Assembly: GCA_003553485.1 (NCBI GenBank) | Contig: PWEJ01000119.1 | Location: 1 to 64,000 of the forward strand | Reading direction: 5' to 3' | DNA length: 64,000 nt | From: Halanaerobiaceae bacterium | GTDB taxonomy: Bacteria; Bacillota; Halanaerobiia; Halanaerobiales; Halarsenatibacteraceae | Part shown: piece by piece, positions 1-64,000 of the stretch | Layout of the letters: every line of letters begins with the position of its first letter | Position numbering within the stretch: the first letter of the stretch is position 1 | Notes under the pieces: generated by a model | What the model was told of the DNA's origin: nothing | The model's database searches: none | What the model saw: the letters and a program-made list of their open reading frames with translations, nothing else | Translations under genes and position numbers: made by a program

Positions 1-3000
1 CGATGGTGCATACAGCCAAAGGGTCCAATGGCTAAAACTCCATCTACCTCATCAACTATCTCCGCTATTGTTCCTCCAATAGTTAAAATTGTCTCTCCTG
101 TTAAGTCAAGGCTTAAAAGCTCTTCCCCGGTTTCAACAATTTTGTCAACATCAATTAAATGATTATCACTGAGACCGGACTTAGCCATTATATTCTTAAT
201 GTCTTTCTCAACCTTTCTTTTGTAAAATCCGGCAAACCTATTAATAATATTATAAATAAAGGACCTCTTACTGATCTCAGGCTTATTTTGAATTAAATAA
301 TCAGCATAATAGATCCACTCTGTTACTGGAGTTACTGTTGTTACAATATTTTTCTCTGCCAGTTTTTTGATCAAAAACCTCCGAGAGAATTGATCATTTC
401 TTACATAGATTTCGCCAGTTAAAGCGACTTTTTTTGCCTCATCCAGGGGTGTATGCAACTCTATTTGAGATAACTTCTCTGCCTCTACCTCTAGAAGGTC
501 CTTTACTCTTCCCCAGCTCTTATCAGCCATAGCAGCCATTATTTTCTGGCGACTATCTTCAAACTTCTCTAAAGCCCTGTCGGGGTTCACTGCCAGAGCC
601 AGTACGGCGCTATATATATCAGTCAAAACCTCACCTAACACTAAAGCCTTCCAGGCCCTTCTGCTAAACTCTATACCCAAATCACTATAACCGGTGTTAG
701 AATTCAGAGATAAAACTGCCACATTATTTATCTTCTTTTTGCGGATCAAATTTCTCATGGAAACACTATACTGGCCCAGACGACAGGGGCCACTTGATTC
801 AGCCATAAAATAAACGATAACTTTGTCTTCATCTTTTTTCTCTCCCACTCTATTTAACATTGTTCCCATGGTAAGAATGTAGGGCAGACATTCTTTTCCA
901 GTAGCATTTGCTCTTCCTCTTTTCAATTCTGCTTCTCCAGGAGGGGGACAGGCTTCAGCATCTACCCCTATATAGCGAAAAGCGGCTGCTACTCCCTGAG
1001 AATTGATTCTCCCCATGGAAGGGATCAACACCTTTACTCTGGGGTGATCTAAAGTAAATTTCTTTTTGTCCGAGGTTATAACTTTAATTTCTCCTTTATC
1101 TTTAACTATTTCAGCTGGTTGATAATTTCCAGCTTTCTTCTCTTCTCTCTGGGTTATTTCCAACTTGCGGTATCTGCTCACTATATCCAAAAAGGCTTCT
1201 ATTCTAGTATTCAAACCCACATCAGCAGTATGGCTATCCAATTCTAAGGTCAGAGTAGGTTTATTGCCATTATCTTCCCTGAAATAATTTAATAAAAAGG
1301 CATCAGGACCACAGCTAAAATTAGTAATATATGTGCCAAAAAGTTGGGGATGGTTGCTGACAAATTTACTACCCTTTAATATAAGTTGTCCAATGGACCA
1401 ATACATCTGATCAAAGACCTCTTCTCTTTCTATAGGCAGCATATCAAAGGGTATCACCAGTTCACCGCGGGAGGCAAACTTATGGGGAATACCTAAGTTA
1501 GCTTCAGTAGCAAAAGCATTATAGGGCCTGCCAAAAATCACAGTAGCTCGATTAGCAGGATGATTCTCCACTTTCTCCAGTGCTTCCTGTCCTTTTTCCT
1601 TAAGCCGTTGCTGGAATTTTTGCTGGGCCTTAATCGCCTTCTCCCAGGCTTTATGGGCCTTTAATCTGCCTTCACCTATATATTCAGCCAGAGCCATAAA
1701 TTTATCAAAGACTTCATCAAAGCCATCTTTAAAATCAAGTACGGGAGCTAACATTTTCTCATTGCTTAGTTCTTCCCAGGTGGCTGATAGATAATAGGGT
1801 TCAGCCTGGGCCATGGGACAGATAATTCCCTCTTCAGGACTATTGGCAACATAAAGCCCCTTCACCTGGGGTAAAAATACATAATCTGGTTTTTTATTCT
1901 TAATTAAATCATACATATAACCATGACTTAGCTCTATAGGATAACAGAAGGCCGCAGATTGTTGTTGAATGCCTTCAGGAGATGGTTCATCAGGTAATAC
2001 CACCTCATAACCCAACTCAGCAAAAAAGTGAGAATAAAGAGGAAAGAGAGTATGAACAGTCAGGGAACGGTTTAAACCTACAGTCCCTTTCTTGGCTCCA
2101 GGTTCAGGAGAAGCTTTAAATTCATCGAAGACAATCCTTTTTCTCTCTTTAACTAGATTTAAGCTATCAATATCCTCTACCGATGAATCTCCCTGAAAGT
2201 TCATATATTTATTACATATTCCCCCAAAGAGATGTTTCTCTTCCTTGATTTTTAAGACATTAATCTGACATTTTCTATCACAGTCAGTCTCTCCTCCCTG
2301 ACAGATAAAATCATCTAAATATTCTACTTCTCTCTCAGCTAATTCTGTTAGATCAAATTTTTTAGCCTCAATCATATTATTTTCAATTTTACTTGCAGTC
2401 TCTAAAGCAGCTCCAAAGGCCCCCATCAAACCTGGCTCAGGAGGTACAATTATATCTCTACCTGTAAGGGCAGCCATTGCCATGGGAACAGCCCTATTAT
2501 AGCAAACCCCACCCTGCATAAATATTTTATCTCCCATGGGCCTATTTCCTCTTACTCTATTGGTATAATTTAAACAGATAGAATATACCAGGCCTGCACA
2601 GATATCATTGATGCTCAAACCTTCCTGAATGGCGGTTTTAATATCACTACCGATAAAAGCCGAGCACTGATCATTAAAATTGGGAGGAGTATTGCCCTGC
2701 AGCGCCTTATCGGCTATCTCCAGCATCTCCACATCAAGAAATTCCTCAGCAGCCTCCTCTAAAAAAGAACCTGTTCCTGCTGAACAGGCTTCATTCATGG
2801 CATAATTAGTCGGTACCTGGTTAATTAAATAAGTATATTTAGCATCCTGGCCTCCAATTTCAAAAATTGTATCTACCTCTGAATCAAAATAAACAGCTCC
2901 CGAAGCATGAGCTATAATCTCATTCATAATGGAATCAGTCAAAGCATGTAAACCAGTAATCCTTCTGCCTGAACCAGTGACTCCCAATCCAATAACTTCT

Positions 3001-4091
3001 ATCTGGCAATCTCCAATCTGGTCAGCTATACTTTGATAGCAATTTTTTGCCGCCCCTACTGGATCGCCTTCAGTACGTAGATATTCCGAGGCCAGCAAAG
3101 CTTCATCATTTTCTCTTAATAAGACTGCTTTGGTGGTGGTTGAACCCACGTCTAAGCCTAAAATGCAACGGTCTCCAGGTTTGGGATCATCTCTTTTGAT
3201 ATTATGAAAAGTCACTTTATCCATGTACTCTTTTAAGGGGGGATGAATATCAAAAGAGGCTTCTTTTGCAGTAAAGAGATTACCTGCGGGAATTTTTTTG
3301 CCTTCCTGTAAAGCTTTTAAGGCTGCCCCTAAAGCTTCAAAGTAAGCAGCTTCCCGGGGAACCACCACTTCTTTTAATCTTTCCTTCAGAATACTGACAA
3401 GAACTCTATTTTTGCTTAGTCCACCTACCAGCATGATTTTTTCCGCCTGACATTTATATATCAATTCCATTATTTTATCGGCCATCATCTCACAGAGACC
3501 GGCAACAACCCGCCCTTTATCCTTTCCTTTATTTAAGGCATGGGTGCAATCACTTTTGCAAAATACTGAACAGCGACCAGCTACTTTATAGGGATTATCT
3601 TCTTTGGCCTCTTCAATAGCCTCAGAAATATCCAGGCCCATTCTTTTAATCTGTTGCTGGAAAAATTCTCCTGTTCCCGAAGCACATTTACTGCCGGTAT
3701 AAACATTTGCCATGCTACCATCATCATTGAGTTCATAGACCAAGAAAGTTTCTCCACCAGCACTAACAATGGCATCAACCTCATTATAACTGGAGGATAA
3801 AAATTTATATGCTATCTCAGTAGCTTCAGGCTCTGGCATTCGCTTAGCATTTAAAGCTGATTTAAATTTTCTTCCTGTAACATAAGTTCTTTTGTCCTCT
3901 AAATTATGTTCGGCAAATAAATCAGAAAACTTAGACCTAACATCGCCTCCGTGCTGCTCAATAACATAGTTATTAATATTTATGGGCATATCCTCAAGCT
4001 CTAATTTGTTAATATCTTGCTGAGATTTTTCAGTCTCTAATTCAACTATTTTAATATTTGTTGCTCCCAGACAAATACCCACTGAGTTCAT
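1..4091 (-). CDS. Acyl-CoA dehydratase activase (BadF/HgdC family), large fused form, partial
   Basis: The reading frame stays open to the left edge, so the C-terminus is missing; about 1363 codons are visible. Two ASKHA-type activase domains lie in tandem: the first starts at the N-terminus (GICLGATN), the second near residue 320 with the phosphate-binding motif LGLDVGSTTTKAV. A long DUF2229-like region follows. Cys-rich signatures such as SGTGEFF and SAGTGSFLEEAAEEFLD fit the [4Fe-4S] activators that drive ATP-dependent electron transfer into 2-hydroxyacyl-CoA or benzoyl-CoA dehydratases/reductases. In this family the very long forms are common in anaerobes but their substrate is generally unknown. 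The ATG at 4091 has an AAGGAG site at 4104-4109. No dehydratase subunit gene is visible beside it, so the partner is unknown. Family assignment is firm; function is inferred. Confidence 0.9.
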   Translation of the reverse strand, partial: MNSVGICLGATNIKIVELETEKSQQDINKLELEDMPININNYVIEQHGGDVRSKFSDLFAEHNLEDKRTYVTGRKFKSALNAKRMPEPEATEIAYKFLSSSYNEVDAIVSAGGETFLVYELNDDGSMANVYTGSKCASGTGEFFQQQIKRMGLDISEAIEEAKEDNPYKVAGRCSVFCKSDCTHALNKGKDKGRVVAGLCEMMADKIMELIYKCQAEKIMLVGGLSKNRVLVSILKERLKEVVVPREAAYFEALGAALKALQEGKKIPAGNLFTAKEASFDIHPPLKEYMDKVTFHNIKRDDPKPGDRCILGLDVGSTTTKAVLLRENDEALLASEYLRTEGDPVGAAKNCYQSIADQIGDCQIEVIGLGVTGSGRRITGLHALTDSIMNEIIAHASGAVYFDSEVDTIFEIGGQDAKYTYLINQVPTNYAMNEACSAGTGSFLEEAAEEFLDVEMLEIADKALQGNTPPNFNDQCSAFIGSDIKTAIQEGLSINDICAGLVYSICLNYTNRVRGNRPMGDKIFMQGGVCYNRAVPMAMAALTGRDIIVPPEPGLMGAFGAALETASKIENNMIEAKKFDLTELAEREVEYLDDFICQGGETDCDRKCQINVLKIKEEKHLFGGICNKYMNFQGDSSVEDIDSLNLVKERKRIVFDEFKASPEPGAKKGTVGLNRSLTVHTLFPLYSHFFAELGYEVVLPDEPSPEGIQQQSAAFCYPIELSHGYMYDLIKNKKPDYVFLPQVKGLYVANSPEEGIICPMAQAEPYYLSATWEELSNEKMLAPVLDFKDGFDEVFDKFMALAEYIGEGRLKAHKAWEKAIKAQQKFQQRLKEKGQEALEKVENHPANRATVIFGRPYNAFATEANLGIPHKFASRGELVIPFDMLPIEREEVFDQMYWSIGQLILKGSKFVSNHPQLFGTYITNFSCGPDAFLLNYFREDNGNKPTLTLELDSHTADVGLNTRIEAFLDIVSRYRKLEITQREEKKAGNYQPAEIVKDKGEIKVITSDKKKFTLDHPRVKVLIPSMGRINSQGVAAAFRYIGVDAEACPPPGEAELKRGRANATGKECLPYILTMGTMLNRVGEKKDEDKVIVYFMAESSGPCRLGQYSVSMRNLIRKKKINNVAVLSLNSNTGYSDLGIEFSRRAWKALVLGEVLTDIYSAVLALAVNPDRALEKFEDSRQKIMAAMADKSWGRVKDLLEVEAEKLSQIELHTPLDEAKKVALTGEIYVRNDQFSRRFLIKKLAEKNIVTTVTPVTEWIYYADYLIQNKPEISKRSFIYNIINRFAGFYKRKVEKDIKNIMAKSGLSDNHLIDVDKIVETGEELLSLDLTGETILTIGGTIAEIVDEVDGVLAIGPFGCMHH

Positions 4092-4130
4092 CTTGCATAT
4101 CAGCTCCTTGTTATTATAACTAGTATTAAA

Positions 4131-4159
4131 ATTTTAATATAAGTCTAAATTTACAGCAA
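4131..4159 (-). promoter_or_regulatory. Candidate sigma-A promoter for the activase gene
   Basis: On the minus strand TTGCTG (4154-4159) is followed after 17 bases by TAAAAT (4131-4136). The predicted transcript start near 4124 leaves a leader of about 33 bases holding the ribosome site. Match to consensus is good but not perfect. Confidence 0.45.
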
Positions 4160-4214
4160 GAGATAATTAGTTATTGATTGATAATATTTTGTTCCATTAT
4201 ATCATATAAAAATA

Positions 4215-4261
4215 ATTAATAAAGATGACCGCTTCTTTAATTTTCTCTGTAAGAAGCGGCC
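4215..4261 (-). terminator. Hairpin terminator after mgtE
   Basis: An 11-base inverted repeat (4227-4237 with 4251-4261, one G-T pair) lies just past the mgtE stop codon and is followed on the minus strand by a T-rich stretch. It separates mgtE from the activase gene. Confidence 0.65.
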
Positions 4262-4294
4262 AAAAGAATGATATTAATGATTACTTTATAAGTT

Positions 4295-5659
4295 TTACAT
4301 TAAATGAGATAAGAATAATTGTACTGAAGAAAAGTAAATTACCAGTCCGGTGATATCCTTTAAAGTTGTTATTATTGGGTCAGAGCCAGCTGCCTGATCA
4401 AGATTTAATTTAAACAAAATAAAGGGAATTAAAAACCCTAAAGTACTGGCTAATAAAACAGTTAAAGCCAGTGAAATACCTACTGCGAAACCAAAACCAG
4501 CTTCGGCCTGCCAGAAATAAGCAATTAAACCGGCCGGGATTCCTAAGAGGGTACCCATAGTAGCCCCTACTGCCATCTCTTTAAAAAAGTATTTTAAAAA
4601 CCTTCTCACATTAATATGACCTAAGACCAGACCTCTAGCAAATATTGTAGAAGACTGAGTACCTACATTTCCACCCATATCCATAATTACAGGAATAAAT
4701 ATAGCAACTGCCGCAATGGCCTCTAAGGTCTCTTCAAAGCCTTCAATTACAACTCCAGCCATTAACCCCCCCGCCAGAGCTATTAACAAAAAAGGCAAAC
4801 GGACTCGCCAGATCTCAGGTAAAGAGCCATCGATGACTTTTCTACTCTTCCCTGCCTCTTCTTCTCTCATGGCAGAAAGACCAGCCATTTCGAAAATGTC
4901 TTCAGTGGTCTCCTCTTCTAAAATATCCAGGGCATCATCAATAGTGACTAATCCTACCAGGCGCTCTTCTTTGTCAACGACAGGTACCGCCAGCATATCT
5001 TGATCCTGTAATATCCTGGCAACTTCCTCCTGATCTACCTCTGTGGTTACTTTTATAGGATCCTGATCCATTATTTCTTCAATGGTAATATCAGGTTCAG
5101 CCATTATAATATCTTCTAAAGAAACAGTTCCTTCTAAAATTCTTGTCTCATCGGTGACATAAATATTATAAATAGTCTCTTTATCCTTACCAATCGCTCT
5201 TAATTTATCAATAGCCTCTTTTACAGTAGTTCCTTTACGAAATCTGACGTATTCTGGAGTCATCATTCTTCCGGCTGTCTCCTCTTCATAACCCAATAAT
5301 TCTGAAGTTTGACTTCTTTCTTCTCTACTCAAGTTTTGCAACAGTTTTTTGGCTACTCGAGCTGGCAGCTCATCCAGCAGACGCACCCTGTCATCAGGGG
5401 CTAATTCTTTGAAGGTAGCATTGGCTTCCGTATCGGCAAAATCAGTTATCAACTGTTCCTGTAACTCTACTTCTAATTTTTCAAAGAGGTTCATAGCTAA
5501 ATCTTTATTCAATAGACGAAAGCAGATCACCCTCAAATCAGGATCCAGCTGCCGCATAAGCTGCACTAAATCAACTAAATCCTCTTCATTTAATAATTTC
5601 TTTAATGATGAAATATTTTCTTCAGCCAGCATCTTAATAGCCTTTTCATAAATTGGCAT
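4295..5659 (-). CDS. mgtE: Magnesium transporter MgtE
   Basis: This is a Mg2+-gated magnesium channel of the cytoplasmic membrane, 454 residues, the usual length. The acidic helical N domain covers about residues 10-125, the paired CBS domains about 130-255, and five membrane helices fill about 280-454. The pore region contains the typical stretch PVIMDMGGNVGTQSST near residue 330. In the family the cytosolic N and CBS domains sense Mg2+ and close the pore. The gene has a GAGGTGAT ribosome site and is preceded by an M-box riboswitch, so uptake is controlled both at the RNA and at the protein level. It appears to be transcribed alone, with its own promoter and terminator. Confidence 0.96.
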   Translation of the reverse strand: MPIYEKAIKMLAEENISSLKKLLNEEDLVDLVQLMRQLDPDLRVICFRLLNKDLAMNLFEKLEVELQEQLITDFADTEANATFKELAPDDRVRLLDELPARVAKKLLQNLSREERSQTSELLGYEEETAGRMMTPEYVRFRKGTTVKEAIDKLRAIGKDKETIYNIYVTDETRILEGTVSLEDIIMAEPDITIEEIMDQDPIKVTTEVDQEEVARILQDQDMLAVPVVDKEERLVGLVTIDDALDILEEETTEDIFEMAGLSAMREEEAGKSRKVIDGSLPEIWRVRLPFLLIALAGGLMAGVVIEGFEETLEAIAAVAIFIPVIMDMGGNVGTQSSTIFARGLVLGHINVRRFLKYFFKEMAVGATMGTLLGIPAGLIAYFWQAEAGFGFAVGISLALTVLLASTLGFLIPFILFKLNLDQAAGSDPIITTLKDITGLVIYFSSVQLFLSHLM

Positions 5660-5767
5660 TTTTTATCACCTCGATAATTTTTGCCTTTTATACCATCAGG
5701 GCATTTTCCAGGGCCTTCTCATTTATATTAGCTGCTGCCTTTATTAGATAACATGGATTAACTCTGG

Positions 5768-5803
5768 CAAAAACAAAAGCGGTCTCCCTGAACAGGAAAC
5801 CGC
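5768..5803 (-). terminator. Terminator of the M-box expression platform
   Basis: A GC-rich hairpin (5779-5803) is followed on the minus strand by TTTTGTTTTT. It lies between the aptamer and mgtE, as expected for a riboswitch that stops transcription when Mg2+ is bound. Confidence 0.8.
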
Positions 5804-5819
5804 AAATTTTCAATATTTC

Positions 5820-5998
5820 AAAATTGAAGTAAGCTAGCTCCTTGTCCAGGATTTGGCACTGCACAACGTAGATGTCAATAAACATCAGCTGCCTTAAACT
5901 TCCCTTAGGCCGGGAAAATCTGTTATACCCGTTGGCGTCTCTGGACGTTTCCGGGCAGCAGCCTGTGTTTATACAGTAGCCTCACTTAACGAGCTCTT
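5820..5998 (-). promoter_or_regulatory. M-box (ykoK) magnesium riboswitch aptamer
   Basis: The minus strand carries the M-box core in order: CTCGTTAAGTGAGGCT, CTGTATAAACACAG, GCTGCTGCCCGGAAACGTC, AGAGACGCCAACGGGT, and a 3' part with CAGTGCCAAATCCTGGACA. These correspond closely to the conserved segments of the Bacillus mgtE leader. GAGCTC near 5996 can pair with GAGCTAGC near 5830 to close the basal stem. A terminator follows, then mgtE. In this class high Mg2+ favours termination. The full gene-free stretch 5660-6092 is accounted for by the promoter, aptamer and terminator. Confidence 0.93.
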
Positions 5999-6047
5999 TT
6001 ATTTATTATTTTCCAATGACATAAAATATCAATAACAACTGTTTTTA

Positions 6048-6076
6048 ATTATATATAATAATAATAAATCTGTCAA
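6048..6076 (-). promoter_or_regulatory. Consensus sigma-A promoter for the M-box/mgtE transcript
   Basis: Perfect TTGACA (6071-6076) and TATAAT (6048-6053) hexamers are separated by exactly 17 bases. Transcription would begin near 6041, about 45 bases upstream of the aptamer. Confidence 0.85.
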
Positions 6077-6092
6077 ATAATAATGTTTATGA

Positions 6093-6596
6093 TTATAAAT
6101 CAGGATTTACGTTATCAAAAACATTATCTACGAATTTGCGAAAACGTTCCCTCTCATTCTCCACTTCCTGACTTATTGATTCCTCATCTTCTTCTGGCCT
6201 TTCTCTAACTAAAGCTCTATGGGCTACCTCTTCCGCTAAATAAATAGGTGTTTCCGTCCGCAGAGCAATGTTGATAGCATCACTGGGGCGAGAATCAATA
6301 GAATATTTTTCTCCCTTCTGGTTAATTTCCAGCCTAGCATAAAAGGTATTATCTCTTAAATCTGATATTATTACTCTTTCTGGATCTATTGCTAATTCTG
6401 AAAAGATGTTATTCATAAGATCATAACTTATAGGGCGAGGTAGTTCGATACCTTCTCTGGCAATAGTGATAGCTTTAGCCTCAGCTGGGCCAACAACAAT
6501 AGGCAGAACTCCCTCTCCATTTTCTTCCTGAAGTAGGACTACTGGAGCTTGGCTACTAACATTGATGCCCACTGCCTGTACTTTCATCTTCAGCAT
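6093..6596 (-). CDS. Bifunctional nuclease-family protein (DUF151)
   Basis: The 167-residue protein is a DUF151/BFN domain over most of its length: an N-terminal strand pattern with GINVSSQAPVVLLQ and the characteristic LPIVVGPAEAKAI, then DLMNNIF and SRPSDAINIALR. Plant and archaeal members were reported to have nuclease activity, while in bacteria the role is unclear. The C-terminus is acidic and charged, and the UVR-like motif found in some homologues is absent. The start at 6596 has AAAGGAGGG upstream. It appears to be a single gene; its 3' end lies 17 bases from the mgtE promoter. Confidence 0.88.
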   Translation of the reverse strand: MLKMKVQAVGINVSSQAPVVLLQEENGEGVLPIVVGPAEAKAITIAREGIELPRPISYDLMNNIFSELAIDPERVIISDLRDNTFYARLEINQKGEKYSIDSRPSDAINIALRTETPIYLAEEVAHRALVRERPEEDEESISQEVENERERFRKFVDNVFDNVNPDL

Positions 6597-6705
6597 TGGT
6601 AAGCCCTCCTTTCACTCCAATCTTTGCTTTAATTATATCATTTTTGCAGAAATTAAAAAAGACTCAAATGAAATTTTTCAGTAATTTTACAGATATAACC
6701 ACCAG

Positions 6706-7818
6706 CTAATCCAGATTATCAAATCTCGTCTCTCTTTCACTATTATTTTGACTATTATAAAGATGATTAAGATTATTTTTTAATTGTATTGTTCTAGTTG
6801 GGAAAGCAAAATCTATACCTCGGTCACTAAATTCTTTTTTCATTTTGAAGTTTATTTCCTGCTGAATATTCATATAATCAATATATTCTCTGCTATTAAC
6901 AAAATAAACCACTTCAAAGATCAGACTAAAATCACCATATTCATGAAAATGTACTCTATCTACTTCGGTATTATCTATATTCTCAATAATATTTTTTATC
7001 AAAGGAGGTATTTCTCGTAATTTTTCCAGAGAAGTTTCATATACAACGCCAAATTTAAAATTGATTCTCCGTCTCTGCATTCTGCGAAAGTTTTGAATTC
7101 TGGAATTGGTCAAATCCCCATTGGAAATAACTAACTGTTCACCAGATAGACTTTTTAAACGAGTGGTTTTAACACCGATATAATCTACAATGCCTCTAAA
7201 ATCACCTACTACAATAAAATCTCCTACCTCAAAGGGTTTATCAAATTGGATTGTAAAATAACTGAAGATATCCTGTATTACTGATTGGGAGGCAAAGCCA
7301 ATGGCCACTCCACCTATTCCTAAGCCGGCTATTAAACCTGAAATTTGAATATCTAAATTATCAAGGTAAAATAAAAAGGCAAATAACCAGATAAAAACCT
7401 TGAATATACCCCAGACCAGAGCAAAGATTTTTTCCTGCTTGTCATCGGCATCAGTTCTATGTTTTAAATATTGTTTTAATAAAAAATAAATCGTTTTCTG
7501 TAATATTAATACTGCAAGTATAATAATAATAGCTATAACAATGGAGTTAATGGAGCGCTGTAAAAAATCAGTTAGATATAACTGCTGCAGGGCAAAATTA
7601 ATTAATATTGTCCATAATAAAAATGTCAATAAACTATCTACAGTCAAAATAAATTTATCTGCTTCCGGCCAGCGTTTTTCCATCATTCTGTGCAGATATT
7701 TAATTATAAATTTTTGTAATCCCCAGAGCAATATTCCTCCAACAAGAAGAATTAAAAAAAAGTTGCCTACTTCAATCAGGCTGTTCTCCTGCCAGAGATA
7801 AATCAAGGACTCCCTCAT
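6706..7818 (-). CDS. Mechanosensitive ion channel, MscS family
   Basis: This is a small-conductance mechanosensitive channel in the cytoplasmic membrane that releases solutes on osmotic downshock. Hydrophobic segments fill roughly the first 180 residues, including the pore-lining helix with GIGGVAIGFASQSVIQD, followed by the beta domain (FEVGDFIVVGDFRGIVDYIG) and the alpha/beta C-terminal vestibule with RRINFKFGVVY. I place the start at the ATG at 7818 (370 residues); a TTG at 7833 would add five residues. It begins close after the MATE gene and may be co-transcribed with it. Which MscS subfamily it belongs to cannot be told. Confidence 0.93.
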   Translation of the reverse strand: MRESLIYLWQENSLIEVGNFFLILLVGGILLWGLQKFIIKYLHRMMEKRWPEADKFILTVDSLLTFLLWTILINFALQQLYLTDFLQRSINSIVIAIIIILAVLILQKTIYFLLKQYLKHRTDADDKQEKIFALVWGIFKVFIWLFAFLFYLDNLDIQISGLIAGLGIGGVAIGFASQSVIQDIFSYFTIQFDKPFEVGDFIVVGDFRGIVDYIGVKTTRLKSLSGEQLVISNGDLTNSRIQNFRRMQRRRINFKFGVVYETSLEKLREIPPLIKNIIENIDNTEVDRVHFHEYGDFSLIFEVVYFVNSREYIDYMNIQQEINFKMKKEFSDRGIDFAFPTRTIQLKNNLNHLYNSQNNSERETRFDNLD

Positions 7819-7841
7819 AATATTTGCCCCCAATACTTATA

Positions 7842-9203
7842 TTATATCTCCTTTGACTTCCAGGTTCCTCTTTGAAACCAAATTATCAATGTCAGCACTC
7901 CTAAAATTTTGGCAAAGAGTATGCCCCACCAGATGCCCTGTCTTCCCCAATTAAAAATATGGGCCAGCAGGTAAGAGAAGGGTATTTGATAAACCCAGAG
8001 TGTCAACAAGCGGAAAAATGTTTGAGGAATAGTTTTGCCAGCTCCATTTAAAGCTCCACTGATTACAATTTGAGCCCCTAAAAAAGAGTAGGCAAAGCCA
8101 GCTAAAATCAAATATTCAGTTCCAATATCAATAACCTCAGGGTCATCGGTGAAAAACCCAATGAGATAGGGAGAAAAATAAAGCAATAATAAAGCCAGTC
8201 CAAAGAGAAATACAAAGGTCACACCAGTCCCCAGCCAGGATACTTTTCCTGCTTCATCTGGTTGGTCTGCCCCTAAATGCTGCCCTACCATAACACCTGT
8301 GGCTCTTCCCAGGCCAAAGGCCGGCATTCTTATTACAGAGGTTATTCTATTGGCTACTCCCCAGGCAGCTACTGTTGCCGTACCAAAGTCAGCTACAATC
8401 CCTGTCATTACCGTAAGAGCCAGGGCCAAGGCCGAGTCTCCTAGGGCAGCAGGAGTACCAATCTTTAATATTTTTTTAATCATTGTAAAGTCAGGAACTA
8501 AATGTCTTAATTTTAATTTTAACTGAGTTTTATTCCAGAACATTATATAGATACCCACAATTCCAGCTGCTAACCGGGATAAAACAGTAGCTAAAGCGGC
8601 TCCGCCAATCCCCATTGCCGGGAAGAAAAACCAGCCAAAAATCAAGAAGGGATCTAAAATAATATTTAATATAACTGTGAAGATTTTGATTTTCATGGGA
8701 GTTATAGTATCTCCAATTCCTTCTAGGGCTGCACAAAAAATATAGTAAATAAATATTATCGGGATACCGGAGACATAGATGCGAAAATAATCTAATGCTA
8801 GAGGCAGCACCTCGGGTTCAGCCCCGATCAACAAAAACAACTCTTCAGCAAAGATAAGGGCTGCAGCTGTAAACCAGATTGAGATAAATATTGCAAATAT
8901 AAATATTTGTCCGGTAGCTTTACTTGCCATATCAGGCCTTTCAGCTCCTGTATACTGAGAAACAAGAGCTACTCCTGCTATGGAAAAACCAGCCCCCATA
9001 GAATAAACTATAAATAATAAAGGAAAGGCCAGAGAAATGGCTGCTAAGTATTCAGGGCCAAGTCTACCTACCCAGAAGGTATCAGCCAGCTGATACATCA
9101 AATGCATACCCTGTCCAATTATTATTGGCCAGGATAATCTAAGCAGGGTAGGTAATAATGGTTGATCTATTATATCCTGTTTGCTATTCTCAATTGCTTT
9201 CAC
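7842..9203 (-). CDS. MATE family multidrug/cation antiporter
   Basis: The 453-residue protein has about 12 predicted membrane helices in two similar halves, the standard MATE length. Typical motifs are PIIIGQGMHLMYQLADTFWV near residue 25 and GRATGVMVGQHLGA near residue 305. Such proteins export drugs or metabolites in exchange for Na+ or H+; the substrate cannot be read from sequence. The start is a GTG with GAGAGGGTGG upstream. The last codons carry the AAAGGAG sequence closest to the following MscS gene, and the two genes are nearly contiguous. Confidence 0.94.
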   Translation of the reverse strand: MKAIENSKQDIIDQPLLPTLLRLSWPIIIGQGMHLMYQLADTFWVGRLGPEYLAAISLAFPLLFIVYSMGAGFSIAGVALVSQYTGAERPDMASKATGQIFIFAIFISIWFTAAALIFAEELFLLIGAEPEVLPLALDYFRIYVSGIPIIFIYYIFCAALEGIGDTITPMKIKIFTVILNIILDPFLIFGWFFFPAMGIGGAALATVLSRLAAGIVGIYIMFWNKTQLKLKLRHLVPDFTMIKKILKIGTPAALGDSALALALTVMTGIVADFGTATVAAWGVANRITSVIRMPAFGLGRATGVMVGQHLGADQPDEAGKVSWLGTGVTFVFLFGLALLLLYFSPYLIGFFTDDPEVIDIGTEYLILAGFAYSFLGAQIVISGALNGAGKTIPQTFFRLLTLWVYQIPFSYLLAHIFNWGRQGIWWGILFAKILGVLTLIIWFQRGTWKSKEI

Positions 9204-9453
9204 TTAAGTATGCCACCCTCTCAAAGGCTATAAATAATTATCTTATATGTACTGGATTACTGGATTAAAAAATTTAAAACTTTTGCTGTTATTTTATATA
9301 TTTTAAATGGCTCTAATTAAAATTTGCAAATTATATCCTTTAATAATTAAATTTATTTGTCCATTGATAAATATTATAAATAGCTCGTTTCATTTTGTCA
9401 AGTTAATCAGGATTGAATATTAAATTTCCCATTTATCTAACACATAGATTCTG

Positions 9454-10341
9454 TTAAAACTTTTTAGCCATTTTCTCAGGATAATCAGTCATTATCCCAT
9501 GGACTTCCATCTTGGCCAGCCTCTGAAACTCCTGGGGATCATTTATAGTCCAAATAAAAATTTTAATCCCTGCTGCCCTGGCAGCAGTACGAAAAATAGG
9601 TGTCAATACCGGCAAACCAAGATAATAAGTTGGTAGCGAGAAAGCCTTAAAATCCCAATCAAGCCAGCCTGCAATTCCTAGATGAGCCAAAAGATAAAAG
9701 ATTATGGCTTCTTTCTTTGAGGCGGTGGTAGGTACTGCAGAAATCTCTTCTCTAGTTCTTTTAATGGTCTTATAGTCAAAACTTCCCAATAGAATATTAT
9801 CAGTTATGTCAGAGTGATTAATTAAGGATGCCAGCTCCTTTATCAATTCCTCTTGCTCATCTTTCAATTCTATTTTCAGAGGGATGGGCATAAACTGATT
9901 CAAAATCTCCTTTAAAGAGGCAATCTTACACTTTATTTTATTACCTCTCCTATTTTCTCCTTTTTCCTCTTCAACTAATAAATCAATATCTTTTAATTCC
10001 TCTAAAGTTAAATTTCTTATCTTTTCATCTATTCCTGTTAAGCGATTTAAATCTTCATCATGAAAGGCAACAATTTGATTATCCTTTGTGAGGCGGATAT
10101 CTATCTCTAAACCATCTGCCCCTTGATTAAGGGCGTTTATAATTGAATCAAGAGAATTTTCCAGGTAATCCTCACTCTTCCCACGATGAGCAAAAATTGC
10201 TGGTTCATTTTTTAAAGCTAAAAATTTTTGCTTATAATATTTATCAGGAAAAAACCGGGCCTTAATCAATTGCAAAATGTTAAGCAACAGAATAACCCCA
10301 AAAAATAATAGCATAATTAAAAGTATATATTTAATCTGCAT
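9454..10341 (-). CDS. Glycerophosphodiester phosphodiesterase, membrane-anchored
   Basis: The enzyme hydrolyses glycerophosphodiesters to glycerol-3-phosphate and an alcohol. One N-terminal membrane helix (about residues 5-25) is followed by the GDPD barrel. Catalytic motifs are visible: FAHRGKSEDYLENS (the HRG...EN signature), GLEIDIRLTKD with the metal-binding Glu and Asp, and FHDEDLNRLTG with the second catalytic His. The C-terminal part, ending in WTINDPQEF and GIMTDYPEKM, is also typical. The length of 295 residues suits a single-domain member. The upstream region 9204-9453 holds no gene I can support and is AT-rich. Confidence 0.93.
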   Translation of the reverse strand: MQIKYILLIMLLFFGVILLLNILQLIKARFFPDKYYKQKFLALKNEPAIFAHRGKSEDYLENSLDSIINALNQGADGLEIDIRLTKDNQIVAFHDEDLNRLTGIDEKIRNLTLEELKDIDLLVEEEKGENRRGNKIKCKIASLKEILNQFMPIPLKIELKDEQEELIKELASLINHSDITDNILLGSFDYKTIKRTREEISAVPTTASKKEAIIFYLLAHLGIAGWLDWDFKAFSLPTYYLGLPVLTPIFRTAARAAGIKIFIWTINDPQEFQRLAKMEVHGIMTDYPEKMAKKF

Positions 10342-10394
10342 ATTATATCTGCTCCTTATCTGCTTTTTAAAGTACCAGTCAATAGCAATCAGCC

Positions 10395-10420
10395 AAAAAG
10401 GTGGCCTTTAAAAGGCCACC
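10395..10420 (-). terminator. Terminator after the small unknown gene
   Basis: The repeat GGTGGCCTTT...AAAGGCCACC (10400-10420) is followed on the minus strand by TTTTTGG. It closes the transcript that ends with the small gene at 10466-10690. Confidence 0.85.
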
Positions 10421-10465
10421 CATACATTTAAGGATTAAATTAATATTTAATATCAACTGACTAAC

Positions 10466-10690
10466 TTAGGATTTCTGTACAGCTCTATTCACTAAATATT
10501 CATTGATATTTTCTAATACCTCATCTTTTTGCAACTTTTTATCTGCTTCAATGCCATCCATCAATTGGCCGCCTTCGCTATAAATCCTGATATTCCTCTC
10601 TCCATTCCAGACAAAGAAAAGATGGTCTTTAAAACGGACTAAGTCTGCCCCTTCTTTTAAATCTTCCAGCATAGCAATATTACCACACAT
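10466..10690 (-). CDS. Small protein of unknown function
   Basis: I do not recognise this 74-residue protein. It begins MCGNIAMLED, is predicted to be mainly beta followed by a helical, charged C-terminus, and has a single Cys at position 2. I chose the ATG at 10690 because AAAGGAG lies eight bases before it. It lies 51 bases downstream of the phytoene-desaturase-family gene with no obvious terminator between, so it may share that transcript, and a clear terminator follows. The MC- start recalls small metal-binding CooT-like proteins, but the rest does not match well enough to name it. Confidence 0.7.
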   Translation of the reverse strand: MCGNIAMLEDLKEGADLVRFKDHLFFVWNGERNIRIYSEGGQLMDGIEADKKLQKDEVLENINEYLVNRAVQKS

Positions 10691-10741
10691 TAACATCACT
10701 CCTTTCTCCTAAAAATATTATCCCTTATTTTCATCTATAAG

Positions 10742-12295
10742 TCAAGAGTCAGGCTGAAGATCCTGCCTTTGAAAGATTTGCTCTAAATCATTTTTCCTGT
10801 TGAAGGTATATTCTAAGCCATATTTCTTCTGGATTAGATTAGCTGCAATTCTGCCAGATTCATATATAGTGGGCAAACCGCTACCGGGATTAGTCCCTCC
10901 TCCAACCAACCACATATTATTAAACTCCTCGAATTTATTTCGTGGTCTAAATACGAGCATCTGATTTAAGTTATGTCCTAAATTAAAGGTTGCTCCATAA
11001 CCAACTCTCATATCATCTCGCCAGTCTAAGGGGGTAATGACCTTCTCAAAAATTATTTTATTTCTGATATTATCATCATCTAATTTTTCAGCCAGTTTAT
11101 CTAAAATTAAGTCTCTGAATTTATCTTTTTCTTCTTGCCAGTTAATGGTAGCTTTTAAGTTTGCTACAGGGACTAATATATAAAGAGCTGTCTTTCCTTC
11201 AGGAGCAACTTCAGGATCTGTTATGGAAGCGTTTTGCACGTAAAAAGAGGGGTCCTGAGATAGTTTTTTCTCTGATTCAATTTCTAAAAAGTTTTTCTCA
11301 TAATCCTTAGCTATAAAGACATTATTGTGTTCAAGTTCATTATATTCATCATCAAGTCCTAAATAGAGCATGAAAGTCGAGCAGGAATAGTTTTTACTGT
11401 CTAAATTTTCATCGGTGTACTTTTTTCTGCTCTTTGGAGGAAATAAATTTTTCATGGACCAGGCAAAATCTGAATTCATGATTATTTCAGCAAAGCTTTT
11501 TTCCTGGCCGTCTGTTAGTCTAAGACCAGTGGCAGATTTGCCTGTTAATTTAACCTCTGCCACCTCAGAATTTAAATTAATTGTTCCCCCTAATTCTGTG
11601 AAAACCCTGGCCATAGCCTGAGCTAACTGGTTTAAACCTCCTATTACATGATAAACACCCCAGCGATATTCAATAAAGGGTAAAATACTAAACATGGATG
11701 GACAATTAAAGGGCGACATGCCTAAATACTTCGACTGAAAGGTAAAACCAACTTTAACTCTATCATCAGAAAAAAATCTGCCTAATTCATCCCAGAGGCT
11801 TCTCTGGGGGTTTAACACTGTTAATAATTTTATAATATCAAAATTGATTATATCAAAGATTGAAGTATAGGGCCGCTGCAAAACCGGTAAAGTATAACGC
11901 ATTTTTTTTGCATTATCCTTCATATAATTATCATAGCCCCTGGCATCACCGGGATTTATATTCTCTATTGAATTTTTGAAGTCCTCTGGATCAATAGAGG
12001 GTTTTAATTTTTTTCCATCTGCAAAGATCAACTGATAAAAGGGATCCATTAATTTTAAGTCTACATAATCATGAAGATCATGGCCTGTTTCGGCAAAGAT
12101 TTCTTCTAAGATAAAACTCATCATCAAAAAGGTTGGACCAATATCAAAAATAAAGCCCTCCTCTTCAATCCAACCATTTCTTCCTCCAACTTTATCCCGG
12201 GCCTCAAAAATTTCAACATTAAAACCCTTTGCCGCTAATAACATCCCGGCAGCCAGGCCTCCAGGGCCTGCTCCAATAATTCCAATATCCTTCAC
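10742..12295 (-). CDS. Phytoene desaturase-family carotenoid oxidoreductase
   Basis: This 517-residue flavoprotein has the CrtI-type architecture. The N-terminus binds FAD ([17 protein letters not shown], then [13 protein letters not shown]), and the C-terminus has the matching signature [18 protein letters not shown]. Family members introduce double bonds into, or isomerise, C40 or C30 carotenoids. Substrate, and whether it acts as CrtI, CrtN or a related oxidase, cannot be decided here; no phytoene synthase gene lies in the window. The start is a GTG behind AAAGGAGGAG. It is transcribed divergently from a cobalamin-binding regulator 159 bases away, a layout like the crt loci governed by CarH/LitR photoreceptors. 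Confidence 0.9.
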
Positions 12296-12454
12296 TTTAA
12301 ACTCCTCCTTTAGTTCTGTTGTGGAAAAATTTTGCTAAATAAGCAATTATAGAAGTGAAACTATAGAATTTTATTTCAATATGTGATAGAATATCATTAA
12401 AGGGAAAAATAATTAAACACAAATTCTACTTCAAAAAGAAATGAGGTTATATAA
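12296..12454. promoter_or_regulatory. Divergent control region between the desaturase and the B12-type regulator
   Basis: A TATAAT on the minus strand (12346-12351) lies about 50 bases before the desaturase start, with no good -35 hexamer at the right distance. Imperfect copies of a TAGAAT-like motif recur: TATAGAA (12348-12354), TATAGAATT (12362-12370), GATAGAATAT (12385-12394) on the plus strand, and an inverted copy AAATTCTAC at 12421-12429. One copy overlaps the -10. These are candidate operator elements only; their spacing (14, 23 bases) is irregular. Confidence 0.4.
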
Positions 12455-13399
12455 ATGGGCGATTTTGGTAAAAGACTTAAAAAGTTAAGGCAAAACCATA
12501 ATTTAAGACAGGTGGACTTAGCCGATATTTTGGGTTTAGCTCAAACCACAATAACTAACTATGAGAATAACGACCGCTTTCCGGGACAAAAAACTTTAAA
12601 AGAGATTGCTGATTACTTCAATGTATCTCTTGACTATCTACTGGGTAGAACAAGCAATCCCACTAGAATAGATCATTTCCTCAAACAAGAAAGACCTGAA
12701 TTACAATCAGCAGAGGACTTTTTAGCTGACGAAAAGGTGAAAAGGTTTTTTGAATTGTTGAGCAATAGATCTAGAAGGGATATTTTTCAGTTCCTTAAAG
12801 ACAATTATTCTGACTTTGATTCTCCTCAGACCTATGAAGATATTTATTCTAATTTATTCACCCCTATTCTTTATTCTGTAGGAAATTTATGGGAAACCAA
12901 TAAATTTACTATTGAAGATGAAAGACATTATTCCTCGACTATCAATGATTTGATGGCTCAATTGCGACTGTTTTTTCCTAAAAATGGCTTTGCCAATGAA
13001 TATTCTGATAATAAAAGCCCTGATAGTGCTAAAAGAATGCTGGCTTTAACAGCTCCAGGAGAACACCATAATATTGGCATTCAAATGATAACAGATACTT
13101 TCACCTTAAAGGGATGGCATACTCATTATTTACCCAGTGAATTACCAGTTGAAAATATAAGAAACTTTATCCTAGAGGGGCAGATAGATTTACTTGCAAT
13201 TTCTGCCACCATGTCTAGCAACGTTAATTCCCTTAAAAATATCATCTCTTTTCTGCGGAATGATAGAAAGACGAAAAACATCAAAATCTTAGTTGGGGGA
13301 CAACCCTTTAACGTTTATCCAGACCTATGGCAGGAGATTGGAGCTGATTTCTGGGCCCGTGATGTAAGTGAGACAATCAAAATAATTAATATAATTTAA
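12455..13399 (+). CDS. XRE-HTH / cobalamin-binding (CarH-like) regulator
   Basis: The 314-residue protein joins three parts. Residues 4-65 form an XRE/Cro-type helix-turn-helix (LRQVDLADILGLAQTTITNY). Residues about 85-180 look like the four-helix cobalamin cap, with W146 followed nine residues later by E156; the CarH W-x9-E-H motif reads W-x9-E-R-H here. Residues about 190-314 form a B12-binding Rossmann domain with all three family motifs: E203-H-H205-N-I-G208 (E-x-H-x-x-G, H205 being the expected lower axial ligand), S250-A-T252, and G281-G282. Known CarH/LitR light sensors have a MerR-type DNA-binding domain, so the XRE domain is unusual. Position, divergent from a carotenoid gene, supports light- or B12-dependent control of pigment. 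Domain calls are from sequence; light sensing is inferred. Ribosome site GAGGT precedes the ATG. Confidence 0.88.
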   Translation: MGDFGKRLKKLRQNHNLRQVDLADILGLAQTTITNYENNDRFPGQKTLKEIADYFNVSLDYLLGRTSNPTRIDHFLKQERPELQSAEDFLADEKVKRFFELLSNRSRRDIFQFLKDNYSDFDSPQTYEDIYSNLFTPILYSVGNLWETNKFTIEDERHYSSTINDLMAQLRLFFPKNGFANEYSDNKSPDSAKRMLALTAPGEHHNIGIQMITDTFTLKGWHTHYLPSELPVENIRNFILEGQIDLLAISATMSSNVNSLKNIISFLRNDRKTKNIKILVGGQPFNVYPDLWQEIGADFWARDVSETIKIINII

Positions 13400-13498
13400 C
13401 AAAATTGCTTGATTTTAGTATATATAACATTCCGTTAATATTCAAGTGATAAATAATAATAATGGAGTAAAATTACTTTTTGCAAACTCTAGTAAGGT

Positions 13499-14377
13499 TT
13501 AGTTTCTGGTTTCCCGGCCTGTTATTGTTAAAAAGGTTATTCCTGCCAGGATAGTAAATAAACCTATATAATTTAAGAATACAAGTCTTTCTCCTACTAG
13601 AAAAATGCCAAGTAGGGCAGCTGTTAAGGGCTCTGTTAAAGTTAAAGTCATAGCATTGGAAACTGGAACTAAGGTTAAACCCAAATTAAACAATAGATAA
13701 GGGAGGGCCATAGAAAATATCCCTAAATATAATCCCACTGGCAAACCTCTTGCTTCTAATAACCATGTTGGTCTATTAGTTACCAGGATAGGAAATAAAA
13801 TAAACCCTCCTAAAAGCCCAACCACTGAGATAACAGTTTCGGCATCTCTATCCTGTAAGAGATCTTTACTGATCAGCGCATATAAGGCATAGACAGCCCC
13901 TCCACCAAGAGATAATAGTATTCCCAGTGGCTCAACTACTGTTTCTCCTTCAGGTAATAGCAACAAGGCACAACCAGCAATAGCCAAAAAGGTGGCAAAA
14001 TACCAGCTTAACCCTGGCTTTTCTTGATACGCTATCCAGGCCATAATACCGGCTAAAACAGGAGAACTACCCATGGTGACCACTGTAGCAACGGCCACTC
14101 CAGTTTCTCTAACTGCAGAAAAAAAGAATAATTGATAGGCTGAAATGCACAGAGCTGCATAAAAAGATATTTTAATAGGCCAGTTTCGCAAATCTGGTAG
14201 TTTGTTAGTTAATAGGGCATAAAAAAATAGCACTAAACCTCCACCACTCATCCTGATAGCTCCTATTGCAGCTGGTGAAGCATATTCAGGGGCAAAGGTT
14301 TGAGCGGTACCTGAAGTTCCCCAAAAAACTGAGGCAAGCAATATTAAAATATAGCCTTTGGAAATTACCATACTCAA
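13499..14377 (-). CDS. EamA/DMT family transporter
   Basis: The 292-residue protein has ten predicted membrane helices in two EamA repeats. Typical motifs are FWGTSGTAQTFAPEYASP in the first helix and a second-repeat segment VSNAMTLTLTEPLTAALLG near residue 240. DMT carriers export or import metabolites such as amino acids; the substrate is not predictable. The start is a TTG with AGGAGG eight bases upstream; the next Met is only two codons inside. It is convergent with the cobalamin-type regulator and no convincing terminator is visible between them. Confidence 0.92.
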   Translation of the reverse strand: MSMVISKGYILILLASVFWGTSGTAQTFAPEYASPAAIGAIRMSGGGLVLFFYALLTNKLPDLRNWPIKISFYAALCISAYQLFFFSAVRETGVAVATVVTMGSSPVLAGIMAWIAYQEKPGLSWYFATFLAIAGCALLLLPEGETVVEPLGILLSLGGGAVYALYALISKDLLQDRDAETVISVVGLLGGFILFPILVTNRPTWLLEARGLPVGLYLGIFSMALPYLLFNLGLTLVPVSNAMTLTLTEPLTAALLGIFLVGERLVFLNYIGLFTILAGITFLTITGRETRN

Positions 14378-14476
14378 ATTATTTCCTCCTGCCTTTAAAT
14401 TATTTTTTCAATTATAACATCTAAATCATTAAATTTAAACAAATATTAAGTTATCTTCCAATTTATAGTTTAATAT

Positions 14477-14514
14477 AAAAAAACGAAGATAAAAATTTCA
14501 TCTTCGTTTTTTTT
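14477..14514. terminator. Bidirectional-looking terminator
   Basis: The repeat AAAACGAAGAT...ATCTTCGTTTT (14480-14510) has runs of T on both strands. It ends the minus-strand abrB-like gene just upstream of it. Confidence 0.85.
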
Positions 14515-14543
14515 ATGTTTATTTTTTAACTATTAATATTAAA

Positions 14544-14729
14544 TTATACTGTCTTTTTTACTTTGGAAACAATTAATCTGCTATTATTATAAAGATTCAT
14601 CTCTACATCATCGCCTTTGTTGATTCCCAATTGCAGCATTATATTTTCTGGAATTACAATACGCCCTGCATCATCTAAAGAAAGTATATTCTTTTTTGGT
14701 TCTTTGAAGAAAATTTTCGTTTCAGCCAT
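14544..14729 (-). CDS. AbrB/MazE/SpoVT-type small DNA-binding protein
   Basis: The 61-residue protein is a swapped-hairpin AbrB domain: SLDDAGRIVIPENIMLQLGI followed by KGDDVEMNLYNNSRLIVSK. Such proteins dimerise and bind DNA as transition-state regulators or as antitoxins. No toxin-like gene follows it; a terminator comes directly after, so a single-gene regulator is more likely than a toxin-antitoxin pair. A GGGGGGAGG ribosome site precedes the ATG. Confidence 0.87.
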   Translation of the reverse strand: MAETKIFFKEPKKNILSLDDAGRIVIPENIMLQLGINKGDDVEMNLYNNSRLIVSKVKKTV

Positions 14730-14856
14730 TAATTTTCCTCCCCCCTTTTAGCTCTATCAGGTCTGCTATTTTTTCTAAATATTTATTGCTTAAATAGGTT
14801 ATTCACCACCGGAGGAAATTTTCCTGCATATTTTAATAAAATTTTTACATTATAGT

Positions 14857-15726
14857 TTATAAAAGTTTATTTTGCCAATTATTTATAGTATAAAAACCGG
14901 TGTCAACAATATTTTTCTCGTTGTTATAGTATAAGATATCATCAGTATTAAATTTTCGCATAATACCTCCAGCTTCATTAATGATAATATCCATGGCAGC
15001 AATATCCCATTCCATGCAGGGAGAGAAACGATAATAAATCTCTGCTTCTCCTTTAGCTATTAAACAACCTTTTATTGAACTGCCTACTTTTTTTATTTCA
15101 GCAATATTGTTAGATCTAGCTAAAAGGTCATTTAATTTGGGAGAAGCATGGGAGCGACTTTTGACCACACGCAAATTTTTCTTGCGCCGTGAGACTTCTA
15201 AGCGACAAAAATTATCGTTAGCAAAACTATCTTTCCAGGGAAGAGGGAGAGATTGAGAAATTTTACTGCTCTTTGAATTTTTCATCAGATAAGCCCCTTT
15301 ATTTTTTACAGCATAATATAGTTCTTCCCTTAAAGGGATATAAATAACACCTAGAACAGGTCTTCTTTGATAAACCAGGGATATATTTACAGTAAAATCG
15401 CCGTTGCGCTTGACAAAACCTTTTGTCCCATCAAGGGGGTCCACAACCCAACACCAATCTTTATGTAATCTGGATTTATCATCAAAACTTTCTTCAGAGA
15501 GAATTGCATAGACAATATTTTTGCTCTTTTTTAATTCATTATTAAAATTTTCTAAGCCAGAGACTATTATTTCATTAGCCCTTTTATCAGCTGTAGTGAT
15601 TGGCGTTTCATCAGCTTTTAAATCTACCTCATAATTATGCTTGTGATAAATCTCTTTAATCTTTTCTCCGGCTTTTATGCTCAGTTCACTGGCAATTTGA
15701 ATTTCCTCTTCTAATTCCATAGTCAA
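14857..15726 (-). CDS. cysQ: 3'(2'),5'-bisphosphate nucleotidase CysQ
   Basis: The enzyme removes phosphate from 3'-phosphoadenosine 5'-phosphate and related compounds, recycling by-products of sulfate assimilation or oligoribonucleotide decay. The inositol-monophosphatase fold is marked by SEES (metal ligand Glu), the core motif WVVDPLDGTKGFVKRNGDF and the C-terminal EWDIAAMDIIINEAGG. The motif GTKGFVKRNGDFTVNI is more like CysQ than inositol monophosphatase. 289 residues is slightly longer than E. coli CysQ because of a Lys/Ser-rich insertion near residues 145-180. Start TTG at 15726 has GGAGG six bases upstream; an ATG two codons in is an alternative. Confidence 0.87.
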   Translation of the reverse strand: MTMELEEEIQIASELSIKAGEKIKEIYHKHNYEVDLKADETPITTADKRANEIIVSGLENFNNELKKSKNIVYAILSEESFDDKSRLHKDWCWVVDPLDGTKGFVKRNGDFTVNISLVYQRRPVLGVIYIPLREELYYAVKNKGAYLMKNSKSSKISQSLPLPWKDSFANDNFCRLEVSRRKKNLRVVKSRSHASPKLNDLLARSNNIAEIKKVGSSIKGCLIAKGEAEIYYRFSPCMEWDIAAMDIIINEAGGIMRKFNTDDILYYNNEKNIVDTGFYTINNWQNKLL

Positions 15727-15789
15727 GTTAAACCTCCTCCTATACTAATTCGTGAATATAAATTTTTTCCCTGCAAAATATAGCATTGA

Positions 15790-15827
15790 AATTAAGAAAC
15801 AGAGACAAGGAAATGTCTCTGTTTCTT
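15790..15827 (-). terminator. Hairpin at the end of the lactate locus
   Basis: A perfect 14-base inverted repeat (15794-15807 with 15814-15827, six-base loop) lies just past the larA stop codon. The T-rich arm of the stem serves as the tail on the minus strand. Confidence 0.75.
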
Positions 15828-15877
15828 CCAAAATATTTTGCTGTGAATTTAAGTTTATAGAGATAGCTTAATATTAA

Positions 15878-17149
15878 TTATTCTACAATAACTCCTACTC
15901 CATCAGGAATTACAGTTATTTTATACTCAGTAAGTCCTAGCTCTTCCTCAGCCATTTTAAGGGCTTCTTCCATACTATCTGCTTTTTTCATATACATATT
16001 TTCCACCATTTCCTTAGGGGCACCTGTTATCATTATAACTTTGAATTTGTCAAGAATACGAGCTAATATCTGTGACTCCCACTGGTCAGGCACTGTCTCA
16101 TTTCTATCTCTGCTCTTTATTTTGCTCCTGATTTCTTGAATACCAGCTGCCTCTGTGAAGGTCTTATAAAAACTTTCGCCGCCATGACCATCAGAGCATT
16201 CAGCTGCTATTATGATTACCCCATTTTCCTTACAGGTTGCTTCAGCCGCCGTCATACCCTTGACAGCTTGATAGATATTCTGATCCAGAGGATAACCGCC
16301 ATTAGTAGTGATAACAACCTCGGCCGGTTCAGCCTTGACGCCGGCAATATTTTTGACAAATTCACAGCCCTGTTCATGAGCTTTTACATAATCACCGGCA
16401 AAGGCCTTTATAATCTCTTTATCTTCGTTGATGGCTACATTCAAGATAAAGGCCAGACCTGCCTTTTTAGCAGCGAAGATCATATCTTCATGCATTGGAT
16501 TTCCCTCTATAATGCCAGTTCTCGCCTTTTCATGGGCTATAAATTCACCGCAATGATTTGCCAAAACCGTTTCCTTACTAGCCACACCTGGTAGAACACT
16601 CTTTCTCCCTCCAGAAAAACCAGCGAAAAAATGAGGTTCAATAAACCCTTCTGCCAGAAGAAGATCTGCTTCTGCAGCAACTCTATTGAGTTTTAACCTT
16701 CCCCCTGAAGGTAACTTACCGCAATCTACCATATCTTCATCTACAGTGCTCTTATGCATTATTATCTTCTCATTATCGACAATATCTGAGCCAAATTTCT
16801 CTATTAGCTCCTTTTCACTGGAGGGCCTATGAAAACCAGTGGCGATTAAAAGGTTAATATTGGCTTTGGGATTGCCTTTTCTGATTTCAGCTAACATTGG
16901 AGGAATTAAGAATTTACTGGGAACTGGCCTAGTATGGTCACTGCAGATTATAACTACATCTTCTTTGTTCTCTGCCAGTTTTGCTAATTTTTCCGAACCT
17001 ACTGGATTATTTAATGCTTCATTGACCAATTGCTCCTGACTTAGTTCTGGTTCATATTCCTGAGCCTGAGAGGTTAGAACCCCGGCAACATTTTCTTCTG
17101 GTAGAGTAAATTGTAAACCCTCCCGACCATAGGGTATCTGAAAATTCAT
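15878..17149 (-). CDS. larA: Nickel-dependent lactate racemase LarA
   Basis: LarA interconverts D- and L-lactate using a nickel-pincer nucleotide covalently held on a lysine. The 423-residue protein matches the family length. Visible landmarks are SDHTRPVP near residue 71, GFHRPSS carrying the first catalytic His, EPHFFAGFSGGRKSVLPG carrying a nickel-ligand His and the pincer-bearing Lys, and the later H200-region HCGEF. As last gene of a lactate uptake and oxidation locus it would let the cell use both isomers. The cofactor-making larB, larC and larE genes are not in this window. It follows the dehydrogenase gene after a 155-base gap holding a long inverted repeat. Confidence 0.93.
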   Translation of the reverse strand: MNFQIPYGREGLQFTLPEENVAGVLTSQAQEYEPELSQEQLVNEALNNPVGSEKLAKLAENKEDVVIICSDHTRPVPSKFLIPPMLAEIRKGNPKANINLLIATGFHRPSSEKELIEKFGSDIVDNEKIIMHKSTVDEDMVDCGKLPSGGRLKLNRVAAEADLLLAEGFIEPHFFAGFSGGRKSVLPGVASKETVLANHCGEFIAHEKARTGIIEGNPMHEDMIFAAKKAGLAFILNVAINEDKEIIKAFAGDYVKAHEQGCEFVKNIAGVKAEPAEVVITTNGGYPLDQNIYQAVKGMTAAEATCKENGVIIIAAECSDGHGGESFYKTFTEAAGIQEIRSKIKSRDRNETVPDQWESQILARILDKFKVIMITGAPKEMVENMYMKKADSMEEALKMAEEELGLTEYKITVIPDGVGVIVE

Positions 17150-17176
17150 TCTGTAAACACCTCCATAATAATAAAA

Positions 17177-17232
17177 TATAATGGGAGCAGCCCCAGAAAA
17201 ATTATAGATTCCCCCCTGCCGCTCCCATTATA
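17177..17232 (-). repeat. Long inverted repeat between lctD-like gene and larA
   Basis: TATAATGGGAGC (17177-17188) is repeated inverted as GCTCCCATTATA (17221-17232), a perfect 12-base stem that can extend by about three more pairs, with a large loop. On the minus strand it is followed by TTTTATTATTAT. It lies inside the operon ahead of larA and could be an attenuator, an RNA-processing or stability element, or a weak terminator. Confidence 0.6.
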
Positions 17233-17304
17233 AGATTAACTAGCAATCAATTCAACGATCATATTTTACTGTTCAGAAACTTGATTAATAAATTTCAGGT
17301 CTTT

Positions 17305-18723
17305 TTAATCAAGGTCAAATATTTTCCCTGGATTCATAATATTATTGGGGTCAAAGGCTTTTTTGATTTTCTTCATCAATTCCAGCTCTGTTTCAGAGAC
17401 AGCATCAGGGAAATATTTTTTTCTTTTGGAGCCGATTCCATGCTCGCCGCTTATTGTACCACCTAACTTATAAGTCACTTCATACATATCTTCTAAGCAT
17501 TTTTCTTCAATTTCATACCATTCCTCCATGGAATGCTCGGGATTTTTCACCAGGGTAGCATGAAGGTTGCCATCGCCAGCATGACCATAACAGGGTATCT
17601 GAATATCGTACTTTTCACTTAACTTGTCTAATTCCGGTATTAAATCAGGAATACTGGCTATGGGAACAACTATATCTTCTAAACTTTGTTCTGGACTGAC
17701 AACCATAAAGGCTTCAGCTATATTACGTCTGACATCCCAGACCCTTTCTCTAGTAGTATGATTATCGGCTACATAAACTTCCTGAGCTCCATTTTCTTCG
17801 CATATTTCGCCAATCTTAAAATAATCATTTTCTACCTGTTCTTCTTCAGCCCCATCGACTTCAATTAAAAGCATAGCGCCACAGTCCTGATAGGGAAGGT
17901 GTTCATTAAGGTACTCACAGGAAGCCTGGACTGAACGACGGTCCATAAATTCTATGCCTGTAGGAATAATCCCGGTTTCGGTCATGATTTTAGGAACAGT
18001 TGAAATAGCAGTATCCGGGTCATCAAAAAGAACCAGTAATGCTACTTCCTTAGTTGGTTTAGGCAAAAGTTTAATGGTGGTTTCAGTTACAATACCTAAA
18101 GTACCTTCTGAACCAATCATTAACTTCTTCAAATCATAGCCTGTGACATCTTTAACTCTTTTGCCTCCTAATTCCATTACTTCACCGGTAGGCAAAACAA
18201 CTTCCATTCCCATAACATAACGGCCGGTAACACCATATTTTACAGCTTTTCCACCTCCGGCGTTTTCAGCAATATTTCCCCCGATAAAGCAAGATTCTAA
18301 GCTCATGGGATAGCCGGCAAAGAATAAACCTTCTTCAGCTAAATCTTCCTGCACATTATTAGTGATAACTCCACCCTGCAGGACCATCATCATATTATCA
18401 AAATCATATTCTATCACTTCATCCATATTTTCCACCGAAAGAACTATACCACCATGTTCTGGGATAGCTCCACCAGAAAGTCCACTACCTGCACCTCGAG
18501 GGGTAACCGGTATTAACTCTCTGTTGGCTAATTTAACTACTGATTGTACCTCTTCAGTAGAGGAAGGCTTAACAACAACCTCAGGCATTCTAGCATATTT
18601 TTCCTTTGGTGTTTCATCATGGGAATAGGCCTCAATTTTTTCTTTCTCAGACAGGACATTTTTCTCACCAACAATTTCCTTAAGTTCTGCTAAAATCTCT
18701 TCTGTTACGGGATTATACCTCAA
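17305..18723 (-). CDS. lctD: FAD-binding D-lactate dehydrogenase (GlcD/LctD type)
   Basis: The 472-residue flavoprotein belongs to the GlcD family. The PCMH-type FAD-binding domain spans about residues 40-225 with VTPRGAGSGLSGGAIPEHGGIV and GGNIAENAGGGKAVKYG; the C-terminal FAD-oxidase domain contains HAGDGNLH and ISGEHGIGSKRKKYF. Beside etfA, etfB and a lactate permease it is best read as the dehydrogenase of the electron-confurcating lactate dehydrogenase complex known from Acetobacterium woodii, where lactate oxidation with NAD+ is driven by reduced ferredoxin. Start TTG at 18723 overlaps the end of etfA and uses an AAGGAGG inside it, which suggests translational coupling. Glycolate as substrate is an alternative but the neighbours favour lactate. 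Confidence 0.9.
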   Translation of the reverse strand: MRYNPVTEEILAELKEIVGEKNVLSEKEKIEAYSHDETPKEKYARMPEVVVKPSSTEEVQSVVKLANRELIPVTPRGAGSGLSGGAIPEHGGIVLSVENMDEVIEYDFDNMMMVLQGGVITNNVQEDLAEEGLFFAGYPMSLESCFIGGNIAENAGGGKAVKYGVTGRYVMGMEVVLPTGEVMELGGKRVKDVTGYDLKKLMIGSEGTLGIVTETTIKLLPKPTKEVALLVLFDDPDTAISTVPKIMTETGIIPTGIEFMDRRSVQASCEYLNEHLPYQDCGAMLLIEVDGAEEEQVENDYFKIGEICEENGAQEVYVADNHTTRERVWDVRRNIAEAFMVVSPEQSLEDIVVPIASIPDLIPELDKLSEKYDIQIPCYGHAGDGNLHATLVKNPEHSMEEWYEIEEKCLEDMYEVTYKLGGTISGEHGIGSKRKKYFPDAVSETELELMKKIKKAFDPNNIMNPGKIFDLD

Positions 18724-19729
18724 CCTTTTCTACCTCCTTCTCCTGAGCTAATCTCTCATTTATCATAGGTACCAATTCAAAAAGATTTCCAATTAGTCCT
18801 ATATCTGCTACCTTGAAAATATCTGCATCAGGGTCTTCATTAATGGCCACTATATTATCAGAAGTCTTCATACCTGCTAGATGTTGAATAGCTCCAGAAA
18901 CACCAATAGCAATATATAGTTTTGGCGTAACTGTTTTACCACTTAATCCGACCTGGTGAGGATAGGTTATCCAATCCATTTCCACTGCATCTCTTGATGC
19001 GCCCACTACTCCATCAAGATATTGAGCCATCTCTTTTATCATGGCGAAGTTTTCAGCTTTTTTAAGTCCTTTTCCGCCGGCAACGACTACATCAGCATCT
19101 ACTATATTTACATCTTCCTCTTCACTAGTTCTAAAGCCAACCCTTTCTACTCTACCATCATAAAGCTCAGAGTCAAAATCAATATTAATGATTTCTCCCT
19201 CTCGGCCACCAACCTCTTCGGCTGGAGCAGTCGACTTTGGCCGCACAGTAGCCATTTGTGGGCGATGTTTTGGAGTGTGAATAGTGGCTAAGATATTTCC
19301 TCCAATAGCAGGTCTGGTTTGCAGTAAATTGCCTGTTTCCTCTTCTATATCAAGCTCAGTACAATCAGCTGTAAGACCAGCTTCCACTCTTATAGCTACA
19401 TGAGGTAATAAAGTTCTACCTAGAGTGGTGGCAGCTCCCAAAATGATCTCTGGCTTGTGTTTCTCAATCAGATCCACCATGACATTACTGTAGTTTTCTA
19501 CAATAAAATTTCCCAGTTTTTTATCATTTACCAGATATACTTTATCTGCTCCTGCTGCTATTAGTCTTTCAGCTTCTTCTTCTGATACATCATTAGAAAT
19601 TATCAATGAAGCTAGTTCTTCATCGAGTTTATCTGCTAATTTCCGACCTCGGGTTAATAATTCAAAGGCCACCCTTTTTAATTTTCCATCCTTTGCTTCT
19701 GCTAAAGTCCAAACTCCACTATAACTCAT
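18713..19729 (-). CDS. etfA: Electron transfer flavoprotein alpha subunit
   Basis: The 338-residue protein has the EtfA N-terminal domain and the C-terminal FAD domain with VVAGGKGL, GASRDAVEMDW, YPHQVGLSGKTVTP and IAIGVSGAIQH, followed by INEDPDADIFKVADIGLIGN. It pairs with EtfB and the FAD dehydrogenase next to it to move electrons between lactate, NAD and ferredoxin. The A. woodii counterpart carries an extra N-terminal ferredoxin-like [4Fe-4S] domain; here the protein starts directly with the Etf fold and has no such cysteine motif. The ATG has AAAGGAGGA upstream. Its 3' end overlaps the dehydrogenase gene by 11 bases. Confidence 0.94.
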   Translation of the reverse strand: MSYSGVWTLAEAKDGKLKRVAFELLTRGRKLADKLDEELASLIISNDVSEEEAERLIAAGADKVYLVNDKKLGNFIVENYSNVMVDLIEKHKPEIILGAATTLGRTLLPHVAIRVEAGLTADCTELDIEEETGNLLQTRPAIGGNILATIHTPKHRPQMATVRPKSTAPAEEVGGREGEIINIDFDSELYDGRVERVGFRTSEEEDVNIVDADVVVAGGKGLKKAENFAMIKEMAQYLDGVVGASRDAVEMDWITYPHQVGLSGKTVTPKLYIAIGVSGAIQHLAGMKTSDNIVAINEDPDADIFKVADIGLIGNLFELVPMINERLAQEKEVEKVEV

Positions 19730-19791
19730 AAAATTATCTTCCTCCTTTAGTTAACGAAGTAACAAAAATAAAAATATTTATTGATTTTTGC

Positions 19792-20622
19792 CTACAAAAG
19801 TTCATTGGCGTTTAAATAGTTGATAAGTTCTTCTACCGCTTCTTCCTGTTTACTTTCATCTCGAGCATCTATCATTTTTCCACCTCTAGTTACCTTCGGC
19901 CTATCAATATTAACCACTCTGGTTGGTGAACCCTGTAAGCCCAGATATTCTTCTTTCATTTCAATGTGTTCAGAATTTTTAGGAGTGACATCTTTATCCC
20001 GGGCTTTCCTTTTACCTGATAGGGTCGGTAATCTTGGGAAATTGATCTCTTTAACTACAGTTATTAAAGCAGGTAAAGGCATTCTTAATTTTTCGTAGCC
20101 TTCTTCTAAGAGTCTTTCCAATTCAATATAATTCTCATCGGGTTCAGTGTAGGTTGTATCATCAGCAATATGAACATCTTCAATAGAGCTAACATAGGTT
20201 GCCAGGGGTAGGTCTAAAAATGAAGCTATCCCGGGTCCTACCTGAGCAGTATCTCCATCTGTTGCCTGTAAGCCGCAAAAAATTAAGTCATAATCTCCAA
20301 TATCATCTATGCAACGAGAAAGAGTGTAAGCCGTTGCCCAGGTGTCTGCACCGGCAAACTCACGGCCTGATAGTAATATTCCATCATCACAACCCATGGC
20401 AATAGCCTCTTTAATTGCTTTTTCCGCTGAAGGAGGGCCCATTGTTACGGCAATAACTTCTCCTCCATGTTCTTCTTTTAATTCAATAGCTGCTTCAATT
20501 GCATAGAGATCTAAAGGGTTAATTATACTCTCCACTCCATCTCTAACCATTGTCCCAGTTTCTTCATCCATTTTGACATTACTTGTTTCCGGTACCTGTT
20601 TAATTGGTGTTATTATTTTCAA
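19792..20622 (-). CDS. etfB: Electron transfer flavoprotein beta subunit
   Basis: The 276-residue subunit shows the EtfB pattern: IKQVPETSNVKMDEETGTMVR at the start, NPLDLYAIEAAIELKE, VTMGPPSAEKAIKEAIAMG, and GLQATDGDTAQVGPGIASFL near residue 120. The last motif fits the NAD-interacting bifurcating Etfs rather than simple mitochondrial-type ones. It forms a heterodimer with the EtfA encoded just downstream, 62 bases away. The start is a TTG with AGGAGG upstream. Confidence 0.94.
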   Translation of the reverse strand: MKIITPIKQVPETSNVKMDEETGTMVRDGVESIINPLDLYAIEAAIELKEEHGGEVIAVTMGPPSAEKAIKEAIAMGCDDGILLSGREFAGADTWATAYTLSRCIDDIGDYDLIFCGLQATDGDTAQVGPGIASFLDLPLATYVSSIEDVHIADDTTYTEPDENYIELERLLEEGYEKLRMPLPALITVVKEINFPRLPTLSGKRKARDKDVTPKNSEHIEMKEEYLGLQGSPTRVVNIDRPKVTRGGKMIDARDESKQEEAVEELINYLNANELL

Positions 20623-20754
20623 ACTAATATACCTCCTAACATTTTTGAAGATCTTCTTCTCTCATTTTTAACAGCAGCCCCTTTAACCCGCCCAATTTTT
20701 ATATCCCGCTGACTGCTAAAAACTAAGATTTAATGGATATTTCTAAAACTCTCT

Positions 20755-22425
20755 TTATAATATTCCAGCAAAAAAGGTGTTGACCAGGAATGTTGTCAGC
20801 AGAGCAATAAATAATCCGTATAACAGAGTGACTACAATAGTTTTTCTCATTACCAGACCGGCTTTTCCAATCAGACCAACAGTTGTTATAGCAGCAACTA
20901 CATTATGAACACAGAGCATATTTCCTCCTGCAGCACCGGCTGTCTGTAATCCCAGTGTAGGAATAATCTCTACTCCGGCTGCAGCTGCAGTTTCATACTG
21001 AAAGGCCGAGAACATTATATTAGAGACCGTGTTGGAGCCGGAAATAAAGGCTCCTAAAGTACCAACAAAGGGTGCAGCAAAGTGCCAGGCTCCACCAGCC
21101 ATATCAGCAGCAGCAAAAGCCATCTCTTCTAACATTGTGTATTCTGCTTCCACGCCTGACTCCATCATTATAACTACCATTCCCAGGGCAAAAACAAGGG
21201 CAATAGCAGCTGATTTTATAGTTATTAAGGTTTCTTTCCAGCATTCAATAGCTTTTCCTTTTTCCATACCATGAATCATTGGAATAAATAGAGCCACTAA
21301 GATAAAGGGAACTATACCGGGATTCCAAAAGGGAACTATACCCTCTGTAATATCAGTTCCTAATATATTTTCCCACATTAATTCAATAGATTGTAAGGGT
21401 TCAATAAGGCCAAAAACTTCCACCCTTGAAATTGCTAATAGAGCAGCAATAATTATATAGGGTAACCAGGCTCTAAAGGGTGAAACCTTTAAATCTTTAG
21501 CTTCAGGAACAGTTGCATCTGCTTCAACCTGATCTTCCCATTCATCTTCCCAGTCTTCTCTATCTGGAAAATCCCAGTCATCTTCAGGGACTAAAAAGCC
21601 CTTGCTTACGACAAATATAAAAATAGGAATGGATATCATGGAACCAAGTAATGAAGGCAATTCCGGGCCAACAAAATTAGCTATTAAAACCATTGGCAGG
21701 CCAAAGATAATACCGGTAAAAATTGCCAGAGGCCATACTTTTAGTCCTTTTATAATTGAGCCTTCAGCAATTTTAGTCATTACTGCTACAATAGCAAGGG
21801 GAATAAATAAAGCCATAGCTCCATTGAGTATGCCAGCATAACCACCTATCGCATCTAAAAAATGAGTAAAAGCTTCGATTTCAACTCCCATGCTCTCTAC
21901 TGGCATTTCTACAATACCACTTAGAGGCTCAAAACCACCCCATATGGGCACTCCAACTGCTCCAAAGGAAACAGGTACACTATTTGCAATTAAAGCTACT
22001 GTAGCAGCTATTAGAGGAGGAAAACCCAGACCAACTAATAAAGGAGCAGCTACTGCGGCTGGAGTTCCAAATCCAGCTGCTCCTTCAAAGAAGGCTCCCA
22101 TTAAAAAAGCAATCAAAAGAGCCTGCACGCGGCGATCTTCGGATACATTGGCCATAGTATAAGAAATACTTTTGACTCCACCACTGGTCTTGATTAATTG
22201 TAAAATTAAGAGTGCTCCAAAGACTATAATCAAAATATCTAGGGCATCAATCGCCCCACCAACAGAAGCTCCTGCTATCCATTGTAAAGGCATGTCCCAC
22301 CAAACCATTGCTATTACAACGGCAGAGAGCCAACCAATTGGCATAGCTTTCATAGCTGGCCACATAAATCCAATCATTAAAATACCCACTATTAAAATAG
22401 GTATTGCTGCAAGTAAAGCATACAT
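20755..22425 (-). CDS. lctP: L-lactate permease (LctP/LldP family)
   Basis: The 556-residue membrane protein is a lactate-proton (or Na+) symporter of the cytoplasmic membrane with about 13-14 helices. Typical family stretches are FLMGAFFEGAAGFGTPAAVA near residue 110 and GTLGAFISGSNTVSNIMFS near residue 460, plus NMLCVHNVVAAITTVGL. A hydrophilic acidic loop around residues 285-310 (repeated Asp, Glu, Trp) is longer than I would expect and fits a halophile. It is the first gene of the lactate locus, ahead of etfB, with AAGGAGGGAG before the ATG. Confidence 0.95.
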   Translation of the reverse strand: MYALLAAIPILIVGILMIGFMWPAMKAMPIGWLSAVVIAMVWWDMPLQWIAGASVGGAIDALDILIIVFGALLILQLIKTSGGVKSISYTMANVSEDRRVQALLIAFLMGAFFEGAAGFGTPAAVAAPLLVGLGFPPLIAATVALIANSVPVSFGAVGVPIWGGFEPLSGIVEMPVESMGVEIEAFTHFLDAIGGYAGILNGAMALFIPLAIVAVMTKIAEGSIIKGLKVWPLAIFTGIIFGLPMVLIANFVGPELPSLLGSMISIPIFIFVVSKGFLVPEDDWDFPDREDWEDEWEDQVEADATVPEAKDLKVSPFRAWLPYIIIAALLAISRVEVFGLIEPLQSIELMWENILGTDITEGIVPFWNPGIVPFILVALFIPMIHGMEKGKAIECWKETLITIKSAAIALVFALGMVVIMMESGVEAEYTMLEEMAFAAADMAGGAWHFAAPFVGTLGAFISGSNTVSNIMFSAFQYETAAAAGVEIIPTLGLQTAGAAGGNMLCVHNVVAAITTVGLIGKAGLVMRKTIVVTLLYGLFIALLTTFLVNTFFAGIL

Positions 22426-22592
22426 TATAAAATACTCCCTCCTTGGATTAAATTAGTGAAAGATATTTTCTAAAACCCGACCATAAATTAGCCATCTGGT
22501 TTATTAATAATTAGTATTTATAATATCACCTCACAAATCCTCTAAGACTTTTTTTGCTAAAATAAATTTAATTAAAACCAATTTCTTGAAAT

Positions 22593-22661
22593 TTATCCAT
22601 GCCATGTCAGCTTTATGTATGATGGTCTGACCAGCATATTAATATAATTATAGATAAACAT
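22593..22661 (-). CDS. Possible 22-residue leader peptide upstream of the lactate permease
   Basis: An ATG at 22661 stands seven bases after a perfect AAGGAGG (22669-22675) and opens a 22-codon frame (start MFIYNYINML, end TWHG). The lactate operator-like palindrome lies inside it. The gap from its stop codon to the permease is about 170 bases. It could be a translated leader, but it could equally be a chance frame in the promoter region. Confidence 0.3.
   Translation of the reverse strand: MFIYNYINMLVRPSYIKLTWHG
22623..22633. promoter_or_regulatory. FadR/LldR-type operator upstream of the lactate operon
   Basis: TGGTCTGACCA is a perfect 5-1-5 palindrome that fits the FadR-subfamily consensus T-N-G-T-N3-A-C-N-A. 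A TATAAT at 22647-22652 on the minus strand would place it near +10 of a transcript reading into the permease, where a bound repressor blocks initiation; the matching -35 is poor. The regulator gene lies about 185 bases away. The rest of the gene-free stretch 22426-22818 is AT-rich with only the leader frame and the terminator below. Confidence 0.7.
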
Positions 22662-22753
22662 CGATTATCCTCCTTAATTTTCAAATTTTTTTGCTTTAAA
22701 TGAAAATTATTTATTTCACAATCTTTTTCAGCATTAATAATACCCTGAGAAAA

Positions 22754-22781
22754 TAAAAAAATCGACCCTGAGGTCGATTTT
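22754..22781 (-). terminator. Terminator after the lactate regulator gene
   Basis: The hairpin AAATCGACC / GGTCGATTT with loop CTGA (22759-22780) has seven T residues following on the minus strand. It separates the regulator from the lactate operon. Confidence 0.87.
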
Positions 22782-22818
22782 AAAAATTATATTTGGTTTT
22801 TGGGCTCTTATTCTACTC

Positions 22819-23529
22819 TTATCCTTTTATTTCTCTATTGATTAATTTTTCAACAAATTCCAAATGGTTTTTCATCTCCTCCATCGATTTTTGAGGATCT
22901 CTTGCCTTAATGGCCTCAAAAATTTGTCGGTGTTGAATAGTAAACTCATCCATTGTATCCGGTCGAGAAACTAATTTTGTTCTAGTATGCTCTATATGAA
23001 AATCCATAGCATCCATAATAGAAGTCATTACATAAAATAAAACATTATTTTTACTGGCCTTGGCAATGGAATAATGAAAATTCTTATCTAAATTTATACT
23101 ATCCTCTTCAAAACCCGTTCTTATCTCCATTTTCCTAACAATTTCATCCAGATTAGTAATGTCCTCACCACTTCTTCTTTCCGCTGCTAATCTGACACAA
23201 TCCACTTCTAAAACTCTTCTCAGCTCAAGCAGCTCACTGGTGACATCTTCTTCAAGTAAAAGTGCTAAAGATAAAGGTTCTAAAAGATTCTTATCAGCCC
23301 TTTCTTTTATATAGGTTCCTTCACCGGGCCTACTTTCAATTAAGCCAATCATTTCTAAGGCGCTAAAGGCTTCTCTAATGGAAGCTCTGCTTACTCCAAG
23401 CTCTTCTTTTAGTACCCTCTCAGAGGGCAATTTATCTCCTCTTCGCAACTCTCCATTATAGATCATGGTTTTAATCTGTTCAATTACCTCTTCGTAAACT
23501 TTATTAGTTTTTATGGGTTCAAATTTCAT
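22819..23529 (-). CDS. FadR/GntR-family regulator, probably of lactate use
   Basis: A winged HTH of the GntR type fills residues about 8-75 (GELRRGDKLPSERVLKEELGVSRASIREA), followed by a helical FCD ligand-binding domain (RRVLEVDCVRLAAERR, then HYSIAKASKN, and the metal/ligand His in HRQIFEAI). This pattern is that of LldR/PdhR/FadR regulators. Its position next to the lactate operon and the matching operator make a lactate-responsive repressor most likely. I set the start at 23529 (MKFEPIKTNK, 236 residues) because GGAG lies eight bases before it; the frame extends upstream by 20 codons to 23589 without a ribosome site. Confidence 0.9.
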   Translation of the reverse strand: MKFEPIKTNKVYEEVIEQIKTMIYNGELRRGDKLPSERVLKEELGVSRASIREAFSALEMIGLIESRPGEGTYIKERADKNLLEPLSLALLLEEDVTSELLELRRVLEVDCVRLAAERRSGEDITNLDEIVRKMEIRTGFEEDSINLDKNFHYSIAKASKNNVLFYVMTSIMDAMDFHIEHTRTKLVSRPDTMDEFTIQHRQIFEAIKARDPQKSMEEMKNHLEFVEKLINREIKG

Positions 23530-23626
23530 AAATTCCACTCCAAATTTTTCTGATAAATTAATTATGCTGCTGAAAGACAGATATATCACTTTTTATTATC
23601 TTAACATAATATTAGCAAAAAAGAAA

Positions 23627-23797
23627 CTATGATTCTCCTTTGCTGCGGGAATAAAACCTATGTTCTGAAAAATTTAGATTAATCTTGCCCTTATTGGCCT
23701 TAATACTGTCAGTTTTAGCATTAACTCTTATTTTACATTCAAAACATATGTTAGTATTTTTGTTTTTAACTTTGTTATGGCAAATTTTACAACGCAT
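23627..23797 (-). CDS. Small zinc-ribbon protein
   Basis: The 56-residue protein begins MRCKICHNKVKNKNT and has a second pair in ICFECK, giving two CxxC knuckles likely to bind zinc. The rest is basic and has no recognised domain. The ATG at 23797 has AAGGAGG seven bases upstream, so the longer frame to 23842 is not used. It lies 96 bases downstream of nusB in the same direction. Function unknown. Confidence 0.72.
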   Translation of the reverse strand: MRCKICHNKVKNKNTNICFECKIRVNAKTDSIKANKGKINLNFSEHRFYSRSKGES

Positions 23798-23893
23798 TAT
23801 AAAACCTCCTTGAATTAGGACTAAATTTGTGAATATCATCACTATCTATAATATACCTTACCCTATTTTTAAAAAAACATCAAGTAATATTTT

Positions 23894-24298
23894 TTAAACC
23901 TTTCCTAATATTCCATTTATAAAGGAAGATGACTTTTCACTGCCAAATTCCTTTGCCAGTTCAACTGCCTCATCAACAGCAACTGCTTTGGGGATATTGC
24001 TGTTAAATAATATTTCATAGATAGCAATTCTTAAAATATTCTTATCTACAATAGCTAATCTATTTATCTTCCAATCAATAGCATTTTCAGATATTTGATG
24101 ATCTAAAATCTCTAATTTTTCACAAACTCCCTCTACTAAGGTAAAATAATAATTATCACTGGACTCACCAGGCATTAAATCGACAGGATAAATAATATCT
24201 TTAGGAGAACAGCCAATTATTAGTTTGTTTTGACTTTCCAGGGCATATAAATATTGTAAAGCAATTTCTCTCTCTTGATGTCTGGATAATATTTTCAA
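23894..24298 (-). CDS. nusB: Transcription antitermination factor NusB
   Basis: NusB binds boxA RNA with NusE (S10) during rRNA transcription. The 134-residue helical protein starts SRHQEREIALQYLYALE and ends with the classic PKAVAVDEAVELAKEFGSEKSSSFINGILGKV. An insertion near residues 25-45 (including KDIIYPVDLMPGESS) is longer than in the E. coli protein. Start is TTG with GGTGA upstream. It follows the Asp23 genes, an order common in Firmicutes. Confidence 0.95.
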   Translation of the reverse strand: MKILSRHQEREIALQYLYALESQNKLIIGCSPKDIIYPVDLMPGESSDNYYFTLVEGVCEKLEILDHQISENAIDWKINRLAIVDKNILRIAIYEILFNSNIPKAVAVDEAVELAKEFGSEKSSSFINGILGKV

Positions 24299-24360
24299 CT
24301 TAATTCACCAACTATCATAAATTCTATTTCCTTTTTCTCTACTATTATTTAGCTAAAATT

Positions 24361-24597
24361 TCAGGAAAATTTACCAGGCAATATTCTTTCGGCAATCTGC
24401 CAAAAATCCTCCTTAAGATCTTCACGACTCCCTATAATTGCTCCTAATATAGAAAACAATGCAATAAGAACAGCACTGGTTAATCCCAGTGTCAATACCA
24501 AAATTGCAAATATAAGACCCAGTAAACCTCCAATTACTTTTCTAATATTAGCAAGCAAAATAGCAGTTATCTGTTGCCATAGTTTCTCAGATTCCAT
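24361..24597 (-). CDS. DUF2273 small membrane protein
   Basis: The 78-residue protein has two hydrophobic helices (about residues 15-55) joined by a GLLGLIFAILVLTLG-type segment, and a polar C-terminus. DUF2273 proteins are regularly encoded with Asp23 and AmaP and are thought to belong to that membrane-associated envelope-stress complex. It is 17 bases downstream of amaP, with AAGAAGGGG upstream of the ATG. Confidence 0.87.
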   Translation of the reverse strand: MESEKLWQQITAILLANIRKVIGGLLGLIFAILVLTLGLTSAVLIALFSILGAIIGSREDLKEDFWQIAERILPGKFS

Positions 24598-24614
24598 AAA
24601 TATCTAGCCCCTTC

Positions 24615-25445
24615 TTATGAATCTTCCGCAGTATCCTCATTTTTCTTTTTTGGGTCTTTTTGATCATCCTCTGATTGGTCACCTTCTGCGTCATCTATTT
24701 TACTTTCCTGGGTATTATTTTTTTCTTCTTTTTTCTTTAATTTATCAAAGATTTTATTCATTGTTCCCCTGCTATCCTTTTCATCTTCTTTTTCCAGATC
24801 TTTATCCTCTTCAGCCTTTTCATCTTTAGGGGCTTTTTTAAATTCACTATCAATTTCCCTGGTATCTTTCTCCTCACTTCTTTTTGATTTCTGGGCTACC
24901 TTAGTGGGCTCTTTGGAAAGTTTATCCCCTCGCTGTCGAGGAGAAATGTTTTCAATGAGAATTTGTACTTGCTCTATTTCAGCTCCTGTTATTTCCTTTA
25001 ACCTAAATCTGATATTATTTTTAATTCTTTCTGTTAAATGAGGAATATCTTGGTCTTCCTCAACAGCTATTTTAAGCTTAACTTCCATGCCAGCCTCTTT
25101 AGAACTTAAAGCGGTACTTTTTACCTTTAAGCCCTCCTCATTCTTTAAAATACTTCTAATCATCTTATCTAAGGCTGCATGAGTAATTTTTATCGCTCCA
25201 TGCTCATCACTGCTTAATATTGTTGTCTGTTGGCTGGGTTTAAAGAGAGGATATAAAACCCAGGCCGTCAGAAGAAAAACCAATAAAAATATTATGCCAG
25301 TCAGAGGGTTTTGATAGAGGTCAGCTTCAATATTCTGCAACAACTCAGTTCCCGTCAACCCAAAGCTGAAAGCAGCTAGCACCAGTGTAATTATCATTAA
25401 AACAGCCAATAAAATAATATTCAATAGACGATAAATATTTTTCAT
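24615..25445 (-). CDS. amaP: Alkaline shock membrane anchor protein AmaP
   Basis: AmaP anchors Asp23 to the membrane in staphylococci. Two N-terminal helices (about residues 8-30 and 50-68) are followed by an Asp23-like soluble region (ITHAALDKMIRSILKNEEG, to about residue 170). From about residue 180 the chain becomes a long, extremely charged and acidic tail rich in Glu, Asp and Lys, making it 276 residues, longer than the staphylococcal protein. The tail has no recognisable fold and may be a halophilic adaptation or a coiled region. It lies three bases from asp23. Confidence 0.9.
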   Translation of the reverse strand: MKNIYRLLNIILLAVLMIITLVLAAFSFGLTGTELLQNIEADLYQNPLTGIIFLLVFLLTAWVLYPLFKPSQQTTILSSDEHGAIKITHAALDKMIRSILKNEEGLKVKSTALSSKEAGMEVKLKIAVEEDQDIPHLTERIKNNIRFRLKEITGAEIEQVQILIENISPRQRGDKLSKEPTKVAQKSKRSEEKDTREIDSEFKKAPKDEKAEEDKDLEKEDEKDSRGTMNKIFDKLKKKEEKNNTQESKIDDAEGDQSEDDQKDPKKKNEDTAEDS

Positions 25446-25448
25446 TTT

Positions 25449-25862
25449 TTACTCCTCCTTCCCTTCTTCCGATACATCAGTTTCAGCACTGGTTTCGACC
25501 AGGTTTTCTTCCTCTGCTTGATCAGGAAATTCCACTCCTTGAACATGAACGTTAACTTCAGTCACCTCAAGGCCTGTCATGCCTTCTACAGTGCTTTTGA
25601 CATTATCCTGAATTTTCCAGGCTATATCAGGGATAGAACTTTCATATTTGATCACAATATAAAGATTTATCTGAACTTTATCTTCAGCAATATTTACCTT
25701 TACCCCTCGCGACAAATTCTTTCTGCCCAGCATATTTGCCAGACTGCCGGCAAAGCCTCCGCTCATTGAATATATACCTTCAATTTCTACCGTTGACATT
25801 CCAGCAATTATAGCTATAACTTCATCAGCTATATTAATATTGCCAAGTTTATTTTCAGGCAT
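25449..25862 (-). CDS. Asp23/Gls24 family envelope stress protein
   Basis: The 137-residue protein matches Asp23: GNINIADEVIAIIAGMSTVEIEGIYSM, then GVKVNIAEDKVQINLYIVIKYE and VEGMTGLEVTEVNVHVQGVEF. In Firmicutes such proteins form a cytoplasmic network at the membrane linked to cell-envelope stress. The start at 25862 (MPENKLGN) has GGGAGGAGG upstream; the frame continues six codons further to 25880 but without a separate ribosome site. It leads a run asp23, amaP, DUF2273, nusB. Confidence 0.94.
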   Translation of the reverse strand: MPENKLGNINIADEVIAIIAGMSTVEIEGIYSMSGGFAGSLANMLGRKNLSRGVKVNIAEDKVQINLYIVIKYESSIPDIAWKIQDNVKSTVEGMTGLEVTEVNVHVQGVEFPDQAEEENLVETSAETDVSEEGKEE

Positions 25863-25906
25863 GGTTCCTCCTCCCAACATCTTAACCCATTAAAAATTAT
25901 CTGCAG

Positions 25907-27046
25907 TTATCCCTTTTTAATTTCCTTAATTATTTCATCCTTTTCACTGTAATCGCCGACTATAATTGCACCTACTGGAGCTTCCTTATCATTTTTGAAT
26001 ATTCTACAATAATTTTCTTCCCTGGCAATCACTTCTGAAGTGATTGAGTCTTTTTCTTCCAGTATTCCCAGGGAAGTAACATCTACACCTGCTACCTTTA
26101 AGGTATGAGAAGGCACGAAGCCAGTAAATTCTGCTGATTTATTTACCATATTCTTGCCAGCTATCTTCCCCTGTTCCATAGAAGGAGGCCAGATACCATA
26201 GACTCTGCCATCATATTCAGCAACATCGCCGGCTGCATAGACATCAGCAACACTGGTTTCCATATGATTATTTACTATAATGCCTTTATCCACTTCAATA
26301 TCAGTATCCTCAACAAGGTCTAAGTTAGATCTTATTCCCGTAGAGAGTAAAACCATATCAGTCTCAATAATGGTTCCATCCTTTAATTTTACTGCCTCAA
26401 CTTTTTTATCCCCTAAAAAACTCTCGGTTATACTATCTAAATAGAATTGACAGCCCATCTTTTCTAATTTATTTTTCAACAACTCGCCACCAGTACTATC
26501 TAGTTGACGTTGCAAGAGATATTCTCCCATTTCTATTACATCTACTTTCAAATCAACTTTTTCTAAATTAATAGCTGATTCTAACCCCAAAAGGCCCCCT
26601 CCAATAACAATAGCTTTTTCTGATTTTTGAGCCTGGCTGTGAATCAGCTCGGCATCTCTAGCATCACGGAGAGTGAAGATATTCTCCATATCTATCCCTT
26701 CTATAGGAGGCACAAAGGGACTTGCCCCATTTGCTAATAGCAATTTATCATAGGCATATTCATCCCGCTCGGAAATAACTTTCTTCTCTGCTAGGGAAAT
26801 TTTTTTCACTTTTTCTCCCAATTTTAAGTCAATACAATTTTTAATAAACCAATCTCTATCGTTGATTATTATATCTTTTACACCTATTTCTCCAGATAAA
26901 CACTGTATCAAACGCGGTCTATAATAAAAGGGTTCATTTTCTTGAGAAAGTAAGATAATGTTGTCCTTTTTCTTAGCAAAATCTTTTACAATTTCTTTAG
27001 CTGCTGAAACACCAGCTACCCCAGAGCCAATTATTATATAATTCAC
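25907..27046 (-). CDS. FAD/NAD(P)-dependent oxidoreductase, NirB/rubredoxin-reductase-like
   Basis: The 379-residue protein is a two-dinucleotide-domain flavoprotein. FAD binding is shown by IIGSGVAGVSAAKEI at the N-terminus and VYAAGDVAEYDG near residue 290; NAD(P)H binding by AIVIGGGLLGLESAINLEK near residue 145. This pattern fits NADH:rubredoxin reductases and the N-terminal part of nitrite reductase NirB. No rubredoxin or iron-sulfur domain is attached, and the partner acceptor is unknown. In anaerobes such enzymes often feed oxygen or peroxide detoxification. The start is a GTG behind GGAGGT. Confidence 0.88.
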   Translation of the reverse strand: MNYIIIGSGVAGVSAAKEIVKDFAKKKDNIILLSQENEPFYYRPRLIQCLSGEIGVKDIIINDRDWFIKNCIDLKLGEKVKKISLAEKKVISERDEYAYDKLLLANGASPFVPPIEGIDMENIFTLRDARDAELIHSQAQKSEKAIVIGGGLLGLESAINLEKVDLKVDVIEMGEYLLQRQLDSTGGELLKNKLEKMGCQFYLDSITESFLGDKKVEAVKLKDGTIIETDMVLLSTGIRSNLDLVEDTDIEVDKGIIVNNHMETSVADVYAAGDVAEYDGRVYGIWPPSMEQGKIAGKNMVNKSAEFTGFVPSHTLKVAGVDVTSLGILEEKDSITSEVIAREENYCRIFKNDKEAPVGAIIVGDYSEKDEIIKEIKKG

Positions 27047-27092
27047 TGATTATACCTCCTGACTTATTAGAGCGAGCTTGTTTTTAGAAGAT

Positions 27093-27650
27093 TTACGCTC
27101 TTTCTAAATATTCACCATTCCTAGTGTCAATTTTAACCTCAGTCCCCTTTTCTATAAACATCGGGGCCTGCAAAGTATAACCTGTTTCCACTGTTATTTC
27201 CTTAGTAGCCCCGGAAACAGTATCCCCTTTAACAGCAGGTGGAGCTTTAACCACCTCTAAAACAACGGAAGTGGGAAGATTTATATCGATGGGCTTATCT
27301 TCATAAAAGACAACTTCCAGTTCCATGTTTTCCTTGATAAATTTTAATTTATCTCCTAATTGTTCTTCATTTAAATAAGTCTGTTCATAGGTATTGATGT
27401 CCATAAAAACGTGCTGCTCACCATCTTCATAGAGGTATTGCATCGGTCTTTTTTCAATATGGGCTTGCTTTACTTTCTCTCCAGCTCTAAAAGTTTTATT
27501 TACTACATGGCCATCGGTTAAGCTCTTTAATTTAGTACGAACAAAAGCTCCTCCTCTTCCAGATTTTGAATGCTCAAAATTTACTACAGTATAAATGTCA
27601 TCTTCTAATTCGATAGTTAATCCAGTGGAAAAATCATTAGTTGAAATCAT
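27093..27650 (-). CDS. efp: Translation elongation factor P
   Basis: EF-P relieves ribosome stalling at proline runs. The 185-residue length and three beta-barrel domains are standard. Domain I holds [12 protein letters not shown], the loop whose tip residue is modified in some bacteria (Arg in one group, Lys in others); here it reads GRGGA. Domain III ends with the family signature [24 protein letters not shown] split over residues 139-165. The gene follows the M24 peptidase gene, a pairing seen widely in Firmicutes. Confidence 0.97.
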
Positions 27651-27724
27651 AATATACTCTCCTGTTTAAGTGATTATCGAGAAATATTGCCAAAAAACAT
27701 TATTTATATCTATCTTCCTTTTAT

Positions 27725-27752
27725 ATTATATCACATTTAACTCCATTAACAA
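27725..27752 (-). promoter_or_regulatory. Candidate promoter for efp
   Basis: TTGTTA (27747-27752) and TATAAT (27725-27730) are 16 bases apart on the minus strand, with TGTGA just ahead of the -10. It would start efp transcription about 70 bases before the ATG. Confidence 0.45.
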
Positions 27753-27798
27753 ATTAGCTAAAATTTAGAAAGCTCAAGGGGTTAAGTGGATAACCAGT

Positions 27799-28872
27799 TT
27801 ATAATTTAATCAATTCTTTGCTGCTGGAGTTTAAAACCTGACAACCCTCTTCAGTGATTAATAAATCATCTTCGATTCTGACTCCTCCCCAATCAGCAAT
27901 ATAAATACCGGGCTCATTGGTAACAACCATACCAGCTTTTAAGGTGGTTTCTGACTCAGTCGATAAACGAGGACTTTCATGTACTTCTATCCCCAGGCCA
28001 TGTCCTAATCCATGGCCAAAATTTTCCCCATAACCGGCTTCTTTAATAATATCTCTGGCAATAGCATCAGCTTCTGCTCCTGTCATCCCGGGTTGTAACT
28101 TCTCACAAACCAGTTTATTGGCTTTTAAAACTATACTATAAACTTCTTGTTGTTTATCACTGGGCTCACCCAGTACCACTGTCCTGGTCATATCTGAACA
28201 ATAATTATTATAATAGGTTCCAAAATCGAAGGTAATAAATTCCCCTTTGTTGATTTTTTTATCTGAGGCCACCCCATGGGGCAGGGAAGACCTGGGGCCC
28301 GAGGCAACTATAAAATCAAAGGCAGCCTTCTCCCCTCCCTCTTTTTTAAGTAAATATTCAAGTTCGGCTGCCAGTTCTTTTTCTGTCCTGCCAGGTTTGA
28401 TTTCAGGTAATAATTTTTCAAAAGCCCTTTCAGTAATCTCTATCGCTTTTTGGATATTAGCTATTTCCTGCTGAGCCTTTATCTGTCTCATTTTTTTTAT
28501 TTCTTCTTCTAGAGGAACAAAGGTTATATCGGAGCAGAGCTTATTTAACTCCTGATGAGTTTTATAGCTCATATATTCTTCTTCAAAGCCAATACTAGCA
28601 ATATCCAGAGAATTTAAAAACTCAGCTAATTTTTCTTTTTTGTTTTTACTTATTTCTTTAATATCAAAGGCAGATATTTCATTTTTAGCCTGCTCTACAT
28701 ATCTAAAATCAGTTATAAAAATGTTTTTGCCAGGTGTTATCACTAATTTGCCTGCAGTTCCAGTAAACCCCGAAAGATAAAATCTGTTTTCTGGGGAGGT
28801 GAGCAAAATAGCTTCTAATTCCTTTGCTGCCATTATTTCTTTTGTCTTTTCTATTCTTTTGCTGAAATTCAT
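27799..28872 (-). CDS. M24 family Xaa-Pro aminopeptidase/dipeptidase
   Basis: The 357-residue enzyme has a creatinase-like N-domain (TSPENRFYLSGFTGTAG) and a pita-bread metallopeptidase C-domain. Metal ligands are visible in FDFGTYYNNYCSDMTRT (two Asp), GHGLGHGLGIEVHE (His) and the two Glu of NEPGIY and VRIEDDLL. It cleaves X-Pro peptides in the cytoplasm. Whether it is PepP- or PepQ-like cannot be settled. Its ATG directly abuts the aroQ stop codon, so the two are co-transcribed. Confidence 0.93.
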   Translation of the reverse strand: MNFSKRIEKTKEIMAAKELEAILLTSPENRFYLSGFTGTAGKLVITPGKNIFITDFRYVEQAKNEISAFDIKEISKNKKEKLAEFLNSLDIASIGFEEEYMSYKTHQELNKLCSDITFVPLEEEIKKMRQIKAQQEIANIQKAIEITERAFEKLLPEIKPGRTEKELAAELEYLLKKEGGEKAAFDFIVASGPRSSLPHGVASDKKINKGEFITFDFGTYYNNYCSDMTRTVVLGEPSDKQQEVYSIVLKANKLVCEKLQPGMTGAEADAIARDIIKEAGYGENFGHGLGHGLGIEVHESPRLSTESETTLKAGMVVTNEPGIYIADWGGVRIEDDLLITEEGCQVLNSSSKELIKL

Positions 28873-29316
28873 TTAATCTTCTCCTTCCAAAATATTCTGC
28901 ATTGCCCTGATTGCTAAAAAATAGCCCTGTTCTCCAAAACCCATAATGACCCCATCTGCTTCTCTAGAAGTCAATAAGTTTTGTCTTTTCTTCTCTCTGG
29001 TAGCTAGGTTGCTAAAGTGAACTTCAATAATCGGCTTATCTATAGCAGCCAAACAATCAGCTAAAGCTAAACTGTAGTGGGTGTAGGCAGCTGGATTAAT
29101 TATATAGCCTGATATATCAGGGTTTAAGTCCTGAATGAAATTAATCATCTGCCCTTCTGAGTTACTCTGATAGCAGACTACTCCCCAGCCTATTTTTTCT
29201 GCCTCCTCCGTGATTTTGCCTTCTAACTTGGCTAAATTGCTTGTGCCATAATAACCAGGATCTCTTTGACCTAACCAGTTCATATTAGGTCCATTTATTA
29301 CAGCTATCTTAATCAT
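28873..29316 (-). CDS. aroQ: Type II 3-dehydroquinate dehydratase
   Basis: AroQ makes 3-dehydroshikimate in the shikimate pathway. The 147-residue protein has the standard dodecameric type II pattern: INGPNMNWLGQRDPGYYG with the catalytic Tyr on the flexible lid, CYQSNSEG, INPAAYTHYSLAL and IEVHFSN with the catalytic His. The start has GGAATGG upstream and overlaps the end of aroK by eight bases. Confidence 0.97.
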   Translation of the reverse strand: MIKIAVINGPNMNWLGQRDPGYYGTSNLAKLEGKITEEAEKIGWGVVCYQSNSEGQMINFIQDLNPDISGYIINPAAYTHYSLALADCLAAIDKPIIEVHFSNLATREKKRQNLLTSREADGVIMGFGEQGYFLAIRAMQNILEGED

Positions 29317-29830
29317 TGTACCATTCCTTTCCTTGTATTGGCAGTTTATCTAAAATAATATCAGCAACTTCCTCCACAGATAAATTATCTGTTTCAATTT
29401 TTTCGCCAATTTTATAATATTTTAACCTGGCTGCCAGCAATTTTTTAAGTTTCTTCTTTCTTTCCTCATTTTGTAACAGGGGACGAGAAGAGTTCTCTGT
29501 TCTAGCCAATAATGTCTCAATAGAAGCCGCTAACCAGAAGACCTTTCCCTTAGCTAAAAAATACTTCCTGCTGGAAGAAGCTAATATTGCCCCTCCCCCG
29601 GTAGCTACAATTATATTATCATATTCCTTATAAATATTAGCAATAATTTTCTTTTCTCTTTTTCTAAAATAACCTTCTCCTTGTTGCTGAAAAATTTCTT
29701 CAATTGATTTTCCTTCCATCTTTACTATCTCTTCATCGGTATCTAACCATCTCCATTTTAATTTATCTGCTAAAACCTTGGCCACACTGCTCTTACCTGA
29801 GCCCATCATACCTATCAGTGTCACAATCAC
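29309..29830 (-). CDS. aroK: Shikimate kinase
   Basis: The kinase phosphorylates shikimate with ATP. The P-loop is LIGMMGSGKSSVAK, followed by the shikimate-binding DTDEEIV and FRKREKK, then VATGGGA, and the lid ENSSRPLL. I place the start at a GTG at 29830, five bases after AGGTGA; the frame extends three codons further to 29839. It is the first gene after the pilus-locus terminator. In gammaproteobacteria aroK also follows pilQ; here the same linkage is seen, with aroQ instead of aroB next. Confidence 0.94.
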   Translation of the reverse strand: MIVTLIGMMGSGKSSVAKVLADKLKWRWLDTDEEIVKMEGKSIEEIFQQQGEGYFRKREKKIIANIYKEYDNIIVATGGGAILASSSRKYFLAKGKVFWLAASIETLLARTENSSRPLLQNEERKKKLKKLLAARLKYYKIGEKIETDNLSVEEVADIILDKLPIQGKEWYND

Positions 29831-29882
29831 AAAAATCACCTGCTGATTATTTATATTTTGTCTAAATATAATATACCGGCGG

Positions 29883-29912
29883 AAAAAAATTAGCTCCGGA
29901 TAAAGCCGGAGC
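29883..29912 (-). terminator. Terminator of the pilus/secretion locus
   Basis: The hairpin GCTCCGG/CCGGAGC (29893-29912) is followed on the minus strand by a run of seven T. It lies between the secretin gene and aroK. Confidence 0.87.
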
Positions 29913-29993
29913 AGTTAATTCTGCATTAGCATATAAAATCCAATGCCCTAATTAGATAATTCTGCTTAAATATAAATTTTCCTCCTTTGATTT

Positions 29994-31592
29994 TTAATTA
30001 TCAAGCAGATGAGGCGTAATTGATATAATGACTTCACTATTTCTGCCTAATTCCTGTTCTCTACTAAAGAGTTTGCCTATTATTGGCAGGTCATAAAGTC
30101 CAGGAATATAACTGCTGCTCTGTTGAAAATACTCCTGAAAGAGACCACCAATAAAATAGCTCTCCCCACACTTTAATCTGATTGTAGTCTCCAGCTCTCT
30201 GGTATTTAGTTGAGGAACAGTTGCACCTGTATGGGTTATTGTACTAACCTCCGGTCTCAAATCAATGATGATTTCCGAATTGGAGATAACTTCAATTTCC
30301 AGGTTTAAAATTATACCAGCATCCAGGTACTCATAACTGATTAATAAACCTTCTTTATCATATACAGGCAGGGGAATCCTATCCCCTATATGGAGCCTGG
30401 CCGGTTTTCCTGCTAATGAGACCAGACTGGGGGCAGCTAAAACTTTAAGACTATCTTCTTCTTTTTTCATGGTCAAATATTCCTGCCAGCTAATTTCACT
30501 TTCTCCCCTTTGAGAAAAATTAATATTTATAGAAGGCAGAGAGTTAAATAGACTAACTTCTCTTTGATCGAAATCGGTAATCTCTATAACTTCAAATTCC
30601 ACCAGAACTTGCTGGGGAATTTGATCTAAATGTTTGGTGAGATCTTGTATATTCTGTAGTTCTTGATAGCTCCCCTTTAAATATAACCTGTTATCTGCCA
30701 GGGGTTGCATTACTACCTCTGAGTAGATAGGTTGGAGAAAGTCTTTAACCTGCTGAGCACTGTGATAATCAAAGTTTATAACCTCTTCAGATAGAAATAT
30801 GCTTTCATTCTCAGCCAAAAATTCATTCCATACTTTTACTTTATCAAGGGGGCCTGATAATTGAATTCTTCCAGTAATAAAATCATATTCATAGGATACT
30901 TCCTCCTTAATGACTTTATCTAACAACAGAGCATTGATGCCTGGCCTCAGATAGAATTTCATTTCCTTATCCTGCTCAACTCCTAAAGTATCTTCCTCTT
31001 TTTCCTGCTTATCTTCCTTGCCCCTTACAACTAAATCAGCTATTAAACCCTTAGCCTGGGCCACTGGTTCTTCTTCACCGTACAAAATTAAAATATTATC
31101 ATCTTCCCAGTAAAACATCTCCAACTCTGAGAAGAATCTCCGGATTAACTCTGTTCTATCCTTGGTCCAGTTTACTGTCACTATTTCCAAAATATTTGAT
31201 TTCTCAGTATCAATCTCTCTGAATTTGAACTCTGCTGATAATCTGGCAATATTTTCAGGGGAGCCTATATAATAAACACCCTCAATTTCTATAAAATTAT
31301 AGCCACTGGCAAGCACAATATTTTCCAGAGTAGCCACTCCTTCGCTCTCTTTGATCTGGATACTGGCCCTGCCAGCAACTTCTTGGAATAGATAAATATC
31401 AATATCATTTGCCCTGGAATAAGAATAGATAATATCTCTAATATCGCCTTGACTGAAACTCATCGCTTTATGGGTATCTATTTCAGCAGCTTTACTGATA
31501 GTTATTGGGTAATGGGCTGCCAGAAAAATATTCAGAGCAAGAAAAAGACAGCCTAAAAGTATAAGATTTTTTTCTTTAAACCAAAATTTCAC
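29994..31592 (-). CDS. pilQ: Secretin (PilQ/GspD-like outer-membrane channel)
   Basis: The protein forms the outer-membrane pore of a type IV pilus or type II secretion system. An N-terminal signal segment (residues about 10-32) is followed by an STN/N0-like domain (to about 110), N1-type repeats, and the C-terminal secretin barrel. The barrel shows the family pattern VLAAPSLVSLAGKPARLHIGDRIP, then IILNLEIEVI, RELETTIRLKCGESYFIGGL and LYDLPIIGKLFS, ending in ITPHLLDN. 532 residues is short to medium for the family. A secretin in a Firmicute-like genome implies a second membrane. The start is a GTG after GGAGTTGATAAAAA. It is the last gene of the locus. Confidence 0.93.
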   Translation of the reverse strand: MKFWFKEKNLILLGCLFLALNIFLAAHYPITISKAAEIDTHKAMSFSQGDIRDIIYSYSRANDIDIYLFQEVAGRASIQIKESEGVATLENIVLASGYNFIEIEGVYYIGSPENIARLSAEFKFREIDTEKSNILEIVTVNWTKDRTELIRRFFSELEMFYWEDDNILILYGEEEPVAQAKGLIADLVVRGKEDKQEKEEDTLGVEQDKEMKFYLRPGINALLLDKVIKEEVSYEYDFITGRIQLSGPLDKVKVWNEFLAENESIFLSEEVINFDYHSAQQVKDFLQPIYSEVVMQPLADNRLYLKGSYQELQNIQDLTKHLDQIPQQVLVEFEVIEITDFDQREVSLFNSLPSININFSQRGESEISWQEYLTMKKEEDSLKVLAAPSLVSLAGKPARLHIGDRIPLPVYDKEGLLISYEYLDAGIILNLEIEVISNSEIIIDLRPEVSTITHTGATVPQLNTRELETTIRLKCGESYFIGGLFQEYFQQSSSYIPGLYDLPIIGKLFSREQELGRNSEVIISITPHLLDN

Positions 31593-31606
31593 TTTTTATC
31601 AACTCC

Positions 31607-32566
31607 TCATTTTCTCCCGTGGATTTTATATAAGTCGTTATCAAGCTTTAAAATTATTTTATCTTCAAGTTTAAAGAGGGCCATTTTCTCCTCCCGGATT
31701 TTTATTGAAGATAAATCTTTTTCTTTTTCGACTTCTAAAGTCAAAGTTTTAGCAGGAGTTTCTATAATAAATAACTCCCTTTTTTGTCCGGAAACATATC
31801 CCCGCCAGACAATATTCTCTGGCAGTTCAGCAAGGACAGGTAGCTCCTTCTTTACTGACATAATATTTTTAGAGCTGTTCTCAGATGGATAGTTAGCTAT
31901 ATTTTCATAAGTCATAACTGTATTATCGGATAAATCTTCAGTCTTTAAATCCACAGGAGCAAGCGGCTGATTTTTTCCCGCGGTAGAAAACCTCTTCAAA
32001 AGTAAGTCAGCAATTTCTTCCTCCAGGCCTATTTTATCCTTGTGTTTTATTATTTTGTCATACTCAAAGTCTTCAGGTAGATAAAGAGTATCAGCAATAG
32101 TGTAAGCAATATTCAAGATATAACTACCCTCTGTATCGGGAACTAATTTTAGTTCTGCAATCTTTAGAAAACCTTCTAGAGCAATAAAATCATAGAAAAA
32201 TGATTTTATTAAATCCAGTAAAGTTCCCTTTAATGAAAGTGTTATTTCACCTGGAAATAATTCCTCTACCTTTTCCTCCAGCACATAAATTTCTCTGGCC
32301 AAAATTTTGCCCAGGATAATTTCCTGCAGGCTTTCTCTAGAAATAGCTGTTAGTCCTTTTTCTCCAATAAGTCTCTCTTTGTTTTCTATATTATTTTGCA
32401 AAGCCGCTTTCTGCTGCTGCTGATTAATGGAAAGATCTTGCTCTAATTGGAGAGCAGTTATATTTGCTTCAACTTCAGGTATTAAATTGAAGAGATATAC
32501 TATAAAGATAACAGCTAAAAGAAAGAGCCCAATTTTTATCTTAGTTTTGGTAGCCAGCAGTTTCAT
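31607..32566 (-). CDS. pilO: PilO-like inner-membrane assembly protein
   Basis: A single N-terminal membrane helix (about residues 11-27) is followed by a coiled-coil region rich in Gln and Glu and then a ferredoxin-like fold (TLSLKGTLLDLIKSFFYDF). The C-terminal third, after residue 200, ends with WRGYVSGQKRELFIIETPAK, which recalls the GspC/PilP-type domain; it could be a PilO-PilP fusion. 319 residues is longer than a plain PilO. It overlaps pilN by 26 bases. Assignment rests on position and topology rather than strong similarity. Confidence 0.72.
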   Translation of the reverse strand: MKLLATKTKIKIGLFLLAVIFIVYLFNLIPEVEANITALQLEQDLSINQQQQKAALQNNIENKERLIGEKGLTAISRESLQEIILGKILAREIYVLEEKVEELFPGEITLSLKGTLLDLIKSFFYDFIALEGFLKIAELKLVPDTEGSYILNIAYTIADTLYLPEDFEYDKIIKHKDKIGLEEEIADLLLKRFSTAGKNQPLAPVDLKTEDLSDNTVMTYENIANYPSENSSKNIMSVKKELPVLAELPENIVWRGYVSGQKRELFIIETPAKTLTLEVEKEKDLSSIKIREEKMALFKLEDKIILKLDNDLYKIHGRK

Positions 32567-33131
32567 TATTTTCTCCTTCCTTAATCGTTATTTTCAAATT
32601 AAATGTGGGAGTCGAGGTATAACTTAATCTTTCAAGTAATATCTCTTCTTCTCTCTCTCTGTAACCAGCTACCCTTTTAATAATATTACTATAGGAATTA
32701 AAATTTTTAGCTTCACCCTGGATTATCAGATCTTCTTCCTGCCAGAGAAGCTTTAAAAAACCACCATCTTCTGCAAAAATTTCCTCTGCCAAAAAAAAGG
32801 CCCTTAATAATGGATTTTCTGCAATATCTTTTGTTTCATTTTTAAGAGAAAGCCAATAATTAAGTTCCTCTAATTCTTTTTCTAACTCTACCAGTTTTGA
32901 CTCTGCTACTGGGTGGGCAAGATTATTATCAAGCTCTCTTGCTGCAATGTGTAATTTAAAATAATATCCCAGCAGCAAAATCAACAAAATAACTAAAATG
33001 ATATTGATTTTACTAATGACCTGCTCGATTTTTACAGGGTTGAAGGAAATAAAGTTTATCTTATTCTTTTTAATCTTTTTCTGGCGGATATTATTTAAAT
33101 AGCTTAGAATTTTACCCCATAAGTCACTCAC
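32541..33131 (-). CDS. pilN: PilN-like inner-membrane assembly protein
   Basis: The 196-residue protein has a short cytoplasmic N-terminus with KKNKINFISFNPVK, similar to the PilN motif that binds PilM, a membrane helix at about residues 40-60, and a periplasmic coiled coil plus small domain with EDLIIQGEAKNFNSYSNII. It overlaps pilM by eight bases and pilO by 26, as PilN does in other loci. It should link the cytoplasmic PilM ring to PilO. Confidence 0.75.
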   Translation of the reverse strand: MSDLWGKILSYLNNIRQKKIKKNKINFISFNPVKIEQVISKINIILVILLILLLGYYFKLHIAARELDNNLAHPVAESKLVELEKELEELNYWLSLKNETKDIAENPLLRAFFLAEEIFAEDGGFLKLLWQEEDLIIQGEAKNFNSYSNIIKRVAGYREREEEILLERLSYTSTPTFNLKITIKEGENNETAGYQN

Positions 33132-34047
33132 TGCTAAGCATTCCCAGAGCCGGCAGTAAACTACTGGAATTTAGAGAGCTTAAAGAATTATCCTTTGATT
33201 TTTCAGCTTTATTTAAATTTTTGAAGAATTTAAGTTTATTTAGCTCCAGTTTTACCCAGAAATGACCGGCAGAAAAATCTTCCTGGGGTATTGCTTTATA
33301 TTCTTTATTAAAACCTGACCAGTACAATATTTTCTTGATTGGTTTTTTATTATACTCCTTTTGCAGGTATTCATCGGCTGAACTTATAAAGCTTTTCAAA
33401 TCTAGTGAGCTATCCTTATTATATTCTTCTTTGGGAAAATGGCGACTAAAGAAAATATTGTTTTTCCCTCCAGCAGTTAAATATATCTCTTTCTGATAGT
33501 CTTCTAAAAGCAATATCTCTTTTTCCTGCAAGAGATTTCTCAATAAAAGCCAGATAGACTCTCCTCTTATGGTAATCCGATGAAGCATGGGAAATTCATT
33601 GCCAATAACCTGACAATAGGATTTAATTAAACTTCTAGGAACAGCAACTAAATAGATATTATAACCAGTTTCTCCTGATCCCAGCAGGGAATAATCTACC
33701 ATAGCCTCGGAAATATTATAGGGAACGTTTCTTTCTGCCTCTAGATAAATGCATTCCTCTAATTCTCTTTTATTCAAAAGGGGAAACTGACAGCTCCTGG
33801 CTATAATATCCTCATTATTGATAATTAAATTTAAACGATGGGGCTTATATTTGATTTTCTCTTTAATTTTGCTCAAGGAATCCTGCAACAAATCTATAGA
33901 GGCCCCTTCTTTATTGCTACCACTTTCACCTTCAAACCTCTCATATAAAACCTCTATCAACTGCTTTTTATTATTCATCCTTCTTGAGGCATAAAATATT
34001 TCTTCATTATTCAGTGATAGTACAGCTAATAATCTCTTTTTAAACAT
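33124..34047 (-). CDS. pilM: PilM-like actin-fold assembly protein
   Basis: The 307-residue soluble protein shows the PilM/GspL-type pattern: FPLLNKRELEECIYLEAERNVPYNISEAMVDY near residue 95 and a central VAVPRSLIKSYCQVI. PilM binds the N-terminus of PilN on the cytoplasmic face. The usual ATP-binding motifs are weakly kept and the protein is slightly shorter than typical (about 350). The ATG has GGGGGGAG upstream. It starts the inner-membrane part of the locus, right after the pseudopilins. Confidence 0.82.
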   Translation of the reverse strand: MFKKRLLAVLSLNNEEIFYASRRMNNKKQLIEVLYERFEGESGSNKEGASIDLLQDSLSKIKEKIKYKPHRLNLIINNEDIIARSCQFPLLNKRELEECIYLEAERNVPYNISEAMVDYSLLGSGETGYNIYLVAVPRSLIKSYCQVIGNEFPMLHRITIRGESIWLLLRNLLQEKEILLLEDYQKEIYLTAGGKNNIFFSRHFPKEEYNKDSSLDLKSFISSADEYLQKEYNKKPIKKILYWSGFNKEYKAIPQEDFSAGHFWVKLELNKLKFFKNLNKAEKSKDNSLSSLNSSSLLPALGMLSSE

Positions 34048-34064
34048 TTTTATCTCCCCCCGGA

Positions 34065-34415
34065 TTAATTAAAACTATATTTTTCGATAATCAGGCCTTC
34101 TTCATATATAGTCACTGTTATATCCTTGTCTTTAGTATGGTCATAATCGATAACCATCAGCTTTGACTCTGGATGAATTATCTCCAGCCTGAAATTTTCA
34201 CCAAAATTATGCATCTTATCTTCTTTTATCTCGCTCCCTATGGAAATTCCAGAGGCCATTAAAGCTTCTATCTCCTGCTGTCTTTGCAGCGACTGCTGCA
34301 GATTTAATTTCCAGCGGCAGTAGCTGGCCAGAGAAAGGGACAGCAGAGATAGAAATATAACTAATATTAAAGTGGAGAATAATAATTGACCTCTTTCAGA
34401 TTTAAACCACGCCAT
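34065..34415 (-). CDS. Minor pseudopilin-like protein without Glu5
   Basis: The 116-residue protein has a short charged leader (MAWFKSERG) followed by a hydrophobic helix QLLFSTLILVIFLSLLSLSL and a small soluble part. If cut after Gly8 the mature chain would have Ser, not Glu, at position 5, as in tip pseudopilins of the GspK type. I chose ATG 34415 because GGGAGTGATTAAA precedes it and it sits one base after the upstream stop; the longer frame to 34508 overlaps the neighbour. Role by position: tip or minor pilin. Confidence 0.7.
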   Translation of the reverse strand: MAWFKSERGQLLFSTLILVIFLSLLSLSLASYCRWKLNLQQSLQRQQEIEALMASGISIGSEIKEDKMHNFGENFRLEIIHPESKLMVIDYDHTKDKDITVTIYEEGLIIEKYSFN

Positions 34416-34416
34416 T

Positions 34417-34959
34417 TTAATCACTCCCTGATACTCTTTGACTAAAAACTGTCTGTTGATAACATTTCTGCCTTTTAAAAGGTCCTGCTCGACAGATAAT
34501 AATTTCAATGATATTATCCTCTAACCAGTTAATTTGAAAACTTACTAGATCAGATAAAAGGCTATCAATCCTGGTAAATTCCCTTTCTCCACCGTTATCT
34601 GCTATGATTTCTCTTTTATAGCCCAGCTCCTTTCCCTGAGCTGACTGATAAGATTTATATCTAACCCAGTGATAATCGGCAGAACTATTTTGAGGTTCTA
34701 AATTGATTTTAAGTGAGAGCTCATTATTATTAATTTCAACATCGCTGGCTCTGGTAATTTCTCTGGCAATGCGATTAGTTATAATAGCAGTCTCGTTTTG
34801 CAGTTTACCGGTGAATATAAGGGAATGATGCATCCTGCCAGCCTGAATAAAAATATTTAATACCAGCGTGAGGAAAATCGCCACAAAAACCAAAGATATA
34901 ATAATTTCAATGAGAGTGAAACCCCTTATATTTTTTATTTTTCTAATTTTATTATCCAG
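34417..34959 (-). CDS. Pseudopilin (GspJ/ComGF-like), probable CTG start
   Basis: The prepilin motif RGFTLIEIIISLVFVAIFL is in frame but lies upstream of the first ATG/GTG/TTG of the ORF. The only plausible initiation point is a CTG at 34957-34959, nine bases after GGAGG, giving the leader LDNKIRKIKNIRG and a 180-residue protein with Glu5 and a beta-rich C-terminal part. Cleavage would be after Gly. Without this extension the helix would have no leader. The gene begins 14 bases after the previous stop. Confidence 0.75.
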   Translation of the reverse strand: MDNKIRKIKNIRGFTLIEIIISLVFVAIFLTLVLNIFIQAGRMHHSLIFTGKLQNETAIITNRIAREITRASDVEINNNELSLKINLEPQNSSADYHWVRYKSYQSAQGKELGYKREIIADNGGEREFTRIDSLLSDLVSFQINWLEDNIIEIIICRAGPFKRQKCYQQTVFSQRVSGSD

Positions 34960-34973
34960 GATTAGTTTCCTCC

Positions 34974-35387
34974 TCAGGGTTGTAAATCATAATAATAAAA
35001 GAGCAAGCTCTTATTATTAAATTGCAGCTCTATTTGATATACCAAACCAGGAATAAAAGCTATGGGATAATAGGAAAAATAAATATTAATTTTGTGGCTA
35101 AAATCATCGGCAACAATATCTGAAAATTTATAGCCATAATCCATTAAGAGACTTGAAGATAAATCATGATAAAAGGCTGGAACTATAGCTCCAACGGATA
35201 AATTATAGAGTATCTCCTGGCCCAGGCTGCTGCCTAGATTATAAAACTTTTCTCTGGTATCAAGTCTCTGGTTTAAAGACAGTGCTTTTAAAAAGGCATA
35301 ATTAAAACTTAAAATTACCATCATTAAAATCAATAAAACAAGCATGGTCTCCAGAAGAGTATAACCCTCATTCTTTCTAACGATAAT
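34974..35387 (-). CDS. Pseudopilin (GspI-like), probable ATT start
   Basis: The prepilin motif is NEGYTLLETMLVLLILMMVI, a Gly-Tyr cleavage site with Glu5. Upstream the frame stays open to 35510 through a region that overlaps the preceding gene by over 100 bases, and gives an unlikely Arg/Leu-rich leader. An ATT at 35385-35387, eight bases after GAGG, gives a normal eight-residue basic leader and a 137-residue protein with an 11-base overlap. A TTG at 35414 is the conventional alternative. Confidence 0.72.
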   Translation of the reverse strand: MIVRKNEGYTLLETMLVLLILMMVILSFNYAFLKALSLNQRLDTREKFYNLGSSLGQEILYNLSVGAIVPAFYHDLSSSLLMDYGYKFSDIVADDFSHKINIYFSYYPIAFIPGLVYQIELQFNNKSLLFYYYDLQP

Positions 35388-35850
35388 AAATTCTTCCTCG
35401 ATTGTTAACCACAATCTCTTTATAATAGCCCTGGTAGCCAAAACCAAAGGAATTAGCCTGAGAAGTACCCTGGCCAGTAAATACCACCGGCGAAAAATTT
35501 TCACAATCAATAACCTCCCCCTGGGAATATAAGGTTAACCTTCTATCAAAGTACTCTTTAAAAATTATTTCAGCTTCAGCCATTGGTTGATCAGTTGTTT
35601 CTTTTCTTACTAAATAATAGGCTTTATACTGCGTTTCTGACGGGCTTTCTTGACTGGTTGCAGGATTAAAGACCACTCCATAGGTTCTATTTTCCAGTAA
35701 TGCCAATTGCTTTATTGTATTAAACTGAAATAAAAGCTGATTAATTTGACTATCCACTAAGACTCTAGCAATCAATTGCTGCTGCTGAAAACTAGCAGTC
35801 AGCAGCAGCCCAATAACTAACAAAACAATTATTACCTCAAATAGGTTCAT
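35377..35850 (-). CDS. GspH/FimT-like pseudopilin with no leader peptide
   Basis: The 157-residue protein starts at ATG 35850 with MNLFEVIIVLLVIGLLL, so Glu is already at position 5 counted from the initiator Met. There is no leader and no Gly cleavage site; the open frame upstream (to 35928) lies within the previous pilin gene and offers none either. The C-terminal part (FNPATSQESP, FTGQGTSQANSFGFGYQG) resembles GspH-type minor pseudopilins. It overlaps the preceding gene by 14 bases. Either it is inserted without processing or a frameshift hides the leader. Confidence 0.72.
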   Translation of the reverse strand: MNLFEVIIVLLVIGLLLTASFQQQQLIARVLVDSQINQLLFQFNTIKQLALLENRTYGVVFNPATSQESPSETQYKAYYLVRKETTDQPMAEAEIIFKEYFDRRLTLYSQGEVIDCENFSPVVFTGQGTSQANSFGFGYQGYYKEIVVNNRGRIYYR

Positions 35851-36259
35851 CAGTATCTGATTGCAGTTTTCTATGGACACCAGGCTTTTCACTGTTGATT
35901 TCCAGAGAAAACTCATTCTCAAGACCATCTGTAAGGTTTTCTATTCTAAAGTGATATTTATCCTCAGTAAATTCATAATCAATATCATCTGTATTATTTT
36001 TCAATAAATGTTCACTCAAATGATTATAGCCATCTTTAAATCTTCTTGCTTCATCAATTCCATCGGGATAATTATAATCATTTTCCAAATAATACTGTTC
36101 TAGATCCAATTGAAAGCCTGACATTTCTATCTGCAGAGCGGCTACTTCAGCATTATCACGAGCTCTCATAATATTTGGTGCTCCCACACTTACTAAAATA
36201 CCAATGATTATGAGCACTACCAGCATTTCAATTAAGGTGAAACCCTTTTGATTTGTCAA
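35837..36259 (-). CDS. Major pilin/pseudopilin (GspG/PilA-like)
   Basis: The protein has a short leader MTNQKG and the classical type III signal GFTLIEMLVVLIIIGILVSV with Glu5, then a helix continuing to about residue 60 and a small C-terminal domain with LEQYYLENDYNYPDG, as in GspG-type major pseudopilins. Length 140 residues is typical. The start is a TTG behind AGGAGG. As first of five pilin-like genes it is probably the main fibre subunit. No prepilin peptidase gene is in the window. Confidence 0.9.
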   Translation of the reverse strand: MTNQKGFTLIEMLVVLIIIGILVSVGAPNIMRARDNAEVAALQIEMSGFQLDLEQYYLENDYNYPDGIDEARRFKDGYNHLSEHLLKNNTDDIDYEFTEDKYHFRIENLTDGLENEFSLEINSEKPGVHRKLQSDTDEPI

Positions 36260-36271
36260 TTTTATTGCCTC

Positions 36272-37318
36272 CTAAAATAATATAGTTAGATTATTAAATA
36301 ACGACCAGATGGGATTTAATAGAATTAGTGCTGTAAAAGCCACCATTGACGCCAACAGCAGAATAGATATTGGTTCAATCTTAGCCAGAGTTTTATCCAG
36401 CATTTTTTCAGTCGCCTTCTTATAATAGTTACCGGCAAAATCAGTCATCTCCAGGAGTTTTCCCGCCTTCTCACCGCTGACCAGCATATCCCAGCAATTC
36501 TCATCTAAGGGTAACCATTTTTTTAGAGACTTTGTTAGGGACTCACCTCCTTCAATCATTTTAATTACTTCTTTGTTTCTCAGTATAATATATCTATTAC
36601 CTGTCAAAAGAGCGGAGGATTCCAATGATCTGCCAATTTCCCTGCCAGTCTTTAGATTTAAATATAACCCCTGTAAAAATAGCGCTGTATAATGACTGGT
36701 AAAAAATCTACCTATTATGGGGATTACTAATAGTAGTCTGGCTATCTTTACCTGAGAAATTAACTGCTTTCTAAAAAAATAACAACCACCAAAGATAACA
36801 AGAGGTGTAATAAGCACTACTCTGCCAATTGTCGGGTGGCTGATTATAAAAATCAAATATTTTAACATTTTAGGCAGCTCTAAGCCCAGGTCATCATAGA
36901 GGCTCAAAAGAACTGGCAGTACAAAGTAGACCATTAAAAATATCAGGCCTATAAAAATCACCAATGATATTAAAGGATAATATAGTTTTTCCTTTAGCCT
37001 GTTTATAAACTTATGCTGGTATTCATAGTAGTCTTTTAAAGAATATAAGGCTTCCACTAAGGTCCCTCTGGTAGCGCCTAAGATAAATAATTCCAAAAAG
37101 AAATCTGGCAGTATTTTCCGCAACCGAGCCGCAGCTTCCTCCGGGCTATATCCTTTTTCTAAATCATAATTAAATAATTTAAGCTTCTCTCGAAATTCCC
37201 TGTCCCAACTTTTAGTTTCTTGACTGGTGAATTTCGCCGCCTGCTGCAGGGTAAAACCTCCCTCTAAATAGGTCAATAACCGCTGCGCCAGTTTTGCGGC
37301 CTGACTGATTTTCTTCAT
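36272..37318 (-). CDS. pilC: PilC/GspF inner-membrane platform protein
   Basis: The 348-residue protein carries two GspF domains with the expected membrane helices near residues 110-130, 160-180 and 320-340. Sequence marks are GATRGTLVEALYSLKDYYEYQ, IEGGESLTKSLKKW and VSGEKAGKLLEMTDFAGNYY. It is the rotor/platform on which the ATPase acts. It is shorter than the usual 400, with the N-terminal part trimmed. Its ATG directly follows the pilB stop (TAAATG). Confidence 0.93.
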   Translation of the reverse strand: MKKISQAAKLAQRLLTYLEGGFTLQQAAKFTSQETKSWDREFREKLKLFNYDLEKGYSPEEAAARLRKILPDFFLELFILGATRGTLVEALYSLKDYYEYQHKFINRLKEKLYYPLISLVIFIGLIFLMVYFVLPVLLSLYDDLGLELPKMLKYLIFIISHPTIGRVVLITPLVIFGGCYFFRKQLISQVKIARLLLVIPIIGRFFTSHYTALFLQGLYLNLKTGREIGRSLESSALLTGNRYIILRNKEVIKMIEGGESLTKSLKKWLPLDENCWDMLVSGEKAGKLLEMTDFAGNYYKKATEKMLDKTLAKIEPISILLLASMVAFTALILLNPIWSLFNNLTILF

Positions 37319-38506
37319 TTAAATAACCCTCCTTATTTCTGCTGGGGTAGTTAGTCCTTTTGCTACTTTAATTTCTCCGTCACGCAGCAAACTAATCATT
37401 CCTCGTTCCAAAGCCTTTTTCTCCAGACATTCTTTTGACTCTTTTCTTTGAATCATCTTGGCTATTTCAGTATCCAAAAGTAAGACTTCCTGTAAGGCAG
37501 TTCTTTTAAAAAACCCCGTCTCGTTACAACTATCACACCCCTTACCCTTACAAAGCTGACAGAGGCATCTAACCAATCTTTGAGCAATAACTCCCCGCAC
37601 TGTATCAGCAATTAAGAAGGCCGGCAAGCCCATTTCTAATAGCCTGATTACTGCTCCAACAGCACTGGTTGTATGTAGAGTGCTTAAGACAAGATGACCG
37701 GTCATGGCTGCCCTCACTGCCATGGAGGCAGTCTCTTCATCTCTTAACTCTCCCACCATAATGATATCGGGATCATGCCTTAAAATCGCCCGTAAATAGG
37801 GGGTAAACTTTTCTCCGGCAGCTGTATTTACCTGGATTTGATTTATTCCTGGTATTCTTAGTTCAACGGGATCTTCCAGCGTGATAATATTAACTGAATT
37901 AGAATTTAAATTATCTAAAGCAGCAAAGAGCGTGGTAGTCTTTCCACTTCCAGTGGGGCCACAGAGCAGAATCAGTCCCTGATTAACTGAAAACAATCTG
38001 TTGGCTAATTTGTAATTAATCTCTGAAAAACCAAGATTCTCAAATTTGACAAACTTGTTTTTGCCACTAAGAATTCTCAATACAGCATTCTCTCCATGAA
38101 TTGTCGGAATAATTGATACTCTAATATCCTGATCAAATTGGCTGGCCAAAATTGCTCCTTCCTGTAATTTATTAGTTATAGTTATATCCAGATCAGAGAG
38201 TATTTTGATCCGGGAAATCAAACTTTTAATCATATTTATGGGGTAACTGTATTTAATTTTCATCACTCCATCAATTCTAAATCTAATCCTGCCCACCTCT
38301 AGGCCAGTCTCTAAATGGATATCGCTGGTTCTCGTTTCTATTGCTTCCTGTAATAAACTGTTAAGATAATTACTTATACCCTGATTGCCATTTTTTATCT
38401 GACTACTTTCTGCTAATGAGAAATTGGTTCTTTCTTTATGAGACATACTGGAGCTGAAATAATCTATATTAACCTGTTGCTGATTTTTGCAGTTTTTTTC
38501 TGGCAA
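37319..38506 (-). CDS. pilB: PilB/GspE assembly ATPase
   Basis: The hexameric ATPase drives pilus or pseudopilus assembly. Motifs: Walker A GPTGSGKTTT, Asp box ITLEDPVE, Walker B IMVGELRDEETA and His box STLHTT, all in the usual order. A four-Cys zinc motif CLCQLCKGKGCDSC marks it as an assembly ATPase (GspE/PilB), not the retraction ATPase PilT. At 395 residues it lacks the extra N-terminal N1E domain present in full-length GspE/PilB. The start is a TTG with AAAGGAAG upstream. It heads the locus. Confidence 0.94.
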   Translation of the reverse strand: MPEKNCKNQQQVNIDYFSSSMSHKERTNFSLAESSQIKNGNQGISNYLNSLLQEAIETRTSDIHLETGLEVGRIRFRIDGVMKIKYSYPINMIKSLISRIKILSDLDITITNKLQEGAILASQFDQDIRVSIIPTIHGENAVLRILSGKNKFVKFENLGFSEINYKLANRLFSVNQGLILLCGPTGSGKTTTLFAALDNLNSNSVNIITLEDPVELRIPGINQIQVNTAAGEKFTPYLRAILRHDPDIIMVGELRDEETASMAVRAAMTGHLVLSTLHTTSAVGAVIRLLEMGLPAFLIADTVRGVIAQRLVRCLCQLCKGKGCDSCNETGFFKRTALQEVLLLDTEIAKMIQRKESKECLEKKALERGMISLLRDGEIKVAKGLTTPAEIRRVI

Positions 38507-38597
38507 CTTAGCTCTTCCTTTCTAATTGGAATATATTTCTATTTCGCCGCCAACCAAAATTTTCCTGCAAAATTTTGGAATTATTTTTTAAAAAAAT

Positions 38598-38626
38598 AAA
38601 AAAACTGCCAGCATATTGCCAGCAGT
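38598..38626 (-). terminator. Terminator after aroE
   Basis: Arms 38604-38613 and 38617-38626 pair over ten positions with two G-T pairs, followed on the minus strand by seven T. It separates aroE from the pilus locus, so that locus should have its own promoter. Confidence 0.85.
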
Positions 38627-38673
38627 CTTGAAGTTAACGCACTTTTAATTTTTAAAGAAAAATTATTGGTTTA

Positions 38674-39588
38674 TTAGCTTTGAATTAAATACTCTTCTGG
38701 TAAAATATCTTTCCGAAAAAGCTCATCCGCTCTGGTGTCTTTCCTGGCAGAAAACCAGATTTTATCTGCTTCTCTGGCCTGATATAATAGCATTCTAGTG
38801 CCATTCTCCAGGGCACAACCCCTATCCCGGGCCAGCTTTATTAAAGGTGAGGGAGGGCTGCCATAACTTAAATCAAAAATCCTCGTCTCTTTAGAGAGGC
38901 CTTCCTCTGCCCCGGGAAATAATTTACCCTGCCAGCCTAAGGAAGTGGCATCAACGATTAAGTCAACCTCCTCAATAACTCTGGCCTGGGCTGACTTTTG
39001 CCACTGAAGAAGTTTGATTTTTTGCTGACCTTTGCCAGAAAAATCCTCCTGCAAATTCTCTGCTTTAGAAAAAGTTCTATTACTTAAATAAATTTCCTTT
39101 AAACCAGCCTCCAGAGAGGCCAATACCACTGCCCGAGCAGCACCACCAGCCCCTAAAACTAAAGCGCTCTTAAAAGGTTTTTGCTCCTCTTCCTGCCATT
39201 CCTTTATAAGTTCTTTGACAGCAAGATAATCAGTATTATAGCCAATAGCCCTGGACTCTGTAAATTTAATGGTATTTACAGCCTTTAAATTTTTAGCCCC
39301 AGGTGCTAACTCATCAAGATAGGTGATGACTTTTTCTTTAAAGGGAATTGTAACATTGATACCTCTAAATTTTAAAGCTTTAAAACCTGAGAAGGCATCT
39401 GCCAGGTCTTCTGGAGCTAAAGAAAAAGCTTTATAGACCGTCGGCCAATTGCGTCTTTGATATACACTGTTATGAATATGGGGAGATAAACTTTTTGAGG
39501 TATCATCACCAATCAATCCCAATAATGATTGGGGGTTTAATAAAGTTGTGGCTATATCTCTTCCCTTGTTTTTATCGAATTTAGGCAA
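38674..39588 (-). CDS. aroE: Shikimate dehydrogenase
   Basis: AroE reduces 3-dehydroshikimate with NADPH. The substrate domain has GDDTSKSLSPHIHNSVYQ and GINVTIPFKEKV with the catalytic Lys; the nucleotide domain has VLGAGGAARAVVLASLEAG, LSNRT and later DLSYGSPPSPLI, ending in LLYQAREADKIW. 304 residues is normal, with about 20 extra at the N-terminus. Together with aroQ/aroK on the other side of the pilus locus it supplies the shikimate pathway. Confidence 0.96.
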   Translation of the reverse strand: MPKFDKNKGRDIATTLLNPQSLLGLIGDDTSKSLSPHIHNSVYQRRNWPTVYKAFSLAPEDLADAFSGFKALKFRGINVTIPFKEKVITYLDELAPGAKNLKAVNTIKFTESRAIGYNTDYLAVKELIKEWQEEEQKPFKSALVLGAGGAARAVVLASLEAGLKEIYLSNRTFSKAENLQEDFSGKGQQKIKLLQWQKSAQARVIEEVDLIVDATSLGWQGKLFPGAEEGLSKETRIFDLSYGSPPSPLIKLARDRGCALENGTRMLLYQAREADKIWFSARKDTRADELFRKDILPEEYLIQS

Positions 39589-39611
39589 GTTTTCACCTCG
39601 CTTGGATAAGA

Positions 39612-40316
39612 CTAGATATCCGAAATTAATTCAGACAATTTATCTTCGTCCAGTAAAACAATTTTTCTATCTTTAATTTTTATTAAATCATCATCAATTA
39701 AGTTATTTAAAGTCTTGGTAACTGTCACCCTGGAAACACCTAATAAGTTAGCTATTTCCTGATGAGTTAAAATGAGATCTATCATCGGTCCCTCGGCAGT
39801 ATCCTGGCCAAAATCCTGGGCAAATCTCTGTAATAAGTTTACCAACCTACCTTTAGCATCATGGAAAACAAGATCTCTTACCTGACTTGCCAATAATCTT
39901 GTTTTTTTAGATAGGGCTTCTATAATTTTCAAAGCCATTCTGGGCTGCTGCATGATGATCTTCTCCAGTTTATCCCAATTCAAGATCATCAACTTGGCTT
40001 CTTCCACCACTTCAGCAGTAACGGGATGAGGGTTTTTATCAAAAAGTGATATTTCTCCAAAAATATCTCCAGCCTGCAGAAAGGTCATAACCTTCTCTTT
40101 GCCTTCACTGGACAACATGGATAATTTAACCCTACCCTTTACCAGTAAATATAGCTTTTTATCACTATCATCCTCAAAAAATATTATTTCACCTGGACGA
40201 TAATTTTTCACATAGCCCTGTTGACAGATCATTTCCACTTCTTCATCATCGAGCAGAGCAAATACAGCCAGTTCTTTTAAACATTTTTTGGATGACTTCT
40301 CTTCATTGGCAAACAT
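39612..40316 (-). CDS. Crp/Fnr family transcription regulator
   Basis: The 234-residue protein has an N-terminal cyclic-nucleotide-type beta roll (GEIIFFEDDSDKKLYLLVKGRVKL, then AGDIFGEISLFD) and a C-terminal winged HTH (THQEIANLLGVSRVTVTKTLNNL). The few cysteines do not form an FNR-type iron-sulfur set. The effector is unknown. It lies eight bases downstream of the fur-family gene in the same direction, so the two are likely co-expressed, which suggests a link to redox or metal stress. Confidence 0.92.
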   Translation of the reverse strand: MFANEEKSSKKCLKELAVFALLDDEEVEMICQQGYVKNYRPGEIIFFEDDSDKKLYLLVKGRVKLSMLSSEGKEKVMTFLQAGDIFGEISLFDKNPHPVTAEVVEEAKLMILNWDKLEKIIMQQPRMALKIIEALSKKTRLLASQVRDLVFHDAKGRLVNLLQRFAQDFGQDTAEGPMIDLILTHQEIANLLGVSRVTVTKTLNNLIDDDLIKIKDRKIVLLDEDKLSELISDI

Positions 40317-40323
40317 TAGTTAT

Positions 40324-40773
40324 CTACCCCTCCTGACTATTAATATGACATTCATTACAATATCCATAAAACTTAATATGGTGGTCTATTGTTAAAAAAG
40401 AGTATTCCTTTTCCAATCTCTTTTCAAATTTTTCTAAATCTTCATCACTAAATTCTAAAATCTTATTACAGTTAAGGCATATTAAGTGGTGATGATGTTC
40501 TTTATCCATATCAACTAATTCATAATGCTTATAATCACTTTCAAACTCCAGCTTGTGGACAATATTCAGCTCGCTAAATATCTCTAAGTTGCGATAAATA
40601 GTAGCCAGGCCAATGTCAGGGTTTATTTTCTGGACTTCTTTATATAATCTATCTGCTGAAAAGTGCGTCTCCTTATTTTCAATCAAAACTTTAAGTATAT
40701 CATTGCGCTGAGGGGTTAATTTATAATTATTTTGAGATAACAATCTTTTATATTTCTTTATTAATTCAGCCAT
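40324..40773 (-). CDS. Fur family metalloregulator (Fur/PerR)
   Basis: The 149-residue repressor has an N-terminal winged helix (YKLTPQRNDILKVLIENKETHFSADRLYKEV, then GLATIYRNLEIF) and a C-terminal dimerisation domain with the metal-binding DKEHHHHLICLNCNK and the second structural-zinc pair CNECH. Both CxxC pairs are complete. Whether it senses iron, peroxide or zinc cannot be told. ATG has GAAAGGGG upstream. Confidence 0.93.
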   Translation of the reverse strand: MAELIKKYKRLLSQNNYKLTPQRNDILKVLIENKETHFSADRLYKEVQKINPDIGLATIYRNLEIFSELNIVHKLEFESDYKHYELVDMDKEHHHHLICLNCNKILEFSDEDLEKFEKRLEKEYSFLTIDHHIKFYGYCNECHINSQEG

Positions 40774-40916
40774 TAAGAATCCCCTTTCAATTAATATTAT
40801 TCCTGCCCGATAATAAATAATTTAGAAATAATTACTATTAAATATATTTATTTCTAGAGATAGCATCTTTTTTTAAAAAAAGACGATATTAATTAATCTA
40901 TCCAGTATATTTCTCA

Positions 40917-40945
40917 TTGACTTATATATGAAAAATATGTATAAT
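40917..40945 (+). promoter_or_regulatory. Strong sigma-A promoter for abrB
   Basis: TTGACT (40917-40922) and TATAAT (40940-40945) are separated by 17 bases on the plus strand. The expected start near 40952 precedes the ribosome site of the AbrB gene by about 30 bases. Confidence 0.85.
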
Positions 40946-40994
40946 ATAAATAAGCTTAAAATGTCGAAATATGCAAATAGGAGGATTTAAAAAA

Positions 40995-41240
40995 ATGAAA
41001 TCTACTGGAATTGTGAGAAAAATTGATGATTTAGGACGGATGGTAATCCCAATCGAACTTAGAAAAACAATGAACATCGACAAAAAAGACCCTATGGAGA
41101 TCTTTGTGGATGATGACCAGATTATATTGCAAAAATACGAACCAGCCTGTATTTTCTGTGGTAGTGCTAAAAATACCTCAGATTTTAAAGGCCGTATTAT
41201 TTGTGGTGAATGTATTTCAACAATGAAAGAAGAACTATAA
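40995..41240 (+). CDS. AbrB-family transition-state regulator with cysteine tail
   Basis: Residues 1-48 are an AbrB/SpoVT swapped-hairpin DNA-binding domain (TGIVRKIDDLGRMVIPIELR, then DPMEIFVDDDQIILQKY). The C-terminus has two CxxC pairs, CIFCG and CGEC, likely a small zinc knuckle, as in clostridial AbrB relatives. In Bacillus AbrB represses post-exponential genes. Start is ATG 40995, ten bases after AGGAGG; the frame reads eight codons further upstream without a site. It is one of three plus-strand genes in the window and has a strong promoter of its own. Confidence 0.92.
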   Translation: MKSTGIVRKIDDLGRMVIPIELRKTMNIDKKDPMEIFVDDDQIILQKYEPACIFCGSAKNTSDFKGRIICGECISTMKEEL

Positions 41241-41272
41241 TTAAGAATTGACCAAAATTTATACTTTTAAAT

Positions 41273-41310
41273 AAAGAGCAGCATCTATATTCAGATGCTG
41301 CTCTTTACTT
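41273..41310. terminator. Shared terminator between convergent genes
   Basis: AAAGAGCAGCATCT (41273-41286) pairs with AGATGCTGCTCTTT (41293-41306). Both strands have T-rich flanks, so it can end abrB and the SleB-like gene from either side. Confidence 0.82.
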
Positions 41311-41323
41311 TTGGGTCAACTTA

Positions 41324-42013
41324 TTATTGAGCAAAAACATGGCCGCCAATCTCTCTGACTATGGGTCTGTTTGAGATCCAGGCCAGATTAGTGGCGGTCT
41401 GTGGATTGTAGAAAAAGATTGATTCATAGGTAGGATCATAACCTAATAAAGCTGCTTTGGCAGCATCAATTGCCTCTTCATTGGGATACATATTGGCCTG
41501 TCCATCCATTAAAGAGCTAAACTGGCCTTCCTCCACAATAACATCGCGGACCGTGTCAGGAAACCTGTCATCCTGAACTCTATTTCTAATAACTGAACCC
41601 ACTGCTACCATCCCTTCAAAGGGCTCGCCTCGTGCTTCAGCATGTATGACTCGAGCTAGCAACATTATTTCATCACGGGACACTTCTAAGATACTGATCA
41701 ATTCATTATCACTAGAAAAATAGTTTAGGGTTTTCTCACAAACTCTGCCACTGCTTTCTAGACCTTCACTGGCCTGAAAACTTGTAACGGCTTCCCTGGT
41801 TTGCGGTCCATATAAACCATCTATACGGGTATTATAAAAGCCCTTCTCTTTGAGTTTTCTTTGCAATATCGCCACATCTCCGCCACTATCACCCTGTTCT
41901 AAAATCCGTTCCCCCAATACTAGTGGTTCTTGGTCTGCCTGGAGATCATTTACGGAAATCAACAGTGTTAACAACAACAGAAAAGCCAGGGCAATGAACT
42001 TATTTCTCACCAT
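41324..42013 (-). CDS. SleB-type cell-wall hydrolase with peptidoglycan-binding domain
   Basis: An export signal (MVRNKFIALAFLLLLTLL) is followed by a PG_binding_1 domain (GDSGGDVAILQRKLKEKGFY, then DGLYGPQTREAVTSFQ, to about residue 105) and a Hydrolase_2 domain with the catalytic Glu in LARVIHAEARGEPFEGMVAV. This is the layout of the spore cortex lytic enzyme SleB. The enzyme could serve germination or general wall turnover; nothing here shows that the organism sporulates. I prefer ATG 42013, ten bases after GGAGG, to the GTG at 42022. Confidence 0.9.
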   Translation of the reverse strand: MVRNKFIALAFLLLLTLLISVNDLQADQEPLVLGERILEQGDSGGDVAILQRKLKEKGFYNTRIDGLYGPQTREAVTSFQASEGLESSGRVCEKTLNYFSSDNELISILEVSRDEIMLLARVIHAEARGEPFEGMVAVGSVIRNRVQDDRFPDTVRDVIVEEGQFSSLMDGQANMYPNEEAIDAAKAALLGYDPTYESIFFYNPQTATNLAWISNRPIVREIGGHVFAQ

Positions 42014-42038
42014 CTTTATCACTCCTCCCCTAAATAAT

Positions 42039-42299
42039 TCAACTCTTCAAACCTTCATCATATATGATTTTTACTGGAAATTCCTTTTGGAAGTCCCTTA
42101 ATATTTCTAAAACCATTTCTCTTGTACCTGGTGTAACATCTAAAATTATCAGACCCTGCTCGGCTTCATGTAAAGTCAAAGCAGCTATTCCCTCATAGGA
42201 TTTGAATACCATATCTACAAATACCACTTCTTCTGGCGGCACAATAGCTTTAATTTCAATGGTATCGCTGACAATTTCATTATTATCTATATTTGACAT
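42039..42299 (-). CDS. DUF4911 protein
   Basis: The 86-residue protein (IKAIVPPEEVVFVDMVFKSY and LIILDVTPGTREMVLEILRDF) fits the DUF4911 family of small Firmicute proteins with an ACT-like alpha/beta pattern. Its role is unknown. It is 12 bases downstream of the U32 peptidase gene. Confidence 0.82.
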   Translation of the reverse strand: MSNIDNNEIVSDTIEIKAIVPPEEVVFVDMVFKSYEGIAALTLHEAEQGLIILDVTPGTREMVLEILRDFQKEFPVKIIYDEGLKS

Positions 42300-42311
42300 A
42301 ATAATAACCCT

Positions 42312-43535
42312 TTAATTTTTTATTTTTTTTCGCAAAATGTAATTCTCACCTATTGGATTTGTTACCGAAATTTTAATTGTGCTCTCTGGATGTGGAGCTT
42401 CGTCGATTAACTCACCATTTTTATCAATAATTGTGGTAATTTTTTGTTTTAAAATATCTCCGCCAGGTCCAAAAAACTCTACCGAATCCCCCTGGCATAT
42501 TTTATTTTTGACCTTAACTATCGCTAAACCTGGGTCAGGCAAAAATCCCTTGACCTGACCTAAATACTGATAATTTCTAATATAGGAAGAATCCCCATAA
42601 TTTTGTCCCTTACTTCCAGGATTGCCAGCAAAAAAACCTTTAGTGTAGGGTCGGTGACTAACTTTTTTAAGCTCTTTTTTCCATTGGCCTTTAATAATAA
42701 ATTCTTCTGGATTTTCCTGAAAGTTATCCAGGGCCTGTCGATAAACACCTGTTACGGTAGCTAAATAATGAACACTTTTCATCCTGCCTTCAATCTTTAA
42801 AGACTCAACCCCTAATTCTATCAGGGCTGGAATTTCTTCCAAAAGATTTAAATCTTTGGAGTTCATAATATAAGTCCCCTGTTCATCATTTTCAATGGGA
42901 AAAAACTGCCCTGGTCTCTTCTCCTCTACTAAATTATATTTCCAGCGACAGGGTTGGGAACAATTTCCTCTATTAGCATCTCTATTGGTCAAATAGTTGC
43001 TCAATAAACAACGTCCAGAATAAGATATGCACATAGAACCATGGATAAAAACTTCTAATCCTACATCGGTTTTACTGCTAATTTCAGCAATCTCCCCTTT
43101 GTTAAGTTCTCTGGCCAGTATAACTCTCTCCAGACCCTGGTTTTGCCAGAATTTTACACTTGCCCAATTCACCGTATTTGCCTGGGTACTTAAATGCAGA
43201 GGAATAGATATATCTTTATCTTTGATTAACTGCAAAACCCCTGGATCAGAAATAATTAAGCCATCGAGATTAATATTCTCTAAAAAAGATAAAAAATCTT
43301 CCATCTGCTCTATATCAATGTTATGGGGAATTATATTTAAAGTCAAATAAATCTTCTTATTCCTCTGATGAACATAATCAACTGCTGCTATTAACTCATC
43401 CCGGGAAAAATTATCAGCTTTAGCCCGCAGTCCAAATTCTTTTCCTCCACAATAAACAGCGTCAGCTCCATAATCCAGAGCTATTTTTAATTTAGTCATA
43501 TTTCCTGCTGGAGCGAGCAACTCAGGAAGTTCCAT
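42312..43535 (-). CDS. U32 family peptidase (RlhA/YegQ/TrhP-like)
   Basis: The 407-residue protein starts with the family's ELLAPAGNMTKLKIALDYGADAVYCGG, and later shows the U32 signature ESLKIEGRMKSVHYLATVTGVYRQ. Four conserved Cys for an iron-sulfur cluster lie around VFIHGSMCISYSGRCLLS and GNCSQPCRWKY. Many U32 proteins are tRNA or rRNA hydroxylation factors rather than proteases; the Cys set favours such a role. It lies between mltG and DUF4911 genes, a common Firmicute order. Confidence 0.92.
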   Translation of the reverse strand: MELPELLAPAGNMTKLKIALDYGADAVYCGGKEFGLRAKADNFSRDELIAAVDYVHQRNKKIYLTLNIIPHNIDIEQMEDFLSFLENINLDGLIISDPGVLQLIKDKDISIPLHLSTQANTVNWASVKFWQNQGLERVILARELNKGEIAEISSKTDVGLEVFIHGSMCISYSGRCLLSNYLTNRDANRGNCSQPCRWKYNLVEEKRPGQFFPIENDEQGTYIMNSKDLNLLEEIPALIELGVESLKIEGRMKSVHYLATVTGVYRQALDNFQENPEEFIIKGQWKKELKKVSHRPYTKGFFAGNPGSKGQNYGDSSYIRNYQYLGQVKGFLPDPGLAIVKVKNKICQGDSVEFFGPGGDILKQKITTIIDKNGELIDEAPHPESTIKISVTNPIGENYILRKKIKN

Positions 43536-43583
43536 GCTATAACCTCCAGATATTTAATGATAATCTGCTTTTCCATGAAAACC

Positions 43584-44603
43584 TTATAATTCCTCTCTTT
43601 GTCGGCGTAAATGTTCTTGATAATCGCTGGTAAAGATATGACTGCCATCGGGCCGTGCAAAATAAAACAGGTAATCATTTTCTTCTGGTTCTAAGGCCGC
43701 CTTTAGAGACTCATCCCCAGGGCTTGCTATTGGCCCGGGAGGCAGACCATCATTGCGATAGGTATTATAGGAAGAGTCCACCTCCAGATGACTATATAAA
43801 ACTCTGGTTACCCTATCGGGCAAAGCATACTGTACTGAAGCATCCAGCTGTAACCGCATATCCTGTTCTAACCTATTATAAATAACTCCAGCTATTCTTG
43901 GCTTCTCTGTAGCAAGATTAGCCTCTTTCTCAATCAAAGAAGCAATGGTCACATAATCAGCAACAGATAAATTCTTCTCAGCAGCTTCTCTTTTCTCCAG
44001 CTGATTTTCTATCTGGCTCAACCATTTGTTTTCAAATTTAGTTACCATCACTTGAAATATTTCTTCTGGAGTGAAATCATAGGGTATTATATAGGTATCA
44101 GGAAACAAAAAACCTTCACTTTGATATTTAACCTCATCATTACCGGGAAAATATTCTCTCTCTATAGAGCTGTTAGTTAAAGCTTCTTCAACTTCCTCTT
44201 GAGAATAATCAGAGACATTGCTTACTCTTTCTATAATCTCTTCTACTGTAAAACCCTCAGGAATGGTTATTCTATAGGAAGCAGTTTCACCTTCTTTAAG
44301 GGTATCCACTACCTTCAACAGATCATCATTATCTGAGAAAATATAAGTTCCAGCCTGCAAATTACCTTGATAGTTATTTAACAAGACATAGATTTCAAAG
44401 ATTCTCCGAGAGCGGATAATTCCCTCTTCCTGCAATTGAGTCGCTATCTCCCGCAATGAACTTCCTCTCTCAATTTTTATGGGAACAGAGAAATCCCCTT
44501 CAGCTTCTTCTAAAGCCGGTCCTCTTTGCAACTGATAATCCACTCTAAAATAAAAGCCAGCTACAATTACTGCCAGCAAAAAAAATACTGCCGTTTTTTT
44601 CAA
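43584..44603 (-). CDS. mltG: Endolytic murein transglycosylase MltG
   Basis: MltG cuts nascent glycan strands in peptidoglycan. One N-terminal membrane helix (about residues 4-22) precedes a LysM-like domain (IKIERGSSLREIATQLQEEG) and the YceG catalytic domain, with the catalytic Glu in IASLIEKEANLATEKPRIAG and GVIYNRL. The C-terminus has the typical NTYRNDGLPPGPIASPG and YLFYFARPDGSHIFT. Start TTG, with GGGAGGG upstream. 339 residues is normal. Confidence 0.95.
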   Translation of the reverse strand: MKKTAVFFLLAVIVAGFYFRVDYQLQRGPALEEAEGDFSVPIKIERGSSLREIATQLQEEGIIRSRRIFEIYVLLNNYQGNLQAGTYIFSDNDDLLKVVDTLKEGETASYRITIPEGFTVEEIIERVSNVSDYSQEEVEEALTNSSIEREYFPGNDEVKYQSEGFLFPDTYIIPYDFTPEEIFQVMVTKFENKWLSQIENQLEKREAAEKNLSVADYVTIASLIEKEANLATEKPRIAGVIYNRLEQDMRLQLDASVQYALPDRVTRVLYSHLEVDSSYNTYRNDGLPPGPIASPGDESLKAALEPEENDYLFYFARPDGSHIFTSDYQEHLRRQREEL

Positions 44604-44620
44604 AGCTTCGCCCTCCCTGA

Positions 44621-44932
44621 TTATTTTTCCCCGGATTGGGCTAAATAATAATGACGAGATACTTCAGCAAATTCATCATCATCTTCAATTACCGATAATA
44701 ACTCCTGCTCTTCTTCCTTAACTATCTTCATAAGCAAAGCCTCACCCTGCTCTAATTGATCTTCTTTATTTTCTGAAGGTGACAGTATGCAATACTCTTG
44801 CTGGTTATACTCAAATTTATCCTGCAGGTAAAAACGATACTCTTTATCAGTATCTTCTAATACCAATTCTCCCTGTTCACTATCATACCAGAAGCTAGGA
44901 TTTTCATCAGAATTGACTCTATTCTTCATCAT
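44621..44932 (-). CDS. DUF1292 domain protein
   Basis: The 103-residue protein is a DUF1292 beta-rich domain (GELVLEDTDKEYRFYLQDKFE, then EQGEALLMKIV) with an acidic C-terminus. Function unknown; Firmicutes nearly always encode it next to ruvX (yqgF). It overlaps the end of ruvX by 14 bases, suggesting coupled translation. Confidence 0.87.
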   Translation of the reverse strand: MMKNRVNSDENPSFWYDSEQGELVLEDTDKEYRFYLQDKFEYNQQEYCILSPSENKEDQLEQGEALLMKIVKEEEQELLSVIEDDDEFAEVSRHYYLAQSGEK

Positions 44933-45350
44933 TGCTCCACCCTTTCCTCTTGTTGAGAAACTTGCGCAAAATTATGGAAGCAGCTAATTTATCTCTTGTT
45001 TCCTTGCGTTTAGCTCGGCTTACATCCCCTGAAAGGAGTACTTTTTCCACTTCAGCAGTGCTCAATCTCTCATCCTCTAAAACAATAGGGATAGCAAATT
45101 CTTTTTCTAATACTTTTTTAAAGTCTTTAGTAGCCTCCACCCTAAAACCTTCAGAGCCATCCATATTTAGGGGAAGGCCTAAAACAATTAAAGAAATATT
45201 ATATTTTTCTATTATGGCCTGTATTTCCTCTAATACCTGAATATCATCCTGGTTTTGAATAGTCTTTAATGGTTGTGAGGTTATTTTAAGGGCATCACTA
45301 ATAGCCAGTCCTATTCTCTTATCTCCATAATCAATAGCTAATATCCGCAA
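44919..45350 (-). CDS. ruvX: RuvX/YqgF family Holliday junction resolvase-like nuclease
   Basis: The 143-residue protein has the RNase H-like motifs ILAIDYGDKRIGLAISD, LIVLGLPLNMDGSEG, and EDERLSTAEVEKVLLSG, ending in DKLAASIILRKFLN with the last acidic residue. The family is implicated in pre-16S rRNA processing and possibly junction resolution. The start is TTG after GGAGAAAAAT. Confidence 0.95.
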   Translation of the reverse strand: MRILAIDYGDKRIGLAISDALKITSQPLKTIQNQDDIQVLEEIQAIIEKYNISLIVLGLPLNMDGSEGFRVEATKDFKKVLEKEFAIPIVLEDERLSTAEVEKVLLSGDVSRAKRKETRDKLAASIILRKFLNKRKGWSNDEE

Positions 45351-45458
45351 ATTTTTCTCCTCATTAAACCCCTTTTTTGATAAATCTTTTATTCTAATAT
45401 ATCATTATACAGTTAGGGCATGTTAATTGCAAGTCCCAATCTGCAAACTATCCAGATA

Positions 45459-45489
45459 TAAAAAGCCCCGCTGCTAACTTCAGCGAGGC
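45459..45489 (-). terminator. Terminator after the alaS-ireB unit
   Basis: The stem GCCTCGCTG / CAGCGGGGC (45465-45489) is followed on the minus strand by TTTTT. It closes the alaS-ireB transcript. Confidence 0.85.
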
Positions 45490-45539
45490 TAGGGATAGCC
45501 AGTACAAAGGATTTTTTGAAAAGCTTTTAAAAGAGTAAA

Positions 45540-45806
45540 CTACTGCATATATTTAGAGATCAGCTCTTCTAAAATATCATCTCTATCTACCGTTCTAATC
45601 ATAGTACGTGCATCTTTGTAGCTGGTTATATAGGCAGGATCGCCGGATATAAGGTAACCAACTATTTGATTCACTGGATTATAACCCCTCTCCTCTAGAG
45701 CATAATAAACTCTTTTCAAAACATATCCAGCTTCGCTTTCCTCATCGCTTAAATCAAAATCAAATTTCATGGTTTCACTGATTTGCTGTTTTTCCTCTTC
45801 AGTCAC
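45540..45806 (-). CDS. ireB: IreB family regulatory phosphoprotein
   Basis: The 88-residue protein (TMKFDFDLSDEESEAGYVLKR split at residues 12-30, and GYNPVNQIVGYLISGDPAYITSYKDAR) is a DUF965/IreB member, a substrate of the PASTA kinase IreK that tunes cephalosporin tolerance in Enterococcus. The N-terminal TEE segment holding the phospho-Thr region is present in general form. The gene lies 32 bases downstream of alaS, an order common in Firmicutes. Start GTG with AGGAGG. Confidence 0.93.
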   Translation of the reverse strand: MTEEEKQQISETMKFDFDLSDEESEAGYVLKRVYYALEERGYNPVNQIVGYLISGDPAYITSYKDARTMIRTVDRDDILEELISKYMQ

Positions 45807-45838
45807 AGTTATAACCTCCTGGATGGTGCTTTAACAAA

Positions 45839-48466
45839 TTAAATTTGTTCAGCCACAATTTCTCTGGCCAATTCAAAGGCCTCTGGTAACTTCTCAGGCT
45901 CTTTACCACCAGCCTGAGCCATATCAGGTCTGCCGCCACCACCTCCACCTGTAACAGCTGCTATTTTGCCTACAATGTCACCAGCTTTAAACCCTCTGGC
46001 AATTAAGTCCTCTGTTACCCGGGCTACAAAGAATAATCCTTCATCTTCCACTAAAGCTAATATTATTATTCCACTATCCAGCTCCTGATATATCTCGTCA
46101 CTTAAGTTTCTCAGGGTTTCTTTGTCAATCCCCTCAAATTTAGATAGCAAGACAGGGACTCCAGATACATGCTCTACATCAGCTAATAATTCTTCCGCCT
46201 TTCTGTCTGCCAGTTTATCCTGCAGTGATTTTAACTTTTTGTTCATTTCTTTTTTATCTTCCTGCACCTGCTGGATTTTATCAACCAGTTTTTCCGGTTC
46301 TGTTTTTAAATTACTGGTGGCTTCCCTGATAATATCCTCCTGTTTTTCTACATACTCCAGAGCTCCTAAGCCAGTTTCTGCTTCAATTCGCCTCACTCCA
46401 GCTGCTATGGAACTTTCCTGTCTAATTTTGAATAAACCTATTTCACCAGTAGAAGATACATGGGTACCTCCACAAAGCTCCAGACTATAATCTCCTGTCT
46501 GGACGACCCTTACCTCTTCTTCATATTTTTCTTCAAATAAAGCCTGAGCCCCCTTTTTACGAGCCTCTTCTATCGTCGTCAGATAAGTTGAAACGGATAA
46601 ATTTTGTAATATCATGCGATTTACTTCTCTCTCCAGCTGCCTTAACTCTGGCCAGCTCAATGCTTCAAAGTGAGTAAAATCAAAACGCAGTCTATCAGGA
46701 GCAACCAGAGAACCAGATTGGTTGACGTGCTCACCTAATTGATTCATCAAAGCTTGATGTAATAAATGAGTAGCCGTATGATTTCTGGCTGTGGCCTGGC
46801 GCAGGTCTTCTTCTACAGCAGATTTTGCCTGCTCTCCTGCCTTAAACTCTCCTTCTCTAACCTCAACTGTAGCTACATTAAAGCCTCCCCTGTTCTGCAC
46901 ATCCTTTACCACAGCTTTAGCAGTGGCAGTCATAATCCGACCTCTATCACCTACCTGCCCTCCGCTTTCAGCATAAAAGGGGGTATGACTTAAAATTACC
47001 TCGCCAACTTCTCCTTCTTGGAGCTTTTCAATTTCTTTATTATCCTTTATAAGAGCCCATATTTCTCCCTCGGTTTCTAAATTATGATATCCAACAAATT
47101 CCTGCTCATCCTTGATCTTTTGGGCCAGATCTTCATAGAGCTCTTCTCCCTGCTCTACAAAACCTCCCTCCTGTCGAGCTTCCCTTGCTCTCTGTCGCTG
47201 CTTTTCCATCTCCTCTTCAAAGCCTGCTATATCAATTTTTAAACCTTCTTCCTCTAAAACATCTCTGGTCAAGTCGGGCGGGAAACCATAGGTATCATAT
47301 AATTCAAAGGCTTCCTCCCCGGGCAATAAGTCTAGCTCCTCCTCCTTGAGCCTCTTTATTCTTTGCTGAAGGATTTCTAAACCCTGATCTAGGGTCTGTA
47401 AAAATCTCTCTTCTTCAGCCGAGACAACTCGAGCGATATGGTCTTCTCTCTGTTTTAATTCTGGATAGGCTTCATTCATAAGCCCTATTACCTCTGGGAT
47501 CATCTCATGTAAAAAAGGCTCTGAGAAGTTTAACTTCAAGCCATAGCGAGCTGCTCTTCGCAAGAGTCTCCTGATTACATAACCTCTACCTTCATTAGAG
47601 GGCAAAGCTCCATCATGGATAGCCATGGTTATTCCCCGCAAATGATCTGAAATAACTCTAAAAGCTGTTTTGATCTCTTCACTTTCCTGATAGGAAAAAT
47701 TAGATCTGCTGGCTATTACATCCAATAGAGGTTTAATGATATCAATCTCGTAATTGGACTTTGTTCCCTGCAAAACTGAAGCCGTTCTTTCCAAGCCCAT
47801 TCCTGTATCAATATTTTTTTGGGGTAACTCTAAATACTCTCCTTCTTCCGTATAGTCGTACTGGGTAAAGACCAGATTCCAAAGTTCAAGGTAGCGATCC
47901 CCTTCTCCGCCTAAGACATCTTCTGGTCCAGTGCCAAATTCAGGACCTCTATCAATATGAATTTCAGAACAGGGACCACAGGGCCCGGTGCCAATTTGCC
48001 AGAAATTATCTTTCTTGCCCATTCTTACAATTCTTGTCTCTGGCAGGCCGATCTTATCCCGCCAGATTTTAAAGGATTCATCGTCATCTTTATAAATTGT
48101 AGCTATTAATTTCTCTTCCGGCAGATTCAAAACTTCCGTCACATACTCCCAACCCCAGGCAATAGCCTCTTCTTTAAAATAATCACCAAAGGAAAAATTA
48201 CCTAGCATTTCAAAGAAGGTATGGTGGCGGGCAGTTCTCCCAACATTTTCAATATCTCCTGTCCTGATACATTTTTGGCAGGAAGCCAATCTTTTTTTAG
48301 GGGGAGTTTCCTGGCCGCTAAAAAAAGGTTTTAAGGGAAACATACCGGAGTTTACCCATAATACCGTGGGATCATCTTTGGGAATTAAAGGAGCACTATC
48401 AACAACCTGGTGACCTTTATCCTGAAAAAAGTTTAAAAAAGAAGCTCTTAATTCATCGGTTAACAT
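45839..48466 (-). CDS. alaS: Alanyl-tRNA synthetase
   Basis: The 875-residue enzyme is full length. The class II catalytic core is near the N-terminus (FFQDKGHQVVDSAPLIP, GRTARHHTFFEMLGNFSFGD), the editing domain has the zinc motif HTATHLLHQAL and CGGTHV, and the C-Ala domain ends with GGGGGRPDMAQAGGKEPEKL. It starts three bases from the tyrS stop, so the pair is co-transcribed. I saw no T-box ahead of it. Confidence 0.97.
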   Translation of the reverse strand: MLTDELRASFLNFFQDKGHQVVDSAPLIPKDDPTVLWVNSGMFPLKPFFSGQETPPKKRLASCQKCIRTGDIENVGRTARHHTFFEMLGNFSFGDYFKEEAIAWGWEYVTEVLNLPEEKLIATIYKDDDESFKIWRDKIGLPETRIVRMGKKDNFWQIGTGPCGPCSEIHIDRGPEFGTGPEDVLGGEGDRYLELWNLVFTQYDYTEEGEYLELPQKNIDTGMGLERTASVLQGTKSNYEIDIIKPLLDVIASRSNFSYQESEEIKTAFRVISDHLRGITMAIHDGALPSNEGRGYVIRRLLRRAARYGLKLNFSEPFLHEMIPEVIGLMNEAYPELKQREDHIARVVSAEEERFLQTLDQGLEILQQRIKRLKEEELDLLPGEEAFELYDTYGFPPDLTRDVLEEEGLKIDIAGFEEEMEKQRQRAREARQEGGFVEQGEELYEDLAQKIKDEQEFVGYHNLETEGEIWALIKDNKEIEKLQEGEVGEVILSHTPFYAESGGQVGDRGRIMTATAKAVVKDVQNRGGFNVATVEVREGEFKAGEQAKSAVEEDLRQATARNHTATHLLHQALMNQLGEHVNQSGSLVAPDRLRFDFTHFEALSWPELRQLEREVNRMILQNLSVSTYLTTIEEARKKGAQALFEEKYEEEVRVVQTGDYSLELCGGTHVSSTGEIGLFKIRQESSIAAGVRRIEAETGLGALEYVEKQEDIIREATSNLKTEPEKLVDKIQQVQEDKKEMNKKLKSLQDKLADRKAEELLADVEHVSGVPVLLSKFEGIDKETLRNLSDEIYQELDSGIIILALVEDEGLFFVARVTEDLIARGFKAGDIVGKIAAVTGGGGGGRPDMAQAGGKEPEKLPEAFELAREIVAEQI

Positions 48467-48469
48467 TAT

Positions 48470-49786
48470 TTAATCTCCCCTTCTAATTCTAGCAAAACGC
48501 CTTTTACCAACCTGCAAAATCATTTCCTCTGTAATTGGAACATCATAATCTATAGTCTCAACTTTTTCATCATTTAACCTCACCGCTCCCTGTTTAATCA
48601 GGCGGCGTGCTTCGCTATTACTGTCAACAAATCCCGTGGCAGCAATCAATTTAACAATCCAGAGTTTGCCCTCTTCTAAATCTGCAGCGGGAATTATTAC
48701 TTCTTTCATATCCTCAGGTTTTTGCCCCTGGGAGAAGACCTTATCAAACTCCCTGGCAGCTTTTTCAGCTTCATCTTCTCCATGATAGGTAGTCACTATA
48801 TTATGAGCTAACTTCTTCTTAATTTTCATGGGATTGGTAGCATCTTTTTGCAATTTTTTTCTCTCTTTCTCTACTTCAGCCGGGGTTAAATCAGTAACCA
48901 GTTCAAAATATCTTATTATCAAATCATCGGGTAAAGACATCACTTTTCCATACATCTCCTGGGAGCTTTCATTAATGCCAATATAATTATCCAGGCTCTT
49001 ACTCATCTTCTGACTTCCATCCAATCCCTCTAATAATGGCATCATCATAACCACCTGCGGGGTTTGATCAAATTCTCTCTGCAACCGTCGGCCCACCAGG
49101 AGATTAAACCTCTGGTCAGTCCCACCCAGCTCCACATCGGCATCTAAGGCCACGGAATCATAACCCTGCAATAAAGGATAGAAAAATTCATGAATGGCGA
49201 TGGGTTTGTTATCAGCCATTCTAGTAGCAAAGTCATCTCTTTCTAGCATCCGGGCTACAGTATAGCGTGAAGCTATATTTATGATATCCTCCAGCATCAA
49301 ATCTCCTAACCAATCACTATTGAAATGAAGTATGGTTTTATCCGGATCTAAAACTCGAGAAAACTGTTCCTGATAGGTCCTGGCATTCTCCTCTACCTCT
49401 TCTTCAGTCAATTGCTTCCTGGTTTCAGATTTACCACTGGGATCACCAATCATCCCGGTGAAATCACCTATTATTAAATGAACTTCATGGCCAAAGGATT
49501 GAAATTGTTTGAGCTTATTTAAGACCACTGTATGGCCTAAATGTATATCAGGAGCAGAGGGGTCAAGACCTAATTTTACTTTTAAGGGCTTCTTTTTCTG
49601 CCGGGAAGAAATAAGTCGGGCCAGTAAATCATCCTTTGAAATTAAATCTGCTACTCCCTGAGTTAAAATATTAAGTTCCTCTTTTAATTTCTTTTTTTCT
49701 TCCTCCGATATCTCTAATTCCTGAAAAATTTCTTCTACTTCATTTTCGTCTTGCTGACTCTCCTGCAAATTATTTTTGGTTATCAT
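48470..49786 (-). CDS. tyrS: Tyrosyl-tRNA synthetase
   Basis: Class I synthetase motifs are GLDPSAPDIHLGHTVVL (HLGH form of HIGH) and LDGSQKMSKSL; a C-terminal S4 RNA-binding domain begins near residue 375 (SNSEARRLIKQGAVRLNDEKV). The length is 438 because of a charged N-terminal extension of about 35 residues (QDENEVEEIFQELEISEEEK). The ATG at 49786 is 29 bases from the AAGGAGG at 49816-49822, with a hairpin in between. It resembles the TyrZ-like type of TyrRS. Confidence 0.95.
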   Translation of the reverse strand: MITKNNLQESQQDENEVEEIFQELEISEEEKKKLKEELNILTQGVADLISKDDLLARLISSRQKKKPLKVKLGLDPSAPDIHLGHTVVLNKLKQFQSFGHEVHLIIGDFTGMIGDPSGKSETRKQLTEEEVEENARTYQEQFSRVLDPDKTILHFNSDWLGDLMLEDIINIASRYTVARMLERDDFATRMADNKPIAIHEFFYPLLQGYDSVALDADVELGGTDQRFNLLVGRRLQREFDQTPQVVMMMPLLEGLDGSQKMSKSLDNYIGINESSQEMYGKVMSLPDDLIIRYFELVTDLTPAEVEKERKKLQKDATNPMKIKKKLAHNIVTTYHGEDEAEKAAREFDKVFSQGQKPEDMKEVIIPAADLEEGKLWIVKLIAATGFVDSNSEARRLIKQGAVRLNDEKVETIDYDVPITEEMILQVGKRRFARIRRGD

Positions 49787-49822
49787 TGGTTTCTGGTTTT
49801 ACAACCAGTCAAACACCTCCTT
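49783..49822 (-). promoter_or_regulatory. Unusual translation-start region of tyrS
   Basis: The only ribosome site (AAGGAGG, 49816-49822) stands far from the tyrS ATG. Between them lies a hairpin CTGGTT-GTAA-AACCAG (49793-49808). A nine-codon frame starting at TTG 49812 ends in TGA overlapping the ATG (ATGA). Either the hairpin brings the site near the ATG or the tiny frame is a coupled leader. Confidence 0.5.
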
Positions 49823-50063
49823 AAATAATTTCCCTTCTTCAGTTAACTAAGTTAAGTCAACTATGTAAATAAATAAAATAATTATATAGAGCAATTATAA
49901 AAAATATAACTAAGAGATTAGAAGCTTATCCTTCAATAACATTCCCACATATGCTATAATTATATCAGAATGAAATTTTTCTAACAAGGTGTTCTTTTAT
50001 CTTTGTTTATGATATAATCACAAAAAATGCAAATAACTCAAAGTTTTTTCGGAGGTGAAAGCT

Positions 50064-52727
50064 GTGGCCCACCGCAGCAATAGCAAAAATGAAACAAATA
50101 TTTCCGGCAGAAGCTGGAAATTATATTTCCTATCAGTTTTAATAGTGGTATTTTTTCTCTTTTTAGGCACTTTTTTTGGTGGCCTGGCTTTTATTGTAAA
50201 TGAAACCCCGGATATTTCAGATTATCGAGGTGGACGTCAGAGCACCATGATTTATAGCGACGATGGTACCCTGATAAATAGTCTTTTTCAGGAAAATAGA
50301 ATTTATACTACTTTAGATGATATTCCCGAAGAATTGCAGCAGGCGATTGTAGCTATTGAAGACCATAACTTTTATGACCATCATGGAGTAGATTTAATTG
50401 GTATAGCCAGGGCAGTAATTGCTAATATCACTGAAGGAAGGATTGTCCAGGGTGGAAGCACAATAACCCAGCAGTTAGCTCGAGAAGCTCTTTTAAGTCA
50501 GGAGCAGACTATAATACGTAAATTACAGGAAATTTATCTTGCTTTACAGTTTGAGAGATTATACACCAAATCAGAAATTTTAGAGATGTACTTAAATGAA
50601 ATATTCTTTGGTCACAGTGCTTATGGTGTAGAAGCAGCTGCCCAACAATACTTTGGCAAAAATGCCTCCAATCTTGATCTAGGTGAGTCTGCCTTAATAG
50701 CTGCCTTACCCAGGGCTCCTAATTTCTATTCCCCCTTTAATAACGAAGAAGCAGCTATAAGACGCCGTAATGTAGTCTTAAACAGGATGTATCAATTAGG
50801 TTATATCGATGAAGATAAATATGAGTTAACCGGTTCTGAAGGTTTAGAGCTTAACCCTGATGGCAGACAGGAAATCGATGAAACTGCTCCATATTTCGTT
50901 CGTTATGTCAGAGATCAATTATTGCGCATGTTTGGCGCCCAGGAAGTCTATGGAGGTGGGCTTCAAGTTCACACCACCATCGATCTTGATAAGCAAAAAG
51001 AGGCAGAAAAAGCCTTTCAGGAAGCACTACAGGAAGGCATAATCCCCTCTCATGAAAGAGATACCGATATAGCTAATATTCAACCCCAATTTTCTTCTAT
51101 TTCTATTGAGCCAGAGTCTGGGGAAATTAAAAGTATGATTGGTGGGCGGGGGGATGATCAATTCAATCGAGCAACTCAAGCAGCCCGCCAGCCCGGTTCA
51201 GCCTTTAAGCCCTTTGTTTATACTAGAGCTATAGAAGAAGGTTTTTACCCTGCTTCGGTGATCAGTGATATTCCCAGACCGGCTTTTCGCTCTGATACTA
51301 CCTATGAGATCTGGCCAGTCAATTTTAATCACGAGTATCATGGTATGGTGAATTTAAGAGAGGGGTTGGCATCATCTTTAAATGTTGCCGCAGTGAATTT
51401 AATTGAAGAAGTAGGGGTTGAACCTACAATTGAAACAGCTCAGGAAATGGGTATTACAACTTTCCAGGAGCAGGATTTTTATGATGACCACCTTTCCCTG
51501 GCATTGGGAGGGTTAACCAGAGGGGTGACACCTTTAGAGTTAACCTCGGCCTACGGTGCATATGCCAATGATGGAGTCTGGGTTCAGCCTCATGAAATAA
51601 AAAAAGTTGAAGATAGTCAGGGTAACACATTATATGAAGCTAACCCGGATAAAAATGTAGTATTGGATGAAGAGGATAACTATCTAATGTTAAGCATGCT
51701 TCGTTCCGTTATAAGCGATGGCACCGGCTGGCGAGCCGACTTGGGAAGAGATATAGGTGGCAAAACAGGTACCACCAACGATTTCACTGATTCCTGGTTT
51801 GTGGGGTTTGTTCCTGAATTGGTAACCACAGTCTGGATAGGTGAGGATTCTCCTCGTTCTATGAATTACCCCACCGGCAGAATCACCAGTGGGCAGGCTG
51901 TCCAGCTTTGGAGTAAAATCATGGAACCAATTTTAGATGATATCCCAGAGACTTCTTTTAATCGCCCACAGGATATAATATCAATAGAAGTAGATCCGGC
52001 AACAGGCCTTTTAGCAGCTGATAATCCCGGTCAATCAGTAAACGAAGTCTTTCGCATGGATAATACACCTGAAGAGCGAAGCCCCATCCAGGGGCCCATC
52101 GATTCGGTAAGGCTTGATAGGGAGACTTTAAGATTAGCCACCACCAGCACTCCAGAGGAGCAAATAATAAATGTGGATTATTTAGTGGATAGCGGCATTG
52201 TCCTTGGCCCCTTAGAAGTTACCTTTAGCCAGAATACTTCCCCTGGCGGTGGGCGTCAACCTATCAGCGGCACCTATAAAGCTCAAGCAGGTATGCCAGT
52301 TTTAGAAATAGATCCCAATACCGGAATCCCTAAGACCGATGACGATGGAGAATATAGTTATTTAAAAATAACCACTGAAACTGCTGATGGAGGTGAGCCT
52401 TTAGACTCTCCTACTCTAGGAGATGATAGACCGGAGGATTTAGCTCCAGCTCCTGAAAGCGTGTTAGAGTTTTTAGATGACGGTGAAGAAGTTGAACCTG
52501 AAGAAGATGCACCAGAAATTGTGGATGAAACGGTTGAAGAAGATACAATGGAAGTTCCTGAGGAAGATGAGGTAACGGAAGAGCCTGCAGAATCTGAGGA
52601 TGATGAAGATAGAGAGGCTGCTCGCCAGGAAAGGCGGGATAGAATCGATAGCCTGTTAGACCTTTTATCCCCGGAGGAAGCTGAAGAGATCGAAGAGGAA
52701 TTAGAAGAGGAAGAAATCGAAGACTAA
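50064..52727 (+). CDS. Class A penicillin-binding protein (PBP1A-type)
   Basis: A bifunctional peptidoglycan synthase of 887 residues. One membrane helix (about residues 20-42) is followed by the GT51 glycosyltransferase with AIVAIEDHNFYDHHGVD and QGGSTITQQLAREAL, then the transpeptidase with the SxxK motif in RQPGSAFKPF, SLN in GLASSLNVAAV and KTGT in GGKTGTTND. After about residue 690 comes an Ig-like linker and a roughly 90-residue very acidic tail (VDETVEEDTMEVPEEDEVTE) with a final coiled region. I placed the start at GTG 50064, eight bases after GGAGG; the upstream GTG 50055 overlaps that site. Divergent from tyrS. Confidence 0.94.
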   Translation: MAHRSNSKNETNISGRSWKLYFLSVLIVVFFLFLGTFFGGLAFIVNETPDISDYRGGRQSTMIYSDDGTLINSLFQENRIYTTLDDIPEELQQAIVAIEDHNFYDHHGVDLIGIARAVIANITEGRIVQGGSTITQQLAREALLSQEQTIIRKLQEIYLALQFERLYTKSEILEMYLNEIFFGHSAYGVEAAAQQYFGKNASNLDLGESALIAALPRAPNFYSPFNNEEAAIRRRNVVLNRMYQLGYIDEDKYELTGSEGLELNPDGRQEIDETAPYFVRYVRDQLLRMFGAQEVYGGGLQVHTTIDLDKQKEAEKAFQEALQEGIIPSHERDTDIANIQPQFSSISIEPESGEIKSMIGGRGDDQFNRATQAARQPGSAFKPFVYTRAIEEGFYPASVISDIPRPAFRSDTTYEIWPVNFNHEYHGMVNLREGLASSLNVAAVNLIEEVGVEPTIETAQEMGITTFQEQDFYDDHLSLALGGLTRGVTPLELTSAYGAYANDGVWVQPHEIKKVEDSQGNTLYEANPDKNVVLDEEDNYLMLSMLRSVISDGTGWRADLGRDIGGKTGTTNDFTDSWFVGFVPELVTTVWIGEDSPRSMNYPTGRITSGQAVQLWSKIMEPILDDIPETSFNRPQDIISIEVDPATGLLAADNPGQSVNEVFRMDNTPEERSPIQGPIDSVRLDRETLRLATTSTPEEQIINVDYLVDSGIVLGPLEVTFSQNTSPGGGRQPISGTYKAQAGMPVLEIDPNTGIPKTDDDGEYSYLKITTETADGGEPLDSPTLGDDRPEDLAPAPESVLEFLDDGEEVEPEEDAPEIVDETVEEDTMEVPEEDEVTEEPAESEDDEDREAARQERRDRIDSLLDLLSPEEAEEIEEELEEEEIED

Positions 52728-52756
52728 AAGAAGTATTAATTTATGAAAAGTAACAG

Positions 52757-52800
52757 GGCCTCTATCGTAGATTTTTTCTACGGCAGAGGCCTTTAATTTT
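52757..52800 (+). terminator. Terminator after the penicillin-binding protein gene
   Basis: GGCCTCT...AGAGGCC with an inner CGTAG/CTACG stem (52757-52791) is followed by TTTAATTTT on the plus strand. It lies between convergent genes and may also act for mutS2. Confidence 0.85.
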
Positions 52801-52851
52801 ACAGCTATTAGGCAGCTATTAGGAAGATGTTTTCAGCTAAAATTTTATTAT

Positions 52852-55251
52852 TTAAGAACCAATGGTAACAATAGTCACCCCGGAACCACCTTCTTTTTCT
52901 CTCCCTCTTCGATAATCTTTTACATGAGGATGGTTTTCTATCAGCTCAGAAACAGCATCTCGCAGAGCCCCACTGCCTTTCCCATGAATTATTTCTAATT
53001 CTCTGAGACCAGCTAAAAGAGCATCATCAAGATATTTATCAAGCTCCTGTTGAGCCTCTTGATATCTCATTCCCCGCAGGTCCAAAGATTGAGAGACTTT
53101 TTTAGATTTTTCAACTTTATATTTTTGCAATTTTTGTTCCTTAGCCTGTTCTTCATCTTCCACAGGTGTTAAATCTCCTAAGTCAGCCTTAACCTTCATA
53201 ATTCCAGCCTGAATCTCCGCTTCCGCATTATTTTCATGGATTTCTAATATTTCTCCCCTTTGATTCAAACTCTCTATTCTCACCTGGTCTCCAGGCTTAA
53301 AATCATAATCAATCTCCTCTTTTTCCTGATTTTCATCACTTTTATTGGCCAGAGAGTTGACTTTCGTCTCCATCTCTTTAATATCTAAGTTGATTTCCGA
53401 TTCTAGTCTATCCACCTCAGATTTTTGGGTGAAATCCTTATTCTTTAGTTCACCCAATATCTTTTTAGCCCGGGCCTTTAACTGTCTTAACTGTTTTTTG
53501 GCCTGCTCCTGAGTCTCTTCTATTAAATTCTGTTGTTGTTTTTTTAATTTTTCCTGTTCCTGACTAAGCTCTTCTTTTTTACGAGAAAGTTTGTTTTCTT
53601 TCTTTTTTAGTTCTTTATTTAACTCCTCATATTTTTTTCGCTCCTGGTTAAGCTCAGCAATTATATCTTCAACGGCCAATTTATCCTGATCCTGCAGATT
53701 TCTGGCTTGAGATATTAATTTCTCTGGCAAACCCAGTCTCAGAGCAATTTCAAAGGCATTGCTCCCTCCTGGAATCCCCATTATAAGTTTATAAGTCGGG
53801 CTTAAAGTCTCTAAATCAAACTCAACAGCCGCATTTTCCACTCCCTCAGTGCTATAGGCATAGCTCTTTAATTGACTGTAATGGGTGGTAGCCACCGTCA
53901 CCGTCTGCCGTCTTTTAAATTCTTCTAAAATTGAGATACCCAAAGCCGCCCCTTCTTCTGGATCAGTGCCAGCCCCTATCTCATCCAGCAAGACCAGACT
54001 ACTTTTATTAGCCTTTGAGAGGTATTCTTTAATATTATTCATATGAGAAGAAAAGGTACTTAAATTCTGTTCAATGCTCTGCTCATCGCCTATATCAGCA
54101 AAGATATTATCAAAGACGGCAATTTCGCTGCCCTCTTGAGCAGGAAGAGGGATGCCACTTAAACCCATAGCCACAAAAAGCCCCAGGGTTTTTAAGGCTA
54201 CTGTCTTACCACCAGTATTGGGACCTGTAATCAACAAAAGTCTAAAGGATTCTCCCACAAAAATATCAATGGGAACAGCCTCCTGACCCAAAAGAGGATG
54301 GCGACCCTGATTAATCTCCACATAACCTCTGGTATTTACCTGGGGTATAATGCCATCATTATCCTGCAGATAGCCACTGCGAGCAAAGACTTCATCAAAT
54401 TTGCTTAATATACCCTGGTTTTGTTTTATTTCTTTACTCCGTTCAGCAATCTCCTGCGTTAACTCAGTCAAGATTCTTTTGATTTCAGCTTCTTCTTCCC
54501 GGCGCAGTTCTCGCAGTTTATTATTTAATTCCACTACCACCATCGGTTCCATAAAAACCGTCATCCCACTGGCCGATTGGTCATGGACAATTCCTTTGAA
54601 GGTATTACGATACTGCTGTTTTACAGGGACTACAAAGCGATTTTCTCTGATTGTAACCAGAGACTCCTGCAGCATTTTAGTATACTTGCCATCATTGATG
54701 ATACTGTTGATTTTATTTTGGACTTTATTTTCAGTGGCCGAGATCTTGTTGCGCAAACTGGCTAATTTGGGACTGGCATCATCCTTTATTTCATCATTAT
54801 CATCGATTATATCAGCAATTTTATTCCTTAACTCTGGCTGCGGCAGGAGATGATCTTTATATTGCTGTAAAGGACCTGCTAATAACTCCTCTTGCAAACC
54901 TCTAAACTGAGCTGCATGTTCCTTTAATTCAGCGAAAAACTTAATGGTTTTTCCCGTAGAGCGCAAAAGTTTATCAATTTTATTTATCTCAGAGATATTT
55001 AAAACTAACCCCTTATTAGCCCTTTGCAATAACTTTTCAATGGCTTCAGGACATAAAAGAGGAGGTCTTCCCCTTTCCTGTAGTATTTTTGCCCCCTGCT
55101 TTGCTTCGGCCAGTCTTCTTTCCACCACCTCTTCATAGGTTAAGGGAGTCAATTTTTGCACCTTATCTTTTCCAGGATAAGTGGTGGCATACTCAGCTAT
55201 AATATTTTTTATTTTATGGTATTCCAATTTTTCCAGACTGTATTGATGCAA
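52852..55251 (-). CDS. mutS2: Endonuclease MutS2
   Basis: The 799-residue protein has a MutS-type core and clamp, an ATPase with Walker A LLITGPNTGGKTVALKTLG and Walker B SSLVLLDEIGAGTDPEEGAALG, a long coiled-coil (about residues 525-650), a KOW-like patch (KPGDQVRIESLNQRGEILE) and a C-terminal Smr nuclease domain (LDLRGMRYQEAQQELDKYLD, IIHGKGSGALRDAV). MutS2 acts in recombination control and in ribosome-collision rescue in Bacillus. Start TTG after GGAGTGA. It is 23 bases from polX. Confidence 0.96.
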   Translation of the reverse strand: MHQYSLEKLEYHKIKNIIAEYATTYPGKDKVQKLTPLTYEEVVERRLAEAKQGAKILQERGRPPLLCPEAIEKLLQRANKGLVLNISEINKIDKLLRSTGKTIKFFAELKEHAAQFRGLQEELLAGPLQQYKDHLLPQPELRNKIADIIDDNDEIKDDASPKLASLRNKISATENKVQNKINSIINDGKYTKMLQESLVTIRENRFVVPVKQQYRNTFKGIVHDQSASGMTVFMEPMVVVELNNKLRELRREEEAEIKRILTELTQEIAERSKEIKQNQGILSKFDEVFARSGYLQDNDGIIPQVNTRGYVEINQGRHPLLGQEAVPIDIFVGESFRLLLITGPNTGGKTVALKTLGLFVAMGLSGIPLPAQEGSEIAVFDNIFADIGDEQSIEQNLSTFSSHMNNIKEYLSKANKSSLVLLDEIGAGTDPEEGAALGISILEEFKRRQTVTVATTHYSQLKSYAYSTEGVENAAVEFDLETLSPTYKLIMGIPGGSNAFEIALRLGLPEKLISQARNLQDQDKLAVEDIIAELNQERKKYEELNKELKKKENKLSRKKEELSQEQEKLKKQQQNLIEETQEQAKKQLRQLKARAKKILGELKNKDFTQKSEVDRLESEINLDIKEMETKVNSLANKSDENQEKEEIDYDFKPGDQVRIESLNQRGEILEIHENNAEAEIQAGIMKVKADLGDLTPVEDEEQAKEQKLQKYKVEKSKKVSQSLDLRGMRYQEAQQELDKYLDDALLAGLRELEIIHGKGSGALRDAVSELIENHPHVKDYRRGREKEGGSGVTIVTIGS

Positions 55252-55274
55252 AATAATTCACTCCAATTAATAAT

Positions 55275-57023
55275 TTATAAGGCAAGAAAATTTTTCAATT
55301 CCTCTAAAGTCATGGTATTTAAAACTTGATTTTCTTCCAGCCAGGCCCTGCGAGCAACATCGACTCCTAATTTCATATCCTCTAACTCAGCAGTATGGTG
55401 AGCATCGGTGCTTATAGCCAGTATAACATCATTAGCAGCGGCCTTGCGGGCAAGTAAATCATCTAAATCAAGGCGAGAAGGGGAGGCATTAATTTCTAAG
55501 CAGGTATTAGTTTCTGAAGCTGCGGTGATTACTCTTTCCATATCCACTTGATAGGCATCTCTTCTCCCCAGCAATCTGCCTCTAGGGTGGCCGAGAATAT
55601 CGACGTTTTCATTATGACAGGCTTTAACTAATCTTTCCGTTATCGTTTCTTTATCCTGTGTAAAGGCACTATGAATTGAAGCGATTACTAGATCGAGCTC
55701 TGCCAGGATAGCATCGGAGAAATCAAGGCTGCCATCAGGTAAAATATCAACTTCTATACCAGATAAGATTTTAATCTCAGGAACTTCTTCCTGCAAAGCC
55801 GCAATTTCTTCTCGTTGCTTCTTTAATTCCTTTTCATCCAAACCACTGGCTATCCGAAGAGATTTAGAATGATCTGTAATTGCCAGATATTGATACCCTT
55901 TATCTATAGCAGCCTGGGCCATTTCAGCTATTGAATGAGCACCATCGCTATATCTACTATGAAGATGAAAGTCTCCCTTTATTTTATCTTCTGTAATTAA
56001 GACTGGAAGTTCACTCTTCTGGGCCAGTTCAATCTCACCACGATCTTCTCGCAGCTCAGGCTCAATATAATCAAGACCTAAAGTTTCATATATATCCGCT
56101 TCTTTGCTCAGGTTACTCTCGTCACTATTAGAAACCTGGTCATTATTTTCTGTAGCAAAGAGGCCATATTCGTTGAGGGTATAATTTTGCTCTTTGGCTA
56201 ATTGTCGCATTTTAACATTATGCTCTGTGGAACCTGTAAAATACTGTAAGGCAGCAGGAAATTCTTCCTTAGTAACTATACGGAAATCTATCTGAACGCC
56301 ATTTTTTAAGATTAAGCTTATCTTGCTTTTACCTTCAGACTCCACTTGATAAACCTCAGGAAAGTTTTTGAGATAAGCAGTCAACTCTTCCTGTTTATCT
56401 TTTCCGGCAATCAAAATATCAATATCTCTAATTAATTCCTTTCTTCTTCGCAAACTCCCAGCAATCGATATTTCTGCAAATAAAGAAGGTCTTTCCTTTA
56501 TATAGGCTAAAATTTTAGCAGCCAATTTATCGGCCTCATTAATTTTCATCTTCTCTTGATAGACTTCATATCTGGCAATGGCTTCCTCTAAATTTTTAGC
56601 CAGCTTAGGGCCAAAGCCAGCTAATTTTTGCACCTGGGAGTTGGCCAGTGCTCTTTTTAGGTCGTCAATTTTGCTTATTTCCAACTCATAATAAAGTTGA
56701 TGAGCTCTCTTGGGTCCTAAACCAGGAATTTCTATTAATTCTAATAGTCCTGCCGGTAATTCTCTCTTTAATTCTTCTAATTGAGATGGAGTACCTGAAG
56801 CAAATATCTCTTTGATTGTTCCGGCAATACCCTTGCCAATCCCTTTAATATCTGTTAATCTATTTTCCTTAACCAGGACCTCTAACTCTTCCGAGAGATC
56901 ATCTAGAGCTCTGGCAGCATTCCGATAAGCCCTTATTTTAAAGGGGTTATCTCCCTTTATCTCCATTAAATCTGCCAATTCAGTAAGCATTTTAGCAGTT
57001 TTTTTTGCTGTTATCTCCTCCAA
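55275..57023 (-). CDS. polX: DNA polymerase/3'-5' exonuclease PolX
   Basis: The 582-residue enzyme joins an N-terminal helix-hairpin-helix and Pol-beta-like domain (residues 1-320; FKIRAYRNAARALDDL, DIKGIGKGIAGTIKEI, IAGSLRRRKELIRDIDILIAG with the catalytic Asp residues) to a C-terminal PHP domain with GDFHLHSRYSDGAHSIAEM, ITDHSKS, and SIHSAF, GHPRGRLLG. It works in base-excision repair. Start TTG after GGAGG. Gene order cvpA, polX, mutS2 is usual in Firmicutes. Confidence 0.96.
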   Translation of the reverse strand: MEEITAKKTAKMLTELADLMEIKGDNPFKIRAYRNAARALDDLSEELEVLVKENRLTDIKGIGKGIAGTIKEIFASGTPSQLEELKRELPAGLLELIEIPGLGPKRAHQLYYELEISKIDDLKRALANSQVQKLAGFGPKLAKNLEEAIARYEVYQEKMKINEADKLAAKILAYIKERPSLFAEISIAGSLRRRKELIRDIDILIAGKDKQEELTAYLKNFPEVYQVESEGKSKISLILKNGVQIDFRIVTKEEFPAALQYFTGSTEHNVKMRQLAKEQNYTLNEYGLFATENNDQVSNSDESNLSKEADIYETLGLDYIEPELREDRGEIELAQKSELPVLITEDKIKGDFHLHSRYSDGAHSIAEMAQAAIDKGYQYLAITDHSKSLRIASGLDEKELKKQREEIAALQEEVPEIKILSGIEVDILPDGSLDFSDAILAELDLVIASIHSAFTQDKETITERLVKACHNENVDILGHPRGRLLGRRDAYQVDMERVITAASETNTCLEINASPSRLDLDDLLARKAAANDVILAISTDAHHTAELEDMKLGVDVARRAWLEENQVLNTMTLEELKNFLAL

Positions 57024-57049
57024 AGGTATAACCTCCTACTAATTATAAT

Positions 57050-57075
57050 AAAAAAGCGGCCTGGATTACGGCCGC
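57050..57075 (-). terminator. Terminator overlapping the cvpA stop codon
   Basis: GGCGGCC/GGCCGC pairing (57056-57075) with a following T6 run on the minus strand. The stem includes the cvpA stop codon, so it may lower read-through into polX. Confidence 0.75.
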
Positions 57076-57560
57076 CCCATTATTTCATCAAGAGCTTCCT
57101 GAATCACGGGGGTGAGATCCAAAAGCCAATCAGCAAAAATAGAATTGGTCAGAGCTGTTTCTATTTCAGCCACCGGTATCTGGTTTAAAATTATTACGAG
57201 CAGGTATACCAGGGCCAGTCCTTTAAGAGCACCCAGCAAAAAACCTCCCCCTTTATCCACCGGTTCTAAGTACATCCAATCCAGCAATGATTTGAGAATT
57301 TCTCCAAAAATATGTACCAATAGATTTGCTACGACAAAAATAATGGCAAAGCTCATAAACTGCAGCACAGTCGGTGAAAAATCCAGATATCTGGCTAAAA
57401 CTTCCACAAAATCAAGGTAAAAATTAAGAGACAAATAAATAGCCAATAGCAACCCCAGCAGAGTGGCAGTCTGTCTAACGAAACCCTTTCGGTAGCCAGA
57501 TATTAAAAAATATAACATCATAATTAAAATTATAACATCTAAAACTGATATACCTTGCAA
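57066..57560 (-). CDS. CvpA family membrane protein
   Basis: The 164-residue protein has four hydrophobic helices typical of CvpA (VLDVIILIMMLYFLISGYRKG, then LLLAIYLSLNF, and LLGALKGLALVYLLVII). The family affects envelope integrity; in E. coli it is linked to colicin V export. A TTG start with GGAGG upstream. It lies four bases downstream of zapA. Confidence 0.88.
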   Translation of the reverse strand: MQGISVLDVIILIMMLYFLISGYRKGFVRQTATLLGLLLAIYLSLNFYLDFVEVLARYLDFSPTVLQFMSFAIIFVVANLLVHIFGEILKSLLDWMYLEPVDKGGGFLLGALKGLALVYLLVIILNQIPVAEIETALTNSIFADWLLDLTPVIQEALDEIMGRP

Positions 57561-57563
57561 TTA

Positions 57564-57914
57564 TTAATCAACCTCCTGCAGCAGTTCCATCAATTCCTCG
57601 TTGTCCTGCCTGAGGTAATCTATCTCTTCCTGAAGTTCTTTGTTTTCAGTCTGTAATTCTTCCTTTTCAGCTATAATCTTTTCTTTATCTTCTTGCGCCT
57701 TTATCCATTGATCGGCTAAATTAAGCAGGGTCAACCTTACCAATTGGCGCCGAGGAATATTGGGGTAAGCTTGAGATATTTCTTCTCCAATTTGATTTAC
57801 CTTATCAGCTAACTCCTCTAAATAATCCCGGGAAAGATCCCCAACTACTACATGATTTTCTCCCAGGACTTCCACAACAAATTTCTGCTCTTCTTTATTA
57901 TTATTTTGATTCAT
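57564..57914 (-). CDS. zapA: Cell division protein ZapA
   Basis: The 116-residue protein has the ZapA N-terminal fold (KFVVEVLGENHVVVGDLSRDYLEELADKV) and a C-terminal coiled coil rich in Glu and Leu (residues 65-116). ZapA bundles FtsZ filaments at the division site. The coiled coil is longer than in Bacillus. ATG preceded by GGGAGG. It lies immediately downstream of the pheST operon. Confidence 0.9.
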   Translation of the reverse strand: MNQNNNKEEQKFVVEVLGENHVVVGDLSRDYLEELADKVNQIGEEISQAYPNIPRRQLVRLTLLNLADQWIKAQEDKEKIIAEKEELQTENKELQEEIDYLRQDNEELMELLQEVD

Positions 57915-57998
57915 TAGGAATCCTCCCGTTCTCTGGTCTTAATTTTTATCAGCTGGAAAAATTTATTCATAATTTTAGCTTCCCGTTATATACTTCCT

Positions 57999-58025
57999 TG
58001 CTGGCAGGAAAAATCCTGCCAGCAA
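57999..58025 (-). terminator. Hairpin after pheT
   Basis: TTGCTGGCAGGA pairs with TCCTGCCAGCAA around an AAAA loop. It stands four bases past the pheT stop; there is no strong T-run, so read-through into zapA is possible. Confidence 0.6.
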
Positions 58026-58028
58026 AGT

Positions 58029-60488
58029 TTATTTACCCCTTATTTGAGCTTTAAATTCTTCTTCTAACATAGTAATGATTTGGTTGACCTTTTCCTCTAC
58101 CTCTTCTTCTTGCAGTGTTCTCTCTCGGGCCTGGTAGAGCATCTTCAGGGCTAAACTCTTTTGACCTGAAGGGATCTGTTCTCCCTGATAGAGGTCAAAA
58201 ATTTTAGCTTCCTGCAATATCTCTCCTCCAGTCTCCTCTATTGCTGATATTATATCAGCAGCAGGTATCTCATCAGCCAATAACAGGGCTAAATCTCTGG
58301 AAGTAGAGGGATGACGGGGAATCTTTTGATATTTTATCCCGGCAAAATCAGCTGCTGCCTCTATTAAGTCATAGGCAAATTCACCCAGTGCCGTTCTGGC
58401 AGGCAGATCATATTCAGCAGCCAGGTCAGGATGTAATTCCCCTAAAACTCCTGCTTTTTCACCAGCAATAAAAAGATTGGCAGCTCGACCTGGATGAAAG
58501 AGATCGACTTTAGTTCTCTGCCAGCTATAATCAGCAACTTTAATTTCAGCTAAAAGATTTTCCAGGCCACCCTTTAAGTAAAAGAAATCAGGAGCAGCAA
58601 GACCCCAGGATTCCTCTGGATAACCCATGCTACCAAGGGCAATTTTCCTTTTCTCCAATGGTCTTTCCTTCTTCCCCTGGGAATAAAACACCTGACCCAT
58701 TTCATATATAGCCATTTCTTTTATCTGTTTGCGAGCATTTAAAGATAAGACTTCAATTAAACCAGGAATTAACGAAACTCGCAGTTGGGCAAAAGCCTGA
58801 CTTAAAGGATTCTTTAATCTTACTTGTAATTGATTTAAGTTTTCAAGGTTTTGAGAAGTCAATTGAGTTAAGTTCCCAGGGGAACTATTTATAAGATAAT
58901 CAAGCAAATAACCATCCAGTTCCTCTTCTTTCGGCCTAAGACTATAATTGATTACCTCTTCTAAACCCTGTTGTTGTAAGAGTTGATCTATCTTGTGCTC
59001 TTTTTTTTGCTCGGACGTCCGTCCTCCTGGCTCACTGCTTGCCGGTCTGGTAGAGGAAATATTATTATATCCATAAACTCTGGCCACTTCTTCAATAAGG
59101 TCTGCTTCTCCCTCCACATCCCTTCTAAAACCTGGAGTTTTAACTAATAGGTTGTTGCCTTTTCTATCATGTATTTTAAAGCCCAACCCCTCCAGCATGG
59201 TAGCAATCTTTTCAGCAGTAATATTAATCCCTAAAAGTTGATTGACTCTTTGAGGGGCTAACTCAATTTCTTTTTCCTCAAAGGGAGCAGGGTATTGATC
59301 AACAAGCTTCTCCTTGATCTCTCCTCCAGCATATTTTTGCAAAAGATAACAGGCTCGACGGCTGGCCTCATCTACAGCTGTGATATCGATTTTTCTTTCA
59401 AAGCGATGAGACGAATCACTATGCAGGGCAAATTTTTTGGCAGTCCTTCTAATATTCACTGCATTAAAAGAAGCTGCCTCCAGCAAAACTCGCCTGGTTC
59501 CTGTTGTAACTTCAGTATTAGCTCCTCCCATAACCCCTGCCAGGCCAATGGGTTTATCTTTATCAGCTATAACCAGCACCTCAGAATCAAGTTCCCTCTT
59601 TTTATCATCTAAAGTCATCAGGACTTCACCCTCTTCAGCTCTTCTAACAATAATTTTATCACCGGTTACCCTATCAAAATCAAAGGCATGAAGGGGCTGG
59701 TTATATTCTAGCATAACATAATTAGTAATATCTACAATGTTGTTGATAGGTCGGATTCCAGCAGCCTCCAGCCTTCTTTGCATCCAGAGGGGAGAAGGTT
59801 TTATCTCAATATCCTCGATTAAACGGCAGGTATAGCGTTGACATAACTCAGGATCTTTAATCTCTACCTCTACTGAAGCTGGAGAATTATCTTTTTCAGC
59901 TAAAGCTTCTGGCCAGTTAATCGCTAATTTATTATCGCTTAATCCTTTAACCTCCCTGGCTACTCCTATGTGCCCTAAACAGCGGGCATAATTGGGAGTT
60001 AAATCAAGCTTGTAGACATAATCATCTAACTTAAGGGCCCTGACTAAAGACTGTCCGGGAGTAGTATTATCGGCCAGGAGCATGATCCCATCCTGTCTCT
60101 CTTCTTCTAAACCCAATTCATCGGCAGAGCAGATCATCCCCGCTGATTTTTTGCCTCTAATTTCTGTCTCTTTAATCTCTAACCCCGTGGGTAAAGTAGT
60201 GCCTGGTAAAGCCACCGGGACTTTTTGGCCTACCGCTACGTTGGGGGCTCCACAAATTATCTGCTTTTTAGTGGTAGAGCCACAGTCTACCTGACAGATA
60301 GTTAATTTATCGGCATTTTCATGATCAGCTACTTCAAGCACTTCACCTACTATTAAATCCTCTAAACCCTCTCCGCGGTAGGACATATCTTCAACTTCCA
60401 GCCCCGCCATAGTAAGAAAATGAGCAAATTTTTCCGGGGTTTCAGGAATATCTATATAAGAATTAAGCCAGTTATAAGACAATTGCAT
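58029..60488 (-). CDS. pheT: Phenylalanyl-tRNA synthetase beta subunit
   Basis: The 819-residue subunit is full length: N-terminal tRNA-binding OB domain (DLIVGEVLEVADHENADKL, VDCGSTTKKQIICGAPNVAVGQ), B3/B4 editing domains (RRLEAAGIRPINNIVDITNYVM), B5, and the C-terminal FDX-ACB anticodon domain (KYQKIPRHPSTSRDLALLLAD). It acts as an alpha2-beta2 tetramer with PheS, whose gene ends 20 bases upstream. Expression is set by the T-box. Confidence 0.97.
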   Translation of the reverse strand: MQLSYNWLNSYIDIPETPEKFAHFLTMAGLEVEDMSYRGEGLEDLIVGEVLEVADHENADKLTICQVDCGSTTKKQIICGAPNVAVGQKVPVALPGTTLPTGLEIKETEIRGKKSAGMICSADELGLEEERQDGIMLLADNTTPGQSLVRALKLDDYVYKLDLTPNYARCLGHIGVAREVKGLSDNKLAINWPEALAEKDNSPASVEVEIKDPELCQRYTCRLIEDIEIKPSPLWMQRRLEAAGIRPINNIVDITNYVMLEYNQPLHAFDFDRVTGDKIIVRRAEEGEVLMTLDDKKRELDSEVLVIADKDKPIGLAGVMGGANTEVTTGTRRVLLEAASFNAVNIRRTAKKFALHSDSSHRFERKIDITAVDEASRRACYLLQKYAGGEIKEKLVDQYPAPFEEKEIELAPQRVNQLLGINITAEKIATMLEGLGFKIHDRKGNNLLVKTPGFRRDVEGEADLIEEVARVYGYNNISSTRPASSEPGGRTSEQKKEHKIDQLLQQQGLEEVINYSLRPKEEELDGYLLDYLINSSPGNLTQLTSQNLENLNQLQVRLKNPLSQAFAQLRVSLIPGLIEVLSLNARKQIKEMAIYEMGQVFYSQGKKERPLEKRKIALGSMGYPEESWGLAAPDFFYLKGGLENLLAEIKVADYSWQRTKVDLFHPGRAANLFIAGEKAGVLGELHPDLAAEYDLPARTALGEFAYDLIEAAADFAGIKYQKIPRHPSTSRDLALLLADEIPAADIISAIEETGGEILQEAKIFDLYQGEQIPSGQKSLALKMLYQARERTLQEEEVEEKVNQIITMLEEEFKAQIRGK

Positions 60489-60508
60489 TATTATCGCCTC
60501 CGAGAAAT

Positions 60509-61537
60509 TTATTTAAACTGTTGTAAAAATCTGCGATCATTTTCCTGTAATAATCTTATATCATCAATACCATATTTTAGCAAAGTTATTCTATCTATTC
60601 CCATACCAAAGGCAAAACCACTGTATTCCTGAGGGTTGATTCCTGACATCTTTAATACCCTGGGATGAACCAGGCCAGAACCCATTATTTCCAGCCAGCC
60701 TGTATAGGAGCACAGGCTACATCCCTCTCCTCCACAGACTATGCAGGATACATCCACCTCGGCACTGGGTTCAGTAAAGGGAAAATAGCTGGGGCGGAAC
60801 CTCACTGAATGGTTCTGACCAAAAATCTGTTCTACCATAATCTGAATTGTCCCCTTTAAATCGCCAAAGGTAATATTTTCATCGACTACCAGTCCCTCTA
60901 GCTGATGAAAAACTGGAGAGTGAGAGGCATCCAGTTCATCAGCCCGATATACTCTTCCAGGAGCTATTATTTTGATTGGGGGGCTGGTGTTTTCCATAGT
61001 ACGAACCTGAACTGGTGAAGTATGAGTTCGCAAGAGAAAAAGATCATCCAGATATAAGGTATCCTGCAAATCTCGAGCAGGGTGATCTTCGGGTATATTC
61101 AGGGCCTTAAAATTATAATATTCATCCTCCACTTCAGGGCCTACGGCAATTTTAAATCCCATGGCAATAAAAATCTCTTCTAATTCTGAGGTAACGATAG
61201 ATAGAGGATGCTGGCTGCCTTTTTTAATCTTATGGCCAGGCAGGGTAACATCAATCCTTTCAGCTTCTAACTGTCTTTTCTTTTTTTCAGCAGCTAATTT
61301 ATCCTTTTTTTCCTGGAGTTTATTATTTATTTCTTCTTTGACTTTATTGAGCTCTTTTCCCAAAATTGGTTTTTGTTCATCAGGAATCGAGGCCATTTTG
61401 CCATATAACTGTTTGATTTTGCCATTTTTTCCTAAAAACTTTACCCTAACCTCTTCTAAGCTATCCAGGTCTTGTGCTTCATTATATTTAATATTGAATT
61501 TCTCTTTAACATCACTTATTATTTTTTCTATATCCAT
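60509..61537 (-). CDS. pheS: Phenylalanyl-tRNA synthetase alpha subunit
   Basis: The 342-residue subunit has the N-terminal coiled coil and the class II catalytic domain (GSQHPLSIVTSELEEIFIAMGF, DTLYLDDLFLLRTHTSPVQVR, SPVFHQLEGLVVDE, and GFAFGMGIDRITLLKYGIDD). The phenylalanine pocket shows VDVSCIVCGGEGCSLCSYTG with four Cys that may bind zinc. It leads the pheST operon behind a T-box, with GGAGGTGG before the ATG. Confidence 0.97.
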   Translation of the reverse strand: MDIEKIISDVKEKFNIKYNEAQDLDSLEEVRVKFLGKNGKIKQLYGKMASIPDEQKPILGKELNKVKEEINNKLQEKKDKLAAEKKKRQLEAERIDVTLPGHKIKKGSQHPLSIVTSELEEIFIAMGFKIAVGPEVEDEYYNFKALNIPEDHPARDLQDTLYLDDLFLLRTHTSPVQVRTMENTSPPIKIIAPGRVYRADELDASHSPVFHQLEGLVVDENITFGDLKGTIQIMVEQIFGQNHSVRFRPSYFPFTEPSAEVDVSCIVCGGEGCSLCSYTGWLEIMGSGLVHPRVLKMSGINPQEYSGFAFGMGIDRITLLKYGIDDIRLLQENDRRFLQQFK

Positions 61538-61573
61538 TTTTCTCCACCTCCAAAGGCAATTAGTCTTTCTCCA

Positions 61574-61826
61574 ATAAAAAAATCCCGTCCCTGTCGGGAC
61601 GAGAATATCGCGGTACCACCCAATTTTATCTAGTTAATACAGCTAAAATTTAAGCTGATAACTAAGATCTCTTATGGATTGATAACGGGTTTTCTCCCGG
61701 TTAAGTCTAATCCTTCACCTTCAACCAACAGCTCCAGGGAGAAAGTCCTGGTCTGCCTTGATAGTGCTTTCAGTCCAGGGCACTACCTCCCTTTAAAGAC
61801 AGCTTATAACCAGTCTGCTTCCCTTT
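61574..61826 (-). promoter_or_regulatory. T-box riboswitch of pheST
   Basis: The minus strand carries the diagnostic T-box bulge GGGTGGTACCGCG (61609-61621), which in T-box leaders pairs with the uncharged tRNA 3' end and forms the antiterminator. Stem I occupies roughly 61740-61826, and a candidate specifier codon TTC (61741-61743, phenylalanine) sits in GGACTTTCTCC. The terminator follows at 61576-61601. Uncharged tRNA-Phe would raise pheST transcription. Exact Stem I boundaries were not folded. Confidence 0.92.
61576..61601 (-). terminator. T-box terminator
   Basis: CGTCCC/GGGACG stem with a T7 run on the minus strand, overlapping the T-box antiterminator sequence. It lies about 40 bases before pheS. 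Confidence 0.88.
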
Positions 61827-61827
61827 C

Positions 61828-61962
61828 TTAGCTTTTAACAGATAATCCAGTTTTCTTTTCCTCTGTAGTAGTTCCAACAAAAAAATCTTTATAGGCAAGA
61901 TAGGCCGAAACAGAACCAGTCTTTTCAAAGACTTTCCAGAAAAAATTTTCTTTCCACCCCAA
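61828..61962 (-). CDS. YqzL-like small protein
   Basis: The 44-residue frame starts at TTG 61962, eight bases after GGGAG, and reads MGWKENFFWKVFEKTGSVS onward, with AYLAYKDFF following. This matches the YqzL family pattern (WKxFxxTGxxxxYLxxK), short Firmicute proteins of unknown function. It lies between the TrmH-type gene and the pheST T-box, so the T-box starts right at its 3' end. The match rests on memory of the family motif. Confidence 0.68.
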   Translation of the reverse strand: MGWKENFFWKVFEKTGSVSAYLAYKDFFVGTTTEEKKTGLSVKS

Positions 61963-62063
61963 ATTGACCACTCCCTTCAGCCAGATAAAATACTTGATAA
62001 TAAAATTATATCACAGAGAATTTTGTCTGGCAAGCAAAGAATTTAAGTTCAATCTGAAATCCA

Positions 62064-62879
62064 CTATAGTCCTGTCTGGCGAACCATTTCAAAGATTATC
62101 ACCGAACCAGCAACAGCTGCATTTAATGATTCTATGCTGGGAGATAAGGGGATTTTAATCTTCTTATCAGTTAATTTTTCCAGGTCAGCAGGAATGCCTC
62201 GAGATTCATTGCCAATAAGCAGAACTTCTCTTCCCTGGTAAAGTTCATCGGTATAAAGGTTGGGAGCATCAGGAGTGGCTGCCAGAAGAGGTCTCTCCGG
62301 CAGGTCTCCATTATGTTTTAAGCTCTCTACTTCATCTGTTGTAAGAGAGTAAACTATAGGGAGATGAAAAATCCCTCCCATGCTGCCTCTAATCACCTTG
62401 GGATTAAAGATATCTACTGTTCCCTTAAGAGTTAGTAAACCAGCAATATTAGCTGCAGCGGCTGATCTAATCAAAGTTCCTAAATTTCCCGGGTCCTGTA
62501 TTCCAGCCAGTAATAGGAGGGGGCCACTTTCCTGCCAGAGCTTTTCTATATTTGCCGGTCTGGCTTTAGCTATAGCTAAAACCCCCTGGGGATTTACAGT
62601 AGTAGCAACTTCAGCAAACAAGTCATCTTCTAGCCAGAGAGGTGTTTGTTCTTCTGGCAGCAGCGATAAAATTTTACTCACTCTTTTATCTTCTTTTTCT
62701 AATTCTGCCCTAAAAAAAATTTCTTCAAGCTCAACTCCGGCCTTTAATGCTGCTTCGATAAGAGTAAAACCTTCCAGTAAAAACTGCTTTTTATCCTGGC
62801 GATATTTTTTTTGCTGCAATTTAATAGCATTCTTTACCCTGTTATTCTGTCTGCTGGTGATATACGTCCACTGAGACAT
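62064..62879 (-). CDS. TrmH/SpoU family RNA 2'-O-methyltransferase
   Basis: The 271-residue protein has an N-terminal substrate-binding domain (SRQNNRVKNAIKLQQKKYRQ, LLEGFTLIEAALKAG) and the trefoil-knot SPOUT domain with AGIQDPGNLGTLIRSAAAAN, LIGNESRGIP and SIESLNAAVAGSVIIFEMVRQ. It methylates a ribose in rRNA or tRNA; the target is unknown. In Firmicutes a gene of this type (ysgA-like) usually sits between rplT and pheS, as here. Confidence 0.93.
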   Translation of the reverse strand: MSQWTYITSRQNNRVKNAIKLQQKKYRQDKKQFLLEGFTLIEAALKAGVELEEIFFRAELEKEDKRVSKILSLLPEEQTPLWLEDDLFAEVATTVNPQGVLAIAKARPANIEKLWQESGPLLLLAGIQDPGNLGTLIRSAAAANIAGLLTLKGTVDIFNPKVIRGSMGGIFHLPIVYSLTTDEVESLKHNGDLPERPLLAATPDAPNLYTDELYQGREVLLIGNESRGIPADLEKLTDKKIKIPLSPSIESLNAAVAGSVIIFEMVRQTGL

Positions 62880-62898
62880 TTATCTCCGCCCCTATAAT

Positions 62899-62922
62899 TT
62901 AACCCGGGATACCCCGGGTTAA
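62899..62922 (-). terminator. Hairpin after rplT
   Basis: A perfect ten-base inverted repeat TTAACCCGGG/CCCGGGTTAA around ATAC lies eight bases from the rplT stop. No long T-run follows, so strength is uncertain. Confidence 0.65.
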
Positions 62923-62929
62923 TTAGTAG

Positions 62930-63286
62930 TTAATTTAATTCTGCCTTGGCAATTTCAACCAGTTCAGCAAAGGCTTCTTGGTCATTGACAGCTAAATCTG
63001 CCATTATTTTGCGATCTATTTCCACATCCGCCTGCTTTAGACCATTTATAAAGCGGCTGTAGGATAAACCCTCCTGTCGGGCTGCAGCATTTATTCTGGT
63101 AATCCAGAGGCGGCGAAAATCTCGCTTTCTTCTTCTTCTATCTCTATATGCATTATCTAAAGATTTCATCACTGCCTGTTTAGCAGGTCTAAAGAGTTTG
63201 CTGCGGGAACCAAAAAACCCTTTAGCATTCTTTAACACCTTTTTTCTGCGTTTCCGGGCTTTAGTACCTCTTTTAACGCGAGGCAT
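62930..63286 (-). CDS. rplT: 50S ribosomal protein L20
   Basis: L20 binds 23S rRNA early in assembly. It has the usual start [19 protein letters not shown] and [20 protein letters not shown], then [19 protein letters not shown]. Start at 63286 gives 118 residues; an ATG one codon upstream is also possible. Preceded by AAAGGAG. It follows rpmI and infC in the standard IF3-L35-L20 operon. Confidence 0.98.
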
Positions 63287-63358
63287 CATCAATCACTCCT
63301 TTCCAACTAAATAATCATTTCCTTGGTTAATTATATTATAATAACAACATGATATTAA

Positions 63359-63556
63359 TTACATTGATTGAATTAACTGCCTGTATTTTTCGCGATGAGC
63401 CTTATCAACCTCTACTTCTTTTCTTAATCTATGCTTGCGACTGGAATTTTTCTTGGTCAACAAATGGCTTTTAAAGCCCTTTTTCCTCATCAATTTACCT
63501 GTACCTGTCTTTTTAATTCTCTTGGCGATTCCCTTATGGGTCTTCATTTTAGGCAT
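63359..63556 (-). CDS. rpmI: 50S ribosomal protein L35
   Basis: The 65-residue basic protein ([38 protein letters not shown]) is standard L35. ATG preceded by TAAGGAGG. It lies between infC and rplT. Confidence 0.98.
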
Positions 63557-63608
63557 AGCTTTACCTCCTTAGATTAAACTGGGGTTTAAATAACCGAATA
63601 AAACTAAC

Positions 63609-64000
63609 TTATTTATCACTATCAGGTGAGATGAACATCATCATATTGCGCCCTTCCATAGTTGGGCCACTTTCAACAGTTCCTAGATCACTGGTTTCTT
63701 CTTTCAATCTTTCACATAGGTCATAACCAAGGTGCTTGTGCATCATCTCTCGCCCTCTAAATTTAATTCTCACTTTAACTTTATCTTTGTTATTTAGAAA
63801 ACGACGGGCCTGTTTTAACTTAACATTAAAGTCATGGTCTTCAATCTTAACACCCATCTGTACTTCTTTAACATTCATGACGTTTTGATTCTTTTTCGCT
63901 TCCTGCTCTTTTTTAGCCTGTTCATATTTGTACTTACCATAATCCATGATCCGACAGACCGGGGGATCTGCCTGAGGAGCAACTTCTACCAGATCAAGCT
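63609..64000 (-). CDS. infC: Translation initiation factor IF-3, partial
   Basis: The frame continues past the right edge, so the N-terminal part is missing; about 130 residues are visible from LDLVEVAPQADPPVCRIMDY on. The linker helix (GKYKYEQAKKEQEAKKNQN) and C-terminal domain (KLKQARRFLNNKDKVKVRIKFRGREMMHKHLG) are intact. IF-3 controls start-codon fidelity. The Met at 63947 is internal, not the start. Confidence 0.97.
   Translation of the reverse strand, partial: LDLVEVAPQADPPVCRIMDYGKYKYEQAKKEQEAKKNQNVMNVKEVQMGVKIEDHDFNVKLKQARRFLNNKDKVKVRIKFRGREMMHKHLGYDLCERLKEETSDLGTVESGPTMEGRNMMMFISPDSDK

Follow-up and report, generated by a model that had tools for sequence, protein, structure and literature searches.

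Among B12 photoreceptors that act as repressors, CarH has been studied best, and it serves as an optogenetic tool. The locus studied here lies in a 64,000-nucleotide stretch of a contig from a Halanaerobiaceae bacterium (hereafter the window), where the original prediction had placed an XRE-type regulator with a CarH-like module, sensing light or B12 and controlling a divergent carotenoid-type desaturase gene in an anaerobe. This raises the question of whether a light-type cobalamin domain (CBD) has been joined to a DNA-binding fold other than that of CarH and, if so, what it senses and which genes it controls.

Domain architecture and predicted fold

The ATG of the regulator gene (Table 1) has a GAGG ribosome-binding site 8 nt 5' of it. 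Taking HTH_3 above its curated cut-off as the mark of an XRE domain, the encoded protein has one (residues 8-62, E 7.6e-15, 55.1 bits against a cut-off of 23), followed in the Pfam scan by B12-binding_2 (residues 119-170, E 9.4e-5, exactly at the 23-bit cut-off) and B12-binding (residues 195-304, E 5.1e-18, 65.5 bits). The AlphaFold2 model (pLDDT 86) consists of an XRE bundle (helices 4-14, 19-26, 30-37 and 45-54), a lower-confidence linker, a four-helix cap (helices 93-104, 107-117, 124-147 and 153-171) and a Rossmann domain. When this model was compared with the PDB by Foldseek, full-length TtCarH (5C8D) ranked first (E 2.8e-9), followed by photocobilins (8J2Y, E 4.5e-9), with CtMerR ninth (TMt 0.76). 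The Pfam scan gave no match to a MerR-type N-terminal domain, which places the protein outside CarH/LitR, and it scored 30 bits against a cut-off of 400 for the CarH equivalog (NCBIfam NF052513, TransRegCarH). The predicted build, an XRE HTH with a CarH-like cap and B12 domain, was thus upheld by the order of the Pfam matches and by the structure prediction proposed as a check, which returned TtCarH as the best fold match; HTH_3 without a MerR match agrees with the claim of a non-MerR DNA-binding fold, and every residue named in the cap and Rossmann motifs (W146-x9-E156, E203-x-H205-x-x-G208, S250-A-T252 and G281-G282) is present.

Table 1. Features of the regulator locus and of related loci; positions are those of the window unless another locus is named.
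Feature	Position	Strand	Basis or remark
XRE-CBD regulator gene, 314 aa	12455..13399	+	Intact ORF, ATG start; Pfam HTH_3, B12-binding_2, B12-binding
XRE/HTH_3 DNA-binding domain, residues 4-65	12464..12649	+	Pfam, model helices
Four-helix cap, about residues 95-172, G143-x-x-W146-x9-E156-R157-H158	12737..12970	+	B12-binding_2 match, model helices
Cobalamin Rossmann domain, residues 194-314	13034..13396	+	B12-binding match, motif spacings, alignment of 21 CBDs
Rossmann motifs: G202-E203-x-H205-x-x-G208, P227xxxP231 (GxxxP position), S250-A-T252, G281-G282			
Predicted operator TTATTTCAATATGTGATAG, 19-bp pseudo-palindrome between divergent genes	12371..12389	.	Gibbs motif, matrix
Extended -10-like element TGATAGAAT of regulator gene, overlapping operator	12384..12392	+	Read from sequence, predicted
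Divergent phytoene-desaturase-family gene (crtI_fam), candidate target	10742..12295	-	TIGR02734
Operator-like site before unlinked DICT gene, own genome	G000:C31:23350-23368 (L151 9351-9369)		Matrix score 13.7
Standalone DICT gene, own genome	L151 9450-10004		
G009 neighbour: chemotaxis operon headed by CheY-like gene	L039 1003-8882		Names read from sequence
G031 neighbour: standalone DICT gene			
G055 and G147a neighbours: cofG-cofH-DICT			
G057 neighbours: ECF transporter S component and DICT			
G063 neighbour: methyl-accepting chemotaxis-type protein			Name read from sequence
G147b neighbours: no clear theme			
cofG-cofH followed by standalone DICT	L119 10539-13160; L121 6353-8968; L154 8900-11562; L156 9015-11653; L157 6735-9402		
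DICT-adjacent ECF-type loci, genomes without cofG	L120 8884-9465; L153 2390-2968; L155 7772-8338; L158 9128-9736		
XRE-PAS-HD-GYP genes	L055 7491-8618; L056 7750-8877; L057 7470-8642		
Photocobilin-like CBD family 1 (about 350 aa)	L042, L044, L046, L054		
Photocobilin-like CBD family 2 (about 370-430 aa)	L045, L047, L049-L051, L053, L058		

Like CarH/LitR proteins, the regulator is a single chain of DNA-binding domain, four-helix cap and cobalamin Rossmann domain; it shares with them the ExHx2G-x41-SxT-GG motif and the cap Trp and Glu and, in the window genome, stands beside a carotenoid-type gene. It differs in having XRE for MerR, Wx9ER for Wx9EH, E147 for H132, and a predicted palindromic operator where CarH, which forms AdoCbl-dependent tetramers that dissociate in light, uses 11-bp direct repeats. 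XRE one-component regulators (XRE-cupin, and XRE-PAS-HD-GYP of the same order) resemble it in HTH type, C-terminal sensory module and palindromic, probably autoregulatory operator, and differ in their sensor domains. The XRE-PAS-HD-GYP proteins have an XRE domain of this subtype, with 62-65% identity over 66 aa, joined to PAS and HD-GYP, as confirmed by Pfam for the L056 protein, and an operator-like site lies 5' of two of the three genes (scores 15.2 and 11.0). The literature searched contained no XRE regulator that carries a cobalamin domain; HTH fusions of light CBDs have been listed in general, XRE being unnamed in the main text (PMC11796333), so that pairing a light CBD with an HTH unlike that of CarH is not wholly without precedent.

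Relatives of the regulator and the light signature

A search across genomes for this domain combination had been suggested beforehand. We looked for relatives with a protein search in 38 genomes of the order and with profile searches in 59 genomes of the class and in a phylum sample of 398 genomes. Six genomes (G009, G031, G055, G057, G063 and G147) yielded seven more full-length XRE-CBD proteins, two of them (G147a and G147b) in G147; they are 30-42% identical to the window protein, and identity among all eight was 30-49%. A protein-pattern scan of genome contigs returned only an unrelated XRE.

Light-responsive CBDs carry the signature GxxW, EH, GxxH and GxxxP (SignatureFinder, PMC11796333), and CarH homologues have been defined by ExHx2Gx41SxV/Tx22-27GG together with Wx9EH (PMC8156234). 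In the alignment of CBDs the window protein possesses GxxW (G143-N-L-W146) and GxxH (G202-E-H-H205), while two of the four elements are lost: EH reads E156-R157, with a His one residue later (H158), and the GxxxP position reads P227-S-E-L-P231, its Gly missing. The cap, W146-x9-E156-R157, accordingly lacks the Wx9EH that is found in G009, G055, G057 and G147a, and these four members keep the entire light signature; G031 has ER in place of EH, and G147b and G063 have lost more of the signature than the window protein. The G208-x41-S250 spacing is that of the published CarH motif, and T252-x28-GG is one above the published 22-27, as in five of the eight family members. The cap differences from CarH that had been pointed out earlier (Arg157 after Glu, His158 next, Glu147 after Trp) were all confirmed.

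The upper His of CarH, H132, is absent from all eight XRE-CBD members. Since CtMerR, SasPcob and AbDPcob are light-responsive without an equivalent of H132 (PMC11796333), its absence alone is no argument against light sensing. The missing residue would predict a light state other than bis-His, with dissociation perhaps absent; monomerisation is prevented in CarH without the upper His (PMC10442372), and CtMerR shows no monomerisation under anaerobic illumination (PMC11796333). CtMerR (8JBS/8JBT) resembles the window protein in its CBD, by family profile (82 bits) and fold, and in having no H132 equivalent (Arg in CtMerR, Glu in the window protein), and is unlike it in keeping EH and GxxxP and in its MerR-type domain. 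Judged by the incomplete Wx9EH and the missing GxxxP Gly, light sensing appears less certain in the window copy than in its relatives. Members with a complete light signature thus favour the idea of light or B12 sensing, whereas for the window copy itself the original prediction was too confident about light.

Phylogeny of the XRE-CBD family

In a maximum-likelihood tree of 54 CBDs, the eight XRE-CBD proteins formed one clade (92/99; a single clade in 93% of bootstrap trees) nested within a large group of Wx9EH light-type CBDs. Because the full-length relatives form one clade, the XRE fusion is an old architecture, rare but recurrent, and no accident of assembly. The photocobilin-like CBDs of the same order fall within the same Wx9EH group. 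Photocobilins and photoglobin-CBD proteins, like the regulator, fuse a light-type CBD to another module and match its fold (8J2Y, E 4.5e-9), but join it to a bilin-binding globin or to an enzyme domain and not to an HTH. The order is rich in two such further families of CBD proteins (Table 1), light-type with Wx9EH and with N-termini unmatched in Pfam.

The tree also bears on whether an HTH might here have been joined to an orphan corrinoid methyl carrier that senses methyl-transfer metabolism. The family CBD profile does score a methyltransferase-type domain as high as a photoreceptor (4jgi 82 bits, CtMerR 82 bits), but the XRE-CBD clade was split from the corrinoid methyltransferase proteins at 100/100, the Trp-x9-Glu cap, present here as W146 and E156, is absent from those proteins, and no methyltransferase gene was recognised beside the regulator. 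We rejected this reading on the tree and regard it as very improbable indeed.

Within the clade, the window protein groups weakly (95/47) with the signature-poor G063 and G147b proteins, and its branch measures 1.2 against 0.5-0.9 in signature-bearing members, which together suggest that its function may have changed. The change could have gone as far as in Myxococcus xanthus CarA, which likewise joins a DNA-binding domain (MerR in that case) to a B12-type fold without a complete Wx9EH and acts independently of B12, an independence for which the missing Wx9EH is held largely responsible (PMC8156234). The B12 fold would then serve for dimerisation or for protein docking, and a partner, for example a DICT-domain protein, would supply the signal. 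The long branch and the signature-poor company would suit such a regulator. Nevertheless, E-x-H-x2-G, S-x-T and GG are fully kept in the window protein, as are W146 and E156, and ER for EH also occurs in G031, which lies on a different branch and adjoins a DICT gene; we consider a B12-independent regulator of this sort distinctly unlikely.

A conserved operator-like palindrome

Gibbs sampling of the upstream regions of six members gave a common palindrome with a score of 72, compared with 49.2 +/- 1.9 (maximum 53.4) for 25 sets of shuffled regions, which were run with 12 restarts against 40 for the real set. In leave-one-genome-out scans (13-20 kb per locus) the best site was in the regulator upstream region in all five genomes. 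One clear operator-like site was found in the window and two or more each in G009, G031, G055, G057 and G147a; the upstream regions of G147b and G063 had no clear site. With a matrix built without the window's own sites, 12371-12389 was the top site of the 64-kb window (score 12.8). The second-best, 11850-11868 (11.4), lies inside the desaturase gene and may be chance. The two best sites in a scan of 134 kb of the regulator's own genome were those upstream of the regulator (12.8) and of an unlinked gene for a standalone DICT domain (13.7, against a chance expectation of 0.002 per 200 bp).

The predicted operator overlaps an extended -10-like element, which the automatic promoter scan did not list, and operator-like sites in several relatives also overlap an extended -10 (TGTGnTATAAT-like); the site before the DICT gene sits between TTGAAT and TATAAA hexamers 17 bp apart. 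Such an overlap would be expected of a repressor, and it also means that the motif may in part reflect promoter sequence. Promoter sequence is unlikely to be the whole explanation, since DICT/cofG upstream regions of six genomes without a detected XRE-CBD protein scored 1.3 or less. The 2.84-Mb genome has a single exact copy of the core TATNNCANNNTGTGNTA, at 12371-12389, a count to be read with the facts that the pattern was designed with this site in view and that background controls also gave about one per genome. A wider regulon was considered and set aside, since the other exact operator matches in G009, G031, G055, G057 and G147 were mostly in coding sequence or in a repeated element.

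The site before the DICT gene is also relevant to a regulator that senses the level of cobalamin and has no light role. Such a protein would repress when any cobalamin is bound and let go when it is scarce, so that the desaturase and DICT genes would track B12 supply. Its appeal is that the His205 motif and Rossmann core are intact while two light-signature elements are lost, and loss of EH and GxxxP would permit a looser adenosyl pocket. However, W146 and E156, the residues that in CarH touch the adenosyl group, are retained, the operator-like site persists upstream of the DICT gene, and no B12 uptake or synthesis gene was recognised among the ORFs adjoining the regulator. On balance we find a pure cobalamin-level sensor rather unlikely, though the strongest of the alternatives.

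Neighbouring genes: desaturase, DICT and FO synthase

The divergent gene belongs to the phytoene desaturase family (480 bits against a cut-off of 238 for TIGR02734), no equivalog model assigning the exact reaction, and its start codon is about 75 bp from the predicted operator. The position of that operator between the two genes fits the local control proposed originally, and control of the shared intergenic region is likely; the emphasis on carotenoids was too specific, the carotenoid-type neighbour being unique to the window among the eight XRE-CBD loci. Carotenoid control as the function of the family was rejected, with no crtI-like gene at the other loci (by blastp for three and by ORF reading for the rest). 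The G009 regulator gene is divergent from a chemotaxis operon, with two or three operator-like sites, making B12 or light control of motility possible there.

A DICT gene adjoins four of the eight XRE-CBD loci, and two of these four also have FO synthase genes, whose CofG and CofH products score above curated cut-offs. A role of the DICT domain in light response has been predicted (PMC8612252). Searches for CofG gave 4 of 59 class genomes and 3 of 398 genomes in the phylum sample; these amount to five distinct genomes, and in all five a standalone DICT gene lies within about 2 kb of cofG. In G057, G001, G014 and G025, which lack CofG, the DICT gene adjoins a gene for an ECF S-type (substrate-binding) subunit (Pfam-confirmed in G057, by sequence likeness in the other three). 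Most simply read, these arrangements mean that DICT depends on FO, either synthesised or taken up: DICT may bind FO, and the ECF subunit beside it is a candidate for the import of FO or of a related deazaflavin. A use of FO for photolyase was rejected, no FAD_binding_7 match being present in four cofG-bearing genomes of the class. The literature searched held no paper joining DICT with FO synthase and no DICT ligand; the DICT model matched no known fold convincingly (best E 9e-4, TMq mostly 0.3-0.6, PPK/PLD-like and TrmB-like).

A model for the regulator and its family

The architecture, fold, family, motif losses and conserved operator-like motif described above were established by computation. 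From them we infer the cobalamin form, light as the signal, repression as the sign of control, and the targets. The reading we prefer, to which we give an even chance, is that the window protein is a cobalamin-dependent repressor which descends from a light-sensing lineage and whose upper-face chemistry has altered. As a one-component repressor with a small, local regulon, it would bind as XRE dimers to a 19-bp palindrome (ATATCACAnnnTGTGATAT type) that lies between the regulator and desaturase genes and overlaps the extended -10 of the regulator promoter. A cobalamin, probably adenosylcobalamin, would sit in the C-terminal module, with His205 as the lower ligand and Trp146 and Glu156 towards the upper face. 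Once the adenosyl group is lost, most probably through light, the modules would pack differently and let go of the DNA, and the regulator, the desaturase gene and the unlinked gene for the DICT domain would be induced.

Light-released repression would be the ancestral and family function, and in members with the full signature light as the switch appears well supported. In the window copy the upper face is changed, with no His after Glu, no His at the H132 position and no GxxxP Gly, so its sensitivity or light-state structure probably differs from that of CarH; a light response is possible, and whether light is still the switch is about evenly poised. The host is presumably anaerobic and probably uses corrinoids, since its genome encodes several other corrinoid-type proteins; a PduO-type adenosyltransferase, the only type sought, was not found in it.

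A broader proposal, which we put forward tentatively and rate somewhat below an even chance, is that XRE-CBD proteins are the B12 photoreceptors of a second, so far unrecognised light-sensing module in anaerobic Firmicutes-type bacteria, in which DICT would be an FO-binding photosensor, supplied by cofG-cofH or by ECF import, and the window copy a derived member that still controls the unlinked DICT gene and has recruited the desaturase. If this is true, a vitamin-based light sensor governs the supply of a second one. The link between DICT and FO synthase offers a concrete ligand hypothesis for the DICT sensory domain. The XRE-CBD branch, with its compact XRE fold and short palindromic operator, would give the sensor used by CarH a second DNA-binding format, and its members with and without EH and GxxxP provide a natural series on which residues make a B12 domain light-sensitive, drawn from anaerobes, where CarH's light response is altered.
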